64,000 nt of DNA from Actinomycetaceae bacterium (lineage in GTDB: Bacteria > Actinomycetota > Actinomycetes > Actinomycetales > Actinomycetaceae), in contig JAUNVG010000003.1 of the NCBI GenBank assembly GCA_030537735.1, positions 1 to 64,000 of the forward strand, written 5' to 3'. A program made the position numbers and the translations under genes. The notes under the pieces are model-generated. The model was not told the origin of the DNA. It worked only from the letters and a program-made list of their open reading frames with translations, and searched no databases. Positions 1 through 64,000 of the stretch are shown here, piece by piece (position 1 is the first letter of the stretch; each line of letters begins with the position of its first letter).

Positions 1-61
1 AGAAAGTGTTGTAGTCTTCAATCTCTGGAGAAACGCTCATCCCTACTCGCAAAGCTAAATT

Positions 62-442
62 CCGTGCGACTACTTTATCAGCGCCAAACCGACACGAACC
101 CGCCCCGACTTACCAACCACCAAAGTTGGATCGCTTAGAGTCAACTCACCATCGGAATACGAGGCCAACCCAAACGGGTAAACCACCACCTACACCCATA
201 ACGCGGCATGGCAGTTCACCACCATCAAAACCCACAACGAGGCAGTTACCTACACCTACGACCAAGCAAACCAACTCACCAACCTACCCTCTACCCGCGG
301 CACTGAGTGTTCGTGGGAATACGACCAGGCCGGACACCTCACCCGTCAAACCATCACCAACCCCACACCCGGCACCCTATGGGAAACCAACTCCTACAAC
401 CACGCCAACGCTTCAGACCACCCCTGGGGTGGTGAGGCCACT
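62..442 (+). pseudogene. Decayed RHS/YD-repeat protein fragment
   Basis: Reading the frame that begins at base 62 gives YD-repeat-like text: YEANPNG, a stop at 179, then TYTYDQANQLTNL (from about 248) and WEYDQAGHLTRQT (about 310-348), followed by LWETNSYNHA. The YTYDxxNQLT and YDxAGxLT patterns are typical of RHS/YD-repeat toxins and wall proteins. There is no start codon, and the in-frame TAA at 179 interrupts the frame. The recognisable text fades after about 420. I infer a remnant of a large RHS gene, either entering from the left or left over after deletion. It is not a working gene. Confidence 0.6.
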
Positions 443-691
443 ATGAATCCTTCACAGAGTGGATACTGTTCGCGCACTCTCCCTAGCGAGGGGTATCTGG
501 GAATTAACGAACAGGCGGATTTGCCTAGTATTGCAAGCGTTTCACGACCATCACGCCTCTTGGCATCCGCGTGGCCTTGTATCAACACCAGAAGCCAAGC
601 ACCCAGGTTAGGGGCTATTGGCGCCGGCAACGCCTGCGAGTGGAGGCTTCCCAAAAACGCCTGGACGTTTGCAGATGGTAGGTGGGTTGCG
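443..691. other. Gene-free stretch after the RHS remnant
   Basis: Open frames exist on both strands here (443-712 plus, 394-654 minus), but neither translation resembles a known protein and they overlap each other. The plus frame is continuous with the decayed YD-repeat frame, so it may be more of the same remnant or the edge of an old insertion. I see no RNA gene or clear terminator. Confidence 0.4.
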
Positions 692-1537
692 TCAGTCTTT
701 AGCTTTCAGTGAGAACTTCTGGTCATTAAAGTCCGCAATGGTATCGGCTGAAGCGCCCATCACCTGCATGTAGTTACTGAGCTCAGCATCCAGGTCAGTA
801 TCAACCGCAGGCAGCGAACGCCCTCGGCGCGATAAAGCCAGCTGAATGATCCCCTGGGCGAACCACGGATTCTTAGCTAAAACAGGGCCCAGAAGGTTCG
901 TACCTATCACGCAGCCACCGCTTTCACCGGGCCTGCACCCGAGTGCGACACCCTCCAGGCTACCGGCCTTCGCGACACCGCCCAGCCCCACCCGGGAACC
1001 TTCTACGTCACCATTGGCCCGCCCGTAGGTGGAAACACCTAAAGCCTGATCGGCCGGCCCGAGGGCGTAGCTGACCGCGATTTGAGAGCCAACCAGACGC
1101 TGCCCACCGATGAACTCCAGCTGCGAACTGACCGAAACCACCAGGTCGTCACCGTAAATCGGCGTGTGCTGGAACGTTTCGAAATCCGACAACCCCGTCC
1201 CCGGAGCCTCGCTCGCATCTAAACCGGTCAAAGACCGCCCCAGGACAGCCCAAGTGGTACCCGAAGCGAAGACGCTACCACCGTTGTCAACGTATTCAGA
1301 TATCCCGGCAGTTGAAAGGCACTGCGAAACTCGTGCTAAGTCATCCCACTGACCTGCGTTTAAAACCAAAAGATCGGTATCTTCAAGGTCAAGAGCATCG
1401 CTAAGCTCATCGACCCGGCGCAAGTGGACATCCACTCCCAGTAGCCGGCCCACACGCTCCAAGGCCATGACGTTGCCACGATCGCCGTGCAGACTTAGGA
1501 AATCGGGATAAGCCCAAGTCACATTTAAAACTGACAT
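692..1537 (-). CDS. GatD-like glutamine amidotransferase subunit, catalytic Cys and His absent
   Basis: The 281-residue protein has the class I amidotransferase (CobB/CobQ type) fold of GatD. GatD releases ammonia from glutamine so that MurT can amidate D-Glu of lipid II. The N-terminus (LSLHGDRGNVMALERVG, 15-30) matches the GatD opening. However, the nucleophile loop reads FASGTTWAVLG (90-100), where GatD has LAICGGxQLLG. The His motif reads GTNLLGPVLAKNP (212-224), where GatD has GxYxHGPxLxxN. Both catalytic residues are therefore replaced (Cys by Gly93, His by Leu216). The ATG at 1537 overlaps the murT-like stop by one base (TAATG), so the genes are translationally coupled. The in-frame upstream extension to 1582 is inside murT and unlikely. 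I infer a non-hydrolytic partner subunit. Confidence 0.8.
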   Translation of the reverse strand: MSVLNVTWAYPDFLSLHGDRGNVMALERVGRLLGVDVHLRRVDELSDALDLEDTDLLVLNAGQWDDLARVSQCLSTAGISEYVDNGGSVFASGTTWAVLGRSLTGLDASEAPGTGLSDFETFQHTPIYGDDLVVSVSSQLEFIGGQRLVGSQIAVSYALGPADQALGVSTYGRANGDVEGSRVGLGGVAKAGSLEGVALGCRPGESGGCVIGTNLLGPVLAKNPWFAQGIIQLALSRRGRSLPAVDTDLDAELSNYMQVMGASADTIADFNDQKFSLKAKD

Positions 1538-2922
1538 TAGCGTGCTCGCCTCTCCGTCTCGGCTTTCAGCTTGTTGTACCAACCCAGCCAGGTGATTAGG
1601 TAAATGTCGTCGTTCTTCGCCTCTTCCATCGCGCGAAGAACCTTATCTACGTCCTCGGTGTCAAGCACCCGAATCTGCTCGGGTGCGAAACCACCGTATT
1701 CCAAAGCCACTGCGGTATCCACCCCGACGTAGGTAGAAAAACAGATCGCTTCGTCTACCCCACCGTTGGGGAGGACGTTCACGTCGGTGTCGTACACGTA
1801 GAAGGTATTAGTGTAATAGGGCTGGAAATCAGTCAGTTCGCACAGGCCCAGGACTAAGGTTTTGCCGGTCCCGGGAGCTGCCGCTATAGCATCGAACGCG
1901 GACTGGAGAGTATCGGGATTCTCCTGCTTGATGCGCAAATAATGCACCGTCTTTCCAGCGTATTCAAACGAGGCCGTTCGGCCCGCTACGTTCACGAACG
2001 ACGCTAAGCCGGCTTTTACTTTTTCACTCTCTATCCCCAAATGCTTCGCCACCGCTATTGCCGCACTGTAGGAGTAAGTGAAGAACGACTGCGTGTAGGG
2101 CATCTGGTAGCGGGATCCAGAATCAGTGAAAGTGGCGGAGTCAAAATCAACGTCTTCCAACACCACGCACTCGCCCGAACGAGAAGCAAAGTCACACTTG
2201 GTGCAACGGAAAGGCCCAATATTCGAAGCGTTCAGGGTCTGGAAACGAATACGGCCCTCACCGCAGGAAGGGCAACCCATGGTAACGGCCCAAGGGCCCT
2301 CACTACTGCGTGATCGACGGTTGGGCGCCACCGCGTAAAAGACAGTGCGGTAGCCACTAGACGTTAAGCTACGCGCGTAGGGTTCGTCGTCGTTAAGCAC
2401 AAGCGTTAAATCATCACTCGCGCTTAGCTGCGGATCCAGGGCTTTACGGATCTTACCCATGATGTAATCCGGTTCCCCGTTACGTTGCACCTGATCCTTT
2501 TGCACATTGGTAACAGTGAAAGTCCCAATCGGAAGAGCTTGCGCCACCGCCGGCAAGGAGCGCTCGTCAACTTCCAAACAGACCCAGTCGGTGCGCAGAG
2601 TGCCGCGTAAGCTTACGTTGTCCAGCAAGGTGGTGGCTACCCCACCAACCATGTTTGCGCCTTCCAGGTTTGCAGCCACACTGTAGCCACTGGAGCGCAG
2701 AATATGGGTAATTAGGTTATTGGTAGTGGACTTACCGTTAGTCCCGGTTACCGCAATAACCTTTCGGGCAGTGAGTCCTCGAACCTGCTGCAAGAACGTA
2801 GGACAGATCTTCAACGCTACCGCGCCGGGTAGATTCGTGCCTCGTTCAGGAGCAATCAGATTGACACCGGCACGCGCTAACTTGCCTGCCAGCAAGGCCA
2901 ACGTGAAGCGAATACTACTCAT
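1537..2922 (-). CDS. MurT-like Mur-ligase-fold protein (divergent paralogue)
   Basis: This 461-residue protein matches MurT along its length. It has the Mur-ligase ATP loop GTNGKST (60-66), a MurT-type four-Cys zinc ribbon (Cys217, 220, 240, 243) inserted in the central domain, and a C-terminal DUF1727-like domain. MurT with GatD amidates lipid II in Gram-positive and actinobacterial walls. Several MurT hallmarks have changed: the KNPxG loop reads KQENPDTLQ (332-340), the RDQxDRxGE loop reads KDQVQRNGE (142-150), and the ADGxDxSWIWDxDFE segment is only loosely kept as DFQPYYTNTFYVYDTD (365-380). Together with its inactive-looking GatD partner, this suggests a different substrate or amine source. 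Starts at ATG 2922; divergent from the racemase gene. Confidence 0.8.
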   Translation of the reverse strand: MSSIRFTLALLAGKLARAGVNLIAPERGTNLPGAVALKICPTFLQQVRGLTARKVIAVTGTNGKSTTNNLITHILRSSGYSVAANLEGANMVGGVATTLLDNVSLRGTLRTDWVCLEVDERSLPAVAQALPIGTFTVTNVQKDQVQRNGEPDYIMGKIRKALDPQLSASDDLTLVLNDDEPYARSLTSSGYRTVFYAVAPNRRSRSSEGPWAVTMGCPSCGEGRIRFQTLNASNIGPFRCTKCDFASRSGECVVLEDVDFDSATFTDSGSRYQMPYTQSFFTYSYSAAIAVAKHLGIESEKVKAGLASFVNVAGRTASFEYAGKTVHYLRIKQENPDTLQSAFDAIAAAPGTGKTLVLGLCELTDFQPYYTNTFYVYDTDVNVLPNGGVDEAICFSTYVGVDTAVALEYGGFAPEQIRVLDTEDVDKVLRAMEEAKNDDIYLITWLGWYNKLKAETERRAR

Positions 2923-3121
2923 TTAATGCCTTATTCTCCTTGGCAACGTACTTATCCTTATTCAGTAAACCACACCGGGCCCAGCAGAAAAACCTAGCCC
3001 GCCAGCGTGTAACCACCCCGCTAACGAAGCACGCTCGGCGTTTAGAAGTTCGAAGGCGGCGCGAAACTGTGTAGAATCGTTCACCAGGAAAGACAATCGA
3101 GCCGCATCTTCGAAGGTAGAA

Positions 3122-4198
3122 ATGACATACCCCCAGCTTTTGTGCAAAACCCAGGACTTCGCTCACAACGCAAAGCTCCTTAAAGATCGCCTGGCTGAAC
3201 GCGGACTTTCCCTGGTGGTCGTCACCAAGCTGGTGAGCGGTAACTACCAACTGATATCTGGCCTGCTCAAACATGTCGAAGCCGTGGGCGAGTCACGCTT
3301 AGAGAATCTGAAACACTTTCCCTACGCCGGAGTCCAACGCTGGCTGATTCGCATACCTTCACTCGACGAAGTCAAGGACGTAGTCAAATACGCCGACCTA
3401 TCACTAAACTCCGAAATCAGTGTCCTACAGGCGCTCGACAGCGCAGCCCAAGACCACGGTGTCATCCACGACGTTATTCTCATGGTGGAAGTAGGCGACC
3501 TGCGTGAAGGAGTAGAGCCCGCTAATGTCATAGAAACCGTAGGCGAAATACTAAAACTGAAGAACCTACGTCTGCGCGGACTAGGCACGAACCTGGGGTG
3601 CTTCGGTTCCATTGAGCCAGACACCAACAATATGGGGACTTTAGCTGATCTGGTTGAAGAGGTTGAGAAAACCTACGATATCGAGCTTGACATCAACTCT
3701 GCAGCCACTTCAATCGCCTTGCCCCTGGTTATGAGCGACAAGATGCCAGCGAAGATAACTAACGCCCGCGTCGGCGAAGCCATCTTCCGCGGCCATGTAC
3801 CCAGTATCAACGAAGCGCCGGAACTGGGCTTGAGAACCAACTCAACCACACTGCAAGCGCAAATTATCGAGCTCAAGGAAAAGAACTCCATCCCCACCGG
3901 GACCAGTGGGATTTTGCAGTTCCAGCGCCGCGATCTTGAAGAGCAACGTCGCATGAAGCGGGCCATAGTTAACCTCGGTCAAATGGATGTCTCCATCAAT
4001 GAGTTAATGCCTCAAGCTAAAGGGGTACATATTCTAGGGGCATCCTCCGACCACATGATCTGTGACGTGACTGATTTCGAAGCTGATGGCAAAACCGCTT
4101 CCGACCTCAAAGTCGGTGACATCCTCAGTTTCTCACTCACCTACTTAGGACTGTCACAGGCTTTCAGCTCCACTCATATCACTAAGAAAGCCATTTAG
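3122..4198 (+). CDS. Alanine/ornithine racemase family PLP enzyme
   Basis: The 358-residue protein carries an alanine-racemase N-terminal TIM-barrel domain of the ornithine-racemase (Orr) subgroup. The presumed PLP lysine is Lys36 in VVVTKLVSG. Other subgroup features are GESRLENL, LRIPSLDEVKDVVKYADLS, VGDLREGVEP, GLGTNLGCFG and, near the C-terminus, ILGASSDHMICDVTD. The family interconverts L- and D-amino acids (ornithine, alanine, sometimes lysine) in the cytoplasm; the substrate here cannot be read from sequence. The ATG at 3122 has AAGG a few bases upstream. It is divergent from the MurT/GatD-like pair across 199 bp, which suggests a shared regulatory region and a shared amino-acid or peptidoglycan task (inference). 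Confidence 0.82.
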   Translation: MTYPQLLCKTQDFAHNAKLLKDRLAERGLSLVVVTKLVSGNYQLISGLLKHVEAVGESRLENLKHFPYAGVQRWLIRIPSLDEVKDVVKYADLSLNSEISVLQALDSAAQDHGVIHDVILMVEVGDLREGVEPANVIETVGEILKLKNLRLRGLGTNLGCFGSIEPDTNNMGTLADLVEEVEKTYDIELDINSAATSIALPLVMSDKMPAKITNARVGEAIFRGHVPSINEAPELGLRTNSTTLQAQIIELKEKNSIPTGTSGILQFQRRDLEEQRRMKRAIVNLGQMDVSINELMPQAKGVHILGASSDHMICDVTDFEADGKTASDLKVGDILSFSLTYLGLSQAFSSTHITKKAI

Positions 4199-4327
4199 AC
4201 AGTCAGGCAAAGGCTAGCTGCCACTGGAAGTTACACGGGTGCAGTAGGAGGACTCACCTGCTGCCGTCTCTGTGCAGCCGCGCCCGGTGCTGTCGACACC
4301 ACCGCTTCCTCGCCATATAGTGGCAAT

Positions 4328-5221
4328 ATGGTTAACTCCCCCAAAACCGCGCAAATCCGCCACATTCTAAGTGCCATAGCGGTGGTGATCGTAGCGCTTG
4401 TAATCGTTTGGCTAACCTCCCGTGAAGTAGACCAATGGTTGGGCCTGCCCTCCGCGGTGGTAATCACCCTCATCGCATTTGGTATCCAATGGTTGGGTTT
4501 CTTGCACTCGTGGATATCGCAAACAGAACGCTTCTATGACCTAACCGGCTCACTCACCTACACGTTCTTAGCAATAATGGCCCTCTCCCTTAGTTCCACT
4601 CAAGACACTCGGAGCCGGATACTAGCAGCCCTGGTGATTATCTGGGCACTGCGCCTAGGGCCATTCCTGTTCATCCGTATATCCAAATCCGGGGGCGACG
4701 ACAGATTTAAGGAAATACTGCCCTCCCCCACCCGACTGTTCCTAGTTTGGACGCTACAAGGACTTTGGATTTCCCTAACTGGCCTAGCGGCCTGGGTGGG
4801 TATAACCACTACCCACACCTTCCCCATCGGCTGGATCGGATATCTGGGAATCGCACTGTGGTTGGCAGGCTTTAGCTTCGAAGTGACGGCGGACCTGCAG
4901 AAAACTCGTTTTAAATCGGACCCCGCCAACGAAGGCGAGTTCATATCCACTGGCCTGTGGTCTATCTCCCGCCACCCCAACTACCTGGGAGAGATCGTGT
5001 TGTGGACCGGAGTTTTCGTCCTCGCCGCTGAGAACTTCAGTAACTGGCAATACCTGGCAGTCCTATCACCAATCTTCGTCACCGTGCTGCTCACCCGCGT
5101 GTCCGGGATCCCCCTGCTGGAGAAGAAAGCTGACAAGCGGTGGGGCCAGCGGGCGGACTACCAAGAATACAAGCGTAACACCGCAGTTCTGATCCCCGGC
5201 TTCAAGTCGGCGGAAAAGTAG
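4328..5221 (+). CDS. DUF1295 family integral membrane protein
   Basis: The 297-residue protein has about seven hydrophobic segments and the C-terminal signature GLWSISRHPNYLGEI of DUF1295. That family is related to steroid 5-alpha-reductases and isoprenylcysteine methyltransferases. A conserved tail follows (RWGQRADYQEYKRNTAVLIPG). Members are predicted lipid or isoprenoid reductases or methyltransferases at the membrane, but the substrate is unknown. It starts at ATG 4328 after 129 bp of non-coding DNA and ends one base before the convergent DUF2177 gene. Confidence 0.82.
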   Translation: MVNSPKTAQIRHILSAIAVVIVALVIVWLTSREVDQWLGLPSAVVITLIAFGIQWLGFLHSWISQTERFYDLTGSLTYTFLAIMALSLSSTQDTRSRILAALVIIWALRLGPFLFIRISKSGGDDRFKEILPSPTRLFLVWTLQGLWISLTGLAAWVGITTTHTFPIGWIGYLGIALWLAGFSFEVTADLQKTRFKSDPANEGEFISTGLWSISRHPNYLGEIVLWTGVFVLAAENFSNWQYLAVLSPIFVTVLLTRVSGIPLLEKKADKRWGQRADYQEYKRNTAVLIPGFKSAEK

Positions 5222-5644
5222 TTAGTCCACTTCACGCGGAGCAAATCGATCCATCGCCAACCCACCGACCACGGCACTGGCACTGGTCAAAGCAGCGCCC
5301 CAGGCGAAGTCACTGAGGGCTACCGACAGGGGGAAGCGATCTAGCACCGCGGCGCCGGTAAAACCCCATGCGCCATAGGCCAAAGCACCCAAAACAGCTC
5401 CGTCGCGGGCCCGTTCCTTCCAGGTGCGCCCCGCCTCCCCCGGTTTCACAGCCAAATGCACGCTGCCGGCTAAGTAAGTGCCGTAAAAGATCAGTGCCGG
5501 AGCAGCAGAGAAACCCTTCCCCATCAGATGCGGAATCTGGGTGCGATAGATGTCTTGCGCCACCTGGCTAATCCACACCGCATCAACCGCGGTGAAAGTG
5601 ATACCCGTGCCTGCTAAAGCGGTGAGCCAACGTTTAGTGCTCAT
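5222..5644 (-). CDS. DUF2177 family small membrane protein
   Basis: This is a 140-residue protein with four predicted transmembrane segments, including GTGITFTAVDAVWIS, ALIFYGTYLAG, GALAYGAWGFTGAAVLD and WGAALTSASAVVGGLAM. The DUF2177 pattern (TAVDxxWI and YGxWGFTxxAVLxxFP) is visible. Function is unknown for the family. The ATG overlaps the acyl-CoA ligase stop by four bases (ATGA), so it is cotranscribed and probably translationally coupled with that gene, which hints at a membrane-lipid role. Confidence 0.8.
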   Translation of the reverse strand: MSTKRWLTALAGTGITFTAVDAVWISQVAQDIYRTQIPHLMGKGFSAAPALIFYGTYLAGSVHLAVKPGEAGRTWKERARDGAVLGALAYGAWGFTGAAVLDRFPLSVALSDFAWGAALTSASAVVGGLAMDRFAPREVD

Positions 5645-7458
5645 GGTTTCTTCCCTTCGTAAAGATCATCAATTAGACGTTTGAAAGCTTCGTGAGCCTG
5701 CTTGCGCCGCAGTTTCAGCGTGGGGGTAAGAAGCTGATTGTCCTCACTGAGGCGAGCGTAAATCGCGCGGAACTTCTTCGCCTTTTCCGGTCTGCTAACC
5801 GACTCATTAGCTTGTCTGACGATTTGCTGCAACCGTTCCAAAAGCGCCTTATCCTGCACTTCCCGATAAACTTCCCCAGCGGGAATATCGTCGAGCCTAC
5901 CGCCTTGCTGCCTCACAGTTTCTTGATCAACAACCAAAACAGCGCTAACAAAAGGCTTAGCGTCCCCAATTAGCAAAGCGTGTTCCACTAGGGGATCCGA
6001 CTCCACCTGGTTCTCCCACAGCAACGGAGAAACATTCTTCCCACCGGCAGTCACGAGCAGCTCTTTACTGCGCCCGGTAATAGTTAAGTACCCGTCTTCA
6101 TCTAAACGGCCCAGGTCGCCGGTATCGAAAAACCCATCTTGGAAAGCTGCCGCCGTAGCTGCTTCATCCAAGTACCCCGCGCATACCCCCACACCTTTGA
6201 CCAGGACATGTCCGTCCTCGTCCACCCGGATAGTGGTACCTGGAACGGGGATGCCGACCGTACCTGAGCGGATTGCTCCCGGGCGGTTCCCCGCCACCGG
6301 CGCAGTGGTTTCAGTAAGGCCGTATCCTTCCATCACTGGCACCCCGAAAGCCCTAAACGCCAGTGACACCTCTTTTTCAAGAGGCGCCCCACCGGAGAGC
6401 ATGAACTCCATCGACCCACCCAGGGTTTTACGTATTTTGGCGTAGAAAAGGCGGTCAAAGAAAGCTTTGCGTAACTGCAGCGAACGCGACGCTGCTCCAG
6501 CTCTACCGGCATCAGCATCTTCGCGCCACTGCCCCCACTCGACCGCGCAACTGTAGGCTTGTTTCCACAACCAACCCACACCAGCCTTATCGGCTTTAGG
6601 GCCGATCGCGGTAAGGATCTTCGTGATTACCCGCGGCACCACCACCAAGAAAGTGGGTTCAACCGCTTCCAAGGTAGCCACCACCTGCTTCGGGTCTGAC
6701 AGGTAGCTGACCCGCATACCGCTTGCCAGACAAATCATTTGCAGTCCGCGTGCGAGGACGTGAGCCAGGGGAAGAAAAATCAAGGTGCGTCCCTGATCGT
6801 TTAGGACCGTGTCCCACCCGGCGTGTACGTTTAGTACCAAGTCGATGAAGTTGCGGTGGGTGATCACTGCAGCCTGTGAGGTACCGGTAGTACCCGAGGT
6901 GAAGACGATACTGGCAGGGCAATCATCGCCCTCCCAGTTCACCTTTATTGGTGTCGATTCAAAAGAATCTTCTTCCTCGGCGACACTGACAGCCGCTTCC
7001 ATATCTGTTATTTGGCTAAATGTAACAAGTGGTGGAAGCTGTCCGAGCCCTTGCAGAATTTCGACTTTGTCGTCGGCACAAATTATGGTTTGAGCCTGTG
7101 TGCGCGAAACTATGTCCGCCACTGTCGCCAGCGGGGATGAATCGTATACTGGCACCACTACCGCGCCAGCTTGCCATATGCCCCACTCCGCTAGCGCCCA
7201 CTGGTAACTAGTTGCCCCCATAACAATAGCGTTCGCTCCCGGCTGTAGCCCTATCTTCCTTAAATGCTCAGCAACGATTTGAGTACTCTTTAGGAAGTGA
7301 GGCAAAGTGACATAGCGCCCATCAACATCAAATGCGGGGTGATTAGGAGCCAGCCTAGCGCGCTCGTTTAGTAAGTCCAGCACATGGTGTAAATCTGGTC
7401 TGATGACCGCTTGTTCTACCGTGTATTCACTGGCAACGGCGCTTTGAGGACGGGGCAT
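5641..7458 (-). CDS. Long-chain fatty-acid--CoA ligase (AMP-forming)
   Basis: The 605-residue ANL-superfamily enzyme activates a fatty acid with ATP to the acyl-adenylate and then forms the CoA thioester. Visible motifs are the phosphate loop VFTSGTTGTSQAAVITHRN, the adenine motif GYGLTETTAPV, the core motif DTGDLGRLDEDGYLTITGRSKEL and the C-terminal region with TPTLKLRRKQ. It resembles actinobacterial FadD15-type ligases. The usual Lys of the phosphate loop (PKG) is replaced by Gln (SQA), an uncommon but tolerated change. It starts at ATG 7458 and leads a two-gene unit with the DUF2177 gene. Confidence 0.88.
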   Translation of the reverse strand: MPRPQSAVASEYTVEQAVIRPDLHHVLDLLNERARLAPNHPAFDVDGRYVTLPHFLKSTQIVAEHLRKIGLQPGANAIVMGATSYQWALAEWGIWQAGAVVVPVYDSSPLATVADIVSRTQAQTIICADDKVEILQGLGQLPPLVTFSQITDMEAAVSVAEEEDSFESTPIKVNWEGDDCPASIVFTSGTTGTSQAAVITHRNFIDLVLNVHAGWDTVLNDQGRTLIFLPLAHVLARGLQMICLASGMRVSYLSDPKQVVATLEAVEPTFLVVVPRVITKILTAIGPKADKAGVGWLWKQAYSCAVEWGQWREDADAGRAGAASRSLQLRKAFFDRLFYAKIRKTLGGSMEFMLSGGAPLEKEVSLAFRAFGVPVMEGYGLTETTAPVAGNRPGAIRSGTVGIPVPGTTIRVDEDGHVLVKGVGVCAGYLDEAATAAAFQDGFFDTGDLGRLDEDGYLTITGRSKELLVTAGGKNVSPLLWENQVESDPLVEHALLIGDAKPFVSAVLVVDQETVRQQGGRLDDIPAGEVYREVQDKALLERLQQIVRQANESVSRPEKAKKFRAIYARLSEDNQLLTPTLKLRRKQAHEAFKRLIDDLYEGKKP

Positions 7459-7634
7459 AAAGTCATTCTCCTGGAGTGCTTACGTTACTGTCGTGTCTAA
7501 CAGGCCCGCAATCCCCATGCTAATGCCCCTAACCTGTTTTCGCCTGCTATAGCTTGGCAGCTAACAGCCTCACTGACGTTGCAGCTGTAGTTACCCAGCT
7601 ACGAAGCGGCGCGTCAGCGCTTTAGTGGACAACC

Positions 7635-8207
7635 TCAAACTGCAGTTTCAATGCGTACGCCCTCTTTTTCTAAGTCAGCAAACGCCGCTTTTGCCCCGGC
7701 AGCGTTCACCGCTGCAGTCAAATCAGACAGTATCCGAACCCTAAAACCAGCTTTTAAGGCATCGGCTGCGGAAGCTTTAACGCAGTAATCCGCTGCGATA
7801 CCAACGATGTCGAGCTGATCTACCCCGCGTTCTTTCAGCACCTGCTCTAAGTTCTGTCCGCCTTCACTACGGCCCTCAAACGCTGAGTAAGCTGGCTCGC
7901 CCATGCCCTTGTGAACCTCCACTTCAATCAAAGATTGGTCTAGGTTCGGATGATACTGGGCACCTTCACTACCGGCTACGCAGTGCACCGGCCAGGTGTC
8001 GATGAAATCGGGCTCCGACGCGAAATGCCCGCCGTTATCCTCCCCCGGATTGTGCCAGTCCCGCGAAGCCGCCACCAGGTGGTAGTCGGAGGCGTTTGTG
8101 CGCAGATAATCGGTGATTGCGCCAGCCACGTTCGCCCCGCCTTCGCAGGCAAGTGCACCGCCTTCGGTGAAGTCCCTTTGTACGTCAACAATCAGTATCG
8201 CCTTCAT
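7635..8207 (-). CDS. pncA: Nicotinamidase (isochorismatase-like)
   Basis: The 190-residue cytoplasmic enzyme hydrolyses nicotinamide to nicotinate for NAD salvage. The full catalytic set is visible: Asp8 in IVDVQRDF, Lys100 in VHKGMGEPAYSAF and Cys142 in GIAADYCVKA. The metal site is Asp50/His52/His61 (SRDWHNPGEDNGGHF), and the TWPVHCVAGSEGA segment is family-typical. I chose the ATG at 8207, because the frame extending to 8249 adds residues that do not belong to the fold. It stands alone, with about 176 bp of featureless DNA before the ligase gene. Confidence 0.9.
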   Translation of the reverse strand: MKAILIVDVQRDFTEGGALACEGGANVAGAITDYLRTNASDYHLVAASRDWHNPGEDNGGHFASEPDFIDTWPVHCVAGSEGAQYHPNLDQSLIEVEVHKGMGEPAYSAFEGRSEGGQNLEQVLKERGVDQLDIVGIAADYCVKASAADALKAGFRVRILSDLTAAVNAAGAKAAFADLEKEGVRIETAV

Positions 8208-8261
8208 GCACCCCAGTGTAGGCAAAAGCTGGGGTTCGTGCCCGGCCACACCATTAAGTCC

Positions 8262-8284
8262 CCTACCTTCCCTAACTAGGTAGG
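8262..8284 (-). terminator. Possible terminator after smpB
   Basis: A perfect 7-bp inverted repeat, CCTACCT and AGGTAGG, with a 9-base loop lies 22 bases past the smpB stop on the minus strand. There is no U tract, so the termination role is inferred from position. Confidence 0.4.
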
Positions 8285-8305
8285 TGCACTTAGCTGATTA
8301 GAAGG

Positions 8306-8833
8306 TTAACGCACTTGCCGTTTCGTGTACGCACGCATGGCGCGCTGGGCCTCACGGTTGTCTTGTGCTTCACGTAGCGCCTGGCGTTTATCCCACTCTT
8401 GTTTACCCTTACCAAGACCGATAAGTAGCTTAGCTCTTCCCCCGATGAAGTAAAGCTCCAAGGGCACTATGGTGTAGCCCTTGGCCTGGGCTCTTTGCGC
8501 AAACTTGATGATCTCAGCGCGATGCATTAAGAGTTTTCTTTTTCGCGTGGGAGCGTGATTATTCCAAGTTCCCTGAGAATACTCGGGTATATTAGCTTGC
8601 CTCAGCCACGCCTCTCCATCGAAGATCTCCACCCAGGCTTCATTTAGCGATGCCCGCGCCATTCGCAAGGCTTTGACTTCTGTACCGGTTAGGACCAAAC
8701 CGGCTTCTAAAGTATCTTCAATGAAGTAGTCGTGCTTGGCACGCCGGTTACGAGCGATAGTTTTATGCGCTTTAGCTTCGGCCTTATTCTTCTCAGCCTG
8801 AGTGGGCTTGGCGGCTTTCCAGGGTTTAGCCAT
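8306..8833 (-). CDS. smpB: SsrA-binding protein SmpB
   Basis: The 175-residue protein binds tmRNA and delivers it to stalled ribosomes for trans-translation. Conserved text includes HDYFIEDTLEAGLVLTGTEVK, LNEAWVEI, PTRKRKLLMH, VPLELYF, KLLIGLGKGKQEWDKR and a basic tail. I prefer the ATG at 8833, which sits 9 bases after AAAGG, to the GTG two codons earlier. It follows prfB-ftsE-ftsX-M23 on the same strand, as in most actinobacteria. No tmRNA gene is found beside it in this window. Confidence 0.93.
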   Translation of the reverse strand: MAKPWKAAKPTQAEKNKAEAKAHKTIARNRRAKHDYFIEDTLEAGLVLTGTEVKALRMARASLNEAWVEIFDGEAWLRQANIPEYSQGTWNNHAPTRKRKLLMHRAEIIKFAQRAQAKGYTIVPLELYFIGGRAKLLIGLGKGKQEWDKRQALREAQDNREAQRAMRAYTKRQVR

Positions 8834-8917
8834 TTTCACACGCCTTTTTCTATCTAATAACCGCGGTCTGGAAGGTATCGTGCCGCGCGTTAGCCTACAT
8901 ATCGAGACTTAAAGGAA

Positions 8918-10246
8918 CTACATGTACGCCATAGCATCCACGTGTTCACCATTAATGATGAACTCATAGTGTAGGTGACAGCCGGTAGAAGCGCCAGTAG
9001 TTCCCACCAGCCCCACAGTCTGACCCGGGCTTACACTTTGCCCCACCCACACAGTTTGCGCAGATAAATGCAAGTATTTAGCTTGATAAGAGTTTCCACC
9101 TACCAGCCCGAAGTTCAGCGTCACGTAGTTACCCATCCACTGGTTGTAGGACACTTCAGTAACCACACCATTGGCCGTTGCGATAGCTGGAGTTCCACAA
9201 GGTGCACCAATATCAGTACCCGCGTGCAAAATCATCGAACCATAGATCGGGTGGTACCTATAGCCGAATGGAGAAGTGATGGGATACCAAGACGGCAGTG
9301 GGTAGCCCCATATACCTGAGGTACTCACCGAAGAAGAATTGGAACCACCTGAACTGCTTGCGCCGCTTCCACCACCTGACGACTCCGCTGCCGCTGCCGC
9401 CTGCTGCAACTCTAGTTGACGCTGGCGGTTTTCCTCGTCGATGCGGGCAATTTCTTGCTGCGCCCTGCGTTCAACCGCTTGGCTTTCCTCAAGTTGTGCT
9501 TGCGCTTTAGACCGGCTTGCCTCTGCAACTGCGGCCCTACTCTTCTCAGTTTGTTCCAGCTTTTCTAAGTCTGCTAACTGGTTGGACGCAGCCATCTGAC
9601 GCTCGGCCGCGACCTGCTTGGCCGCTTTCGCACGGTTGGCAAGATCTTGCACCCTATCCGTTAAGGCTTCTTGCCTAGCGGTCTGGTTCTGCTCCAGCGC
9701 CAACGCTTCACGAGCGCCCTCCAACGCCTGGCTCTGCGCCCGCGACATCGCTTGAGCAGTTGCAGCGCGATCGGTGATATCGGAAGTAGTAGCGGAGGTC
9801 AGGGCCAACAATAGGGGCGATCCTACTTCTCCTGAACGGTAGAGCTCACGTGCTAATCCAGCTACTTCTTCACCGTATTCTTCGGCCTTCTGAGAAGTGT
9901 CTTTAACCTTCTTTTGTAGTCGGTCAAGTTCAGCCTCAGTTAGTTCCAAGCGGGCAGAAACCTGCTGGTAGTCCCTAAGTGCGGCAGCATGCGAAGCCTG
10001 CGCAGCTTGTAGTTTTCCACGTGCGTCAGGTATCTCCGAGCGCACTTGCTCCAGGCTGCGGTAAACCTCTTTCAGGGATTCATCCAAACCGGCTAGCTGT
10101 TCTTCAAGAGCAGCACTGCGCCGGGCAGCGTCATCCCTTTCTTCCACCAGATCATCGCGGTCTGCCCAAACAGGCGTAAGCGACATGCTAAGTAAAGCTG
10201 TAGCTACAGCTCCACTTACCACTAGAAGTCGGCGTCTAGACTTCAT
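8918..10246 (-). CDS. Secreted M23 peptidase with coiled coil (EnvC-like, FtsEX partner)
   Basis: The 442-residue protein has a signal peptide (basic start MKSRRR, hydrophobic core, cleavage after PVWA about residue 27). A long Glu/Ala/Gln-rich coiled coil follows, then a Ser/Gly linker and a C-terminal LytM/M23 domain. The zinc residues are present (HAGTD and HLHYE), so the peptidoglycan endopeptidase is probably active. The domain order is that of EnvC/FtsX-regulated hydrolases, and ftsX lies just upstream. The ATG at 10246 has a strong GGAGG; the TTG at 10300 would add 18 residues before the signal peptide. Catalytic control by FtsEX is inferred from context. Confidence 0.88.
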   Translation of the reverse strand: MKSRRRLLVVSGAVATALLSMSLTPVWADRDDLVEERDDAARRSAALEEQLAGLDESLKEVYRSLEQVRSEIPDARGKLQAAQASHAAALRDYQQVSARLELTEAELDRLQKKVKDTSQKAEEYGEEVAGLARELYRSGEVGSPLLLALTSATTSDITDRAATAQAMSRAQSQALEGAREALALEQNQTARQEALTDRVQDLANRAKAAKQVAAERQMAASNQLADLEKLEQTEKSRAAVAEASRSKAQAQLEESQAVERRAQQEIARIDEENRQRQLELQQAAAAAESSGGGSGASSSGGSNSSSVSTSGIWGYPLPSWYPITSPFGYRYHPIYGSMILHAGTDIGAPCGTPAIATANGVVTEVSYNQWMGNYVTLNFGLVGGNSYQAKYLHLSAQTVWVGQSVSPGQTVGLVGTTGASTGCHLHYEFIINGEHVDAMAYM

Positions 10247-10313
10247 TCTTACCTCCGCTGACGATTTACTACTGTTTGGCATTTGAACCTGATTAGTCAA
10301 TACTTCGAGGCTG

Positions 10314-11228
10314 TCACACCTTCGTGTACTTAGCTAGTGAAACCGCCGAAGCGATAGCAGCTAGCCCTATCGCAGCTAGTACCAGTCCCGGTGCCACCAG
10401 CAGTAACTCACGAGTCCCCACGAACTGCGTCCACTGGAAGGACTGTCCCAACCAGCCTCCAACAACTACATGCACTCCCACCCATAGCGTACCTACCGCC
10501 AACAAGGCACCCAGCAGCGCTGCGATTGCTCCTTCAATCATGAAGGGAAGCTGGATGGTGAGGGAAGAGGCCCCCACGTAGCGCATGATGGTGGTTTCTT
10601 TCTCTCGGGACATAGCCGAAAGCCGGATGGTAGTGGTGATTAGCAGTACCGCAGCCACCGTCATAACTCCAGCTAGCCCCAGGGACAGCAGCTTAGACTT
10701 ATCGATTAGCTGGAACAGTGGTTCAACGATCTCACGCTGGTCTTTAACCTCAGCTACGCCCTCAGCGCCGGTGAATTCCTCGGCAATGAAGCGGTACTGT
10801 TCCGGGTCAATCAGTTTAACGCGGAAAGAGACCTGCAGGGAGTCCGGCTGAGTCCACTTAGTAAGAGACTTATCCGGGTACAACCGCTGCATATTCTCAT
10901 ACGCTTCTTCCTTGGATTCTTGGTGGAAGTCCTTTACGTACGCCGACATTTGGGGGGAAGCTAATTTATCGGCAACGGCCTTAATCTGCGCATCCGTAGC
11001 TTCGGTGGAGTTACACGAAACCACGTAGTCATTCTTGGCACACATGAAGATCGTGACTTCGATCTTGTCATACCACTGATCCTTCATGGAGGACACCTGC
11101 ATCTGCGCCAGCGCCGAAAACCCCACGAATAGTAAGGATACGAACGTCACCAGCACCACGGAAACAGCCATCGCCTTGTTTCGGGCCAGACCCTTGCCTA
11201 CTTCTGAGAGAACGAACCGTGTTTTCAT
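10314..11228 (-). CDS. ftsX: Cell division protein FtsX
   Basis: The 304-residue membrane protein has an N-terminal TM helix, an extracellular domain of about 120 residues with paired cysteines (FMCAKNDYVVSCNS), and three C-terminal TM segments with the FtsX/MacB-type core (AMSREKETTIMRYVGAS). With FtsE it forms a non-transporting ABC complex that signals to wall hydrolases at the septum. It starts three bases after ftsE ends and is followed by the M23 peptidase, its likely effector. Confidence 0.92.
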   Translation of the reverse strand: MKTRFVLSEVGKGLARNKAMAVSVVLVTFVSLLFVGFSALAQMQVSSMKDQWYDKIEVTIFMCAKNDYVVSCNSTEATDAQIKAVADKLASPQMSAYVKDFHQESKEEAYENMQRLYPDKSLTKWTQPDSLQVSFRVKLIDPEQYRFIAEEFTGAEGVAEVKDQREIVEPLFQLIDKSKLLSLGLAGVMTVAAVLLITTTIRLSAMSREKETTIMRYVGASSLTIQLPFMIEGAIAALLGALLAVGTLWVGVHVVVGGWLGQSFQWTQFVGTRELLLVAPGLVLAAIGLAAIASAVSLAKYTKV

Positions 11229-11231
11229 TTT

Positions 11232-11921
11232 TCACCCTTGGGTCCCGTATACGCCGCCCTTTTGGTCGCGCACGACCCGGCCGGCCTCCAATTCAATAAC
11301 GCGCTTACGCATCTGGTCAACGATTTCCGCGTCGTGAGTTGCCATCACCACGGTAGTTCCAGTGCGGTTAATCCGGGTAAGTAGACGCATGATCCCCAGC
11401 GAAGTTTCCGGATCTAAGTTACCGGTGGGCTCGTCAGCTAGGAGTAACTGCGGTCGGTTAACCATCGCCCGAGCGATGGCGACCCGCTGTTCCTCACCGC
11501 CGGACAGCTCCCAGCGCATGCGTTTTTCCTTACCAGCTAGGCCCACAAGCTCAAGCGTCTGAGGTACCTGGGTTTCAATTTGGTGGCGGGGTTTACCTAG
11601 CACCTGCATCGCGAAAGCAACGTTTTCGTAGACGTTCTTGTTTTCAAGTAGCTTGAAGTCTTGGAAGACCATTCCGATCTGCCTGCGGATATGAGGCACC
11701 TTCCAGCGTGAGAGCGAACCCATATTCTGGCCCAAGACCCACACGTTACCGGAAGTAACCTGTTCTTCACGCATCACTAGCTGCAAGAAAGTGGACTTAC
11801 CGGAGCCGGATTTGCCCACTAAGAACACGAACTCTTCGCGTTCAATCTCTAATGAGACGTTATCCAGCGCAGGCAGTGCGCCACGCGTGTAAACCTTGGT
11901 TACGTCCTCGAAACGAATCAT
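11232..11921 (-). CDS. ftsE: Cell division ATP-binding protein FtsE
   Basis: The 229-residue ABC ATPase has Walker [11 protein letters not shown]-loop GMVFQDF, signature [14 protein letters not shown], Walker [13 protein letters not shown] and the switch His in VVMATHD. It opens with the FtsE-typical [14 protein letters not shown]. It powers the FtsEX complex on the cytoplasmic face of the membrane. It sits 15 bases after prfB and three bases before ftsX. Confidence 0.93.
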
Positions 11922-11936
11922 TGTCTCACCTTCGGC

Positions 11937-13055
11937 CTATTCTTCGTTGTCCTGGTCTTTACGCCAGCGGATTCCCGCGTTAATGAAATCATCTATCTCA
12001 CCGTCAAAAACCGCTGCGGTATTACCGTTTTCATGCCCGGTACGTAGGTCTTTGACCATCTGGTAAGGCTGTAGCACGTAAGAACGCATCTGGTCTCCCC
12101 ACGAAGCTTTCACGTCCCCGGCGAGCGCCTTCTTTTCAGCCATTTCTTCTTCATGCCGCAACTGCAACAACCTTGACTGCAAGACTCTAAGAGCTGCCGC
12201 CCGGTTTTGGATCTGAGACTTCTCATTTTGCATCGACACCACGATTCCGGTGGGTAAGTGAGTCATTCTTACCGCTGAATCTGTGGTGTTAACAGACTGA
12301 CCCCCCGGTCCGGAAGAACGGAAAACGTCGATTTTCAGTTCAGATTCGGGAATCTCAATGTGATCGGTAGTTTCGATAAGCGGTATCACTTCCACCGCCG
12401 CGAACGAGGTCTGCCTGCGTCCCTGATTGTCGAAGGGTGAAATCCGCACCAACCGGTGAGTTCCGGCTTCTACCGACAAAGTGCCGTAGGCGTAGGGAGC
12501 GTTGACTTCAAATGTTGCTGACTTAATGCCAGCTTCTTCAGCGTAGGAGGTGTCCATAACGTTGGTCGTGTACCCGTTACGTTCCGCCCAACGAAGATAC
12601 ATGCGCATGAGCATCTCCGCGAAGTCCGCCGCATCTATCCCTCCCGCTCCCGAGCGGATAGTGACTACTGCGGCCCGCTCATCATAGGGGCCCGACAGCA
12701 GGGTTTTTATTTCCAAATCCGCCAAGCGAGCCTGTATAGCTTTTAGCTCTTGCTCCGCATCGGCAAGCAAGGCTTCGCGCATCTGTTCTTGCTCTTCTTC
12801 CGCAAGCTCTACCGTGGCTTCAAGATCCTCTATGCGACTTTCCATTACAGTCACGCGTTCTAGTTCTGACTGGGCGTAGGAAAGCTGGGAGGTCACCTGC
12901 TGTGCGTTATCAGCATCATCCCACAGGTCAGGAGCTGCTGCTTCCTTTGACAGTTGCGCTATACGTTTACGCAGCTCATCTGGGTGCGTAACCGCGATAA
13001 TGTTATCCAAGGTAGCGCGCAGCGCCGTTATCTCAGCAGGATAGTCAATACTCAC
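11937..13055 (-). CDS. prfB: Peptide chain release factor 2
   Basis: The 372-residue class I release factor ends translation at UGA and UAA. The GGQ motif that triggers peptide release is in [19 protein letters not shown], and the family text [21 protein letters not shown] is intact. The gene is one continuous frame from ATG 13055, so it does not need the programmed +1 frameshift known from many other bacteria, as is usual in actinobacteria. It leads the prfB-ftsE-ftsX-M23-smpB series. Confidence 0.94.
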
Positions 13056-13072
13056 CCTCTCACCCTACGGGA

Positions 13073-13588
13073 TTAATCTATGCCAGTGGCAGATGAAACG
13101 CGGATATCGAGCGGTTGTGAGAGGATACGCAACTTCGCCGGCAGTAGCGGGAGTATCACAGTAGTTTCCACAGTCACAACCACCCGCGAGTGCAGCGACT
13201 GCCCATCGCTATGATTCGCCGGCGAATCTGACTGCACGTGTACTTCATAGATACTTGCCGCGGTGCCAACATCACAGGCGTTATCTTGGAACTGATTGAA
13301 TGCTGCCTCCGCTCTTTCTTCTACAGCGCTGTCGTCAACTATCAGATCCGCACTTTGAAAATACCCTTCTGCCTGCAACCCTCCAGCGGTGGTCACGGCG
13401 ATCGCATCAGCACACGCCAACAGCTGTCGTCGCTGCAAATGCACTAGCGTAGCGGCCGCGGACACCACAATCACCATCACTACCACCAGTGCTCCTGCGG
13501 TGAGCAAAATACCTATACGCCCGTCCTCGCCCTGACTGGCTTGCCGGCGCCTTACTGCTACGCGTCCGCCACTCTTACCGCGATACAT
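13073..13588 (-). CDS. TadG-like pilus assembly protein
   Basis: The 171-residue protein has a basic N-terminus (Arg/Gln-rich to about residue 25) and one TM helix (ILLTAGALVVVMVIVVSAAATLV). This is followed by the small-residue helix and ADAIAVTTAG pattern of TadG/Rv3654c-like proteins, and an extracytoplasmic beta-rich tail. It is the last gene of the Tad locus and overlaps the preceding TadE gene by 14 bases. It probably acts as a minor pilin or secreted pilus component. Confidence 0.72.
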   Translation of the reverse strand: MYRGKSGGRVAVRRRQASQGEDGRIGILLTAGALVVVMVIVVSAAATLVHLQRRQLLACADAIAVTTAGGLQAEGYFQSADLIVDDSAVEERAEAAFNQFQDNACDVGTAASIYEVHVQSDSPANHSDGQSLHSRVVVTVETTVILPLLPAKLRILSQPLDIRVSSATGID

Positions 13589-14033
13589 GAAGGGCCTCCA
13601 CCGGCATGGTGGCGCTGGCAGTTACGGGGATGGTGGGCACCACCGACGCCAGCCAACGGGTGGGAATGAGAGGGTATTCTACGTAAGTTTCTACCTTGAC
13701 CGTAACCAGTGAACCCGAGGCGCAAGGTTGTGGAGAGCAGGTAGACTCCAGCACTTGTGGCGGTTGGATACCAAAGTCAGCGAAAATGGTTTCCACCTGT
13801 TTTTCAGCCAGCTCTGATGATGCCCAGTTCCTAGATAGAATCCGAGCAGATTCTCGGGCGGAAGATTCCGCGGCAAAAACAGTTGCCTGCAAGCTCGCCA
13901 CCGTGAGGATGAAGTAAGCAATCGGGATGATCAGCGCCACGGTGAGAAAGAGGAACTCAACTACCGCCTCACCTTCTTCTTGGGGCCGACGCAAGCGTTG
14001 CAGACCTTGAACAATGGCTGTCATTCTTTCCAT
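13575..14033 (-). CDS. TadE-like pseudopilin
   Basis: The 152-residue protein has the TadE signature: the GEAVVEFLFL motif right before a hydrophobic helix (VALIIPIAYFILTVASLQA), then SSARESARIL and a beta-rich C-terminal part with one Cys pair (STCSPQPC). TadE-family minor pilins support Flp pilus assembly at the membrane. It overlaps both neighbours by 13-14 bases, which indicates tight translational coupling. Confidence 0.75.
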   Translation of the reverse strand: MERMTAIVQGLQRLRRPQEEGEAVVEFLFLTVALIIPIAYFILTVASLQATVFAAESSARESARILSRNWASSELAEKQVETIFADFGIQPPQVLESTCSPQPCASGSLVTVKVETYVEYPLIPTRWLASVVPTIPVTASATMPVEALHVSR

Positions 14034-14443
14034 GCGCGTGCCTTAATCTCCATCGACCTGGGCAATCCCCAAGGCCCCAGCACCGGAAGTGAAGTGTTTA
14101 TAGTCAGCGTCACCTGAGTTACCCCCTCGACCTGTACTTCAGTTGCTTTCACTTCCCCTATACGCGCTTTCCCTAAGGAAGCCTCTATTAAGTCACGTGC
14201 CCGCTGCTCGCCTTCATCTAGGGTTGCTCCTGCCAAGGCAGCACGGCGAGCACCTTCACTTGCCGCATCCAAGGTGAGGTTACGGATGTGAAGGACATAG
14301 GCCAGTTGTAAGAGTCCCAGCAGGACTATTACCACCATTACTTGCACCAGGACGTGGGAAACCACCTGTGATCCGGCTTCGTCCTGGTGGGTCTTGATGG
14401 GGCTACGTACGGGCGGGGGCGGGATCTTAATTGTTTCCACCAA
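14021..14443 (-). CDS. TadE-like pseudopilin
   Basis: The 140-residue protein has a proline-rich cytoplasmic start (PPPPVRSP), the motif DEAGSQVVSHVLVQV before a TM helix, then the family-typical AASEGARRAALAG and a short extracytoplasmic domain. It is a second TadE-type minor pilin. It starts inside the end of the Flp-like pilin gene (17-base overlap). Confidence 0.72.
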   Translation of the reverse strand: MVETIKIPPPPVRSPIKTHQDEAGSQVVSHVLVQVMVVIVLLGLLQLAYVLHIRNLTLDAASEGARRAALAGATLDEGEQRARDLIEASLGKARIGEVKATEVQVEGVTQVTLTINTSLPVLGPWGLPRSMEIKARAWKE

Positions 14444-14615
14444 CGTTTATGCTGTTGAGAGCATCGTTGAATAACTGTATTAGGCGATCTTGCGCGATCG
14501 CCCAGATCGCAGTGGCCACGGCGATAGTCATGAGCGTTACCAGCACCCAGCCAGGAACGTCGCCAGCTTCGTTTCGATACATGTCTTCCAGGTTGTCAAA
14601 AATGGGAGGTTCCAC
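14427..14615 (-). CDS. Small Flp-type pilin-like membrane protein
   Basis: The 62-residue peptide has a hydrophilic start, the motif EAGDVPGWVLVTLMT, one TM helix (AVATAIWAIA) and a short polar tail (DRLIQLFNDALNS). Size, layout and position between tadC and tadE match the pilin slot of actinobacterial Tad loci. The start is GTG 14615 with AGGAAGG upstream. The classical prepilin-peptidase site is not obvious and no TadV peptidase is encoded nearby. It is the probable major pilin; an accessory role is possible. Confidence 0.65.
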   Translation of the reverse strand: MEPPIFDNLEDMYRNEAGDVPGWVLVTLMTIAVATAIWAIAQDRLIQLFNDALNSINVGGNN

Positions 14616-14692
14616 AGTGTTTTCCTTCCTAAGTTGTTGTCATTATTTGGTTAGTGACGGATAAATCCCTAGTTGTCTCACCCACCCGGTTA

Positions 14693-15568
14693 TCACAATC
14701 GCAATGCCAGTAGCCCCGGGTACAGGGCGAACATGATAGTGATCGGTAAGATTACGAATACAACCGGCATAAGCATTGCTATTTCGTGGCGTCCCCCCGA
14801 TTCAAGAAGGTTGCGCCGCGCCTCGTCACGCAGATCGCGAGCTTGTTCGCGTAACACCGTCGCCAAAGGAGCACCGCGCTCTGAAGCGGTAACCAACGTG
14901 CCCAGTAACCTTGCCAACTGTGCAGACTGAGTGCGCTGTTCCAAGGCTACTAACGCCCGCGACTGCGCCACCCCAGATTCCACCGCCTCCACCACCGAGG
15001 AAAGTTGCTGTGACAGTTCCGGGCCACATACGCGCGAAACCCGCGCTAGGGCTGCCGGTATTGATTCACCTGCGGAGATCGACAGCGCTAAGAGTTGCGC
15101 AGTGTCAGCTACCTGCTGAGAAATACGTTCACTCTGCCGCTTGACCATAGCGGTTAAAATGCGATCGAGGATAACCGGCCCCGCGCAGAAACTGGCGACA
15201 AGCAACACCAGCCAGGTGATAACACCGACCGATCTGACCGTAGCTAGCCAGGCGAGTAACGAAGTTGACAATCCAGTAGCGATGACGGCGCTCAATAGCT
15301 GCCAAAGTCTAAATTGCTCAACTCTAATCCCTGAATCTAGATGCAGCAGTCTACTTTCCACTGATTCTCTGGTCGAGCCTAACTGTTCCCAAAGAGGAAA
15401 GAACCAGATAGTTATCCGCTGGATTTTGGAAAGCTTATCCACTTTCGTCGCGCTTTTTTCCTTTAACACTCGCTTGGCCAGAGCCAACCTGCGTGACTGC
15501 CAAACTTCCAGGATTAACGCCAGTCCTATCCCCAGTCCCAGTCCCGGAAGAAGCTCTAGGTTAGTCAT
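14693..15568 (-). CDS. tadC: Tad pilus inner-membrane platform protein TadC
   Basis: The 291-residue type II secretion F-domain protein has TM segments at the N-terminus and in the middle, and a C-terminal pair around IAMLMPVVFVILPITIMFALYPG. The cytoplasmic F domain contains ADTAQLLALSISAGESIPAAL and RGAPLATVLREQARDLRDE. With TadB it forms the membrane base of the pilus machine. It overlaps tadB by eight bases. Confidence 0.8.
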   Translation of the reverse strand: MTNLELLPGLGLGIGLALILEVWQSRRLALAKRVLKEKSATKVDKLSKIQRITIWFFPLWEQLGSTRESVESRLLHLDSGIRVEQFRLWQLLSAVIATGLSTSLLAWLATVRSVGVITWLVLLVASFCAGPVILDRILTAMVKRQSERISQQVADTAQLLALSISAGESIPAALARVSRVCGPELSQQLSSVVEAVESGVAQSRALVALEQRTQSAQLARLLGTLVTASERGAPLATVLREQARDLRDEARRNLLESGGRHEIAMLMPVVFVILPITIMFALYPGLLALRL

Positions 15569-16496
15569 CTTCTATCACCACCTTGGGCGATATATTCAAG
15601 AAGGCACGCACCCAGTCGCTGTCCTTACCAGTGCGACGCAAACTGGGGTCCTTCACGCCGCTTTTAGCTATGCGTTTCATAACCAGATACGCCCCCAAGC
15701 ACCCCACACCTCCTATCGCCAGAACCACAATGCCGCTACCAGTGGTATAGGCTTGGGCCGCATCGGTGCGAGTAGATATCAGCACCAGCACCACCCAGGG
15801 GGAAATCACAGCCAAGCGCGCCGCATTTATTGTCCACGATTGCCGCGCTAAGAGTTCTCCCCTAACTCGCAGGTCTTCGCGCATCACTACCGAAATATCT
15901 CTAAGCACATTGCCCAGTTCGCTACCGCCCACTTCGCGCGCCAACCGTAGAGCCTCACAAAGACGATCGGCCTGCGGATCAACTACCGACTGCTGTAGCT
16001 CCTCTATGGCTGTATCAAAACGGCCACTACTGCGATAGCTCCTGGCGAATACTTGAAAGCACTCACGCGTCATGACCGGCCCGCTTTTACCCATTTGCAT
16101 TAGAGCTTCAGGAAGGGCGATCCCCGCGCGCACTGCTGCCAGCAGGTTGTCAGTCACGTCAGGCCAGGCTTTAGCTAATCTTTCCCGGTGACGTTCACGC
16201 CGGCTAGAAAGCCAGGCGATGGGCACAGCTGAAATAGCTAACGCCACACTCAAAGCGACCTGCCACACGCGGGTTAAGGACAATACCAGAAGGAAACTCA
16301 GCAGTTGCAAAGACAGCAGTGAAAGGATCCATATCCGGCCACTTACCAGATTCATGTCTGCCTGATGTAGCAGATCCCGCCACAGGCCTTGCAGCAGTTC
16401 CTTAACTCCCCAGATCCTTCTGGGCTGCCCCGTTAAGGACATCCATATCAGGATTAACCCGCTCGCCAAAGATATCCCCAGTAAAACATTCAGCAC
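15561..16496 (-). CDS. tadB: Tad pilus inner-membrane platform protein TadB
   Basis: The 311-residue F-domain membrane protein has two N-terminal TM helices, a cytoplasmic T2SSF domain (WPDVTDNLLAAVRAGIALPEALMQMG, then EVGGSELGNVLRDISVVMREDLRVRGEL) and C-terminal TM helices. It overlaps tadA by seven bases and tadC by eight. It pairs with TadC as assembly platform for the pilin. Confidence 0.8.
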   Translation of the reverse strand: MLNVLLGISLASGLILIWMSLTGQPRRIWGVKELLQGLWRDLLHQADMNLVSGRIWILSLLSLQLLSFLLVLSLTRVWQVALSVALAISAVPIAWLSSRRERHRERLAKAWPDVTDNLLAAVRAGIALPEALMQMGKSGPVMTRECFQVFARSYRSSGRFDTAIEELQQSVVDPQADRLCEALRLAREVGGSELGNVLRDISVVMREDLRVRGELLARQSWTINAARLAVISPWVVLVLISTRTDAAQAYTTGSGIVVLAIGGVGCLGAYLVMKRIAKSGVKDPSLRRTGKDSDWVRAFLNISPKVVIEDD

Positions 16497-17740
16497 GGCA
16501 ACTCACCTTCCTCCTCCCAATCGAGAGTGGTGTTGTTAGCTGCCCGCCACAGCCTTCGTTCCCGCAGGTTTTCAGGTTCCTCCGTTAGGTTCTTCACCTG
16601 GTTCCACCAGGGAGTAATTGCGGTGTCTGTATGCCCATTCCAAAGCGCTTGGGTGATTATATTTCCCGCTTCAATACCAGTAACTGCCACAATTTCTGAC
16701 ACGTGCCGACTGCCATCGGGTTGCCGAGTTACATGAACCACCAAATCTATGCTGTTAGCGACCGTTGGAACCACGAACTGGGAGGAAACATTCTCCCCCG
16801 CAAGTAACGGCAGCAAAGACAGTTTCATAAGAGCCTCACTAGCGGCGTTGGCATGCACCGTAGAAAGCCCAGGAATACCGGCATTTAGTGACAAGAGCAT
16901 ATCTAGGGCCTCAGCGCCGCGGACCTCTCCCACTATTATCCGCTCCGGGCGCATGCGCAGACTTTCGCGCACCAGGTCGCGCAGGCTCACTGCCCCAGCG
17001 CCTTCAATATTAGGGTTACGTGTTTGCATAGCCACGCAGTCGCGATTGGTTAAATTCAGCTCAAACACTTCCTCGCAGGTTATAACCCGCTCGCGCATTG
17101 GTATGGCCCCAGCTAAAGCTCTAACTAAGGTAGTTTTCCCAGCTTGGGTGGCGCCCGAAACCACTATGGTTAGTCCGGCTGCTACTGCTCGTTTTAAGAA
17201 AGTAGCCATCTGCGCGGTGAGCATTTTTATTTCCACCAGCTGGCCCAGGTCACGGTAGGAAGCCACGTGCTTGCGGATATTGACAGACCAATGTTTGCCC
17301 GCCACCGGTGGGATAACTACGTGCAGTCTTTCCCCTCCCGGGAGCATGGCATCCACAAACGGCACGGACAGGTCAAGCCTTCTGCCGGAATGATGCAGCA
17401 TCCGTTCAACCAGGTCACGCACTTCTTCGGTGGTGAGTATTACCGTGGTTAACTCCGATCTGCCTGATTTAGCTACAAATACGCTACTTGGAGAGTTCAG
17501 GTAGACCTCTTCCACCTGCGGGTGGTCAAGTAGCTTTTGCAGTTGCCCGTAGCCTCCAATGTCGGCACGTAAAGCAGTTGTTTGATATCTTCTCTGCTCA
17601 GCCGACTCAGCTGGATAGGCAAGAAACGATTGTTCAATTATTCGCCCTAATGAGGCGGTGTCCACCACCGGGTCAATGCCAGCTTCAGCGACCTCTTTAC
17701 GAACTAGTGCTTGGCGTTGTGAGATAGTAATGGACGACAT
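16490..17740 (-). CDS. tadA: Tad pilus ATPase TadA/CpaF
   Basis: The 416-residue secretion ATPase has the CpaF layout: an N-terminal helical part, then Walker A GATQAGKTT, Walker B region RPERIIVGEVRGAEALDML and the His box LSTVHANAASEAL. It energises pilus extension or retraction from the cytoplasm. The ATG at 17740 has a strong GGAGGG. It is the first gene of the pilus operon. No CpaE/TadZ, CpaB or prepilin peptidase gene accompanies it here, so these must be elsewhere or absent. Confidence 0.88.
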   Translation of the reverse strand: MSSITISQRQALVRKEVAEAGIDPVVDTASLGRIIEQSFLAYPAESAEQRRYQTTALRADIGGYGQLQKLLDHPQVEEVYLNSPSSVFVAKSGRSELTTVILTTEEVRDLVERMLHHSGRRLDLSVPFVDAMLPGGERLHVVIPPVAGKHWSVNIRKHVASYRDLGQLVEIKMLTAQMATFLKRAVAAGLTIVVSGATQAGKTTLVRALAGAIPMRERVITCEEVFELNLTNRDCVAMQTRNPNIEGAGAVSLRDLVRESLRMRPERIIVGEVRGAEALDMLLSLNAGIPGLSTVHANAASEALMKLSLLPLLAGENVSSQFVVPTVANSIDLVVHVTRQPDGSRHVSEIVAVTGIEAGNIITQALWNGHTDTAITPWWNQVKNLTEEPENLRERRLWRAANNTTLDWEEEGELPC

Positions 17741-18002
17741 TTTCCCTCCGCGTCAATAACTACCCTGTTCGGCAGAGTTTTACTTTTCTTACCGTAGCGG
17801 TTTCAAAAACTATTCGGAGGTCTTTTACTCAAACTGTGGATAACGGTGCTAACACATGCCCTGAAACATGAATATTTCTTTAAGTTTAGATTCCGAACCT
17901 ACCCCTCACACCGGGCACCGGCCCACTGCGACAGCGAAACACCCGTAGCGGCGCGCCGATGCAGCTTTGTTAAGAGTTGCCGACGTCATTTACGGTAGAA
18001 GC

Positions 18003-19082
18003 ATGAGCGATAAATTCTCTCCCTTAGCGTTGGCTGCCCACGCTGCGGCGCTAGTTCCAGGACTCGACGTGGTGGGGTTGTGCCCACCTTCTGATTCCAA
18101 CGCTCAGGTTCAGCGTCAGGGAATAATAGACGCACAGGGACAACGCTGGGTGGTGTGCGCCCCGTTCGAAGCCAGTGCCAGTGTCAATGTAGCCGCCCAA
18201 GTTCGAATCCTAAAACTGCTACACCGCGCCTGGGAGACAGGGCTGGTTCCCTTCGATGTTCCCGTCATAGAAGCACAGTCGCACAACCCCAAGAATCCGG
18301 GCATATATCTACATCGGCTGCTGCCCGGAGATACTCTGGACGAAAATCAGCTCAGCGGTGACCCCGCTGTAGTGATCTCCTTGGCAACCGCCCTAGCGTC
18401 TTTACATGCCTTACCTAAGGAAGTGGTAGAAAAAAGTGACCTACCCATATATTCCGCTAGCGATTGCCGCGAACGTTACCAGGCTTTATTAGATGAGGGA
18501 GTAAAAGCCTGGACCATCCCAGCTAACCTGTACGAACGCTGGGACACAGCTTTGGATAACGTAGCGTTGTTCAAATTCTCACCCACAGTGGTTCACGGTG
18601 ATTTAAGCGCAGATGCCTTTACTGTTTCTGGCTCAACCGTGCGCACGATTGCTTCTTTTGCAAATGCGCATCTGGGGGATCCCGCGGAGGATTTGCAGTG
18701 GATAACTTCCTACCCTGATATCGATGTGGTGGAAAAGTTCTTCCACACCTACAACGGCATACTCCGAAGCCGCGTCGACCTTCACCTGCGTAGTCGCTGC
18801 CAACTCTACTCCGAAATGGCGTTAGTAAAGTGGCTACTGCACGGTTACCGCAGCGAAGACCAGGAGATAGTAGAAGACGCCCAGCAAATGCTCAACCAAC
18901 TATCTGTAGATGTTGGCCAAACCCCTCTGGTCGAGTATCACTACCCGCGAAGCGAATCGCCCCAAGAACTAGATGCCCCCGAAACTAGCCTGGCGGATTT
19001 ACCTCAAGTCACAGCAGATGCCCCTACCGTGGATCTTTCTGCGGTGATTGAGCAGCTGTTGCAAGAAGAAGACTACGAATAG
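18003..19082 (+). CDS. Phosphotransferase-fold protein, probable pseudokinase
   Basis: The 359-residue protein has the aminoglycoside/macrolide phosphotransferase fold: HGDLSADAF (198-206) at the catalytic loop and LGDPAEDLQWI (224-234). The metal-binding Asp expected in the following loop (usually IDW or IDF before xxAxxGDP) is Ser218 in IASFANAHLGD, and the Asn of the catalytic loop is also missing. Phosphate transfer is therefore doubtful. Similar proteins next to adnAB are common in actinobacteria, so the role may be structural or regulatory (inference). The ATG at 18003 follows GGTAGAAG. Its last 10 bases overlap the end of the convergent adnB. Confidence 0.7.
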   Translation: MSDKFSPLALAAHAAALVPGLDVVGLCPPSDSNAQVQRQGIIDAQGQRWVVCAPFEASASVNVAAQVRILKLLHRAWETGLVPFDVPVIEAQSHNPKNPGIYLHRLLPGDTLDENQLSGDPAVVISLATALASLHALPKEVVEKSDLPIYSASDCRERYQALLDEGVKAWTIPANLYERWDTALDNVALFKFSPTVVHGDLSADAFTVSGSTVRTIASFANAHLGDPAEDLQWITSYPDIDVVEKFFHTYNGILRSRVDLHLRSRCQLYSEMALVKWLLHGYRSEDQEIVEDAQQMLNQLSVDVGQTPLVEYHYPRSESPQELDAPETSLADLPQVTADAPTVDLSAVIEQLLQEEDYE

Positions 19083-22000
19083 GTATCTTCAACCGCCCCA
19101 CTTGCCTGTTTCCACTCCGACTCAAAGTCAAAGTCGGGTAGGAGCTGGTTAAGTTTTTCCAAGCTGACGACGCGCTGTGCCAGGGGTGAGTGTCCACCCA
19201 AGAACACTAGTTCAACCCCGACTTTTGAAGGATCCAACTGGTAGGCGGAGCTAACTGCCCGGCGATATATTTCCATTTGCACCGCGTACTGCCTAGCTCG
19301 CCCGAGTTTTCCTTCTTGGGGCGGAGCAGAAGTCTTCCAGTCAACTACTTTCAAACCATCACCCTCACGCAGCAGTAGGTCCACCTGCACCCGCACGTTT
19401 ATTCCTCCGATGCGTACTGCAAATGGGGCTTCTACTGCCTCCACGTTCGCTGGTTTATCGCCGAACAGGGCGACAGCTATTTTCGCGAAATGCTCAACTT
19501 GAGACCGCAGATGGTGCGGTACTTCAGCGAAGGATAAGTTCGCCTCTGGGGTGGTTCCCATAGTTGCATCCGCAGTTTCGCTCTCCCCCACCGGTGAGAT
19601 TTGCCCCGCCTGGCCGCACCACTTTTCTGCCCACTGGTGGAACGCGGTTCCTAGAGTCAAAGCATCACTGGGTTCTTGCGGTAGGGGTCTACGAATGCTC
19701 AGAGCAAAATCTTGCGGATCCGCTAAGAAATATCCCGCCGATGAAGCAGACAGGTGCGAGACCTGCACCTGCAAATCAGTAGGCTCACCCGCGTTATTCT
19801 TATGCAGCAAGTGTTGCTTAGCCACTGCTAATATCCACTGGTATAAGTCACTATTTGGTTTTAGGTCTAAATTCTGCAAAGCCGTTTCGACCTGCTGCAG
19901 TTGCGTTACCGGCTGGGGATCGACAGTTAACTTGTCTTCCACCTGTGCTCCCAAGGCCTCTAAGCTTTGGCGAATAGCCCCCGCCGCGGTTGGGTAGCTT
20001 TCAGTATGAGCCGCAGTATTGGGGTTGCGGTGCGGGCATCGCCGCAGTAACGGTGTCGGAGCGTTATTGTCTTCATTCCAAATCTGCTCGACCGTTAGCT
20101 CGCGGGCGATCTGCAACGACAGCAACTGCACTAAATCATCGCCAGCTAAGTTAGGCGTGACCGCTAAATTGGTGTACCACGATCCGGTGATCAGTAGTTC
20201 TTTAGCAGCACGAGTGTAGGCCACGTAATCCCGACACCGCTGTTCACGCCGGGCATGATGAGCCAATTCACGACCGTATGCTACGTAGAGTTTCTTATAG
20301 TCTTCTTCCTCCAGACTTGGAGGCTGGGGAAGAAGATCTATTTTCTGCCCCGTTTGCGGGTGAATGAGTTGGCGGTCTTGGCGTAGGAAGAAAGGAATTT
20401 CCCCCCGCTTTCCCATCCAGCTATTGTTCTCTCTAGCAGCTAAGATTTCCTCCCCGTCCTCGAATTTACGCTCATCGGCGCGCGACCTGGTTTTCACCCC
20501 GGTTGCAGCCACCACCACGCGATCCCATTCCAATCCTTTGGATTGGTGAATCGTCATCAGCTCCACCGCCAGCGGGTCTACATTGCTCGCAATAGGGGGA
20601 AGCTTTTCGTGTTCTTCCATTAACTGCAGCCAGCTCAAGAAAGCCGCCGCCGTGGCTTCTTCTTCATTGGCGAACTCCCAAGCTAAGTCAATGAACTGGT
20701 TGACAGCTTCGGTCGCTTCAGCCTCCGTAACGAGGTCGTGTGCGCCGTCGATATCAATGTCGAAAATACGCACTGCCTGTGTCATTAGATGCACCAGTGG
20801 TTGGTCGAGGAAACGCCGCAGTTTACGCAGTCGGGAAGCTATCACGCTAACTGCTCGCTGACCAGCATCGCTAAGTTTTGGGCGTTCACTGGCAAGGTTC
20901 CCACTGGCCGTTGGTTCTTGCAGGTAGTGGTCGACTGCGTCCAATAACGAAACGTGCGCCCTACCTTCAGTCCCTCTTGCTTGTGTCAGTTTGCGCGCAT
21001 GCCTATGTAGGCTTTTTAGGTCATCTGGATCCATACCCCAGTTAGTTAAAAGCCTAATCGCAGAGGCGCTATCTTTGGTGTCCACCGCGGCGGCAAGCGC
21101 AGCTCGTAAGTCGGTGATGACAGGGTTAAGTAGGAGTTCACCGTAACCACTTATTATGCAGGGAATACCGTGGTTCACTAGCGCTTCACGGATAGTTTCT
21201 AGATCCTTCCATTTGGGAGCTAAAACCGCGTATCTTTCGGCCTTCACCGTGGTGCGGGTTTTTTGTTCACGCTGCCGCCAAGCGCGGATGGTGCGGGCAA
21301 TCACCTCAGCCTCATCGCGGTCACTACCGCAAAAGGCCACTGATACCAGTCCTCTATCGGTGTCTGCCTGCTTCGAGTCCGCGCTGCCTTCTACCGCCGT
21401 CAACGGCGGAACGTTAACCCCCAAGGAAGCACTGTAAGCACGTAGTGGCTTGGCGACTTCGTTCGCAGCTTCCCGCACCGCCTCATAGTTGCGGCGAGCT
21501 TGGGTAAGAGATCTTTGCTCTAAAGAGGTCGGATCGGAACAGAATTTTTCTCCGAACAACGCTAGGGAGGCGCTGGAGGCTCCGCGGAAGCCATAGATTG
21601 ACTGGTTGGGATCTCCCACTGCCGTCACCGGCATGTCCTTAAAGAGAGTCGATAGTAAGTCCATTTGCATGACAGAGGTGTCTTGAAACTCATCGAGCAG
21701 TACGGCTGCGTATCGCTGGCGTATTTGCAGGGCGATTTCTTCGAACTCGGTAACGATGCGGTAGGCCATGGCTAGCTGGTCGGAAAAGTCCATCAGCTGA
21801 TGTTGGCGTTTATAGTCGCGGTATGCCTGCACCAGAGGAAGGAGCATCAGCTGGGCTTGGAAGGTTTCTTGTATCTTTCCCAGAGCAGAAAGTTTCGCGA
21901 ATCTGCGCGCAGCGAGGTTCGTCAGCCAAGTGCGTAGGGAGATTTCGTACTCTTCCAAGGACAGGCGGTGATCGAGGATATTAGACTCTAAGGACAGCAC

Positions 22001-22615
22001 GTCCTCGCAGATAGTAGCCACGCTCATATCGGGTAGGTCACCTGTCCAGTTCCTCACCAGGTGATCGACAACCTGGTAGCTGCGGGTAGCTCGGATTACC
22101 TGGGTCTGTGGTTCCACTCCGATTAACGCACCGTACTCGCGTACGATCTGGGCGGCAAAGGAGTTATACGTGGAAGCTTCCACTTCCATGTCATCGAGTT
22201 CTAGCAGTGGCTGAGACTGCGCCTGCGGGGAAGATCCCGAGGTTTCTATTGCCTCTTTCAGCTCCCCCAAACGCCCAGCAATATTGGCTCCCAGCTCGGC
22301 CGCGGCCTTGCGGCTGAACGTTAATCCCAGTATTTGACTGGGGGCAACCCCGTGGTGCGAGACCAAGTGTAAAACCCGCATGGACATGACCCAAGTTTTA
22401 CCTGCACCTGCGCCAGCCACCACTAAAGTCGGTCGCAGGGGGCCGGCTATTACCGGCAGCTGCTCGCTACTGGGGGTAATCACCGGGGGTGTTTCTTCCC
22501 CGCGGCTGCGAGCTTGACGCTGGTAGAAAGCGTTCAGCTGGTCAAACATGAGTTTCGTGCCCGTCGCCCTACTTTGGCGGTTATCTTGAGCACTGCCTGG
22601 TGTTGTTTCTTTCAC
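19073..22615 (-). CDS. adnB: AdnB-type ATP-dependent helicase-nuclease subunit
   Basis: The 1180-residue protein has a UvrD-like motor with Walker A VVAGAGAGKTW (65-75), motif II LLDEFQDTSVMQ, motif III GDPNQSIYGFRGA, and motifs V and VI (MTIHQSKGLEWDRV, YVAYTRAAKELL). A C-terminal RecB-family nuclease follows, with the DWKTS motif (GLKVVDWKTSAPP). AdnAB processes double-strand breaks for homologous recombination in actinobacteria. The GTG start at 22615 overlaps the adnA stop by four bases (GTGA), which decides the start over the longer frame from 22678. Confidence 0.88.
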   Translation of the reverse strand: MKETTPGSAQDNRQSRATGTKLMFDQLNAFYQRQARSRGEETPPVITPSSEQLPVIAGPLRPTLVVAGAGAGKTWVMSMRVLHLVSHHGVAPSQILGLTFSRKAAAELGANIAGRLGELKEAIETSGSSPQAQSQPLLELDDMEVEASTYNSFAAQIVREYGALIGVEPQTQVIRATRSYQVVDHLVRNWTGDLPDMSVATICEDVLSLESNILDHRLSLEEYEISLRTWLTNLAARRFAKLSALGKIQETFQAQLMLLPLVQAYRDYKRQHQLMDFSDQLAMAYRIVTEFEEIALQIRQRYAAVLLDEFQDTSVMQMDLLSTLFKDMPVTAVGDPNQSIYGFRGASSASLALFGEKFCSDPTSLEQRSLTQARRNYEAVREAANEVAKPLRAYSASLGVNVPPLTAVEGSADSKQADTDRGLVSVAFCGSDRDEAEVIARTIRAWRQREQKTRTTVKAERYAVLAPKWKDLETIREALVNHGIPCIISGYGELLLNPVITDLRAALAAAVDTKDSASAIRLLTNWGMDPDDLKSLHRHARKLTQARGTEGRAHVSLLDAVDHYLQEPTASGNLASERPKLSDAGQRAVSVIASRLRKLRRFLDQPLVHLMTQAVRIFDIDIDGAHDLVTEAEATEAVNQFIDLAWEFANEEEATAAAFLSWLQLMEEHEKLPPIASNVDPLAVELMTIHQSKGLEWDRVVVAATGVKTRSRADERKFEDGEEILAARENNSWMGKRGEIPFFLRQDRQLIHPQTGQKIDLLPQPPSLEEEDYKKLYVAYGRELAHHARREQRCRDYVAYTRAAKELLITGSWYTNLAVTPNLAGDDLVQLLSLQIARELTVEQIWNEDNNAPTPLLRRCPHRNPNTAAHTESYPTAAGAIRQSLEALGAQVEDKLTVDPQPVTQLQQVETALQNLDLKPNSDLYQWILAVAKQHLLHKNNAGEPTDLQVQVSHLSASSAGYFLADPQDFALSIRRPLPQEPSDALTLGTAFHQWAEKWCGQAGQISPVGESETADATMGTTPEANLSFAEVPHHLRSQVEHFAKIAVALFGDKPANVEAVEAPFAVRIGGINVRVQVDLLLREGDGLKVVDWKTSAPPQEGKLGRARQYAVQMEIYRRAVSSAYQLDPSKVGVELVFLGGHSPLAQRVVSLEKLNQLLPDFDFESEWKQASGAVEDTYS

Positions 22616-25600
22616 GGTAGTAGTCGCTCTCCGTCTTTTATACTTGGGCAGGAAGCTTTGAAATCGCACTGGCGACAATGGGAACCCGGTATCGCTTCAA
22701 AGGTTGAGCCCTGCATGAGATTGGCGGCGGTATCGACAAACCGTTCGACCTCTTCAAGAGCCTCATCATTACCCCACAGCTTCACCATTTCAGGTTGGTT
22801 GCCGCTGGGGCGTTGAGTGGCGATCCATCTAGCCCCCAACACCGGATACTCTTTCTTTTCCTGCTCATGGGAAGCCGCCGACTGTTGCGAATCGTCCAAG
22901 TTGACTCGCTCGGGCCGGTAGATGCCATCTGGGTATCCCAAAGCGTACTGGTACAGACGTAGCTGTAAATCCTTCTCAGCTAAACCACTGGTGTAAGAAG
23001 AGGCTCTGCCAGTTTTAATGTCAGCGACCACCACGCCCTCTTCCGTGAACTCCAGGCGGTCAATGAATCCATATATTATGGCCGCACCGACGTCGCTTTT
23101 AATCTCGACTTCGGTGGCCACTTCGTCGGCGTCGCAACTATCGAAAACCGACGCCAGGCAGGCTAGTTGTTCCCTAACGCTGCCCAACGCTCGCGCACCT
23201 ATTGTGGTTTGCGGGTCGAAGCCTAAAACCTCCTTGTGAGCCTCGAAGGCTTCCATTAACTGTGCGTTCGTCCCTTGCGGATACAGTTCACCGAGGTGGT
23301 GGATGAAATTACCTATATTTAAGCTGTCGGTAGTTTTCCCTGCACCGCTGTTGGCGGCGAGGAACACGCTGAGGGGGCACTTCAACAGGCGTTCGATGCG
23401 CGAGGGAGAAAGCCAAGGTTTAGCCCCTGATCCCGCTACAGACGCGGCATTTTCTTTCGCGTCGCCGTCTTGGTGTTGACGGTAGAAACTCCAGCCGCGC
23501 GGGTCGGCGGAATCTACTCCCAATCTGGCAAGAAGAGCCAGGAGCTCAACCGCTTGCGACCTAGTTAGAGTGTCCCCGTCGGGAAGCGTTTGGCAGGCTT
23601 GACGGCGAAGATGGACGATAAGATTGCGGCTGTCGCCTCCCGCAGGAACCGAAGAGACCGGGATCATTCCTAGTTCATCTGTTGGCGTGTCTGTTGGGGG
23701 AGCTAGCATCTGTAAAAACGGTGACGGCAGTATTTCTGCGCCGTCGTTCACGCCGCTTACATGCAGGTACTCCCTGCTGCGAGACAGGGCGGCAGCGAAG
23801 ATGCGTAGTTCGTTGTCCAAGTGCGATTTTCGGGCGCTGTGGTACGAATACGAAGGCGTGGCGAGAAGTTCGAAATCAGCTCTGCCCATTGCTAAGTCGG
23901 TCAGATCTTGAGCTTGGGTTATTCCATTTTGAATACCGATGCTGGGCCACTGACCATGATTTACCCCCACCACGAAAACCGCTTTCCACTGTCTGCCGAT
24001 GGCTTGGGAGACCGTTAAAATATGCACCCCGGGTGGACGCTGACCTTGGACTGCCAAGGTGTCGGTAGGTAATGTTTGAGCCAGTAACTCGGCAGCGAAC
24101 TGGCTAGCTATCCCGCGCGGATTGCGTTGCTGCCATACGTCAGCGGTACGCAATAGAGAAATAACAGTATCGAGTCGGGCGTCGTTGACTTGACCGCGAC
24201 TACCCGGACGCAAAGCCTCTTGCCGCCACTGTTCCTGTACGTCTAGGACCTGCCACAAATCCCAGATTGCTTTTCCGGGGGGCTGTATTTGCAGCTGGCC
24301 ACCCAAAACTAGGAACTGCCTGAGTTGAAGGAGTTTCTTCGCTGTTTGCTCCAGGTGATCGCCCCGCAGGCGCTCCCATAGTTTCGCTTCCCCCGCCTCT
24401 TCAGTGGCTAAAAAGTCAGCTACCTGCCAGGGGGTAAGTAGTTCATCTACCTGGGTTTGAGCAGCCAAACTGCTAACTACTTCGACAGTTCGCTGTAGTT
24501 GCAAAGGATCGACACTCGCGACCGCGCCCGCTAGCAGCGCGTTGAACCGCTCACTGTCACAATCACTACCGTCTGTTCCGGCCTTCAGCGCTGACAGTAG
24601 TGGTTTAGCTACCTGGTCGGCAGCGTAGTTGATAGCCCTGCCGCGAGTGGTGGTTTCCATTTCTACCCGCATGAAGGCAACGCGCATGCGTTCAACTTCA
24701 GCTTGCGTTCTTGCCAGTACCGCGATTTCGTGGGGTTGGCATGCCCCGGATAAAACCAGTTTCGCTACCCGCTGTGTAACTGCTGTGGCTTCTTGGCTGG
24801 CAGTGGCGTAAACACCTAGGGAAAGTTTTTCGGTGGATTCGTTGGGATCTGCTGCCCCCAACTTTCGACGCTGAGATTGCCCGCCACCGGGCAGGCGATT
24901 AGTAGCTGCTGCTACTACTCTTTGCAGCCCCAGATTGCCGCGGTGGGTGGGACCTAGCACCAATACCTCAGCGTCCGTCTTTTCCTTAAATAGTCCGTGA
25001 AGGTGAGGTTCGCCGCCGCGATAGCTAGACACTGCTATATCCGGGTTCGCACTGACCCAGATCTTCACTCCACGAGTAAACAACGCCTCCATCATGTCTA
25101 ACGCTGCCGCCGTCATATCCTGCAGGTCATCAACCACTAGGACATCCACCGCGATAGCGGCATCGGCTCGGATCAAACTGGCAGCACGAACCTGCATTTG
25201 CGAGCTATTGAAAAGCGCAGGATGAGTCGGGCTACCGGTGGTGAACTGGTCTTCCCAAACCTGCATTAGCTGCCCGATACTCACCCATAGGGGCCGCTGC
25301 AGTTGCCTGCCGTACTCCTGTAGTTTTACCCCGTCCACACCGGCTTCCAAGGCTCGCCCCATGAGGGCTCGCACCTGCGTGCGAAAGCTCTCAGTGACAA
25401 TGGTTTCTTGGTATTTTTCAGGCCACTCAACCGCGCCCTCGGAAATGAGCTGAGCCAGCATCAGATCTTCTTGCGCCCCCGTCAAGAGCTCCGGGCGCTG
25501 ATGGCCACGTTTTACCTCGTAGTTAGCCACCACCTCGTAAGCTAACGCCACCGCGGTGCGCACCGGGCGCACCACCCCCGGTAAAAGCCCTTCCACCTGC

Positions 25601-25971
25601 GGCTGCAAGATATCTGCGCGCAACCGGTCAGGAACCATCACCAAAGTTCTCTGTTCACGTTCGTGAGCGTGGGCAGCCAGGCGAAGCATGACCGTGGTTC
25701 GCCCCGCACCGGGGTTTCCCACCACGATCGCCGCCGGCTTAGATTCCTTAGCGTTTCGTCCCAAAATAGTGTCGACACAGACTTGCTGATGCTTGTCTAA
25801 AGGCACTTGCCCAGCCTGTGGCGCCCCGACTTTGAGGTTTAACTTCGCCGAGCCTACTTCCTTGCTATCAGGGCTGGTCGCAGCACTCTTTTCAGCGCTC
25901 ACTGAACCTGGAAGCCTCTTATCATGGTGCGAAGTACCAACGCGAGCAGTTTCAGTCTGAGTCATTTCCAT
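22612..25971 (-). CDS. adnA: AdnA-type helicase-nuclease subunit with Fe-S nuclease
   Basis: The 1119-residue partner of AdnB has an N-terminal UvrD-like motor and a C-terminal PD-(D/E)XK nuclease. The nuclease carries EFTEEGVVVADIKTGRA and four cysteines that fit an AddB-type iron-sulfur cluster: LLKCPLS, then HCRQCDFKASC. Walker A reads GNPGAGRTT (85-93), with Arg91 where Lys is expected; motif II reads VVDDLQDM. This motor may be weak, leaving AdnB as the main engine (inference). It starts at ATG 25971 (or 25965). Confidence 0.86.
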   Translation of the reverse strand: MEMTQTETARVGTSHHDKRLPGSVSAEKSAATSPDSKEVGSAKLNLKVGAPQAGQVPLDKHQQVCVDTILGRNAKESKPAAIVVGNPGAGRTTVMLRLAAHAHEREQRTLVMVPDRLRADILQPQVEGLLPGVVRPVRTAVALAYEVVANYEVKRGHQRPELLTGAQEDLMLAQLISEGAVEWPEKYQETIVTESFRTQVRALMGRALEAGVDGVKLQEYGRQLQRPLWVSIGQLMQVWEDQFTTGSPTHPALFNSSQMQVRAASLIRADAAIAVDVLVVDDLQDMTAAALDMMEALFTRGVKIWVSANPDIAVSSYRGGEPHLHGLFKEKTDAEVLVLGPTHRGNLGLQRVVAAATNRLPGGGQSQRRKLGAADPNESTEKLSLGVYATASQEATAVTQRVAKLVLSGACQPHEIAVLARTQAEVERMRVAFMRVEMETTTRGRAINYAADQVAKPLLSALKAGTDGSDCDSERFNALLAGAVASVDPLQLQRTVEVVSSLAAQTQVDELLTPWQVADFLATEEAGEAKLWERLRGDHLEQTAKKLLQLRQFLVLGGQLQIQPPGKAIWDLWQVLDVQEQWRQEALRPGSRGQVNDARLDTVISLLRTADVWQQRNPRGIASQFAAELLAQTLPTDTLAVQGQRPPGVHILTVSQAIGRQWKAVFVVGVNHGQWPSIGIQNGITQAQDLTDLAMGRADFELLATPSYSYHSARKSHLDNELRIFAAALSRSREYLHVSGVNDGAEILPSPFLQMLAPPTDTPTDELGMIPVSSVPAGGDSRNLIVHLRRQACQTLPDGDTLTRSQAVELLALLARLGVDSADPRGWSFYRQHQDGDAKENAASVAGSGAKPWLSPSRIERLLKCPLSVFLAANSGAGKTTDSLNIGNFIHHLGELYPQGTNAQLMEAFEAHKEVLGFDPQTTIGARALGSVREQLACLASVFDSCDADEVATEVEIKSDVGAAIIYGFIDRLEFTEEGVVVADIKTGRASSYTSGLAEKDLQLRLYQYALGYPDGIYRPERVNLDDSQQSAASHEQEKKEYPVLGARWIATQRPSGNQPEMVKLWGNDEALEEVERFVDTAANLMQGSTFEAIPGSHCRQCDFKASCPSIKDGERLLP

Positions 25972-26031
25972 TCAATTCCCAACGCTATCGACACACTGCT
26001 ATTGGAACATAACGCACGGACATTTTGTTCC

Positions 26032-26049
26032 CCGCTTACCGCTAAGCGG
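26032..26049. repeat. Short inverted repeat upstream of adnA and DUF3107
   Basis: A perfect 7-bp inverted repeat (CCGCTTA and TAAGCGG, loop CCGC) lies in the divergent spacer between adnA and the DUF3107 gene. A further GGAACA/TGTTCC pair flanks 26004-26031. They could be operator sites, but nothing identifies the regulator. Confidence 0.35.
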
Positions 26050-26192
26050 AAAGGTAGTAACTCCCCACCGCCACTATTCTCACGCGGACTCACCTGTTCG
26101 TCCTCGCTGGCTTGCCCGCATATTGGCAGTTAACATGGTGAACAGTTAGCTACACACTTAACACCATTGGTTTCATGGTCATGGGAGGAAAA

Positions 26193-26420
26193 ATGAACGT
26201 CACCATCGGTATTTCCGGGGTTGCAAGGGAACTGCAGCTGCAAGTTGAAATGGAACAGTCCCAACTGCACTCCGCAGTAGAACGTAGCTGCCGCGAGCAG
26301 GAAACCCTGCAGCTTGAAGACAAGAAGGGGCGTAAGGTTTTAATCCCTGCAAGCCACCTGGGGTACGTGATAATCAGCGAAGACAAACCACGTCAAGTGG
26401 GCTTCACCGTTACCAACTAA
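26193..26420 (+). CDS. DUF3107 domain-containing protein
   Basis: The 75-residue protein matches the actinobacterial DUF3107 family (TB9.4/Rv3208A-like) in full: NVTIGISGVARELQLQ, a central acidic and Gln-rich helix, and VLIPASHLGYVIIS near the end. Function is unknown. The ATG at 26193 follows a strong GGAGG, so the earlier ATGs at 26175 and nearby are not used. It sits with the ferritin-like and rhlE genes, as in mycobacteria. Confidence 0.9.
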   Translation: MNVTIGISGVARELQLQVEMEQSQLHSAVERSCREQETLQLEDKKGRKVLIPASHLGYVIISEDKPRQVGFTVTN

Positions 26421-26460
26421 AACCCCAAGTAGTCGCCAGCAGCTACGCTAACAGCTGCTC

Positions 26461-27081
26461 CTAGGCGTCTAAATGGACTGCTTTGAGCCTCTCCTTGTGC
26501 GCCAGGGAGAGGCTTTCCATTACCTCATCAGGGTCGGACTGCCCCACTAACGCGGGGTTGGTGAAAGTGAAAGCACGCACCAGACCCAAGGCTTCCCCAC
26601 CGACACGGCGAGTCCACAAAGACAAACGTGCACGAAGCTGTTCATCGTCTGCGGTGTACGGTTCCAAACGCTCCCGCACCCAGTCACCATGCCCGAAATC
26701 ATTCACGGCTTCAGCCAGTTCTGACTCCCCCACCGCGTTGGCGATGGCCTCCAACGCGTCGGTGAAGATCCCCACCCCCACGTAGGTTTTAGTTAAACGT
26801 TCCCACCAGGTTGTGGGGCGGGTACGCGCATCAAGATCGTCAAGGATACCTTCGTAGGGTTCAATGGCGCGGATAATATCGATGTTTTCTGCTTCCGCCC
26901 GCTCCTGCAGTTTTTCAAAAGCTCGCCAAGCCTGCCCAGACATGCGAGCCATAGCGACATGCTCGAAAGACTTCGGTGCTTGGTCGGCATCCTTCGCTAA
27001 GCGCGCCTGGGCAGAAATAGTCGCATAAGCGGATAAACCCAGCAGCTGGCTCAATACTGTGGCGTCTTGGTTCTCAGTCAT
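26461..27081 (-). CDS. Ferritin-like fold-containing protein (Rv3210c-like)
   Basis: The 206-residue, largely helical protein is of the actinobacterial ferritin-like family found between DUF3107 and the DEAD-box helicase. Visible text includes LGLSAYATISAQARLAKDAD, HVAMARMSGQAWRAFEKL, PYEGILDDLDARTRPTTWWERL and AEAVNDFGHGDWVRE. Classical di-iron ligand pairs are not clear by eye, so metal binding is uncertain. Function is unknown. It is preceded by an inverted repeat about 30 bases upstream of its ATG. Confidence 0.72.
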   Translation of the reverse strand: MTENQDATVLSQLLGLSAYATISAQARLAKDADQAPKSFEHVAMARMSGQAWRAFEKLQERAEAENIDIIRAIEPYEGILDDLDARTRPTTWWERLTKTYVGVGIFTDALEAIANAVGESELAEAVNDFGHGDWVRERLEPYTADDEQLRARLSLWTRRVGGEALGLVRAFTFTNPALVGQSDPDEVMESLSLAHKERLKAVHLDA

Positions 27082-27110
27082 ACTTTCACTCCTAAAATTG
27101 CCACTTACCC

Positions 27111-27141
27111 CATTGGAATGGTCTTGCGATCCATTCTAATG
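27111..27141 (-). promoter_or_regulatory. Inverted repeat upstream of the ferritin-like gene
   Basis: CATTGGAATGG (27111-27121) and CCATTCTAATG (27131-27141) form an 11-bp inverted repeat with one mismatch and a 9-base spacer. It lies 30-60 bases upstream of the ferritin-like start on the minus strand. Position and symmetry suggest a repressor or activator site, or an mRNA leader hairpin. Confidence 0.45.
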
Positions 27142-27433
27142 TTACGACACTTCCCCCACGTCGCTATCCCGCGGTCAGCCCCCTAGCGTCGGGCACTTCA
27201 CCCACCGCTTTAGCCCTGCCCCGGTAAGTGCTAGTACACTTAAAGGTAGACCGGTCGCAGGATTGAACTGTTGAAATGATCCGCGCACGTACGAAAAACC
27301 TGCGCGCGAATCTAGATATTGCGCGATCGGCAGGGCAAGCACTGCCCGCCTGGAAGTAGCTAACATTCCAGTTCGATTCAAAGCTAAGCGGCGCCAACCC
27401 ACGCGCGCCAAGCAGTAAGGACCTGCAAGTATC
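27142..27433. other. Long non-coding leader of the DEAD-box helicase gene
   Basis: About 290 bases between the inverted repeat and the rhlE start show no convincing reading frame or RNA gene. DEAD-box helicase mRNAs often have long 5' leaders that mediate cold or autoregulation, so this may be a transcribed leader (inference). I see no strong hairpin. Confidence 0.35.
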
Positions 27434-29062
27434 GTGTCGGAAAACACCGAAACCAAAACAGAACCAACTTTCGCTGACTTTGGAGTAGACCCGCGACTGT
27501 GCCAAGCACTGGCAGAAAACGGGATCACCCACCCCTTCCCTATTCAAGCGTTAACGCTGCCAGTTGCCCTCGGTAAGCGCGACATCATTGGACAGGCTAA
27601 AACCGGGACCGGAAAAACCCTGGGATTTGGGCTGCCCACGTTAAGCCACGTAGTAGCCCCTGACGACCCGCAGTATCAGGAGCTAGCTAGCCCCGGCAAA
27701 CCTCAAGCACTGGTGGTGCTACCCACCCGCGAACTGTGCAAGCAAGTCGCTAACGACCTGCGTGAAGCAGCTAAATACACGTCCATACGAGTTTGTGAAA
27801 TCTACGGCGGTGCCGCCTTTGAACCGCAGATTCACGCACTCGAACGCGGCGTGGAAGTGGTAGTGGGAACGCCCGGACGCTTAATTGACCTGATGAAGCG
27901 TCGCGTCCTCGCCCTCGACAGTGTGCACACCGCGGTCCTTGATGAAGCCGACGAGATGCTGGATCTGGGGTTCCTACCCGACGTTGAGACCCTACTATCG
28001 GGGGTGCCTAGCAACCGCCACACCATGCTTTTTTCCGCAACTATGCCCGGCCAGGTGGTCGCCCTCGCGCGGCGTTACATGCAGCAACCAACCCATATTC
28101 GCGCCCAAGATCCCGACGACGAGGGCGCTACCGTCGCCAGCGTGAAACAGGTTATTTACCGCGCCCACGCGCTCAATAAAGTCGAAGTACTTGCGCGCAT
28201 CTTGCAGGCACGCGGACGCGGACTGACCATTATTTTTGCCCGCACTAAACGCACTGCTGCATCGGTGGCGGAGGAACTTTCCGACCGCGGATTCGCCACC
28301 GCCGCACTGCATGGAGACCTGGGACAAGGGGCGCGCGAACAGGCCATGCGGGCCTTCCGCAACGGGAAAGTAGATGTGCTAGTAGCCACCGACGTAGCTG
28401 CCCGCGGCATTGACGTAGAAGACGTAACCCACGTCATTAACTACCAGTGCCCAGAGGATGAAAAGACCTATCTGCACCGGATAGGACGCACCGGGCGCGC
28501 GGGGGCTTCCGGCACCGCGATCACCTTCGTGGACTGGGACGACGTGCCCCGGTGGTCGCTTATCGCACGCGCTTTGGAACTGGAAAACTTCCATCCGGTA
28601 GAGACCTACCACACCTCCGAACACCTGTATTCCGACCTGGACATTCCCACCGATGTGACCGGGCGACTACCGCGAGCCCAGCGCACTCGCGCGGGGTTAG
28701 ATGCCGAGCGGTTCGAAGACGTCTCCGGGAAAGAATCACGCCCCCGACGCGGACGCAACCGGCAAACCACCCGCAGCCGCAAGCGCGTGCGACGCACGGC
28801 GGGGGCTGAAGCGGGCGCAGCCACGGCTGGTAAGGGACGTGACGGTCAGCGACGCGCCAGCGCTAAGGGCGGGCAGAAGAGTCACGAGGACGAAAACGCC
28901 CGCACCAGCACCAAGCCACGCAGCGCAAAACGCGGCGGGGCCGGTGAAAAGAAACGCAGCGAAGCTAGCGGCGAAACCGGTGGGAAAGAACGCCGGCAGT
29001 CAGCTACCGCAGTGAGCCGGGAACGCCGGCGCCGAGTGCGTCGCAACGGGCAGGCCAAGTAA
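27434..29062 (+). CDS. DEAD-box ATP-dependent RNA helicase (RhlE/DeaD type)
   Basis: The 542-residue helicase has the Q motif (FADFGVDPRL, ITHPFPIQ), Walker A AKTGTGKT, PTRELCKQV, the DEAD box VLDEADEMLDLGF, SAT (LFSATMP), and C-terminal-domain motifs TDVAARGIDVE and HRIGRTGRAG. A 140-residue Arg/Lys/Gly-rich tail follows (RRGRNRQTTRSRKRVRR and similar) and probably binds RNA. It unwinds RNA in ribosome assembly or mRNA decay. The start is GTG 27434 with AAGGAC upstream. It is the counterpart of mycobacterial rhlE (Rv3211). Confidence 0.9.
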   Translation: MSENTETKTEPTFADFGVDPRLCQALAENGITHPFPIQALTLPVALGKRDIIGQAKTGTGKTLGFGLPTLSHVVAPDDPQYQELASPGKPQALVVLPTRELCKQVANDLREAAKYTSIRVCEIYGGAAFEPQIHALERGVEVVVGTPGRLIDLMKRRVLALDSVHTAVLDEADEMLDLGFLPDVETLLSGVPSNRHTMLFSATMPGQVVALARRYMQQPTHIRAQDPDDEGATVASVKQVIYRAHALNKVEVLARILQARGRGLTIIFARTKRTAASVAEELSDRGFATAALHGDLGQGAREQAMRAFRNGKVDVLVATDVAARGIDVEDVTHVINYQCPEDEKTYLHRIGRTGRAGASGTAITFVDWDDVPRWSLIARALELENFHPVETYHTSEHLYSDLDIPTDVTGRLPRAQRTRAGLDAERFEDVSGKESRPRRGRNRQTTRSRKRVRRTAGAEAGAATAGKGRDGQRRASAKGGQKSHEDENARTSTKPRSAKRGGAGEKKRSEASGETGGKERRQSATAVSRERRRRVRRNGQAK

Positions 29063-29083
29063 GGACGCCTAGCTCCACCCAAA

Positions 29084-29110
29084 CCCGCGCTGGGGGTGGC
29101 TCAGCGCGGG
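29084..29110 (+). terminator. Terminator-like hairpin after the DEAD-box helicase gene
   Basis: A perfect 9-bp stem (CCCGCGCTG and CAGCGCGGG, 9-base loop) sits 22 bases past the helicase stop. It has no U tract, as is common in high-GC actinobacteria. Confidence 0.55.
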
Positions 29111-29239
29111 GCGGGCCAGGTGGGGACGTTACGTTAGGGGCGGCCCAATGGCAGGGCTGCCCAGGTCGGGGAACTCCACCGTAGTGGCTCGGTCGTTTCA
29201 AACGCGGTCAGCAAAGTGACCCAGCGCGGGGCGGGCCAG
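29102..29239. repeat. 18-bp direct repeat in the rhlE-marC spacer
   Basis: The sequence CAGCGCGGGGCGGGCCAG occurs at 29102-29119 and again at 29222-29239, each followed by an R-TGGGG tail. The copies are 120 bases apart. The first copy also forms the right arm of the hairpin above. The role is unknown. Confidence 0.6.
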
Positions 29240-29283
29240 ATGGGGGCTGAGGTAAAAGCCTCGGTAGGCGAAGAGTGAACCGC

Positions 29284-29916
29284 TTAGATAATCGACTGGG
29301 CGGCGATGAACTCAAAGACCGCTGTCGCCACCATTTCCGTGGCGATGGCAGCCAAGAGCAGACCCGCAATACGGCTGAGGAGCAAAATACCGCCATTACC
29401 TAACATGTCGGCGATGATGGTGGAAAAACGCATCGACAGCCACATGATCACGTGCATCACTATCACCGCCACCGCAATCGCAATGGGGCTGCCCCAGGGG
29501 TGTTCCATATTCGTAACCGCCACCATAACTGCCACGATCGCGCCAGGACCGGCCAGCAGTGGAGTACCAAGGGGCACCAAAGCCACGTTCACGGCATCGT
29601 CCTCCCCCACTTCCGGAGCCTGGTCTTTACCGGTGAGAAGTTCCATCGCTACCAGGAACAGCAATACCCCACCAGAGAGTTTCAGCGCCTCCACCGAAAT
29701 CTGGAGGAAAGACAAAATATACTGCCCAAAAAGCGCGAACATCACAATCACGGCGAAAGATGTCACGGCAGCTTGGAAAGCAGCTCGGTGGCGACGCTCG
29801 CGATCCATGCGGGAGGTAAGAGCTAAGAAGACGGGAACGCTACCGGGAGGATCCATGATGACGAATAAGGTCGTGAAAAGCGTTAAGAACCCCACCACGT
29901 CGAACCACTGGTTCAT
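29284..29916 (-). CDS. MarC family integral membrane protein
   Basis: The 210-residue protein has six predicted TM helices and MarC family signatures: VIMDPPGSVPVFLAL near the N-terminus and the internal counterpart LVPLGTPLLAGPGAIVAVM. The family was once linked to multidrug resistance, but its transport substrate is unproven. It overlaps the PHP gene by four bases (ATGA), so the two are coupled. Confidence 0.85.
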   Translation of the reverse strand: MNQWFDVVGFLTLFTTLFVIMDPPGSVPVFLALTSRMDRERRHRAAFQAAVTSFAVIVMFALFGQYILSFLQISVEALKLSGGVLLFLVAMELLTGKDQAPEVGEDDAVNVALVPLGTPLLAGPGAIVAVMVAVTNMEHPWGSPIAIAVAVIVMHVIMWLSMRFSTIIADMLGNGGILLLSRIAGLLLAAIATEMVATAVFEFIAAQSII

Positions 29917-30758
29917 GCGCGAATAACCTCCAACTTCCCGGCTTCCTCTATGCAGGACAATGCTTCCACACTAGTGGTATTTTCACCTAACTGATTAGGC
30001 TTACCCCACCCGTGATAATCCGAAGACCCCGTAACGAACAACCCGAATCGGTCAGCTAACTGCAAAGCCTGCGCCACGTCCTCCTCACCGTGATCACGAT
30101 GGAAGCACTCAATCCCCGCTAACCCCGCATCCACCATGTCCGCAATCACCGACACCGGAAGCAACTTCTGGCGCGCCCGCGCCCGCGGGTGAGCCAACAC
30201 CGCCACCCCGCCAGCGGCGCGCACCAACTCCACAGCCTCCACCGCCTCAGGAGCGAAAGTGGAAACGTAATACGGGCCGCGCGGGTGCAAAACATGCGTG
30301 AAACAAGCTGCCCGGTCGGGGAAACACCCCGCAGAAACCAACGCATCAGCAATGTGTGGGCGCCCCACCGGACCATCAGCGGGAGCAAAGGACTGCACCT
30401 GTTCCCAGGTTATGGGGAAATCAGCCGACAGGTTTTCCACCATCTGACGCGCCCGCCCCAGGCGCGATTCAATCGTCGCCTCACACACCCGGGCAAGGGG
30501 GGCAAAAGAGGGGTCGTGGAGGTAGGAAAGCAAGTGCACGCTCACCCCCTGACCGCGGCACGTCACCTCCATGCCGCGCAGCAAACTCACCCCGGTGACA
30601 GGCACTGCCGCACTTGCTTCTTCCCAACCGGCAACAGTGTCGTGGTCAGTTAAACCAACCGCGGATAGGCCCGCCCTCGCAGCCTTTTCCATGAGCTGAG
30701 TGGGAGTGTCGGTGCCGTCGGAAAAACAGGAGTGAGTATGCGGGTCGATGCCGGTCAT
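29913..30758 (-). CDS. PHP domain metal-dependent phosphoesterase
   Basis: The 281-residue protein has the PHP metal motifs DPHTHSCFSDGTDTP (5-19) and GLTDHDTVAGW, then GRPHIADAL, VLAHPRAR, GIECFHRDHGEE and SSDYHGWGK. It resembles RNase AM/YciV-type enzymes that hydrolyse 3',5'-nucleoside bisphosphates or short RNA, though the substrate is not certain. It lies upstream of and is coupled to marC, and divergent from pepP. Confidence 0.85.
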   Translation of the reverse strand: MTGIDPHTHSCFSDGTDTPTQLMEKAARAGLSAVGLTDHDTVAGWEEASAAVPVTGVSLLRGMEVTCRGQGVSVHLLSYLHDPSFAPLARVCEATIESRLGRARQMVENLSADFPITWEQVQSFAPADGPVGRPHIADALVSAGCFPDRAACFTHVLHPRGPYYVSTFAPEAVEAVELVRAAGGVAVLAHPRARARQKLLPVSVIADMVDAGLAGIECFHRDHGEEDVAQALQLADRFGLFVTGSSDYHGWGKPNQLGENTTSVEALSCIEEAGKLEVIRA

Positions 30759-30840
30759 GCACTCACCTTAACCCACCTGAGAAATCACCTTAAAGCGGTT
30801 GCACAAACTACCTCGCTCAACTTTGATGCACAATAAGAGT

Positions 30841-32391
30841 ATGAGTAACGAAAATGATCCCGAAGTTAATAAAGAAGTAGAGGCCAAGGGGCCGCAAAGC
30901 ATGAATGAACGCGGCGCCATGCGCTCGCGGCGTCCAGCCAGTGAAGCTTTCCGCAAATTTATCGGATCGAACTGGGGGCCACGCGACGACAGCGGTGTGC
31001 AGCGCAGTGAAGTGGCGGATTTCCTGCCCGCGCGACACCAAAAACTATCCCGAACCTTCCCCGCAGACCGACTGGTAATACCAGCAGGTGGCCTGAAAGT
31101 GCGCAATAACGACTGCGACTACCGCTTCCGCGCGCACTCGGCGTTCGTGCATATCAGCGGACTGGGCGGTGAGAAGGAACCTGACGCGGTACTGGTAGCT
31201 GAGCCGGTGGAAGAAGGCGGGCACGAAGTGGTTCTCTACTTCAAACCGCGCGCTTCACGTTCCTCCGAAGAGTTCTACGCAGATTCGCGTTACGGCGAAT
31301 TCTGGGTGGGGGCGCGCCCGTCCTTAGAGGAGATGGAAACCATGACGGGACTGCGCTGCGCCCATATCGACACGCTACCCGATGCGCTGGCTAAAGACGC
31401 CGGTCAAGTGCAGTTGCGAGTGGTGCGTGAAGCTGACAGCAACATCACCTCCATGGTGGACCAAGTACGTAAACAAGCCGGGCTGGTACACGGCGAGGAC
31501 GCTCGCCCCCTCGATGAGGAACTAACCCAGGAACTATCGGAAATGCGCCTGTGCAAAGACGCCTACGAACGCGACCAGATTGCACTGGCCGTTAACGTCA
31601 CCTACCAGGGGTTCGATGAGATTATCCGCTCCCTGCCGCGGGCCGTCGGCCACCGGCGTGGAGAGCGAGTGATTGAAGGAGCCTTCGGTGCCCGCGCCCG
31701 CGAAGAAGGAAACGGTTTAGGCTATGACACCATCGCTGCCTCCGGTAACCACGCCAACACCTTGCATTGGATCGACAACGATGGGCCGGTGCGTCCTGGT
31801 GATTTAGTGCTGGTGGACGCGGGGGTGGAGGTTGACTCCCTCTACACCGCTGACATCACCCGCACGCTGCCGGTGGATGGGAAGTTCACCGAGGTCCAAG
31901 CCCAGGTTTATAACGCGGTGTTGGATGCTTGTGAAGCCGCTTTGGAAGCAGCTAACAAACCCGGATGCATATTCCGCGAAATCCACGAGGCCGCCATGGA
32001 AGTTATCGCCCAACGCCTGGAAGAGTGGGGGGTGTTGCCGGTGCCCGCCAGTGAGGCGCTTTCAGCCAGTGGCCAGCAGCACCGCCGGTGGATGCCGCAC
32101 GGCACCAGTCACCACCTGGGTCTGGATGTGCACGACTGTGCCCAAGCACGTCAAGAAATGTATTTAGATGCGAAACTGGAACCGGGCATGGTGTTCACCA
32201 TTGAACCGGGCTTGTACTTCCGCGCCGATGACCTGGCAGTGCCTGAGCACCTGCGCGGTATCGGGGTACGCATCGAAGATGACATTATCGTCAACGATGA
32301 TGGTTCAGTTACCCGCATCTCCGAAGACATCCCCCGCACGGTGGAGGATGTAGAAGCGTGGATCGCGCGCGTGCAGGCAGAGGGTAAGTAG
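30841..32391 (+). CDS. pepP: Xaa-Pro aminopeptidase (M24 family)
   Basis: The 516-residue cytoplasmic metallopeptidase removes N-terminal residues preceding proline. The aminopeptidase P N-terminal domain (PRSxASEAF..., LVIPAGGLKVRNNDCDYRFR) precedes the pita-bread catalytic domain. All metal-ligand motifs are visible: VDAGVEVDSLYTADITRT, HGTSHHLGLDVHD, VFTIEPGLYF and GVRIEDDI. The start is uncertain. I chose ATG 30841; TTG 30799, ATG 30826 and ATG 30901 are in frame. It is divergent from the PHP gene. Confidence 0.88.
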   Translation: MSNENDPEVNKEVEAKGPQSMNERGAMRSRRPASEAFRKFIGSNWGPRDDSGVQRSEVADFLPARHQKLSRTFPADRLVIPAGGLKVRNNDCDYRFRAHSAFVHISGLGGEKEPDAVLVAEPVEEGGHEVVLYFKPRASRSSEEFYADSRYGEFWVGARPSLEEMETMTGLRCAHIDTLPDALAKDAGQVQLRVVREADSNITSMVDQVRKQAGLVHGEDARPLDEELTQELSEMRLCKDAYERDQIALAVNVTYQGFDEIIRSLPRAVGHRRGERVIEGAFGARAREEGNGLGYDTIAASGNHANTLHWIDNDGPVRPGDLVLVDAGVEVDSLYTADITRTLPVDGKFTEVQAQVYNAVLDACEAALEAANKPGCIFREIHEAAMEVIAQRLEEWGVLPVPASEALSASGQQHRRWMPHGTSHHLGLDVHDCAQARQEMYLDAKLEPGMVFTIEPGLYFRADDLAVPEHLRGIGVRIEDDIIVNDDGSVTRISEDIPRTVEDVEAWIARVQAEGK

Positions 32392-32460
32392 AAGCAAACC
32401 CCTCCGAGTCGCTACCGCACTTAACGTGCAGTGGTTGGAGGAACGGGAAGCGAAACGGTG

Positions 32461-32490
32461 GCGGGGTGAGAATCTAGGTTCTCACCCCGC
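32461..32490 (+). terminator. Strong hairpin terminator after pepP
   Basis: A perfect 12-bp stem (GCGGGGTGAGAA / TTCTCACCCCGC) with a 6-base loop lies 70 bases downstream of the pepP stop and just past the end of the convergent small repeat-peptide gene. It could serve both directions. There is no clear U tract. Confidence 0.65.
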
Positions 32491-32563
32491 CGCGCACTAA
32501 ATATTCAGTTCGTTACCGCAGTTTTCCGCGAGCGAGCGCTCACGTAAAGTTTTCCTCCGCGGG

Positions 32564-32722
32564 CTATTCATGGGTCGAAGGAGCGGCGTTATTCATGCTG
32601 CCGGTGCCTTCGCCCTCGGGATGGGTAGCTGCGGCCGCATCGTTCATATTGTGGTTGCAGTTGCAGTCTTCATGAGTGGAGGCGTCAGCGTCGTTCATGG
32701 AGTGGTGTTTAGGTTCAGTCAT
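32564..32722 (-). CDS. 52-residue repeat peptide coupled to the stress-protein gene
   Basis: The ATG at 32722 overlaps the stop of the upstream stress-protein gene by one base (TAATG), and that gene's last codons supply AAGGAAG as ribosome site. The 52-residue product is three imperfect repeats with an exact 17-residue period: MNDADASTHE (9), MNDAAAATHPE (26) and MNNAAPSTHE (43). CNCNHN lies between the first two. It is polar, rich in Asn, His, Asp, Thr and Glu with two Cys, and has no signal or TM segment. I do not recognise a family. His and Cys spacing would suit metal binding (inference). Overlap and repeat structure make it very likely translated. Confidence 0.65.
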   Translation of the reverse strand: MTEPKHHSMNDADASTHEDCNCNHNMNDAAAATHPEGEGTGSMNNAAPSTHE

Positions 32723-33435
32723 TATTCTTCCTTCCGCATTTCTTTGGACTCTTCCAGTACATCACCCTTCTTCGGGTTTGTCCTGCGCAGGTTTCCTTCA
32801 TCCGCTTCAGGTGACGGAGCTTGAGCTGCTTGTGCGCGTTCGTCCTCGCTCAGGCGCACTCCGAATCGGGGTTCTTCGTCGGGGCGGGAGCCGAAGGCGG
32901 TGGGGCCAGGTTTGGCTTGGCGTTGCGCACGTGCCTGCTCCATGGCGGTGAGGTTTCCCGCGCTGTTAGCCAGCATGGTACGAAACTTGCCGGCTTCACT
33001 GGTGGCGACTATGGCATAACGGGAGGCGACGACTCGGGTGGAGGAAGTGTAGTCGGGGCGTTTGCGGCTGAAGAAGTAGGGAACCAGGTGTAGTACGATC
33101 CCGAAGGCTGCCCCCATGCCGAGCCCCATGAGGAAGATTGAGGGTGAGGGCGATGGTAGCCACAGTAGTAGGAATAAGGCGATGAAACTGCCCGTCCACA
33201 TCCCCGACAGGGCACCCGATAGTAGGACTCTTCCCAGGGTCAGTCGCCCGGTGATGCGTTCGACCAGTCGCAGGTCGGTGCCTACGATGGTGAGCGCGGA
33301 GACGTCGAGGTTGTCCTCCGATAGTTTGCTAACCGCTTCCCGGGCTTGCTGGTAGGTGCGGTAGGAAGCTACTTCGGTGCCGTTAACGCCGGCGGAGAAG
33401 GAGGCATCGAGGGGGCCGTGCATAGTCGCGTTCAT
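32722..33435 (-). CDS. General stress protein (17M-like domain) with two TM helices
   Basis: The 237-residue protein begins with the GSP17M/YflT-like domain (VASYRTYQQAREAVSKLSED, LDVSALTIVGTDLRLVERITGR). Two adjacent TM helices follow (LLSGALSGMWTGSFIALFLLLW and FLMGLGMGAAFGIVLHLVPY), then a domain with RVVASRYAIVATSEAGKFR and a charged, disordered tail. The family is associated with stress response but its mechanism is unknown. It is the first gene of a two-gene unit with the repeat peptide and is divergent from the MgtE-like gene. Confidence 0.78.
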   Translation of the reverse strand: MNATMHGPLDASFSAGVNGTEVASYRTYQQAREAVSKLSEDNLDVSALTIVGTDLRLVERITGRLTLGRVLLSGALSGMWTGSFIALFLLLWLPSPSPSIFLMGLGMGAAFGIVLHLVPYFFSRKRPDYTSSTRVVASRYAIVATSEAGKFRTMLANSAGNLTAMEQARAQRQAKPGPTAFGSRPDEEPRFGVRLSEDERAQAAQAPSPEADEGNLRRTNPKKGDVLEESKEMRKEE

Positions 33436-33589
33436 ATCCCTATGCTTACAGTTTTTACTTCCGCTTGCCTAGGTGACGCCCCGTTTTCCCCTGACAGCTG
33501 AACGTAGTGGGCTTTCGCTTTCCTCACATAGCGGTATTTTCTTAGTTTCCAAGGGGACTTTCTGTGCCTTTAGCGTCTACTCTTGAAGG

Positions 33590-34894
33590 GTGACTACCCC
33601 AGCTAAATCTGTACGTACCATGGGTACCCGTGTTTTCGTTGCTCGCCTGGCGGGCACTGACGTTTTCGACCCCATTGGCGACAAGGTGGGCCGCGTCCAC
33701 GACGTGGTTTCTATCCTGCCGATCACGGGGCGCGCCCAGGTGGTGGGCCTGGTGGTGGAGGTGTCCTCCCGCCGCCGCGTTTTCGTACCGTTTTCGCGGG
33801 TAACCGCGATTGAACCGGGAGCAGTCATCACCACCGGCTTGTTGAATATGCGTCGTTTCAACCAGCGCCCGGTGGAGACCTTGATTGTGTCGCAGTTGTT
33901 TGACCGCGTGGTCACCATGCGTGACGGTAGTGGTGAAGTGCGGATTAAAGATGTGGCGATTGAGCGGGTAATGCCGCGCGAGTGGCGCCTGACGCAACTG
34001 TTTGTGGAACGAGTGCGTAAGTCCACGTTGGGTATTAAACGCTCCGGTGAGACCGCGGTGGTGGGGGTAAATGAGGTTTCCTCCCTGGTGGCACAAACCG
34101 GGGTGCAGGACGCTACCAGTTTGATTGCGGCCACCGAGGACTTGAAACCGGCTGACTTAGCGGATTTGTTGAATGATTTACCCAGCGTGCGCCGGCAGGA
34201 AGTGGCGGCGCAGTTAGATGATGAACGTTTAGCTGACGTGCTGGAGGAGCTGCCGGAGGATGATTCGGTGGAGATCCTCACGGGTTTGGACGTTAAACGC
34301 GCCGCCGACGTGCTGGACGTGATGCAGCCTGACGATGCGGCGGACTTGATTGCGCAGATGTCTCCCGCGGCGGCAGCAAACCTGCTGGCTTTAATGGAGC
34401 CGGAAGAAGCAGCTGACGTGCGCCGGTTGATGCGCTATGAAGAACGCACCGCGGGTGGTTTGATGACTACTGAGCCGGTGATTTTGCCTCCAGATGCCAC
34501 CGTGGCCCAGCTACTGGCTTCGGTGCGCCGTGAGGATATTCCCCCGGCTTTAGCGGCGCTGGTGATGATTGTGCGCCCGCCGCTGGAGGTTCCCACCGGC
34601 CGTTACATTGGGGTGGTCCATATTCAAAAGGCGTTGCGTGAACCGCCCCAGACTTTGCTTGGCACCATTGTTGACACCGATGTGGAGGCGGTTGCTGGGG
34701 ACGCTTCCATCGGCACCCTGACCCGTATCTTAGCTACTTATAACTTAACGGCGCTGCCGGTGGTGGATGAGGACGCTCACCTGTTGGGAGCAGTGTCAGT
34801 GGACGATGTTTTAGATAATTTGCTGCCTGATGACTGGCGTGAGCAAGACGACGATGTGACGGATGCGGAGATGGAGGAACGCTACGATGGCTGA
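33590..34894 (+). CDS. Soluble MgtE-N/CBS domain protein
   Basis: The 434-residue protein has a PRC-barrel-like N-terminal part (FDPIGDKVGRVHDVV), then an MgtE intracellular helical N domain with repeated LxxLxDDxxADVLEELPEDD segments, then two CBS repeats (GLMTTEPVILPPDATV and DTDVEAVAGDAS...LPVVDEDAHLLGAVSVDDVLD). It has no TM segment, so it is a cytosolic Mg2+ or nucleotide sensor rather than a channel. This arrangement is widespread in actinobacteria next to a DUF1003 protein and mrp. The start is GTG 33590; ATG 33620 is an alternative. Confidence 0.83.
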   Translation: MTTPAKSVRTMGTRVFVARLAGTDVFDPIGDKVGRVHDVVSILPITGRAQVVGLVVEVSSRRRVFVPFSRVTAIEPGAVITTGLLNMRRFNQRPVETLIVSQLFDRVVTMRDGSGEVRIKDVAIERVMPREWRLTQLFVERVRKSTLGIKRSGETAVVGVNEVSSLVAQTGVQDATSLIAATEDLKPADLADLLNDLPSVRRQEVAAQLDDERLADVLEELPEDDSVEILTGLDVKRAADVLDVMQPDDAADLIAQMSPAAAANLLALMEPEEAADVRRLMRYEERTAGGLMTTEPVILPPDATVAQLLASVRREDIPPALAALVMIVRPPLEVPTGRYIGVVHIQKALREPPQTLLGTIVDTDVEAVAGDASIGTLTRILATYNLTALPVVDEDAHLLGAVSVDDVLDNLLPDDWREQDDDVTDAEMEERYDG

Positions 34895-35429
34895 ACGTTT
34901 AGATACGCCGCTGCGCCGCCGGCGCCGCCTGCCTAGGATTAATCTTCAATCCGAGGGCGTGGGGCGCGTAGCTGAAGCAATCGCGCGTTTTTCCGGCACC
35001 CCCCAGTTCCTGGTGTACTTGTCGATTTTCGTTTTCGTGTGGCTCGGTTGGAACACTTGGGCGCCGGAGGCGTGGCAGTTCGACAAGGCGGAACTGGGAT
35101 TCACGGCACTTACCTTGATGCTTTCCCTGCAGGCGTCCTATGCGGCCCCGTTGATCTTGTTGGCACAAAACCGCCAAGATGACCGTGACCGGGTCACCGC
35201 GGAGCAAGATCGTCGCCGGGCGGAGCGTAACTTGTCCGACACTGAGTACTTGACGCGCGAAATCGCTGGTTTGCGTCAGGCTCTGAACGATGTTGCCACT
35301 CGTGACTTTGTGCGTTCAGAGATCCGTGACCTGTTGGAAGGCATCATGGAACACGATGAGAAGCGCGATGAGAAACGCGAATCGGTTGAACGCACCGATG
35401 ATGACGAGGACGGTACTTGCCTTCCGTAA
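34887..35429 (+). CDS. DUF1003 domain-containing membrane protein
   Basis: The 180-residue protein has the DUF1003 core: AIARFSGTPQFLVYLSIFVFVWLGWN with a first TM helix, FTALTLMLSLQASYAAPLILLAQNRQDDRDR with a second, and a charged C-terminal coiled coil. The ATG at 34887 has GGAGG upstream inside the MgtE-like gene, and the genes overlap by eight bases, so they form a coupled pair. The exact function of the family is unknown. Confidence 0.87.
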   Translation: MAERLDTPLRRRRRLPRINLQSEGVGRVAEAIARFSGTPQFLVYLSIFVFVWLGWNTWAPEAWQFDKAELGFTALTLMLSLQASYAAPLILLAQNRQDDRDRVTAEQDRRRAERNLSDTEYLTREIAGLRQALNDVATRDFVRSEIRDLLEGIMEHDEKRDEKRESVERTDDDEDGTCLP

Positions 35430-35488
35430 GTACGCGTTACCGGGTTGCTTACCCGTGGTGGTGCGGCGGTCCTGGCGTGGCTTGGTAC

Positions 35489-37486
35489 CTATTCGTAGCT
35501 GATCGGGACGGCCAGTTTGGGTCGGTTCTTATCAGCGGCGATTTGGGGGAACTTATCTAGGGTTGCTTTGACCAGTTCAGCCATGATTTCGCCGCCTTCC
35601 GACGTGGGGTGTACGTAATCGGAAGATAGGTGTTCGGGGTGGGCTTCGATGGCGGCGGCCCAGTCTGCTACTTGCACCTGCTCGGGGTGGGCTTCGGCGA
35701 AGGCGTGGATGGAGTTGTTGGAATAGAAGATCCAGTCATCGATTTGTGGCCCGAACCCGGTTACCAGTACCAGCCGCCGATCGGGACCTATCATTTCTAG
35801 CACGGCGTCTAGGTCCTCTTGCTCAATGTAGGAGTTGGTAGCTAGTGATATTACCACGTAGGGTCGGCAGGTATTGTCCTGGGTTTTGGTTTCCAGTATT
35901 TGCCGGCCCGCCACGATGGAGCGAGACACCGCGGCGTCAATGTCGATTCCGCTAAGCAGGGCGCTCAGCGCGGGGCTGGAGGCCACTGTTACCGAGTCCC
36001 CGATGACTGTTACATTTTGCCCGGTGATTGGCAGGTCGAACACGTCTGTTTCCGTGGGTGTGGGCGAGGGCGTGGGGCTGGGTATGGTGCTTACCTGGGC
36101 GGATGGTTGCGCGTTGGCGTTTGAAGACGAGGAATTGGTGGTGGCGAGGGTTTTCTGCCCGGCTTCCACGATTTGTTCTGCGCTGGTTTTTTCGGGGGCG
36201 TGAACGAGGACGCCACCTACGCTTGTAAGTAGGCATAGGCAGGCGGTGGAGGCCAGGGTTACTCGCCCCCAGGCGGGTAACTGTCGAGGGGTGAATTGTC
36301 CTGGTTTTATCCCGAACCAGTGTCGTATAGTGCGGGTGATCCCATCGCGGCGCATGGGGGTTTCTACGTATTTGTATGACAGTGCTGCCGCTGAGACTGA
36401 CAAGCTAACTACGATTAGTGCCACTAGCCAGCGGTTTAGCTGCGGTGCCTGCTGGGTCACGATCACCCATACTGGCCAGTGCCACAGGTAGATCCCGTAT
36501 GACCTTTCCCCTAACCAGCGTAGCCAGTTTGAGTCCAGTAGGTTGGCCAGCCATTTACCGGGACCGCCTTTTCGGTCTACTGCTGGCAGCATTCCTTGGA
36601 TGAGTGCCAACATGGCGAGGCAGGCTATCCAGGTTCCCCACGGGTACATCCAGGCGCGGTTGTCGGGAAGTAAGAACCAGGTGAGGAATAGTACCACTAG
36701 CCCTGCCCAGGCTACGATGCCGCGGAGGAAGGCAGTGATCCACAGTGAGCGTGGACCGTCGTAGCGTAGGGCGTGGGGAGCTGCGATGGCGGCGGCGGCG
36801 CCGAGCATTAGGCCGAAGGCGTGAGAGTCGGTGCCTTGATAGGCGCGGGTGAAGTCCTCAGCGCCGTAGACTAGGTAGGTCATCCACAGGCTTGAGGCTA
36901 CTGCCAGGATCACTGGTGGTAGCCATTGCCAGTTTGGTTTCAACTTCAATATCAGAAGCAGTACTAGTGGCCAGATGAGGTAGAACTGCTGTTCTACTGC
37001 CAGGGACCATACGTTCGTCCACAGCAGTGGGTTGGCGTGGTCGAAGTAGGAGCTGCCTCGCAGGATTTCTACCCAGTTGTAGCTGAATGTCACTACCCCT
37101 AGGAACTGGATTCGGATTCTAGCTAAAAGATCGAAGTTCACTGCGGCTGCTACCAGCGGTGTCACTACCGCGTTTAATGTGACTGCAGGTAGTAGGCGCC
37201 GGATTCGTCGTAGCCAGAAGCGTTTGAGGTTGATGCGCCCGGTTTGGCTGCTTTCTTTTATCAGTAAGGCGGTGATCAGGAACCCGGAGAGGACGAAGAA
37301 TACGTCTACCCCTAAGAAGCCGCCGGGCACGTAGTTGGGTAGTAAGTGGTAGCACAGTACGGCGCCGGCAGCTAAGGCGCGTACACCGTCTAGTCCCCGG
37401 ATACGCCGGCTTGGTTGTTGTGGTGTCGTCTGCGTCGTGGCACTGTTGGCCGTGACTTTCGTAACTGCAGACGCCTTTGAGAACAC
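35489..37486 (-). CDS. Acyltransferase-3 / SGNH fused O-acetyltransferase
   Basis: The 665-residue protein is of OafA/OatA type. The N-terminal acyltransferase-3 domain has about 10 TM helices with RGLDGVRALAAGAVLCYHLLP, FFVLSGFLITALLI and RRIRRLLPA. An extracytoplasmic C-terminal SGNH-hydrolase-like domain has the GDSV block (VTVIGDSVTVASSP) and a late DYVHPTSEGG (DxxH). Such proteins move acetyl groups to the outside and attach them to peptidoglycan or surface glycans. A Ser/Thr/Pro linker separates the domains. It is convergent with the DUF1003 gene. Confidence 0.88.
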   Translation of the reverse strand: MFSKASAVTKVTANSATTQTTPQQPSRRIRGLDGVRALAAGAVLCYHLLPNYVPGGFLGVDVFFVLSGFLITALLIKESSQTGRINLKRFWLRRIRRLLPAVTLNAVVTPLVAAAVNFDLLARIRIQFLGVVTFSYNWVEILRGSSYFDHANPLLWTNVWSLAVEQQFYLIWPLVLLLILKLKPNWQWLPPVILAVASSLWMTYLVYGAEDFTRAYQGTDSHAFGLMLGAAAAIAAPHALRYDGPRSLWITAFLRGIVAWAGLVVLFLTWFLLPDNRAWMYPWGTWIACLAMLALIQGMLPAVDRKGGPGKWLANLLDSNWLRWLGERSYGIYLWHWPVWVIVTQQAPQLNRWLVALIVVSLSVSAAALSYKYVETPMRRDGITRTIRHWFGIKPGQFTPRQLPAWGRVTLASTACLCLLTSVGGVLVHAPEKTSAEQIVEAGQKTLATTNSSSSNANAQPSAQVSTIPSPTPSPTPTETDVFDLPITGQNVTVIGDSVTVASSPALSALLSGIDIDAAVSRSIVAGRQILETKTQDNTCRPYVVISLATNSYIEQEDLDAVLEMIGPDRRLVLVTGFGPQIDDWIFYSNNSIHAFAEAHPEQVQVADWAAAIEAHPEHLSSDYVHPTSEGGEIMAELVKATLDKFPQIAADKNRPKLAVPISYE

Positions 37487-37583
37487 GTTTTTGCTCCGTT
37501 TCCCGCCTTAATACTGATTTTCACCGCCATCTAGGTTACCTTCCGAGGTGGCCTTTACAGTAGTTCGGACTAGTATGGTCGGT

Positions 37584-38702
37584 ATGAGTATGGTCACCGA
37601 AGCACAGGTACGTGAAGCTTTAGCGGACGTAATGGATCCGGAGATTCGTCGTCCGATTACCGATTTGAATATGGTTGACACCATTTCAATCGAGGGCGGT
37701 GAGGTAAGTGTAACTATTTTGCTTACTACCGCTGGTTGTCCGTTGAAGTCCACGATTACCAAAGATGTTGAAAATCGTCTGCTCCAGCTTGAGGGCGTGG
37801 ACAGCGTTAACGTCATCATGTCCGTGATGAATGAAGAGCAGAAGAAAGCCTTGCGCGAGCAGTTGAATGGGGGCGTGCAGGAGCGTGAAATCCCCTTCGC
37901 GCAGCCGGGTAACTTGACCCGCGTCATTGCGGTTACTTCCGGTAAGGGCGGGGTTGGCAAGTCCTCTATTACTGCTAACTTGGCTGCTGGCCTGGCCGCT
38001 AAGGGGCTGAAGGTGGGTGTGGTTGATGCCGACATTTATGGCTTCTCCATTCCCCGCATGATGGGGGTTGAGCATGAGCCAACCGTGATCGATGGGATGA
38101 TTATTCCGCCCGTGGCTCACGACGTGAAGGTCATGTCGATTGGCATGTTCGTACCCGACGGGCAGGCGGTGGTTTGGCGCGGCCCGATGCTGCACCGAGC
38201 GATCCAGCAGTTCTTAGCGGATGTGTTCTGGGGTGATTTGGACGTATTGTTGCTGGACTTGCCCCCGGGCACTGGCGATGTGGCGATTTCGATTCCGCAG
38301 CTGATTCCCCACGCTGAGATCCTGCTGGTCACTACCCCGCAGGTGGCGGCCGCGGAAGTGGCGGAGCGAGCTGGTTCGATTGCGGGGCAGACCCGCCAGC
38401 GCGTTATCGGCGTGGTGGAGAATATGTCCTACCTTCCTCAGCCTGACGGTAGCCGTTTGAATCTGTTTGGCGAGGGCGGGGGCGCCATGGTGGCGTCGAG
38501 GCTTTCCACCCAGCTGGGTTACGAGGTGCCGGTTTTGGCGCAAGTTCCCTTAGATGTGGCGTTGCGTGAAGGCGGCGATCAGGGGCGTCCTGCGGTGTTG
38601 GGTGAAGGCCCGTCAGCAACCGAGCTGCAGGCTCTGGCTGATAAGTTGGCTCACCGCGCTCGCGGGCTTTCAGGCATGAACCTGGGGGTTAAACCACTGT
38701 AG
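37584..38702 (+). CDS. mrp: Mrp/NBP35 family Fe-S carrier ATPase
   Basis: The 372-residue protein has an N-terminal MIP18/DUF59 domain (ALADVMDPEIRRPITDLNMV, conserved Cys in TTAGCPLKS) and a P-loop ATPase with the deviant Walker A TSGKGGVGKSS, DADIYGFSIPRMMG and LDLPPGTGDV. The C-terminal CxxC of many Mrp proteins is absent (YLPQPDG in its place), which is usual in actinobacteria. It assembles or carries Fe-S clusters. The start is uncertain: ATGs at 37575, 37584 and 37590 lie close together. Confidence 0.9.
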   Translation: MSMVTEAQVREALADVMDPEIRRPITDLNMVDTISIEGGEVSVTILLTTAGCPLKSTITKDVENRLLQLEGVDSVNVIMSVMNEEQKKALREQLNGGVQEREIPFAQPGNLTRVIAVTSGKGGVGKSSITANLAAGLAAKGLKVGVVDADIYGFSIPRMMGVEHEPTVIDGMIIPPVAHDVKVMSIGMFVPDGQAVVWRGPMLHRAIQQFLADVFWGDLDVLLLDLPPGTGDVAISIPQLIPHAEILLVTTPQVAAAEVAERAGSIAGQTRQRVIGVVENMSYLPQPDGSRLNLFGEGGGAMVASRLSTQLGYEVPVLAQVPLDVALREGGDQGRPAVLGEGPSATELQALADKLAHRARGLSGMNLGVKPL

Positions 38703-38733
38703 TTTAAGTTCTGCACCGTTGGTGTAAGTGTTT

Positions 38734-38758
38734 GGGCGGCTGCCGTTGGTGGCCGCCC
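38734..38758 (+). terminator. Terminator hairpin after mrp
   Basis: GGGCGGC (38734-38740) pairs perfectly with GCCGCCC (38752-38758). It lies 32 bases past the mrp stop, between the convergent mrp and tatB genes. Confidence 0.55.
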
Positions 38759-38829
38759 GCACTCAATTGCGTGTTGGTCGCGGGCTCATTGTTTCGCTCA
38801 ACTAATGGCTTGAGGGAGTTTTTGGCTGC

Positions 38830-39486
38830 CTATTTCTTGCGTTTCAGGTAGCGTGCGCGGTGCGATAACTGTGGTGGGCGTGACCCGAAGGTGCGGCGTT
38901 TGCGTTGACTGGCGTACCAGGCGGCGATTGCTTCATCGCGAGCAGATTGACGGTAGCGGGCCCGGGGCACGGTTTTAAGCTCTACGGGTTCCAGTGCCGG
39001 CTGCACTACCGACCCTGGCCCTAAAGTGGTGCCAGCTTTTGGCGGTGTTTGGGGATCTTGCGCAGGATTGAGGTGGGGTTCGGTTTGCTGAGAGCTCACT
39101 GCCGTATCAGCATTGGTGGCCGCACTGGATGAGGTGGTGTTTGTTTCACTGCTGGCAGATTTACCATCTGAATCCCTTTCGCCTGCCTTATCTAATGGCA
39201 CCAGGGGATTAACTAGGTCTTTCCACTCTTGGAGTTCTTCTTGCACGGCCTTTCGGATTACGTTGCGCGGGTCGTATTGGCGTACGTTGAACGCCGATAG
39301 GTCAAGGTTTCGTAGATCATCGCCCACTTCCCCATCTAAGCTAGCGCGCAGTTTAGTTAACTGTACGCGCGCATTCTTTACCCACTTAGTTAGGGTGTTG
39401 GTAACTTCCGGTAGGCGCGAAGGGCCAATAATGACCAGAAGGACCAGCATGATGACTACGATTTCCGGCCCGCTGATTCCAAACAT
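38830..39486 (-). CDS. tatB: Sec-independent translocase protein TatB
   Basis: The 218-residue protein starts with the TatA/B pattern MFGISGPEIVVIMLV, one TM helix, the GPSRLPEV hinge and an amphipathic helix (TLTKWVKNARVQLTKLRA). A long polar, proline- and basic-rich C-terminal region follows. It belongs to the twin-arginine export complex that recognises folded substrates. I chose ATG 39486, because the frame to 39627 adds unrelated residues and runs through the divergent promoter. It is convergent with mrp, as in mycobacteria. Confidence 0.87.
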   Translation of the reverse strand: MFGISGPEIVVIMLVLLVIIGPSRLPEVTNTLTKWVKNARVQLTKLRASLDGEVGDDLRNLDLSAFNVRQYDPRNVIRKAVQEELQEWKDLVNPLVPLDKAGERDSDGKSASSETNTTSSSAATNADTAVSSQQTEPHLNPAQDPQTPPKAGTTLGPGSVVQPALEPVELKTVPRARYRQSARDEAIAAWYASQRKRRTFGSRPPQLSHRARYLKRKK

Positions 39487-39613
39487 GCTCCTTATTGTAT
39501 GCAAATCAGAGCACTTGCGTCGCCCTCCCCTACAGATACCGGCGGGTGCGTATAAACTGAAGACATTGAGTATGCGTGCGCACGCATCTTGGCAAAAAAG
39601 AAATGAGGTCACC

Positions 39614-40246
39614 ATGAGTGCCGACAAGGCCTTATCCTGGTCTTACTGCGAACAGTTCGTTGAAGAAGGCGATGTCCTTACCGCGACTCGCGCGCAAGCT
39701 ACCGAACTGGGATGCCCTCCGGTTTCTCCCGGCACCGGGGCAGCACTTCGCATGCTGGTGGCTTCTTGTGGGGCGAAAGCGGTAGCGGAGGTTGGGACCG
39801 GAACTGGCGTATCTAGCTTGTGGCTGCTGGCAGGTATGAGTGAGGACGCGGTACTTACCACCATTGATGCGGAAAGCGAATACCACCGGGTGGCGCGCGC
39901 AGCTTTCAAAGCTGCGGGGATGCGCCCGCCACGTACCCGGCTAATCACTGGGCGGGCTTTAGATGTGCTTCCGCGCATGGCTTCACGCGCCTACGACATG
40001 GTTTTCCTTGACGGTGATGCCCAGCAGAACCCGCAGTACGTGGAGCACGCTGAAAGGATGCTGCGCCCCGGTGGTCTACTGGTAATCGCCCACGCTCTGT
40101 GGCGTGACCAAGTGTCGGATCCGGCGCGCCGCGAACCTGATACTGTCGCTATGCGGGAACTGGTTAAGTCCCTATCTAAATCTGATGATTTCCTCTCTCA
40201 CCTGCTGCCGGTAGGTGATGGCCTGCTGGTAGCGGTGCGACGCTAA
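39614..40246 (+). CDS. O-methyltransferase (class I, SAM-dependent)
   Basis: The 210-residue protein is a CCoAOMT-like (family 3) methyltransferase. It has the SAM motif VAEVGTGTGVSSLWLL, the acidic turn LTTIDAESEY, DMVFLDGDAQQNPQYVEHAERMLRPGGLLVI and a C-terminal GDGLLVAVRR. It resembles mycobacterial Rv1220c; the substrate is unknown. The start at ATG 39614 follows GAGGTCACC. It is divergent from tatB. The sigE-rseA-htrA genes that separate these two in mycobacteria are absent here. Confidence 0.87.
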   Translation: MSADKALSWSYCEQFVEEGDVLTATRAQATELGCPPVSPGTGAALRMLVASCGAKAVAEVGTGTGVSSLWLLAGMSEDAVLTTIDAESEYHRVARAAFKAAGMRPPRTRLITGRALDVLPRMASRAYDMVFLDGDAQQNPQYVEHAERMLRPGGLLVIAHALWRDQVSDPARREPDTVAMRELVKSLSKSDDFLSHLLPVGDGLLVAVRR

Positions 40247-40259
40247 GTCACCTACCCCA

Positions 40260-40275
40260 GCCCGCTAAGGCGGGC
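40260..40275 (+). terminator. Short hairpin after the O-methyltransferase gene
   Basis: GCCCGC (40260-40265) pairs with GCGGGC (40270-40275) around a TAAG loop, 14 bases past the stop. There is no U tract. Confidence 0.45.
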
Positions 40276-40392
40276 CGTTAGTGGCACGGGGTGTTCACCG
40301 CGCCGCACCGGTGGTGACTGTCTTGGCACCGCTGTTCGGCGGGGAGCACAGCCGGCGGGGCGTGCCGGCCCCGGCAGATTTGTCAACAGAAA

Positions 40393-40437
40393 AACCTAAG
40401 TCAGTGCCGGCTACGTTCGCAGGCACTGACTTAGGTT
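40393..40437 (-). terminator. Strong intrinsic terminator of the DUF3117 gene
   Basis: A perfect 16-bp stem (AACCTAAGTCAGTGCC / GGCACTGACTTAGGTT) with a 13-base loop lies 48 bases past the DUF3117 stop. It is followed on the minus strand by TTTTCTG. It is the clearest Rho-independent terminator in the window. Confidence 0.8.
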
Positions 40438-40484
40438 ATTCTGAAGATGTCTAGTGGCTAAAGGAACCACCTGGCGCGCAAACG

Positions 40485-40652
40485 CTATTGGACTACTTCG
40501 CTCAAAGCCTCGCTCATCTGCTGGGCTTCTTCCGCGGTCAGTTCCAAGACCAGGCGGCCACCGCCCTCGGCAGGAATACGCATTACGATGCTGCGACCTT
40601 CCTTAGTCGCTTCCATAGGTCCGTCACCGGTGCGGGGCTTCATAGCAACCAT
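40485..40652 (-). CDS. DUF3117 domain-containing protein
   Basis: The 55-residue protein matches the actinobacterial DUF3117 family along its whole length: MKPRTGDGPMEATKEGRSIV, then RIPAEGGGRLVLELTAEEA and ALSEVV at the end. It is small, cytoplasmic and of unknown function. The ATG at 40652 (or the Met codon at 40643) follows AGGAGGA. It is very conserved among actinobacteria (Rv1211-like) and lies near a LOG-family gene, as in mycobacteria. Confidence 0.92.
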   Translation of the reverse strand: MVAMKPRTGDGPMEATKEGRSIVMRIPAEGGGRLVLELTAEEAQQMSEALSEVVQ

Positions 40653-40801
40653 GTGTATTCAATCCTCCTAGGCTTGCTGCCGCTAACACACTGTCCTTTG
40701 GGCGCTGCTAATGCAAGCACTCTTAAGCCCATTCTACCTAAAGCGCAACAAAGTAGCACGAAACCTGAAATATTCGCGCATAAAACCGAGTCCCCGGGAT
40801 A

Positions 40802-41539
40802 TTATTCCAAGCCGTCCACGAACTCGCGGATGATAGCCACCGCCTCTTGCGCCGTATCAACCACGTGGACAAGGTCCATGTCTGCAGCACTGATGGTGCC
40901 GTCCTCGACCATGGTCTGACGCAACCAGTCAACCAATCCACCCCAGTAGTGCGAATCCACCAACACCACTGGGAAGGACTTAATCTTATGGGTCTGCACC
41001 AGCGTCAAAGCCTCAAACAGCTCATCCATAGTGCCGAAACCACCGGGAAGCACGATGAAGCCCAGTGAGTACTTTACGAACATCATCTTGCGGGCGAAGA
41101 AATAACGGAAGTTAATGCCCAGCTCCACCCATGGGTTAATGCCCTGCTCGTGGGGCAGCTCGATGCCGAGCCCCACCGACGTGCCACCACCTTCTACGCA
41201 ACCGCGGTTAGCGGCCTCCATAATCCCCGGGCCGCCGCCGGTAACTACCGCGAAATCCGCTTCTGCCAGTAGGCGACCGACCTCGCGCCCCAACTGGTAG
41301 GAAGGTGTGTCCTCACCCAGCCGCGCTGAGCCGAATACCGAAATGGCGGGTCCCAGTTCCGCGAGTGCGCCAAAGCCCTCCACGAACTCCGCTTGGATGC
41401 GTAGCACCCGCCACGGGTCGGCGTGCAGCCACTCAGAGTCGTCCTGGACGTCTAAAAGCCTGGCGTCAGAGGTCTCCGAGGGGATCTGTTTGCCGCGTAA
41501 AACCACCTGGCCCGTGCGGTAAGTGCGTTTGGGTTTCAT
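40802..41539 (-). CDS. LOG-family nucleotide 5'-monophosphate phosphoribohydrolase
   Basis: The 245-residue Rossmann-fold protein of the TIGR00730/LOG family carries the motif IVLPGGFGTMDELFEAL and VTGGGPGIMEAANRGC (nucleotide-binding loop). LOG enzymes release ribose 5-phosphate from nucleoside monophosphates, including cytokinin precursors. An N-terminal extension (MKPKRTYRTGQVVLRGK...) is typical of the actinobacterial longer form. It ends close to the convergent region before DUF3117 and follows the flavoprotein gene by 10 bases. Confidence 0.87.
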   Translation of the reverse strand: MKPKRTYRTGQVVLRGKQIPSETSDARLLDVQDDSEWLHADPWRVLRIQAEFVEGFGALAELGPAISVFGSARLGEDTPSYQLGREVGRLLAEADFAVVTGGGPGIMEAANRGCVEGGGTSVGLGIELPHEQGINPWVELGINFRYFFARKMMFVKYSLGFIVLPGGFGTMDELFEALTLVQTHKIKSFPVVLVDSHYWGGLVDWLRQTMVEDGTISAADMDLVHVVDTAQEAVAIIREFVDGLE

Positions 41540-41549
41540 ATTTCCCCTC

Positions 41550-43031
41550 CTAGTGCAAGATGCGAGCCACTTCCGACAAGGTGCCGGAAATAGACGGATA
41601 GACGGTCACCGCCGAAGATAACTGGTCCACACTCAGGCGGTGGGTTACAGCCAAAGTTAGGGGGAAGATCTGTTCCGATGCGCGTTCGCACACGATCACC
41701 GCTCCCACGATGACTCCGGTGTCGCGTTCGCACATGATTTTAACGAAGCCGTCGCGGATGCCTTGCATTTTTGCCCGCGGATTGCGGGCGATAGGCAGCG
41801 AAGCTACCTTCACATCGTAGTTTCCGGCCTTCGCTTCTTCCTCCGAGATCCCCACGGTGGCGACTTCGGGGAGGGTAAAGATGGCCGAACCAATACGCGC
41901 GGTGTTCAGTGGCTCCACCGCGTCCCCCAGGGCGTGCCACATGGCGATGCGACCTTGCTGGGCAGCCACTGAAGCCAGTGGGAACACTCCGGTGCAGTCA
42001 CCGGCGGCGTACACCCGAAAAGCACTGGTGCGCGATACTCTATCCACCTCGATGTGGCCGGAGTCAGTTAAACGCACGCCCGCTTCTTCCAGTCCGATAC
42101 CGCGGGTGGAGGGAATCGCACCCACCGCGATTAGGCAGTGGGAGCCGCGCAGTACTTCCCCGCTTTGCAGCTGCACTTCCACCCCGTCCTCGACGCGGCG
42201 GGCAGCTACCGCCCGGGCACGCGACTTAATGTTCATGCCGCGGCGACGGAAGACTTCCTCCACTAACTTAGCGGCGTCCTCATCGGCGTTGGGCAGTAGG
42301 TGGTCGCGGGACGACACCAAGGTCACCTGCGAGCCGAGCACCTGGTAGGCACCGGCCAGCTCCGCACCGGTGACCCCCGAACCCACCACGATGAGGTGTT
42401 CGGGGAGTTCCTTCATGTGGTAAAGCTGAGCCCAGTTAAAGATCCTCTCCCCGTCGGGTTCGGATCCGGCTAGCGCACGCGGGCGCGCTCCGGTCGCGAC
42501 CAGGACGATGTCTACCTCGAAGTCAATCGCCCCGTCAGCGGTATTGGCTCGCACCAGACGAGTACCGTTTTGCCCCAGGGTGGGAAGTAATTCCCCGCGT
42601 CCATCCACTACCTGCACGCCCAGCTGCTGTAGCCCTTTGCGGATGTCTTCACTCTGTTTGGCGGCGAGTGCGCGAATGCGGGCGTTCATCTTATCTAGGT
42701 TCGCCACCGGGTGTTCGGTGCCGACTTGGATACCTAGTTCTTCTGCCTGCTCAGTTTCGGTCAGCCACTCAGCTGAGGCTATGAGCGTCTTGGACGGCAC
42801 CACGTCGGTTAGTACCGCTGCCCCTCCGATACCGCGATCCTCAATCAGGGTGACGCTGGCACCTAGGCGACGGGCAATGGTGGCGGCTTCATAGCCGCCC
42901 GGCCCGCCGCCGATGATGGCGACCCGGGAGCCTTCTCGCACCGGGGAGGCGGTGGGGCGATCGTCAGTGCGGGTGGGATTGTCTGACGCGGTGGTCGGTG
43001 AAGTTGAATCTTTAGGGTGCATACGTAACAA
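41550..43031 (-). CDS. NAD(P)H-quinone dehydrogenase (LpdA-like flavoprotein)
   Basis: The 493-residue FAD/NAD(P)-binding protein has the FAD motif VAIIGGGPGGYEAATIARRLGA, the NAD motif VGSGVTGAELAGAYQVLGS, the second FAD motif YAAGDCTGVFPL and a dimerisation domain. It looks like dihydrolipoyl dehydrogenase, but the redox disulfide site reads GGAAVLTDVVPSKTLI with both cysteines replaced, and the C-terminal His-Glu site reads YPSISGTLSE. It therefore belongs with Rv3303c-type quinone reductases rather than lipoamide enzymes. It is divergent from the PNP gene, 53 bp away. Confidence 0.85.
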   Translation of the reverse strand: MLRMHPKDSTSPTTASDNPTRTDDRPTASPVREGSRVAIIGGGPGGYEAATIARRLGASVTLIEDRGIGGAAVLTDVVPSKTLIASAEWLTETEQAEELGIQVGTEHPVANLDKMNARIRALAAKQSEDIRKGLQQLGVQVVDGRGELLPTLGQNGTRLVRANTADGAIDFEVDIVLVATGARPRALAGSEPDGERIFNWAQLYHMKELPEHLIVVGSGVTGAELAGAYQVLGSQVTLVSSRDHLLPNADEDAAKLVEEVFRRRGMNIKSRARAVAARRVEDGVEVQLQSGEVLRGSHCLIAVGAIPSTRGIGLEEAGVRLTDSGHIEVDRVSRTSAFRVYAAGDCTGVFPLASVAAQQGRIAMWHALGDAVEPLNTARIGSAIFTLPEVATVGISEEEAKAGNYDVKVASLPIARNPRAKMQGIRDGFVKIMCERDTGVIVGAVIVCERASEQIFPLTLAVTHRLSVDQLSSAVTVYPSISGTLSEVARILH

Positions 43032-43084
43032 ACTATCTAAAATATTGGCACTTCGCCGACTATTTCAAAGTAGAATAGTAACTT

Positions 43085-43906
43085 ATGATTCAACATGCTG
43101 AGATTAACGAAACATCACCATTCGACCTAGCCCAGCAAGCCGCGCAGGTGATCGCGCAGCGAACCGGCGTGGCTCGCCACGACATTGCGTTGGTACTGGG
43201 TTCTGGTTGGGGGCAGGCCGCCAACCTCATCGGTGAAGTGGTGGCGGAAGTTCCCGCCGCCGAGGTTCCCGGTTTCCACGCCCCGGCGGTGGCCGGGCAC
43301 GTACCGGTTATGCGTTCCATTCGCACCGAGGGCGGTCGCCACGTCCTCGTGCTGGGTTCGCGCACCCATTACTACGAAGGCAAGGGCGTGCGCGCGGTGG
43401 CGCATGGGATGCGAACTGCGGCTGCCTGCGGAGCCACCATCGCGGTGCTGACGAATGGGTGCGGAGGTGTGAACCCTGACTGGGCGCCCGGGCAGCCGGT
43501 TTTGATTCGCGACCACATTAACTTAACTGGCGCCTCCCCCTTGGAGGGGGCAACTTTCGTGGATCTCACCGACCTGTATTCCCAGCGCCTGCGCGACCTG
43601 GCCCACGAAGTTGATAGCTCCCTGCCCGAGGGCGTCTACGCCCAGTTCCCCGGCCCGCACTATGAAACTCCCGCGGAAGTGAAGATGGCTGGTATTTTGG
43701 GTGCTGACCTGGTTGGCATGTCCACCACGTTGGAGGCGATCGCGGCACGGGAAGCGAAGATGGAGGTCCTGGCGATTTCGCTGGTGACTAACCATGCGGC
43801 GGGTATCTCCCCCACGGCGTTGTCTCACGAGGAAGTGATTGAGGCGGGGGCACAAGCCGGTCCGCGTATTTCTAAGCTACTGGCAACCATTGTTGAGCGC
43901 CTGTGA
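43085..43906 (+). CDS. punA: Purine nucleoside phosphorylase
   Basis: The 273-residue trimeric-type PNP cleaves purine (deoxy)nucleosides with phosphate to base and (deoxy)ribose 1-phosphate. Motifs are VLGSGWGQAA (phosphate loop), SRTHYYEGKGV, LTNGCGGVNPDWAPGQPVLIRDHIN, GVYAQFPGPHYETPAEV and LVGMSTTLEAI, ending ISLVTNHAAGIS. The ATG at 43085 begins an operon with the phosphosugar mutase 32 bases downstream. That enzyme can convert the sugar 1-phosphate to the 5-phosphate. Confidence 0.92.
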   Translation: MIQHAEINETSPFDLAQQAAQVIAQRTGVARHDIALVLGSGWGQAANLIGEVVAEVPAAEVPGFHAPAVAGHVPVMRSIRTEGGRHVLVLGSRTHYYEGKGVRAVAHGMRTAAACGATIAVLTNGCGGVNPDWAPGQPVLIRDHINLTGASPLEGATFVDLTDLYSQRLRDLAHEVDSSLPEGVYAQFPGPHYETPAEVKMAGILGADLVGMSTTLEAIAAREAKMEVLAISLVTNHAAGISPTALSHEEVIEAGAQAGPRISKLLATIVERL

Positions 43907-43938
43907 GGCTCTCTTAGAGGAAAGTTAAGGAAGTAAAT

Positions 43939-45636
43939 ATGACCAATATTGATCTGGACCGCGTTAACGCTTGGGTCGCTGATGATCCGGATGCTGATTC
44001 GCAAGCCGAAATCAAGCAACTGCTGGCCACTGCCCAGGCCGGCGGGGAGGACGGCGCGGCGGCTGAAGCTGAGCTGGCTGACCGGTTCCGCGGGGAGCTG
44101 ACATTCGGTACCGCGGGACTGCGCGGGGCTTTGGGGGCCGGGCCGAACCGGATGAACCGGGCAGTGGTGATTCGCGCCGCCGCCGGGCTGGTGGCGTACT
44201 TGAAGAAGAAAGTGGGCGATGATTTCCACCTGGTGATCGGTTTCGATGCCCGCTACGGCTCGAAGCAGTTCGCTGAGGACACTGCCGCGGTGGCGGTGGC
44301 AGCCGGTGGGCGCGCCTCCTTGTTCGCCCGCACCCTGCCAACCCCGGTCACAGCCTTCGCCCTGCGGCACCTGGACGCGGACGCTGCCGTGGTGGTTACC
44401 GCTTCGCACAACCCGCCCCAGGACAATGGCTACAAGGTTTACTTAGGTGGCCGGGCGGTCACTGATTCGGGGCAGGGTGCGCAGATCGTGCCACCTGCGG
44501 ACGCGGAGATTTACGCTGCGATTCAGGCGGTTGAGTCCATTGCGGCGGTGCCGCGAGCGGAGTCGGGTTGGCAGATGCTGGGCGAGGACGTGGTGGAAGC
44601 CTACATGGATCGCGCCGCATCCCTGGCGGGCGAGGGCCCGCGCGACCTGCGCATCGTGCTTACCTCCATGCACGGGGTGGGCGGAGAAACCGCGGTGGAA
44701 GTATTCAAGCGGGCTGGTTTTACCGATGTCCACCCGGTGGCGGAGCAGTTCCAACCTGACCCGGACTTCCCCACCGTTTCCTTCCCGAACCCAGAGGAGC
44801 CGGGCGCTTTGGATCTGTCCTTCGCTTTGGCGCGGGAAAAGGATGCGGACATTATTATTGCCCACGACCCGGATGCGGATCGCTGTTCGGCAGCGATCCC
44901 CGATCCGACTGTCGAGGGCGGTTGGCGTCAGCTAACCGGTGATGAAGTTGGGGCTTTGCTGGGTGAAGCGGTGGCGCGCGAGTGCGCCGGCGACCCGGGA
45001 GCGGTGTTGGCTAACTCCATCGTGTCTTCGCGCTTGCTTTCGCGTATCGCGAAGACCCACGGTTTGGCCCACCGCGCCACCTTGACTGGTTTCAAGTGGA
45101 TTTCCCGCGTCGATGGCATTGTCTTCGGCTACGAGGAGGCGTTGGGTTACTGCGTGGATCCGAACTATGTGCGCGACAAGGACGGCATCAGCGCTTCGGT
45201 GAAGCTGGTGGAAATGGCAGCGCAGGCGAAGGCGCGCGGCGTGTCTTTGCAAGACGAACTCGATGACTTGGCCCGCACTCACGGTTTGCACGCCACTGCC
45301 CCGCTTTCGATCCGGGTGGAGAACTTGGAGTTGATCGCGCAGGGCATGGCGAATCTACGCGCCAATGGGGTGGCGGAGCTGGCTGGTTCCCCGGTTGTCA
45401 CCACTTTGGATCTGTCGCAGGGCTCGGATGATCTTCCCCCCACCGATGGGTTGGTTTTCACTTCCGATCGCGGTGACCGGGTGATTGCGCGTCCTTCTGG
45501 CACGGAACCGAAGTTGAAGTGCTACTTGGAGACGATTGTGGAGGTCGGCAGCGAGGACGTGGCTGGCGCCCGTAAGGTCGCCGCCACTCGGTTGGAGCAG
45601 ATGAAGGCGGATATGCGCGCGGCGCTGGGCATCTAG
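43939..45636 (+). CDS. Phospho-sugar mutase (PmmB-like)
   Basis: The 565-residue alpha-D-phosphohexomutase has four clear domains: substrate loop FGTAGLRGALGAGPNRMN, phosphoserine loop TASHNPPQDNGYK, metal loop AHDPDADRC, sugar loop FGYEEALGYCVD, and phosphate-binding RPSGTEPKLKCY. It resembles mycobacterial PmmB (Rv3308) and phosphopentomutase/phosphoglucomutase. Next to PNP it probably isomerises (deoxy)ribose 1-phosphate or hexose phosphates (inference). AGGAAAGTTAAGGAAG precedes the ATG. Confidence 0.88.
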   Translation: MTNIDLDRVNAWVADDPDADSQAEIKQLLATAQAGGEDGAAAEAELADRFRGELTFGTAGLRGALGAGPNRMNRAVVIRAAAGLVAYLKKKVGDDFHLVIGFDARYGSKQFAEDTAAVAVAAGGRASLFARTLPTPVTAFALRHLDADAAVVVTASHNPPQDNGYKVYLGGRAVTDSGQGAQIVPPADAEIYAAIQAVESIAAVPRAESGWQMLGEDVVEAYMDRAASLAGEGPRDLRIVLTSMHGVGGETAVEVFKRAGFTDVHPVAEQFQPDPDFPTVSFPNPEEPGALDLSFALAREKDADIIIAHDPDADRCSAAIPDPTVEGGWRQLTGDEVGALLGEAVARECAGDPGAVLANSIVSSRLLSRIAKTHGLAHRATLTGFKWISRVDGIVFGYEEALGYCVDPNYVRDKDGISASVKLVEMAAQAKARGVSLQDELDDLARTHGLHATAPLSIRVENLELIAQGMANLRANGVAELAGSPVVTTLDLSQGSDDLPPTDGLVFTSDRGDRVIARPSGTEPKLKCYLETIVEVGSEDVAGARKVAATRLEQMKADMRAALGI

Positions 45637-45709
45637 CGCCTGTCCCGCGGAGCGGTAGCCCGCCGCTTTCCGCGCGCGGGCGCACTTCAGCTAGCTGTAT
45701 AGCAGTGAT

Positions 45710-45744
45710 TTTGGGGCGGGGATGGATACCATCTCCGCCCCAAA
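45710..45744 (+). terminator. Terminator hairpin after the phosphosugar mutase gene
   Basis: TTTGGGGCGGGGATGG pairs with CCATCTCCGCCCCAAA (one G-T wobble) around an ATA loop, 74 bases past the stop. The hairpin is long and stable, between convergent genes. Confidence 0.65.
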
Positions 45745-45790
45745 CACATGCAGAGCGCCGCATTGAAATTCAGCTAGGCACTATCCGTGC

Positions 45791-46288
45791 TTAACTGTCG
45801 TCCTTCTCAGAGCTGAAGGATTCCCTATCGGAAGTGATCTCTACCGTGGTGGGAGGGTCCGTATCAACTGGGCCTTCCCAGTCCCAGAACCGGTAGTGAA
45901 TCGGTTTTAGGCGGGTGATTGTCACTGCTTGGAGTCGGTCATCCCCGCCCCAGTGGGCGGTGACTTCCCAATACCCGTCTTCACTCAAAGCCTGTTCGTC
46001 GCGTGCCGTGGGGGCTTCACCAAACTGCAGGTGCCACGTATGCCGCCCCTTTTCATCTACGCTGCGTGAAATCTCCATCAATTCGGGGATCTGCTCGGCA
46101 GACTTAAAGGCAACCTTAGAAGCAGTAAAGACATCGATCCCGACCACTTCTGCCCAGCGGTGAAAGAGCATCAGCGTCAGGCCACTGTCAAAGTAGCAGT
46201 CACTGTGGCGCGCTGGCGGGCAGATAAACTCAAACGGGACGACATCGGCCTCAGGATCGAAATACTTCGCGCGAGCTCTGATAGCCAT
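45791..46288 (-). CDS. Hypothetical protein, 165 residues
   Basis: I do not recognise this protein. It is soluble and acidic, with no signal or TM segment. Visible features are a Cys/His cluster near the start (FICPPARHSDCYF), WAEVVGIDVF, two Trp-rich segments (DGYWEVTAHWGG, HYRFWDWEGP) and an acidic Ser-rich tail. The ATG at 46288 has a strong GGAGGAG, which supports translation. It follows the CPBP protease gene after 93 bp on the same strand and could be cotranscribed with it. Confidence 0.6.
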   Translation of the reverse strand: MAIRARAKYFDPEADVVPFEFICPPARHSDCYFDSGLTLMLFHRWAEVVGIDVFTASKVAFKSAEQIPELMEISRSVDEKGRHTWHLQFGEAPTARDEQALSEDGYWEVTAHWGGDDRLQAVTITRLKPIHYRFWDWEGPVDTDPPTTVEITSDRESFSSEKDDS

Positions 46289-46381
46289 AGCTCCTCCATA
46301 AACGGCTGTTTTAGGTAGATGTGCTACGGCATGCTTGGTAGAAAAACCTAGCGGCCGGGTCAGTCAAGTGCGAGAACCACC

Positions 46382-47278
46382 TCATAGTCTGGAATATGAT
46401 ACTTCTTTGGCTTTCTCTCGCCCAGAAAGTGCCATCGCTCCTATCAGCGTCAGCGCGTAGCCCAGCGTGGTCATCACCGGTATAGCGCCAACACCCAGGA
46501 TGTATTGCCATGTCCCATAACTCATTGGCGAGGGCGGGGTTAGTGCCAGGTAGTTGAACGCCGCGTGTCCCAGCATAAGTGGCACAATCCGGCCGGTCTC
46601 CAGCACGTAGAAAGCAGCGAACAATCCCACTGGGAGGAGGGATAAGAGCTCGTATACGGTTCCCGTATGCAGGTGCACCAGGCCACGCAGAACAACTACG
46701 ATAGTGATCGCGTAGGGCAAGCGCCAACGCCGGTAACGCACCAACAGGGTGAGTAATACCGCATAAGCGCATTCCTCCACCGCACCTGCCAGGGCGACAC
46801 TCGGAGCCTCGAGGAGAGGATTCGCATCACTGGGCAGGGAGGAAAACTGCTCGGCTCTGTGGGTTCCGCCCAGAAAAGTATCGATACCAGTGACAGTAAT
46901 CAGGGGTGAAAAGCCTAATGCCAGAAAACCAGAACTATTCATCCAAGCGGCTGCACCGAAGAATCCGACAGCCACAGCTAACCATCTGTCACGGGCAGAG
47001 AGCCGCCGGCAGCCACGTATGTGGTTAAACACTACAGCCCCCACTAGCATTATCATCCCGATAACACTTACGTAGACCAAACCACGTACTGTACCAAGCG
47101 GAAATAATCCTGCTGATAAGCTGAAGTTCAGATACCGCTCAATCCCATGATCAGAAAAATATAAAAGCAAGTTAGACACCAAGGCATCACCCATGAACAC
47201 CAAGGCAGCGATCCCCGCTGCCATGGGTAACCAGCGCCCACCGCGACCATCGCTGTTATTAGCGCCACCGAAAATCAT
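46382..47278 (-). CDS. CPBP family intramembrane glutamic endopeptidase
   Basis: The 298-residue protein has about eight TM helices and the CPBP (Rce1/Abi) pattern: VEECAYAVLL with the Glu pair at 168-169, LRGLVHLHTG (His202/204) and LGHAAFNYL (His238, Asn242). These residues would form the intramembrane active site. Related bacterial proteins process peptides or give bacteriocin self-immunity. The ATG at 47278 has GGAAGAGAG upstream; the frame to 47338 is not needed. A small peptide ORF lies 229 bp upstream on the same strand. Confidence 0.8.
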   Translation of the reverse strand: MIFGGANNSDGRGGRWLPMAAGIAALVFMGDALVSNLLLYFSDHGIERYLNFSLSAGLFPLGTVRGLVYVSVIGMIMLVGAVVFNHIRGCRRLSARDRWLAVAVGFFGAAAWMNSSGFLALGFSPLITVTGIDTFLGGTHRAEQFSSLPSDANPLLEAPSVALAGAVEECAYAVLLTLLVRYRRWRLPYAITIVVVLRGLVHLHTGTVYELLSLLPVGLFAAFYVLETGRIVPLMLGHAAFNYLALTPPSPMSYGTWQYILGVGAIPVMTTLGYALTLIGAMALSGREKAKEVSYSRL

Positions 47279-47506
47279 ATTATCTCTCTTCCGCAAATGC
47301 CAACGCCTCATAATACAGATCCGTAAAGTCAGCCGCACTCACTCGTATTCAGGAGTTTCGATACTGTTTGTACACGCCCAAGTTGTTCCAGCCTTAACGC
47401 AGTAGTTGCAAACGTACGCCACCCCACCTATCCACCGGATAGCCCCCTTAATGAGGAGAGGGGGACCAATCTTAGCGACGGGGTAGAAACCTACGGGATT
47501 AGCCGT

Positions 47507-47656
47507 TTATGGTAAGGTTGATTCCCATACTATTGCGGAATCGCCATCAATCATCTTCGACTCCACATCTATTGAAGTCCCGGCTTCAGGAGTAATATTC
47601 ACCAACGCTCCCGGCGCGAGTAACCAGAGCATTGCGGAAACTGCTAACGTCTTCAT
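47507..47656 (-). CDS. Candidate 49-residue secreted peptide
   Basis: The minus-strand ATG at 47656, with GAAGGA about 10 bases upstream, opens a 49-codon frame. It starts MKTLAVSAMLWLLAPGALV, a short positive start with a hydrophobic core like a signal peptide or small membrane anchor. An acidic tail follows (ITPEAGTSIDVESKMIDGD, then SAIVWESTLP). I know no family. It is upstream of the CPBP protease gene on the same strand, which makes a substrate or pheromone role conceivable. It could also be a chance frame, since it lies in otherwise non-coding, AT-richer DNA. Confidence 0.42.
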   Translation of the reverse strand: MKTLAVSAMLWLLAPGALVNITPEAGTSIDVESKMIDGDSAIVWESTLP

Positions 47657-47820
47657 GATTCTCAATCCTTCTCTTCATATAAAGCCCCCTCATCGCGGGC
47701 TGGCGGTATTTTTATAACTGTGGGTTACAACTATGACGTAGATCACAGAGTAAGGCTTTGAACATGCGAAAGCGCATTAAGGAATTAGCTCACACTCTGA
47801 GACGCGAAGATAACTTAACA

Positions 47821-47866
47821 AACTGGTCCCGGCAGTGGACTGTGACAGTCACTGCCGGGACCAGTT
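47821..47866 (-). terminator. Terminator of the nucleoside operon (after deoC)
   Basis: A perfect 17-bp stem (AACTGGTCCCGGCAGTG / CACTGCCGGGACCAGTT) with further pairing in the 12-base loop lies 87 bases past the deoC stop. It ends the long minus-strand nucleoside operon. Confidence 0.75.
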
Positions 47867-47952
47867 ATAAAACACCTGCGTTCGGCTGAGACGACTTCGC
47901 GCGTGGCTATTTCTCTAACTGCACGCGTTGTCGGTGCAAACGGGACCTGCGG

Positions 47953-49158
47953 TTACTGCAAGTCTTCCAAAATCGCCTTGGAAGCGGATAGTCCCAGGCG
48001 GTTCGCACCGGCTTCGATCATGGCGAGGGCGGTCTGCGCGTCCCGGATCCCCCCGGACGCTTTCACCCCTAGACGGTCCCCCACGGTTTGACGCATGAGC
48101 TCTACCGCGTGCGTGGAGGCCCCTCCCGCCGGGTGAAAACCGGTGGAGGTCTTCACAAAGTCCGCACCCGCGGCTTCGCTGGCTTTACAGCATGCCACAA
48201 TCTCTTCATCGGTCAGCGTCGCGGACTCAATGATGACTTTCAGCAAAGCCTCCGGGATGGCGTCGCGCACCGCCCGGATGTCGGCTTCCACCGCCTCGAA
48301 GTTGCCTTCTTTAACCAGCTTGAGGTTCACCACCATGTCCACTTCGTCCGCGCCTTGCTCCACGCTCAGGCGCGCTTCGGCGGCTTTCACCGCGCTATGG
48401 TGGGCACCGGAGGGGAAACCACACACGGTGGCGACCTTCACCGAATCGGGGGTTTCAATCGGCAGCTGGTTGGGGCTGACGCACACCGAGAAAGTACCCA
48501 GCTCGGCGGCTTCAGCCACCAGCGCTTTCACGTCCTCGCCCGTGGACTCAGGCCTAAGGAGGGTGTGGTCAATGATTTTTGCTACTTCTTCACGTTTCAT
48601 TTTTCTTCCTAAACTTTCTTTCCTAGATTTTGGCGCTACCGCCAATAATACTTCTCGCCAGTTCCCTAACGCTGGGTGCGGCCGACCTGCCACGGAGGTT
48701 TGCCACAACTGTTGCCACCGCATCGGATAAGACTTCGCACTGCCCGGCTCAAATACCTCCACATCCGCGGACGTGCCTGGTAGCAATGCCACCACGTGCC
48801 GTGGCAACACATCCCACCTAGCAGCGCCGAAGGTACCGCCGCCGGTGTAGAGGGCCACTTCCCTACCCGATTGCACCGCGCGGCGCACCAGCGTGAAAGT
48901 TTCCTGGTTCCACCGGTAAGTGCGGTACTCGGTGCCGGTGGCGGCGCTCAACAGGCGCGCCAGGCCCCACGGACTGGTGCCCAGCGGGCGCGGCCACGGC
49001 ATTCCCAGTCGGGCGGCGCGCCGGTGCAGCCTGGTTTGCGCCGCCGCAGCAACGCTTGAGTCAGCGCCGCGATACCAACCCAGGTGGGGGCGGTGGCGAC
49101 TGGCAATCAGCCATGCCACCGCCATCCCACAAGTAGTTGACGAACCCTGGGCGTGCAC
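47953..49158 (-). CDS. deoC: Papain-like C39-type domain fused to deoxyribose-phosphate aldolase DeoC
   Basis: One uninterrupted 401-codon frame starts at GTG 49158, three bases after the deoA stop. Residues 1-186 look like a C39/papain-fold domain: [12 protein letters not shown] (Gln4, Cys10), RHVVALLPG (His121), then EVFEPGSAK and a closing [14 protein letters not shown]. Residues 187-401 are a complete class I DeoC, which cleaves deoxyribose 5-phosphate to acetaldehyde and glyceraldehyde 3-phosphate. It has [20 protein letters not shown], the Schiff-base Lys in [15 protein letters not shown], and KASGGIRD. An internal ATG at 48600 with AGGAAG just upstream could yield DeoC alone (215 residues). 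The product may be a fusion, two products, or both. It is the last gene of the operon. Confidence 0.85.
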
Positions 49159-49161
49159 GGG

Positions 49162-50451
49162 TCAGCCGATACGATCCAACACCACGGAGTCAGGGAGCTG
49201 CGGCTGCTGACTACCGATTTGGTAAGCCCCCTCCAACGACTCCAAAGCACGTTCGAACCGCTCCGGGGTTTGCGTGTGCAACGTCATCAACGCCTCCCCA
49301 CGCTTAACCGCGTCACCGGGTTTCTTATGCAGTTCGATACCGGCCTCAGCTTGCACCGGGTCTTCCTTACGGGCCCGACCCGCACCCAAACGCCACGAAG
49401 CCACGCCCACTCCCATCGCATCCAAACGCTGCAAGTAGCCGTCTTCTTCGGCAATCACCTGGTGCGTGTGCTCCGCTACCGGAAGCGGCGCGTCCGGGTC
49501 TCCGCCTTGGTCAATGATCATCTGCCGCCAGCGGTCCATGGCGCGCCCATCCTTGAGGGCGGCAGCCACGTCCTCGCCATCGCGACCCACCGCTGCCAGC
49601 ATCTCCTGCGCCAATGCGACCGTCAGTTCCACCACGTCGGCGGGCCCGCCCCCGGCCAGTACCTCTACCGATTCGCGCACCTCCAGGGCGTTACCAACCG
49701 TCAAACCCAGCGGGGTGTCCATATTGGTTAGTAGCGCCACGGTTTTGACGCCGTGATCGGTGCCCAGGTCCACCATGGTGGAAGCCAGCTCGCGCGCCTG
49801 ATCCAGGTTCTTCATGAACGCACCGGAGCCGACCTTCACGTCCAGCACCAGCGCGGAAGTGCCTTCGGCAATCTTCTTCGACATGATGGAAGACGAAATC
49901 AGGGGTACGCAGTCCACCGTGGAAGTGATGTCGCGCAGGGCGTAGAGCTTCTTATCCGCCGGCGCCAACCCCGCTCCGGCGGCGCAGATGACCGCTCCCG
50001 GGCCGGTGCCGAGCATTTGCATGATCTTGTCGTTAGGCACGTCAGCTTGCCAGCCCTTGATGGCTTCCATCTTGTCCAAGGTGCCACCGGTGTGGCCAAG
50101 GCCGCGTCCCGACAGTTGCGGAACCGCCACGTCGAAAGCCGCCACCAGCGGAGCCAGGGGCAGGGTGATCTTATCTCCCACCCCACCGGTGGAGTGCTTG
50201 TCCGCCGTGGGGCGCGGCAGGGAGGCGAAGTCCATGGTCTCACCGGAGTTAATCATCGCTTGCGTCCAGCGCGCGATTTCACCGCGGTTCATGCCGCGAA
50301 TGAAAATCGCCATGGCCAGGGCTGCCATCTGTTCATCCCCCACCGCGCCGCGCGTGTAGGCGTCGATGACCCAGTCAATCTGCTCTGGGGTTAGCGTGAG
50401 CGCATCGCGTTTGTCGCGGATGATGTCGACTACGTCGAATGCTTCTGTCAT
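49162..50451 (-). CDS. deoA: Thymidine phosphorylase
   Basis: The 429-residue enzyme splits thymidine or deoxyuridine with phosphate into base and deoxyribose 1-phosphate. It shows the family text VDIIRDKRDALTLTPEQIDW, DKHSTGGVGDKITLPLAP, SGRGLGHTGGTLDKMEAI, SSIMSKKIAEG and VLDVKVGSGAFMK. It lies seven bases after cdd and three before the C39-DeoC frame, so all three are cotranscribed in the order of the pathway. Confidence 0.94.
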   Translation of the reverse strand: MTEAFDVVDIIRDKRDALTLTPEQIDWVIDAYTRGAVGDEQMAALAMAIFIRGMNRGEIARWTQAMINSGETMDFASLPRPTADKHSTGGVGDKITLPLAPLVAAFDVAVPQLSGRGLGHTGGTLDKMEAIKGWQADVPNDKIMQMLGTGPGAVICAAGAGLAPADKKLYALRDITSTVDCVPLISSSIMSKKIAEGTSALVLDVKVGSGAFMKNLDQARELASTMVDLGTDHGVKTVALLTNMDTPLGLTVGNALEVRESVEVLAGGGPADVVELTVALAQEMLAAVGRDGEDVAAALKDGRAMDRWRQMIIDQGGDPDAPLPVAEHTHQVIAEEDGYLQRLDAMGVGVASWRLGAGRARKEDPVQAEAGIELHKKPGDAVKRGEALMTLHTQTPERFERALESLEGAYQIGSQQPQLPDSVVLDRIG

Positions 50452-50458
50452 GGTTTTA

Positions 50459-50860
50459 TCATTCCTTAACTTCTTCTAAATCCGCCGGCCCGAAAGCCTG
50501 CGGTAACACTTGCCGCATCGTCATCGGCCCGTTGGGCATGAGGACGACGAGGGCGTTGCCGCCGTGTTCGTAAAGTAGCTGCCGGCAGCGTCCGCACGGG
50601 ACAATCAAGTCACCGTTGCCGTTGACGCACACGAAGGCGACGAGTTTGCCGCCCCCGCTGCGAATTAGTTCGGAAACTAATCCGCATTCGGCGCATAAAG
50701 TGACGCCGTAGGCGGCGTTTTCCACGTTGCAACCGGTGACGATGCGCCCATCATCGACGAGGGCGGCCGCACCCACCGGGTAGTTCGAGTAGGGAGCGTA
50801 CGCGAAAGACATGGCTTCTTGTGCGCGTTCGCGTAGTTCCTCCCACGGGTAAGTAGTCAT
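50459..50860 (-). CDS. cdd: Cytidine deaminase
   Basis: The 133-residue homotetramer-type enzyme converts (deoxy)cytidine to (deoxy)uridine. The zinc and catalytic residues are Cys56/Glu58 in NVENAAYGVTLCAE and Cys89/Cys92 in VPCGRCRQLL. It starts at ATG 50860 and precedes deoA by seven bases. Confidence 0.94.
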   Translation of the reverse strand: MTTYPWEELRERAQEAMSFAYAPYSNYPVGAAALVDDGRIVTGCNVENAAYGVTLCAECGLVSELIRSGGGKLVAFVCVNGNGDLIVPCGRCRQLLYEHGGNALVVLMPNGPMTMRQVLPQAFGPADLEEVKE

Positions 50861-50883
50861 ATCCTGCCTTTTGGGTTAGTGCA

Positions 50884-50914
50884 CTCACCCCCAACGCCGA
50901 AGCGTGGGGGTGAG
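50884..50914 (-). terminator. Hairpin between the nucleoside permease gene and cdd
   Basis: CTCACCCCCA and TGGGGGTGAG form a 10-bp stem, extended by CGC/GCG across a GAA-type loop. It lies in the 95-bp gap downstream of the permease on the minus strand. It may terminate partially or protect mRNA ends, so transporter and enzyme genes could be expressed at different levels. Confidence 0.5.
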
Positions 50915-50955
50915 CGGTAGAAACTGGTGTTAGGCGGCTTCAGGTGCCGCACCTA

Positions 50956-52227
50956 TCACGGGTAAGGTTTACCTTCCGCAGCCGGAGCGCGAACCGCGCC
51001 GACGAATCCGGCAACCGCCAAGATGGTGATGATGTACGGAGTCATCAGCAAAATCTCAGACGGCACCGAAGAGCCGGTGGCCTGCATGATTTGCCCCAGT
51101 TTGGTGGCGAAACCGAACAGCAAGGCAGCGGCGAAAGCACCCTTGGGGTTCCAACGACCCAAGATCATGGCGGCCAAGGCGATGAAGCCGTTACCGGCAG
51201 CCATGTCCTTGGAGAAAGCCAACCCCTGTTCGATGGTGAAGAATGCCCCACCCAGACCGGCTAGGGCGCCGCCTAGCAGGACGTTCAGCCAGCGGGTGCG
51301 GTTGACGTTGATGCCTACCGTGTCCGCGGCCTTGGGGTGCTCACCGCAGGCGCGCATGCGCAGGCCCCAACGGGAGTTGAACACCATGAACTGAAGGAAA
51401 ATTACCGCCGCGAACATGAGGTAAACCAGGAGGGACTGGTTGAACAGTAGCGGGCCGATAATGGGGATGTCTTTCAGGATCGGGATCGGGATGCTGTCGA
51501 GTGAATGCACCCGGTTGAGGGTGTCGGACTTGAACTTCAACACGGTGGAGAACAGGAACGAGGTCACACCTAGAACCAGCATGTTCAACACCACGCCCAC
51601 AATAATATGGTCGGTGCGGAAGTTAACCGTGAATAGTGCCAGAAGGGCTGCCACCATGACACCGGCGATGGGTGCGCCGATCAGGCCGAAGTAGGCATTA
51701 CCCGCCATGGAAGCAACCACTGCCCCCATGAACGCGCCAAACAGTAGCTGACCTTCAATGGCAATGTTAATCACGCCGGAACGTTCACAAAGAACACCGG
51801 AAAGGGACCCGAATACCAGTGGCGTGGCGAAAGCCAACGCCCCGGTCAGCAGGGACACCATCGGCAGGTGAGATTGTTCCTTACCTGCCACCGTGGACAC
51901 CAGGAAAGCGATGATGAACGCTACCCCAGCGCCCACTAGTAGCCACCCGGAAATGTTCTTACGGGCGATGGCGAGTTTCCAGATCCATGCAGCCACTGCC
52001 ACGGTGATTATGGCCATGAGGATAACCGTGGGACGTCCCGGTAGGACGGTTTCTGGGATGGTGAACCAACTGGTTGCACCCGCCCAGGTTAGGCGTGCCG
52101 GTCCGGAAGTAATGCCGATCAAAGCTACGGTAAGTACCGCCATGGCGGTGGCGACGATCGGATCGCGCCAGGACATCTTCAGGTGAAGTTGAGTGTCCGG
52201 CTCTAAAGCGTGGGTGGTTGCACTCAC
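50956..52227 (-). CDS. Nucleoside ABC transporter permease (NupQ-like)
   Basis: The 423-residue BPD_transp_2 family membrane protein has an extra N-terminal region with three TM helices, then the core: GVLCERSGVINIAIEGQLLFGA, FRTDHIIVGVVLNMLVLG, RACGEHPKAADTVGINV and GGALAGLGGAFFTIE. It pairs with the upstream permease to form the channel of a BMP-type nucleoside importer. The GTG start overlaps the preceding stop by four bases (GTGA). Confidence 0.88.
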   Translation of the reverse strand: MSATTHALEPDTQLHLKMSWRDPIVATAMAVLTVALIGITSGPARLTWAGATSWFTIPETVLPGRPTVILMAIITVAVAAWIWKLAIARKNISGWLLVGAGVAFIIAFLVSTVAGKEQSHLPMVSLLTGALAFATPLVFGSLSGVLCERSGVINIAIEGQLLFGAFMGAVVASMAGNAYFGLIGAPIAGVMVAALLALFTVNFRTDHIIVGVVLNMLVLGVTSFLFSTVLKFKSDTLNRVHSLDSIPIPILKDIPIIGPLLFNQSLLVYLMFAAVIFLQFMVFNSRWGLRMRACGEHPKAADTVGINVNRTRWLNVLLGGALAGLGGAFFTIEQGLAFSKDMAAGNGFIALAAMILGRWNPKGAFAAALLFGFATKLGQIMQATGSSVPSEILLMTPYIITILAVAGFVGAVRAPAAEGKPYP

Positions 52228-53513
52228 TTGTCTTCCCCTTTCTGCTTAGCCCCAGCGGCCGCCGACGTGCGTGCCGCAACCTTGCGTTTTTGCCGGAAAT
52301 ACCGCACCGCTTCGGAAGCAGCGATGAGTAGAACGATGATCGCCTGGGTGATTTGCACGATGTCCACCGGGATTCCCGCGGAGGACTGCATGGTGGCACC
52401 ACCGGCGGCGAGGGCGCCGAACAGTAGGCCTGCCAGGACCGTTCCCAACGGCGTGGATTTACCTAGCAGCGCCACGGTGATGGCGTCGAAGCCATACGAG
52501 CCTGCCGAACCACCGGTGAGGAACCTTTCCGTACCCAGGATTGGTGCGGTGCCAGCCAGGCCGGCTAGCGCACCGGAAATAACGAGGGTTAGGAAGATTA
52601 CTCGCGGAACCGAAATACCCGCGGTGCGAGCCGCATCCGGGTTAGCGCCGGCAGCGCGAAGTTCGAATCCGAAAGTGGAACGCTCCAGCAGCCACCACAC
52701 GAAAATCGCTGCCAGGATCGCGATAATGATGGAAATGTCCAGGCGGTAGTTGGTGAACGGACGCGGGTACTGGGCGGTTTCCAGCACGTACATGGATTTA
52801 CCGCTGGTGCCGTCCCCGATCATGAACTTCGTGGTGAGCATGTAGCTCAGTAGCAGTGCCGCCACGGAGTTAAGCATGATGGTGACGATAACCTCGTTCG
52901 CTCCGGCACGTGCCTTCAACAGGCCGGGGATACCGCCCCACAGGGCGCCACCAACGATGGCGCACAGCATTGCCACCAGCAGGTGCAGGCCGTAGGGAAG
53001 GCTCAGGTGGAAACCGGCAATCGCACCGCACAGGGAGCCGATGATGAACTGCCCTTGGACACCGATGTTGAACAGGCCAGCGCGGAAAGCCACCGCGATA
53101 GCCAGACCAGCCAGAATCAAAGGTACCGAGCGGGTTAGGGTTTCGAAGATTGGTTTCACCGCTCCCGCCGTGGTGGAAGCGCGGTAGTCAAAAATGGCGC
53201 CGCGCACCAGGGAGGAGAAGAAACTTTGGAAAGTGGAGCCGGCCTCGCTGAAGAAATCTGAAGGCCGCGCAAACAGGTAGCTGGCCGTGGCTTGGACGTC
53301 CTGGTCGAACGCCACCACGATCAAAGCACCGATAATCAACGACACCATGATGGCGCCGACGATTACGCCGGTGTTAATACCCAGTAGTTGTTTGCGGATG
53401 CGCTGAGCCCAAGCCAGGTCGCGTTCGCCGCCAGGCTTGCCCTGCGGCTTAACCCTCCCTGGGGACTGCGCGGGTGCCGGATTGGGATTCGTTCCCTTCG
53501 GGTCACTCATCAC
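52224..53513 (-). CDS. Nucleoside ABC transporter permease (NupP-like)
   Basis: The 429-residue permease has a polar, proline-rich N-terminus, about nine TM helices and the family text VAFRAGLFNIGVQGQFIIGSLCGA, ARAGANEVIVTIMLNSVAALL, ELRAAGANPDAARTAGISV and GALAGLAGTAPILG. It is the first of two permeases of the importer. It overlaps the ATPase gene by 11 bases and the second permease by four. Confidence 0.88.
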   Translation of the reverse strand: MMSDPKGTNPNPAPAQSPGRVKPQGKPGGERDLAWAQRIRKQLLGINTGVIVGAIMVSLIIGALIVVAFDQDVQATASYLFARPSDFFSEAGSTFQSFFSSLVRGAIFDYRASTTAGAVKPIFETLTRSVPLILAGLAIAVAFRAGLFNIGVQGQFIIGSLCGAIAGFHLSLPYGLHLLVAMLCAIVGGALWGGIPGLLKARAGANEVIVTIMLNSVAALLLSYMLTTKFMIGDGTSGKSMYVLETAQYPRPFTNYRLDISIIIAILAAIFVWWLLERSTFGFELRAAGANPDAARTAGISVPRVIFLTLVISGALAGLAGTAPILGTERFLTGGSAGSYGFDAITVALLGKSTPLGTVLAGLLFGALAAGGATMQSSAGIPVDIVQITQAIIVLLIAASEAVRYFRQKRKVAARTSAAAGAKQKGEDK

Positions 53514-55062
53514 TGCCTCCTTCCGACTTGGTGGGGGTAGCAGCGGCCTGCGCCTGTGCTTCTTCCAGGGGCACGCCCGCCATCATAAGGCCGAGGACGT
53601 CGCGCGGGGTTCCCGCCGGAACGATGCCGACGATGCGACCGCGGTACATCACCGCGATCCGGTCAGCGAGGGCATCGACCTCGTCCAATTCGGTGGAAAT
53701 CACCAGCACCGCGGTGTCATTGTCGCGTTCTTGCACAATCCGCTTGTAAACGAACTCAATCGAACCCACGTCTAAGCCGCGAGTGGGCTGGGAAGCCACC
53801 AAAGCGGACAGGGGGCGGGAAAGTTCACGCGCCAAAATAGCCTTTTGCGCGTTACCACCGGAAAGAGTCGAGATCGGGTCGTGCACGGAAGTGACACGCA
53901 CGTCGAACTCCTCCCGCAGTTTTTCCGCGTTCGCTTCCACCACGGACGGTTTCATATTGATACCGGAGGCAAACGGCGGGCGGTCGTACAGGTCCAGGAT
54001 CATATTCTCCGCAATGGAGAAACTCGCCACCATACCATCGGTGGAGCGATCCTCAGGCACGAAGCCCAAACCGTGCTGCAGACGCTGCTTAATGGTTTTA
54101 CCAGCCACGTCAAACCCACCGATCTCCACCTTGCCGGAGTTCGGGGTGCGCGAACCGAGGATGATTTCCGCCAGTTCCGTTTGACCGTTACCTTGCACGC
54201 CGGCGACACATACGATCTCGCCGCGCTGCACTTCCAAGTTGATGTCTGACAACAGGCGCTGACCGCCCTCGTCAACCACGTTAATGTCGCGCAGCGACAG
54301 GCCAACTTCCCCACCCTGGGGCGGGTTCTTGTCTACCCCCAGGTTCACCGGGCGCCCCACCATCAGGGAGGCGAGTTCTTTTTCGGTTGAACGCGGGGAT
54401 GCCTGGCCCACCACTTTACCGCGACGAATCACGGTAATGCGGTCAGCCACCGCCCGCACTTCGCGTAGCTTGTGGGTGATGAACACAATCGAGGTGCCAG
54501 CTTCTTTCAGCTGCACCATAATGTCCATTAGCTCGTCGGTTTCCTGCGGGGTGAGCACCGCGGTGGGCTCATCGAGGATGAGGACTTTCGCTTCGCGAGA
54601 GAGGGCTTTAATGATCTCCACCCGCTGCTGGGCGCCGACCGGGAGGTCACCGATCACAGCGTTGGGGTCGATGTCGAATCCGAAACGTGCCGAGAGTTTA
54701 TTCACCAGTTTCGCAGCTTCGCGATGCTTGATGACTCCGGCGAACCCGGTGGGTTCGTAGCCTAGGGCCACGGAGTCAGCGACGGTGAATACTGGCACCA
54801 GCATGAAGTGTTGGTGCACCATTCCGATACCGGCGGCCACAGCGTCGCCAGGTCCGGAAAAACGCACCGGTTTGTCGTCAATTAAGATTTCCCCATCATC
54901 GGGGGCGTAGAGGCCGTATAGGACGTTCATCAAGGTGGACTTACCCGCACCGTTTTCGCCCAGCAACGCGTGAATCTCACCGGGTTCGATGGTGAGGTCA
55001 ATGTGGTCGTTGGCGATAAGCGGACCGAACACCTTGGTGATGCCTCGAAGTTCGAGTTTCAC
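53503..55062 (-). CDS. Nucleoside ABC transporter ATPase (two ABC domains, NupO-like)
   Basis: The 519-residue protein carries two fused ABC domains. The first has Walker A GENGAGKST, signature-like PVGAQQRVEIIKAL and Walker B VLILDEPTAVL. The second has a degenerate Walker A (GVQGNGQTE) and signature LSGGNAQKAILARELS with SQPTRGLDVG. This asymmetric pattern is normal for BMP/RbsA-type importers. It drives nucleoside uptake. It follows the lipoprotein gene after 107 bp containing a strong hairpin. Confidence 0.9.
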   Translation of the reverse strand: MKLELRGITKVFGPLIANDHIDLTIEPGEIHALLGENGAGKSTLMNVLYGLYAPDDGEILIDDKPVRFSGPGDAVAAGIGMVHQHFMLVPVFTVADSVALGYEPTGFAGVIKHREAAKLVNKLSARFGFDIDPNAVIGDLPVGAQQRVEIIKALSREAKVLILDEPTAVLTPQETDELMDIMVQLKEAGTSIVFITHKLREVRAVADRITVIRRGKVVGQASPRSTEKELASLMVGRPVNLGVDKNPPQGGEVGLSLRDINVVDEGGQRLLSDINLEVQRGEIVCVAGVQGNGQTELAEIILGSRTPNSGKVEIGGFDVAGKTIKQRLQHGLGFVPEDRSTDGMVASFSIAENMILDLYDRPPFASGINMKPSVVEANAEKLREEFDVRVTSVHDPISTLSGGNAQKAILARELSRPLSALVASQPTRGLDVGSIEFVYKRIVQERDNDTAVLVISTELDEVDALADRIAVMYRGRIVGIVPAGTPRDVLGLMMAGVPLEEAQAQAAATPTKSEGGSDE

Positions 55063-55105
55063 TGCAGTGATAGCTTTCTTTCAATACTTAAACCCTCTAC
55101 TTACG

Positions 55106-55147
55106 GTACAAGGCCCGGGCCGCTAGTGCGCACTCCGGGCCTTGTAC
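55106..55147 (-). terminator. Intercistronic hairpin between the BMP lipoprotein and ATPase genes
   Basis: A perfect 13-bp stem (GTACAAGGCCCGG / CCGGGCCTTGTAC) with a 16-base loop lies between the lipoprotein stop and the ATPase start. Partial termination or mRNA stabilisation here would keep the binding protein in excess over the transporter, as in many ABC importers. Confidence 0.6.
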
Positions 55148-55169
55148 TGTTTAGGGGTTAAGCAAATGC

Positions 55170-56264
55170 TTACGGTTGGTTCGGGGTTTCAACCTTGATC
55201 TTGCCGGAAATGATGTCTTCCTTGATCTGCTTCAGGTTGTCCTTCAGCTCCTGGGGAACCTTGGAATCGAAGTCGTGGAACTCAGAGATGGACACGCCAC
55301 CGTTCTTCAGGTCACCGACGTAAGGATCGGAGGAGAAGTTGCCGTCCACTACCGCCTTGATGGTGTCGAATACGGCAGCGCCGATTTCCTTAACCACCGA
55401 GGTCAGAATCAGGTTGCCGGATTCGGTGGTGTTGTAGCCGTCGGCGTCAACCCACACAACCGCAACCTTGCCTTCGCCAGCTTCCTTGGCGGCAGCTAGA
55501 GCACCGGCGCCAACCGGGCCAGCAACCGGCATGATGATGTCCGCGCCCTGACCGATGAGGGTCTCAGCGGTGGACTTGCCCTTAGCGACGTCGGAGAAGT
55601 CACCCGTGGCCTGGCCGTTCTGGCTGGCCTTGTCCCAGCCCACCAGGGAAACGGCGGTGCCGTGGTCTTCGTTGTACTTCTTCATGCCGTCTTCGTAGCC
55701 GTCAGCGAAGATAGCGGTGGTCGGCAGTTTCATACCAAGGAAGGTACCGATCTTGCCGGTCTGGGTCATGCCAGCTGAGACGTAGCCAGCCAGGTAGCCA
55801 GCTTCAGCGGTGTTGAACACCAGGGCGCGAGCGTTTTCGGGGTTTTCCTGGAAGGTGGAGTCAACCAGGGCGAACTTCACGTCCGGGTTGGCCTTGGCGA
55901 TAGCTTCGATCTGGTCGGCCATCTTGAAGCCAACGCCGATGATGATGGAGCAGCCTTCGGTAACCATGTTGTTCAGGTTCGGCTCGAAGTCAGCATCCTG
56001 GTGGGATTCAGCGGTCTTGGTTTCCACGCCGAGTTCCTTAGCGGCACGGTCGAGGCCTTCCTTACCGGACTGGTTGAAGGAAAGGTCGTCGAAACCACCT
56101 TCGTCAGAGACCATGCAGGCCTTGACGTTGGCGGCATCGCCGCCGGATTTGCCAGTCGCTTCTTGGCTGGGGTCACCAGAGCCCGATTCGGGGGCTGCAC
56201 CACATGCCGCCAGCGTCAGTGCTGCGGCAGCGGTTAGCGCCGCGATCTGGATCGTTTTCTTCAC
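55170..56264 (-). CDS. BMP family nucleoside-binding lipoprotein
   Basis: The 364-residue lipoprotein has a signal with lipobox LTLAAC (lipid-anchored Cys21) and a Ser/Gly-rich linker. The BMP/PnrA fold follows: VSDEGGFDDLSFNQSGKEGLDRA, NNMVTEGCSIIIGVGF, ALVDSTF, AGYLAGYVSAGMTQTGKIG and IIMPVAGPVGAGA. It captures nucleosides at the cell surface for the ABC importer encoded downstream. The GTG at 56264 has an ideal AGGAGG four bases away; the frame to 56318 is not used. It is the first gene of the nucleoside operon. Confidence 0.91.
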   Translation of the reverse strand: MKKTIQIAALTAAAALTLAACGAAPESGSGDPSQEATGKSGGDAANVKACMVSDEGGFDDLSFNQSGKEGLDRAAKELGVETKTAESHQDADFEPNLNNMVTEGCSIIIGVGFKMADQIEAIAKANPDVKFALVDSTFQENPENARALVFNTAEAGYLAGYVSAGMTQTGKIGTFLGMKLPTTAIFADGYEDGMKKYNEDHGTAVSLVGWDKASQNGQATGDFSDVAKGKSTAETLIGQGADIIMPVAGPVGAGALAAAKEAGEGKVAVVWVDADGYNTTESGNLILTSVVKEIGAAVFDTIKAVVDGNFSSDPYVGDLKNGGVSISEFHDFDSKVPQELKDNLKQIKEDIISGKIKVETPNQP

Positions 56265-56398
56265 AGTTCCTCCTGGAGAAATGATGTCTGATCGAGTACG
56301 AGTCTCCCCCGTAAGCAAGAGATGTGTTGAGGTCCGCTCGTTTGCCAGTCCAGTTTAACTAATTCGCGCGCCAATAACTAAGTGGCTGGCAGATCGTA

Positions 56399-56423
56399 AC
56401 CTGGAAGTGACCATTTTCCAGGT
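56399..56423 (-). terminator. Possible terminator after the manC-like gene
   Basis: ACCTGGAA and TTCCAGGT form a perfect 8-bp stem with a 9-base loop, about 90 bases past the manC-like stop and about 135 bases upstream of the BMP gene start. It could instead be an operator of the nucleoside operon. Confidence 0.4.
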
Positions 56424-56513
56424 GGGTGCGACCCGGACGAGGACGTATCCGCAGGGGGCGAAGAGGAAGCGTGAGTTGACAAAAAACCAAGCGAGTTTGG
56501 TTTTCGATTGGTG

Positions 56514-57737
56514 CTAGAGAAGGTCCGTGCGGCCCGAATCACGCAAGATCGCGGGGAGTTTACCAACGCTTTGCGCAGCTTGTGTGCTGGTGATGACAAT
56601 CCCATCTGGGGTTTGCACCACGATGCAGTCATCAACACCCACCACCGAAATGTGAGCTGGCTCCCATCCGGGTTTTTCTTCTCTCCCACCGACGTAGGCA
56701 CTAACGTTTTGCGCCTCTACAACCGTGACATCAGCGTGGAAGGGGTGTTGGTATTTTTCCAGGGCCGTTAGATCCCCCACGTCAGCCCACCCGGCGTTGG
56801 CAGGCAGCGGCACAACCAGTACCCTGCCAGCCTCAGCTTCAGGTTCAGCCAGCGCATAGTCAATAGCAATGGAAGGTAGCTGCGACCACCTAACTTCCCG
56901 GGAAGTGTCATCCATTTGTAGCCAACTGGCTGCCAATTCCGTTAAGTCCGCCGCCAATGCTGGCAGGTGAGTTCGCAAAGCCCGGTGCAAGTAACCGGCA
57001 GTGGCTACGAAAATTCCGGCATTCCACAAATACCCCTGCTGCACGAATCCAGTGGCAGTCGCGGCATCGGGTTTTTCCACGAACGCATCCACCGCCGTCG
57101 CACCTGCGGCGGCGGTAGAAGCACCGCAGAAGTCGGAATCGACCATGGCGGCGGTATCGACACGGCTGAAGTCGGAGTCGACCTTGGCGGCGGTATCGTG
57201 GTCGTTGCTAGCGTCGTCGACCGCGGGTGAAGCGGGCTTAATGTAGCCAAATCCGGTGGCCGCATAGGTCGGCTCCACTCCCAAGGTCACCAGGTGCTCA
57301 CCGGTGCCGGCCGCTTGCATCGCGACTTGTACGCAGCCGCGCAACACGTCCTCGTCGGCGAAAGTGTGATCCGCCGCGAAGGAGGCTACCAGCGCGTCAT
57401 CACCGCAACGCGCGCGAATACGTTCGGCCGCTAGAGCGATTGCGGGCATGGAGTTACGACCGCACGGCTCCACCAGGATCTCTAAAGTGGTGTCTTCGCC
57501 CGCTATCGCATCCCTGGCGTGCTCGCCCACGGCCTGCGCGTGGTGGGCACCGGTGACGATCGTTATGGAGTCACAAAGGGGGCTAAGGCGCGCCACCGTT
57601 TGGGTCAGCATGGAGCGATCGGGGTGGGTTAAGGGAAGTAAAAACTTCGGGTGATCGGCGCGCGAGAGCGGCCACAGACGGGTGCCCGCACCCCCGGCAG
57701 GAATAATGGCATGAAGATTTTTCCCCATCTGAACCAC
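56514..57737 (-). CDS. manC: Mannose-1-phosphate guanylyltransferase
   Basis: The 407-residue nucleotidyltransferase makes GDP-mannose. Motifs are the GTP loop IIPAGGAGTRLWPLSR, HPKFLLPLT, LVEPCGRNSMPAIALAA, AADHTFAD, VDAFVEKPD, LWNAGIFVA and IDYALAEP. A 40-residue insert at about 170-210 just before VDAFVEKPD holds a 13-residue tandem repeat (see the repeat at 57129-57198) that interrupts the normal fold. GDP-mannose feeds glycolipids and surface glycans. It follows rplY on the same strand, separated by the rplY terminator. Confidence 0.85.
   Translation of the reverse strand: MVQMGKNLHAIIPAGGAGTRLWPLSRADHPKFLLPLTHPDRSMLTQTVARLSPLCDSITIVTGAHHAQAVGEHARDAIAGEDTTLEILVEPCGRNSMPAIALAAERIRARCGDDALVASFAADHTFADEDVLRGCVQVAMQAAGTGEHLVTLGVEPTYAATGFGYIKPASPAVDDASNDHDTAAKVDSDFSRVDTAAMVDSDFCGASTAAAGATAVDAFVEKPDAATATGFVQQGYLWNAGIFVATAGYLHRALRTHLPALAADLTELAASWLQMDDTSREVRWSQLPSIAIDYALAEPEAEAGRVLVVPLPANAGWADVGDLTALEKYQHPFHADVTVVEAQNVSAYVGGREEKPGWEPAHISVVGVDDCIVVQTPDGIVITSTQAAQSVGKLPAILRDSGRTDLL
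57129..57198 (-). repeat. In-frame 39-bp tandem repeat inside manC
   Basis: Two near-identical units (57129-57160 and 57168-57198), period 39 bases, encode DTAAKVDSDFSRV and DTAAMVDSDFCGA, followed by a partial third unit (STAA). As 39 is divisible by three, copy-number change would not break the frame. Confidence 0.75.
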
Positions 57738-57786
57738 CTACGTTCCCAAGTTAGGCACTACCTTTTCAGCATAGCGGCAAAAACCA

Positions 57787-57818
57787 GCCACCCACTACCC
57801 GCGTTGGGCAGTGGGTGG
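57787..57818 (-). terminator. Intrinsic terminator of rplY
   Basis: GCCACCCACT pairs with AGTGGGTGGC, extended by CCC/GGG across one mismatch. It is followed on the minus strand by GGTTTTTGCC. It lies 39 bases past the rplY stop and has a U tract. Confidence 0.75.
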
Positions 57819-57856
57819 CGTTAGTATTTGCGGCAATCAGGCTGCCACGGGAAGGG

Positions 57857-58510
57857 TTACTCGGCAGCTTCGGCGCCTTCGCCCTCGCCTGCTTCACCAG
57901 CTTCAGCGGCTTCACCTTCGCCTGCTTCAGAGCCCTCAGCGTCCTCACCTTCAACCGGTTCGGGAATCTCTTCAGGAACCACCACGGAAGCCAAAACGGT
58001 CTCCGGATCCAGGTCGCAGGTGACGTCCTCAGGTAGGGACAGCTGCGCGATGGTAACAACGGTGCCTTCTTCGAGGCCCTCGATGGAAAGCTCGAGGTTT
58101 TCCGGAATCGCGATGGCCGGAGCGGAAACCAACACGGTGAAGCTTTCCTGGTTCACCACGGTGCCAGCAGCGGATTCTCCCACCAGAACCAGCGGTACTT
58201 CCACCTCAACCTTCTCCCCGCGCTTAACGGCAAGCAGGTCAACGTGCAAAATGTCGCGGCGAACCGGGTGACGCTGAATGTCTTTCACCAGGGCCAGCTG
58301 ATCTTCACCGTCAACCACCAGGGTCAACAGGGCGTTGGTGTTACCTTTAACAGCTAGGAACACTTCGTGTCCGGGCAGATCCAGGTGCATCGGCTCAATG
58401 TCAGCGGAGTAAACCACCGCCGGAACCAGGCCGGCGCGACGAGCGCGACGAGCTGCGCCCTTGCCGAACTCCTTACGGACAGAAGCAGCAATCTTAGTAA
58501 TATCTGGCAT
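57857..58510 (-). CDS. rplY: 50S ribosomal protein L25/general stress protein Ctc
   Basis: The 217-residue Ctc-type L25 binds 5S rRNA. It shows KEFGKGAARRARRAGLVPAVVY, DIQRHPVRRDILHVDLLAV and the C-terminal beta domain (VEVPLVLVGES, LPEDVTCDLDPETVLASVV). A 45-residue Glu/Gly/Ala-rich acidic tail follows, as in actinobacteria. It follows prs in the conserved glmU-prs-rplY order. The pth gene that usually comes next is not here. Confidence 0.92.
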   Translation of the reverse strand: MPDITKIAASVRKEFGKGAARRARRAGLVPAVVYSADIEPMHLDLPGHEVFLAVKGNTNALLTLVVDGEDQLALVKDIQRHPVRRDILHVDLLAVKRGEKVEVEVPLVLVGESAAGTVVNQESFTVLVSAPAIAIPENLELSIEGLEEGTVVTIAQLSLPEDVTCDLDPETVLASVVVPEEIPEPVEGEDAEGSEAGEGEAAEAGEAGEGEGAEAAE

Positions 58511-58635
58511 TTTTTCCTCCAGGTCTAGGTTTGGACTGTGGCCACGTTGGACGCATGGAGGTCACCAAACGCCCAGTCGATAACGGCAGGATGAACCCGC
58601 CCTCGCCGAGGCAACGAAAAGTATTCTAACGCAAA

Positions 58636-59616
58636 CTAGGCAACGCCGTCGAACAGTGAGGTCACAGAACCATCGTCAAATACCTCACGAATTGCGCGCG
58701 CCAGCAGCGGAGCGATCGACAGCACTGTTAATTTCTCGAAACGTTTAGCTGCCTTAATCGGCAAAGTGTTGGTCACCACCACTTCCCGTGCCCCGCATTC
58801 TTGCAGACGCTGAGCCGCCGGGTCCGAAAGCACTCCGTGAGTGGCGACCACAATCACGTCGGTAGCTCCCGAAGCTTTCAAGACCTTCACCGCTTCGGCA
58901 ATCGTGCCACCGGTGTCGATCAGGTCATCAACCAGCACGCACTGACGTCCCTTGACATCCCCCACCACGCGGTTAGCCACCGCCACGTTCGGGCGCGTAG
59001 TGTCGCGGGTCTTGTGCACGAACGCCAGCGGGCAGCCACCAAGCTTATTGGCCCACTTTTCCGCCACCCGGATGCGTCCGGCGTCGGGGGAAACCACCGC
59101 CACGTTCGACAGGTCAACGCGGGTGCGAACGTAGTCCACTAGCACCGGCATCGCCCACAGGTGGTCCACCGGACCGTCGAAGAAACCCATCGCCTGGGAA
59201 GCGTGCAGGTCCACCGACATGAGGCGGTCGGCGCCGGCGGTCTTGAATAGGTCGGCCATTAGTTTGGCTGAGATCGGCTCGCGCCCCTGGTGTTTCTTAT
59301 CCTGGCGAGCGTAAGGGTAGAAAGGAGCCACAACCGTGATGCGTTTAGCGGAAGCGCGCTTTAGTGCATCGATCATGATTAGTTGTTCCATTACCCACTG
59401 GTTGATGGGTTCGGTGTGTGACTGCAACACGAAAGCGTCGCAGCCGCGCACCGATTCGTTGAAGCGGACGTAGATTTCCCCGTTTGCGAAGTCGTACGCG
59501 GTGGTGGGCAACACCCCGGTTTGAAGTTCTTGTCCCACCGCCTCAGCGAGTTCGGGGTGGGCGCGTCCGGAAACAATGACCAGACGCTTTTCTCCGGTGG
59601 TGATGATGCCTGACAA
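58636..59616 (-). CDS. prs: Ribose-phosphate pyrophosphokinase
   Basis: The 326-residue enzyme makes PRPP from ribose 5-phosphate and ATP. It shows GRAHPELAEAVGQELQ, APFYPYARQDKKHQGREPISAKL, SVDLHASQAMGFFDGPVDHL and the PRPP loop VLVDDLIDTGGTIAEAV. It starts with TTG at 59616 after GAGGAGAG, only 10 bases past the glmU stop, so the two are coupled. PRPP links to the nucleotide salvage genes in the window. Confidence 0.93.
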   Translation of the reverse strand: MSGIITTGEKRLVIVSGRAHPELAEAVGQELQTGVLPTTAYDFANGEIYVRFNESVRGCDAFVLQSHTEPINQWVMEQLIMIDALKRASAKRITVVAPFYPYARQDKKHQGREPISAKLMADLFKTAGADRLMSVDLHASQAMGFFDGPVDHLWAMPVLVDYVRTRVDLSNVAVVSPDAGRIRVAEKWANKLGGCPLAFVHKTRDTTRPNVAVANRVVGDVKGRQCVLVDDLIDTGGTIAEAVKVLKASGATDVIVVATHGVLSDPAAQRLQECGAREVVVTNTLPIKAAKRFEKLTVLSIAPLLARAIREVFDDGSVTSLFDGVA

Positions 59617-59626
59617 CGTACTCTCC

Positions 59627-60745
59627 TCAGTTGGTTTCGGTCGCGGTTGCGGATGAGCTAGTTGGTTCCATCACGGCGTCACTGCCTGATGTTGGCGGTG
59701 GGGAAACAGTGTCCTCACCGCTTCCGGGCAGTTCCGTGAATGGGTCTATGATTGCGCCCGCTGCAATGGTGGTGTCGTAACCGAAACAGTGAGGAACGAT
59801 GGCGCCCTCCCCCACGGTCACGTTGCGCAGCGTGGTGTGCGGCCCGACGATGGCGAACGGTTCTATCACCGTGTCACCTTCCAGCACGCACCCTGGTTCG
59901 ACAGTTACATCCGGGGCGATCTGCACGTCCACGTCAATGGAGGTGGTGGCAGGCATGGTGATGCTGACGCCAGCTTTCATGTGGCGGTCCAAAATACGTT
60001 CGTTCATTTGGGCACGCAGTTGCGCCAGTTGCGCCCGGTCGTTGCAGCCTTGGGCTTGCCAGTGATCGGTGAGGACGTACGCCCCGCAGGTGCGTCCCGC
60101 CGCTACCGCGGCCGCCACCGTGTCGGTTAAGTACACTTCCCCCTGGTCGTTGTCGGTGTCTAAACCAGCCAGAGCGCGGCGGAGGAACTGTGCGTCGAAA
60201 GCGTAAATGCCGGCGTTGATCTCTTTTATCTGGAGTTGTTCTTCGCTGGCGTCGCGGTGTTCCACAATCGCTTCTACCGCGCCATCGGCGCGCACGATAC
60301 GACCGTAACCGGTGGCATCTTCCACTATCGTGGTCACCAGGGTTACCGCGTTACCGGCCTGCTCATGCACGCGCGTTAGTTCTTTTAGGGTTTCGCTTTC
60401 CAGCAACGGCACGTCAGCGGAGGTAACCAGTACGGTGCCTTCGCATTTGCCGGTGGATTCAAGCAGTTGCTCCAGGCCGCATTGCACCGCCCGACCGGTG
60501 CCGGGGATTTCGTCCTGATCAGCCAAGATCACGTGCGGAGCGAAGCTGTTGACCATGTCGGCTACGCGTTCGCGTTGGTGGCGGATGACAACCACAATGT
60601 GGTCTGCTTCAGTTTCTTCTGCCGCCACAATCGCGTGTCCCAGCAGCGGTCGACCGCACATGGTGTGGAGGACTTTGGGGGTAGAAGACTTCATTCGGGT
60701 GCCCTGCCCGGCGGCAAGGACGATGACGGCGCGCGGGTGATTCAC
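59627..60745 (-). CDS. glmU: GlmU, uridyltransferase domain with truncated acetyltransferase domain
   Basis: The 372-residue protein has a complete N-terminal pyrophosphorylase domain that makes UDP-GlcNAc from GlcNAc-1-P (VLAAGQGTRMKSSTPKVLH, EIPGTGRAVQCGLE, TSADVPLL, EINAGIYAF, GEVYLTDTV). The left-handed beta helix begins (VQIAPDVTVEPGC, AIVGPHTTLRNVTVG) but stops at IDPFTELPGSG, where full-length GlmU (about 450-490) has GPFxxLRPG. A Ser/Thr/Pro tail follows. The acetyltransferase active-site residues downstream of that point are all missing. The prs gene starts 10 bases later, so no hidden continuation fits. Confidence 0.87.
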   Translation of the reverse strand: MNHPRAVIVLAAGQGTRMKSSTPKVLHTMCGRPLLGHAIVAAEETEADHIVVVIRHQRERVADMVNSFAPHVILADQDEIPGTGRAVQCGLEQLLESTGKCEGTVLVTSADVPLLESETLKELTRVHEQAGNAVTLVTTIVEDATGYGRIVRADGAVEAIVEHRDASEEQLQIKEINAGIYAFDAQFLRRALAGLDTDNDQGEVYLTDTVAAAVAAGRTCGAYVLTDHWQAQGCNDRAQLAQLRAQMNERILDRHMKAGVSITMPATTSIDVDVQIAPDVTVEPGCVLEGDTVIEPFAIVGPHTTLRNVTVGEGAIVPHCFGYDTTIAAGAIIDPFTELPGSGEDTVSPPPTSGSDAVMEPTSSSATATETN

Positions 60746-60886
60746 AGTGCAACCTCTCAGCTAAATGCCGTGAATATTATCGTGTGGTGGGCTGGTGTGT
60801 AGTTGTTCGGGCCTACCTGGAAGCCGTCTGCCCTAACTTCTACGATACCGCACACCGCGGGTGTTATTTTCCGATCATCGCCAAAG

Positions 60887-60961
60887 TGGCTCCGCCCCCA
60901 GGATTCGAACCCAGATCTCAAGGCACCAAAGGCCCGCGTGCTACCGTTACACCAGGGCGGA
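60887..60961 (-). tRNA. tRNA-Gln (anticodon TTG)
   Basis: The minus strand reads as a cloverleaf: acceptor TCCGCCC / GGGCGGA, a D arm with GTGTAACGGTAGC, anticodon loop CTTTGGT (TTG), T arm GGGTTCGAATCC, and an encoded 3' CCA. The stretch is 75 bases including CCA. The outer pair of the anticodon stem is a C-T mismatch, which is unusual but tolerable. It sits between glmU and a TetR regulator. Confidence 0.88.
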
Positions 60962-61102
60962 AAGCAAGATTCATTTTGCCACATGTTGGCAAGAAATACC
61001 TATTCGGCTTATGCCAGGTAGCGCAAACACCGCGAAAACGGCGCCTACTACGGGTGGCTGTTGCTTGGAAAATAAGCGGATAGATGGGGAAAGAGGTGTG
61101 AA

Positions 61103-61759
61103 TTGACACAAAAACGCACGCGCATGACGGGGATACAGCGACGCGAGCAGCTCATTGAGGTGGGGCGCACGGTGTTCGCTACCCGCGGGTTCGACTCCAC
61201 TTCGGTGGAGGAGATCGCTTCCCAAGCCGGCGTTACCAAACCCGTGGTGTATGAACATTTCGGGTCTAAAGAAGGTATTTACGCGGTGATTGTGGACCGT
61301 GAGGTGCAACGCCTAGTGTCTGCGATTTCACAGTCTTTGGGGTCGGCCACCCACCCGCGAGCGATCGTGGAGAACACGGCGTTGACGCTGCTTGATTACA
61401 TTGACAACTACACCGATGGTTTCAAGGTGTTGGTGCGCGATGCCCCCTCCGAACCCAATAGTTCGTATTCGTCGATTATTGGCGACGTGGCTTCGCGGGT
61501 TGAGCACCTGTTGGCGGAGCGTTTCGCGCTGGCTCATATTGACGCGAAGTGGGCTCCGCTTTACGCCCAGATGCTGGTGGGGTTGATTGCGCAGGTGGGA
61601 CTGTGGTGGGTGGAAGAGCGTACCTTCAGTAAAGAGGTCGTGGCCGCGCACGTGGTGAATCTCACCTGGCTGGGGCTGCGGAATATGCGTCCCGATCCAG
61701 GGTTGCCACCGCGCCGTGATGACAAAGTGTCGGATAATCTTCTAGCGCAAGAGTCTTGA
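61103..61759 (+). CDS. TetR family transcriptional regulator
   Basis: The 218-residue protein has the TetR helix-turn-helix (GRTVFATRGFDSTSVEEIA, AGVTKPVVYEHFGSKEGIY) and an all-helical ligand domain. The start is TTG 61103 after AGAGGTG, or ATG 61124. It resembles the Rv3208-type regulator that sits near DUF3107/rhlE in mycobacteria, but here it is far from those genes. The target is unknown; the next genes (MarR, ABC exporter) are candidates. Confidence 0.85.
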   Translation: MTQKRTRMTGIQRREQLIEVGRTVFATRGFDSTSVEEIASQAGVTKPVVYEHFGSKEGIYAVIVDREVQRLVSAISQSLGSATHPRAIVENTALTLLDYIDNYTDGFKVLVRDAPSEPNSSYSSIIGDVASRVEHLLAERFALAHIDAKWAPLYAQMLVGLIAQVGLWWVEERTFSKEVVAAHVVNLTWLGLRNMRPDPGLPPRRDDKVSDNLLAQES

Positions 61760-61778
61760 TATCAACTATCTTAGAGAT

Positions 61779-62324
61779 GTGACAGATAGTTTTGACCAAC
61801 CTACCGGCCAGCCACACGAGGACGAAGTAGACCGCATCGTGGCGGCCTGGCACGCCCAACGCCCCGACTTGGACGCCACCCCCATGCTGGTGTTCTCCCG
61901 CATCACCCGCCTAGCCCGCCACCTGGATCTGGCCAGACGCAACGCCTTCAGTGCCCACGACCTCGAACCCTGGGCTTTCGACGTGCTCTCCGCGCTTCGC
62001 CGCGCCGGCCAGCCCTACGCCCTCACCCCCGGAACCCTAATGGCCGAACTGCTGGTCTCCTCCGGCACCATGACCAACCGCATAGATAGGTTAGAAGCCC
62101 AAGGACTGGTGACGCGCTCGCCCTCCCCCAGCGACCGGCGCGCAGTGCTGGTGACCCTCACCGAACGCGGACTGAAACGAGTCGATGCCGCGGTTGAGGC
62201 CCTGCTGGAAGGCGAACGCCAAAGCCTAAGTAAACTCAGCGCCAACCAGCAGCATGAGCTCGGCGAACTACTGCGCCCGCTACTACTACCTTTCGATGCC
62301 ACAGAAGAGAAAGACCACTCGTGA
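61779..62324 (+). CDS. MarR family transcriptional regulator
   Basis: The 181-residue protein has the MarR winged helix: FDVLSALRRAGQPYALTPGTLMAELLVSSGTMTNRIDRLEAQGLV, and the wing RSPSPSDRRAVLVTLTERG. The GTG start is at 61779. Its stop overlaps the ABC ATPase start by four bases (GTGA), so it very probably regulates the exporter operon it leads, in response to an unknown small molecule. Confidence 0.88.
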   Translation: MTDSFDQPTGQPHEDEVDRIVAAWHAQRPDLDATPMLVFSRITRLARHLDLARRNAFSAHDLEPWAFDVLSALRRAGQPYALTPGTLMAELLVSSGTMTNRIDRLEAQGLVTRSPSPSDRRAVLVTLTERGLKRVDAAVEALLEGERQSLSKLSANQQHELGELLRPLLLPFDATEEKDHS

Positions 62325-63085
62325 CCGACCCCCACGCTCCCGCCCTGCAGCTGCGCGGACTAACGAAAATATACGGCAACACCATCGCGGTCGGTAACCT
62401 GTCACTAGACATTCCACGCGGATCTTTTTACGGGGTGGTCGGCCCCAACGGAGCGGGGAAAACCACCACCTTGCTGATGGCGACCGGACTGCTCACTCCC
62501 GACCGCGGCACCGCCCTCGTCGATGGGATTGATATTTGGCTAAACCCGCAACAAGCCAAACCCAAACTAGGGGTGATGCCCGACGGGATGCGCCTATTCG
62601 ACCGCCTCTCCGGCCCCGCCCTGGTGCAGTACGTGGGGATGCTACGCGGGTTAGATAAGGAAACCGCCGCCACCCGCACCAACGCTTTACTACACAACCT
62701 GGGGTTAGAAGATGCCGGGAAGAAACTGGTGGCGGACTACTCCCAAGGTATGACGAAGAAAATTGCCCTGGCGTGCGCACTGGTACACCGCCCCGCCGTA
62801 CTGGTGTTGGATGAGCCTTTCGAAGCCGTCGACCCGGTTTCAGCCGCGGGGATACGAGAGATCCTCAACAACTTCGTATCCGCAGGTGGCACCGTGGTGC
62901 TGTCCTCCCACGTGATGGAAACCGTGCAAAAACTGTGTAGCCACGTCGCCATTATTCACCACGGGCAAGTGCTGGCCAGCGGCACCACCGCGCAAGTGGC
63001 GGGCGAGATGAGTTTGGATGAACGTTTCATGCAGCTAGTTGGAGGACCCAACCACACCGAAGGGTTGGAATGGTTACAACAGTAG
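62321..63085 (+). CDS. ABC exporter ATP-binding protein
   Basis: The 254-residue ABC ATPase has Walker A GPNGAGKTT, signature-region YSQGMTKKIALACAL, Walker B VLVLDEPFEAVD and switch LSSHVMETVQ. The layout (single ABC domain followed by a permease, led by a MarR regulator) is that of drug, peptide or heme-type efflux systems. The substrate is unknown. It overlaps the permease gene by 16 bases. Confidence 0.88.
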   Translation: MTDPHAPALQLRGLTKIYGNTIAVGNLSLDIPRGSFYGVVGPNGAGKTTTLLMATGLLTPDRGTALVDGIDIWLNPQQAKPKLGVMPDGMRLFDRLSGPALVQYVGMLRGLDKETAATRTNALLHNLGLEDAGKKLVADYSQGMTKKIALACALVHRPAVLVLDEPFEAVDPVSAAGIREILNNFVSAGGTVVLSSHVMETVQKLCSHVAIIHHGQVLASGTTAQVAGEMSLDERFMQLVGGPNHTEGLEWLQQ

Positions 63086-64000
63086 TACGCATGAAAACCC
63101 GCATGCTGTGGAACGGCCTAATGCGGGAAAAGTGGAAAATAGCGGTATTCGGCTTCGTGGGACTGTACCTACAAGCAGGCTACATCGCGGTAGTACTGAT
63201 GGTGACTACCTGGGCTGAAAGCGCCCAAGACATACACCAGTTGGGGGCTATCCTCGCGGTGATGTCGCTACTGCTACCGCTAGCGTGGGTGGTGCTACCG
63301 GTACTTGGCTACGGCATTGACAACACCTTAGATCCACGCCGGTTCGCTCCCTTCATTCCCCCTACCTCAGCGTTGGCGCGCGCCCTAGTGGTCGCCACCA
63401 TGACCGGGGTCGGTGGCCTGGTGACCTTCCTTTTGCTGCTGCTGCCTGTCTTCATGTACTTCTACCACGGGTACTACCTAGCCGGCGCCCTCAGCCTGGT
63501 AGCGGCGGTAGTGAGCACCTATATCTGCGCTGCCCTGGGACGCTGGAGCGCCACCACCATCGGCTTCAAACTCACCTCTTCTCGCACCGGTAAAGACCGC
63601 ACCGCCCTGGTGAGCACCATGGTCTTCCTCTTGGTTTTTGCCCCCTCGGGATCTGGATTCAAGAAATTTTCAGCAACTTCCACGCCGTGAACTTCACCGC
63701 CGCGTTCTCTTTCTTGAAGTGGACTCCGCTACTAACGCCCACCGCAGCTCCAGTGGCACTGGCCGCGCAGGAGTGGTGGGTGCTCCTGCTGCAAGTGCTC
63801 TACGCCGCCGGCCTGGCCACCGCTTTGACCCACCTGTGGCTAGGCACCATCGGACCGGCCATGTCGGGTCAGGCCCGCGCCGTGAGCGAGCAAGCGCAAG
63901 CGGCGATTGCACGCCAGCAGTGGGTGGTGGATCCGCGCGCGGCCGCAACCGACTTGCAAAGCCAGATTGAAGCTTCCCACCTTGCCACCGGTAAAGACCT
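63070..64000 (+). pseudogene. ABC exporter permease with a frameshift, continues past the window
   Basis: The first frame (63070-63690) gives about five TM helices and ends in FLLVFAPSGSGFKKF and a stop. The other frame continues smoothly from 63645 (LGIWIQEIFSNFHAVNF...LLQVLYAAGLATALTHLWLG) to the window end without a stop. One extra C in the C5 run at 63641-63645 would join them as VFAPLGIWIQ. The gene is therefore a frameshifted permease: a mutation, a sequencing error or a slippage switch. The start is ATG 63070, or 63091. Confidence 0.75.

Follow-up and report, generated by a model that had tools for sequence, protein, structure and literature searches.

A repeat-bearing 52-codon open reading frame overlapping a YflT-domain stress gene in an Actinomycetaceae bacterium, probably an orphan small gene

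Position of the open reading frame and its start signals

In the genome of an Actinomycetaceae bacterium, a short open reading frame begins on the stop codon of a stress-protein gene. Is this frame a real gene and, if so, what sort of protein would it encode? We examined it within a window of 64,000 nucleotides, meaning the whole stretch of contig JAUNVG010000003.1 that was analysed (Table 1). Its translation is MTEPKHHSMNDADASTHEDCNCNHNMNDAAAATHPEGEGTGSMNNAAPSTHE, followed by a stop. The overlap described in the original prediction was found as described: the TAA of the stress gene and the ATG of the short frame have one A in common, giving TAATG, and the upstream product is a general stress protein of 237 amino acids with a heat-induced stress domain of the YflT type (PF11181).

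The ATG is preceded by a Shine-Dalgarno-like motif, AAGGAAG, placed inside the 3' end of the stress gene. Such motifs are found at 49% of the ATG starts of long ORFs of this genome versus 7.5% of all its ATGs. The frame remains open for 13 codons 5' of its ATG, and a homology search found the peptide as a single copy in its own genome. Since ORFs of 52 codons are not rare per se, the case for a gene rests on the codons, the Shine-Dalgarno-like motif, the overlap and the repeat. Two other readings of the junction were discarded. An antisense ORF (32570-32824, plus strand) extends into the stress gene and is regarded as spurious, and fusion to the stress protein by programmed -1 frameshifting was rejected because no X XXY YYZ heptamer was seen by inspection in the 39 nucleotides before the stop. 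Rfam gave no match.

Table 1. Features of the peptide locus, in window coordinates
Feature	Coordinates	Strand	Description	Basis
Peptide ORF	32564..32722	minus	52 codons, 3 repeat units	ORF reading, repeat and codon analyses
Repeat unit 1	32698-32669	minus	MNDADASTHE, from residue 9	
Repeat unit 2	32647-32618	minus	MNDAAAATHP, from residue 26	
Repeat unit 3	32596-32567	minus	MNNAAPSTHE, from residue 43	
Shine-Dalgarno-like motif	32727..32733	minus	AAGGAAG, inside stress-gene 3' end, 5' of peptide ATG	Motif reading
Stress gene (upstream)	32722..33435	minus	YflT-domain (PF11181) general stress protein, 237 aa	Profile match, E 1.1e-20
pepP (convergent neighbour)	30799..32391	plus	Aminopeptidase P (Peptidase_M24, AMP_N)	Profile match
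Divergent neighbour	33590..34894	plus	PRC-barrel / MgtE_N / CBS protein	Profile match
Hairpin	32460..32491		Between peptide ORF and pepP; 13-bp perfect stem, loop of 6	

Repeats and constraint on the protein

The exact period of 17 residues that had been claimed for the peptide lies far above chance. Aligned with itself at a lag of 17, the peptide is identical at 14 of 35 positions, and at every other lag from 3 to 29 at no more than 6; none of 100,000 residue shuffles reached this identity at lag 17, and over all lags between 3 and 29 the rate was 5e-5. The MN(D/N)A...TH part of the proposed unit is present in all three copies, but its final glutamate is not, as unit 2 ends in THP. The ten-residue units are separated by linkers of seven residues each that are unrelated to one another (DCNCNHN and EGEGTGS), and the CNCNHN of the original prediction is indeed in the peptide.

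The same prediction held that residues were kept between the units while codons differed, which would suggest selection on the protein. The codon contrast quoted for it (GACGCTGAC and GATGCGGCC) does occur but is not wholly synonymous: its third codon, GAC or GCC, alters Asp to Ala. Synonymous/non-synonymous analysis nevertheless bore out the claim. Over the ten aligned codons, the first, second and third positions vary between units in 4, 2 and 8 columns, respectively (one-sided Fisher P 0.013). By the uncorrected NG86 method pS is 0.87-1.0 per unit pair versus a pN of 0.13-0.24, figures drawn from 30 codons, in which each pair offers only about six synonymous sites, and from units that were chosen for residue agreement. 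When the same number of changes was placed at random, more amino-acid changes resulted in at least 99% of the trials (P 0.0016-0.008 per unit pair, the pairs not being independent). Because the units differ mostly at third codon positions, it is the protein that was kept. Tandem Repeats Finder did not detect the 51-nucleotide repeat at the DNA level, as expected if only the protein was kept. The constraint between the repeats thus acts on the protein and not on the DNA. Elsewhere in the window, tandem repeats of 39 nucleotides (57108-57198) and 33 nucleotides (57865-57952), both multiples of three, each lie inside a long listed ORF.

Codon usage and likelihood of translation

To build a codon model, about 139 kb of long ORFs was taken from this genome, of which about 197 kb was used. 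On this model the peptide ORF scores 0.103 per codon; the score is 0.170 (sd 0.103) for pieces of genes and -0.214 (sd 0.165) for pieces read in a wrong frame. A lower score than that of the peptide ORF is found in 26% of the gene pieces, and 2.4% of the wrong-frame pieces reach 0.103. Given its own amino acids, the ORF chooses among synonymous codons as genes do and unlike the background (P 0.007), a statistic that, like the others on codons, comes from 52 codons. Taken together, the gene-like codons, the Shine-Dalgarno-like AAGGAAG and the pattern of substitutions between repeats suggest that the ORF is probably translated.

These data bear on whether the ORF could be spurious, that is, an open frame in untranslated, repeat-bearing sequence of a 3' untranslated or intergenic region. 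Its absence from all relatives searched would fit such an origin, as would the variation among species of the gap 3' of the stress gene (see below), but the third-position bias, the gene-like codons, the Shine-Dalgarno-like motif and the precise overlap all point to coding, and we regard a spurious ORF as distinctly unlikely.

Distribution among relatives

No homologue of the peptide was found in 212 other genomes of the family (best E 0.024). A degenerate DNA pattern of the unit gave three matches in the 213 family genomes, all in this ORF and none in the 212 others; the reversed control pattern gave one match in the same 213 genomes. Neither the phylum sample nor GTDB r220, IMG/VR, phages or plasmids yielded a credible relative, and the peptide matched nothing in Pfam, NCBIfam or PDB. 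The only other match below 0.01 in the phylum (G317, L054) is an Arg-rich frame without Met/Asn repeats that reads like the wrong frame of a GC-rich gene. A CNCNRNCNR segment of L036 was also set aside as a relative, being a short Asn/Cys/Arg repeat. Repeats of this type occur twice in one open frame of L036, whose genome (G024) gives weak peptide matches at four places and may hold a short dispersed DNA repeat.

The stress gene itself was present in 45 of 59 genomes, its own counted, where it often adjoins the MgtE_N/CBS gene and a convergent pepP. The original prediction named the lack of a homologous frame downstream of the same gene in relatives as counting against it. Every congener and family member examined lacks such a frame, so conservation was not borne out. 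The gap between the stops of the stress gene and pepP is 330 bp here versus 25-145 bp in six congeners, and in these six gaps there is neither the repeat motif nor a similar small ORF preceded by a Shine-Dalgarno-like sequence. The peptide is also absent from the other congeners examined, in which the gap is larger, pepP lies outside the fetched stretch or the contig ends. The gap 3' of the stress gene accordingly differs between species. As the closest YflT relative compared is only 56% identical, a homologue of the peptide in a nearer species is possible. The absence from relatives removes comparative proof and, as no second genome carries the peptide, confines the evidence of constraint to this one genome, but this absence alone does not show that the ORF is untranslated.

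The 3' end of the YflT gene provides the main rival to a separate gene. The peptide could once have formed the C-terminal extension of the YflT protein and have no function of its own, an indel or stop in the gene, or a frameshift in sequencing or assembly, having separated the two. The YflT tails of relatives are long, hydrophilic, of low complexity and very variable, and some bear short tandem repeats of their own (QQFGQNAGDRQA twice in L009, SAGSEQ/SAGPEQ in L064); these independent repeats and the large differences in length indicate that the 3' end of the gene is hypervariable. The 13 open codons upstream of the peptide ATG would also fit a split. Against this, the stress protein already has an ordinary tail, of 47 residues from FGVRL on compared with 18-109 in congeners (from YGVRL on), no relative's tail resembles the peptide, and a good Shine-Dalgarno-like motif with an ATG exactly at the junction would not be expected from a chance split. 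We therefore consider a displaced tail rather unlikely.

Between the peptide ORF and pepP there is a perfect hairpin of 13 bp (GGCGGGGTGAGAA / TTCTCACCCCGCC), GC-rich and without a U tract. The 171 nucleotides around it fold better than 200 of 200 shuffles (z -3.9), and the hairpin is a possible transcript end for the peptide ORF, pepP or both.

Composition and the metal question

Among its 52 residues the peptide has 6 His (11.5%), 7 Asn, 2 Cys and 4 Met. Compared with the genes of its own genome it is enriched in His (P 8e-4), His plus Cys (P 1e-4) and Asn (P 5e-4), the enrichment in Cys alone not being significant (P 0.06). AlphaFold2, run on the single sequence, gave no fold (pLDDT 48), which as weak evidence fits a product that is probably intrinsically disordered.

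Metal or redox binding under stress had been proposed from the His/Cys/Asp pattern, which would fit a dedicated metal-binding stress peptide like a metallothionein or a His-rich metal store. As many His plus Cys are found in only 0.4% of 52-residue gene pieces, and CxCxH, HxE and the regular spacing of Met and His would also fit such a peptide. However, what recurs in the units is M, N, A, T and H, with one conserved His per unit; the two Cys lie in one linker and are not repeated, and Asn is as enriched as His. The peptide matched no family of metal proteins in the Pfam, NCBIfam and PDB searches, and no metal gene is adjacent except that of the MgtE_N/CBS protein. Bacterial metallothioneins and His-rich metal stores such as SmtA, MymT and Hpn-like proteins are likewise small, rich in potential metal ligands and probably disordered without metal. 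A bacterial metallothionein would be Cys-rich, with several CxC/CxxC motifs, and would match a profile; the peptide has two Cys only, 11.5% His, neither Cys clusters nor poly-His, and matches 0 Pfam or NCBIfam families. Composition makes metal binding possible and is likewise the basis on which redox binding would rest; a dedicated metal peptide is very unlikely.

A model for the locus

In the collections searched, the peptide has no detectable homologue outside its species or lineage, which makes it an orphan. The evidence within the gene favours a young gene despite the missing homologues. Like other bacterial ORFans it is short, lacks homologues even in its genus, has gene-like codons and lies in a variable intergenic stretch; it differs from them in that its internal repeat offers unusual within-gene evidence of protein-level constraint. 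On balance we favour a genuine lineage-restricted small gene whose product would be a translationally coupled, disordered accessory peptide of the YflT stress locus. Between the stress gene and pepP, such a gene would have originated or been acquired, and it would have expanded by duplication of the 17-residue unit, giving a soluble, intrinsically disordered peptide of 52 residues.

Translationally coupled pairs have been defined as co-directed genes with an overlap of -4 or -1 nt, the latter being the second commonest overlap in prokaryotes (PMC10666635). The stress gene and the peptide ORF are such a co-directed pair with a -1 nt overlap, and they share with TAATG pairs (PMC10666635) the exact geometry and the Shine-Dalgarno-like motif in the upstream gene. 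Ribosomes that terminate on the stress gene would reinitiate at TAATG on the same mRNA, assisted by AAGGAAG, so that the output of the peptide would be proportional to that of the membrane stress protein. The arrangement thus suits the predicted coupling, but unlike coupled pairs the peptide is not conserved with its upstream gene, and a stoichiometric complex cannot be inferred from conservation. In E. coli, subunits of complexes are over-represented among pairs spaced from -8 to +10 nt (30.4% vs 6.8%; PMC10666635), which at the population level speaks for a peptide that is accessory to the YflT protein. Its most likely role would be this one or, close to the membrane, that of a small peptide with a buffering or chaperoning function. 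A soft or borderline metal (Cu, Ni, Zn) could find ligands in the side chains of its His, Met, Cys and Asp. A more specific proposal, which we hold unlikely, is that of a new repeat protein of recent origin with a metal or a protein partner as its ligand, which is co-produced with the YflT protein and serves metal sensing or buffering in one lineage only.

The peptide gene is thus unusual in detail and ordinary in kind, and probably a real orphan small gene. Its internal repeats make it a clean case for arguing constraint at the protein level when no relative is at hand, and its position would suit coupling to the stress gene. If it is translated, it would help to show how bacterial stress loci acquire new small proteins; if it is not, it would be a useful caution on repeats in open frames.
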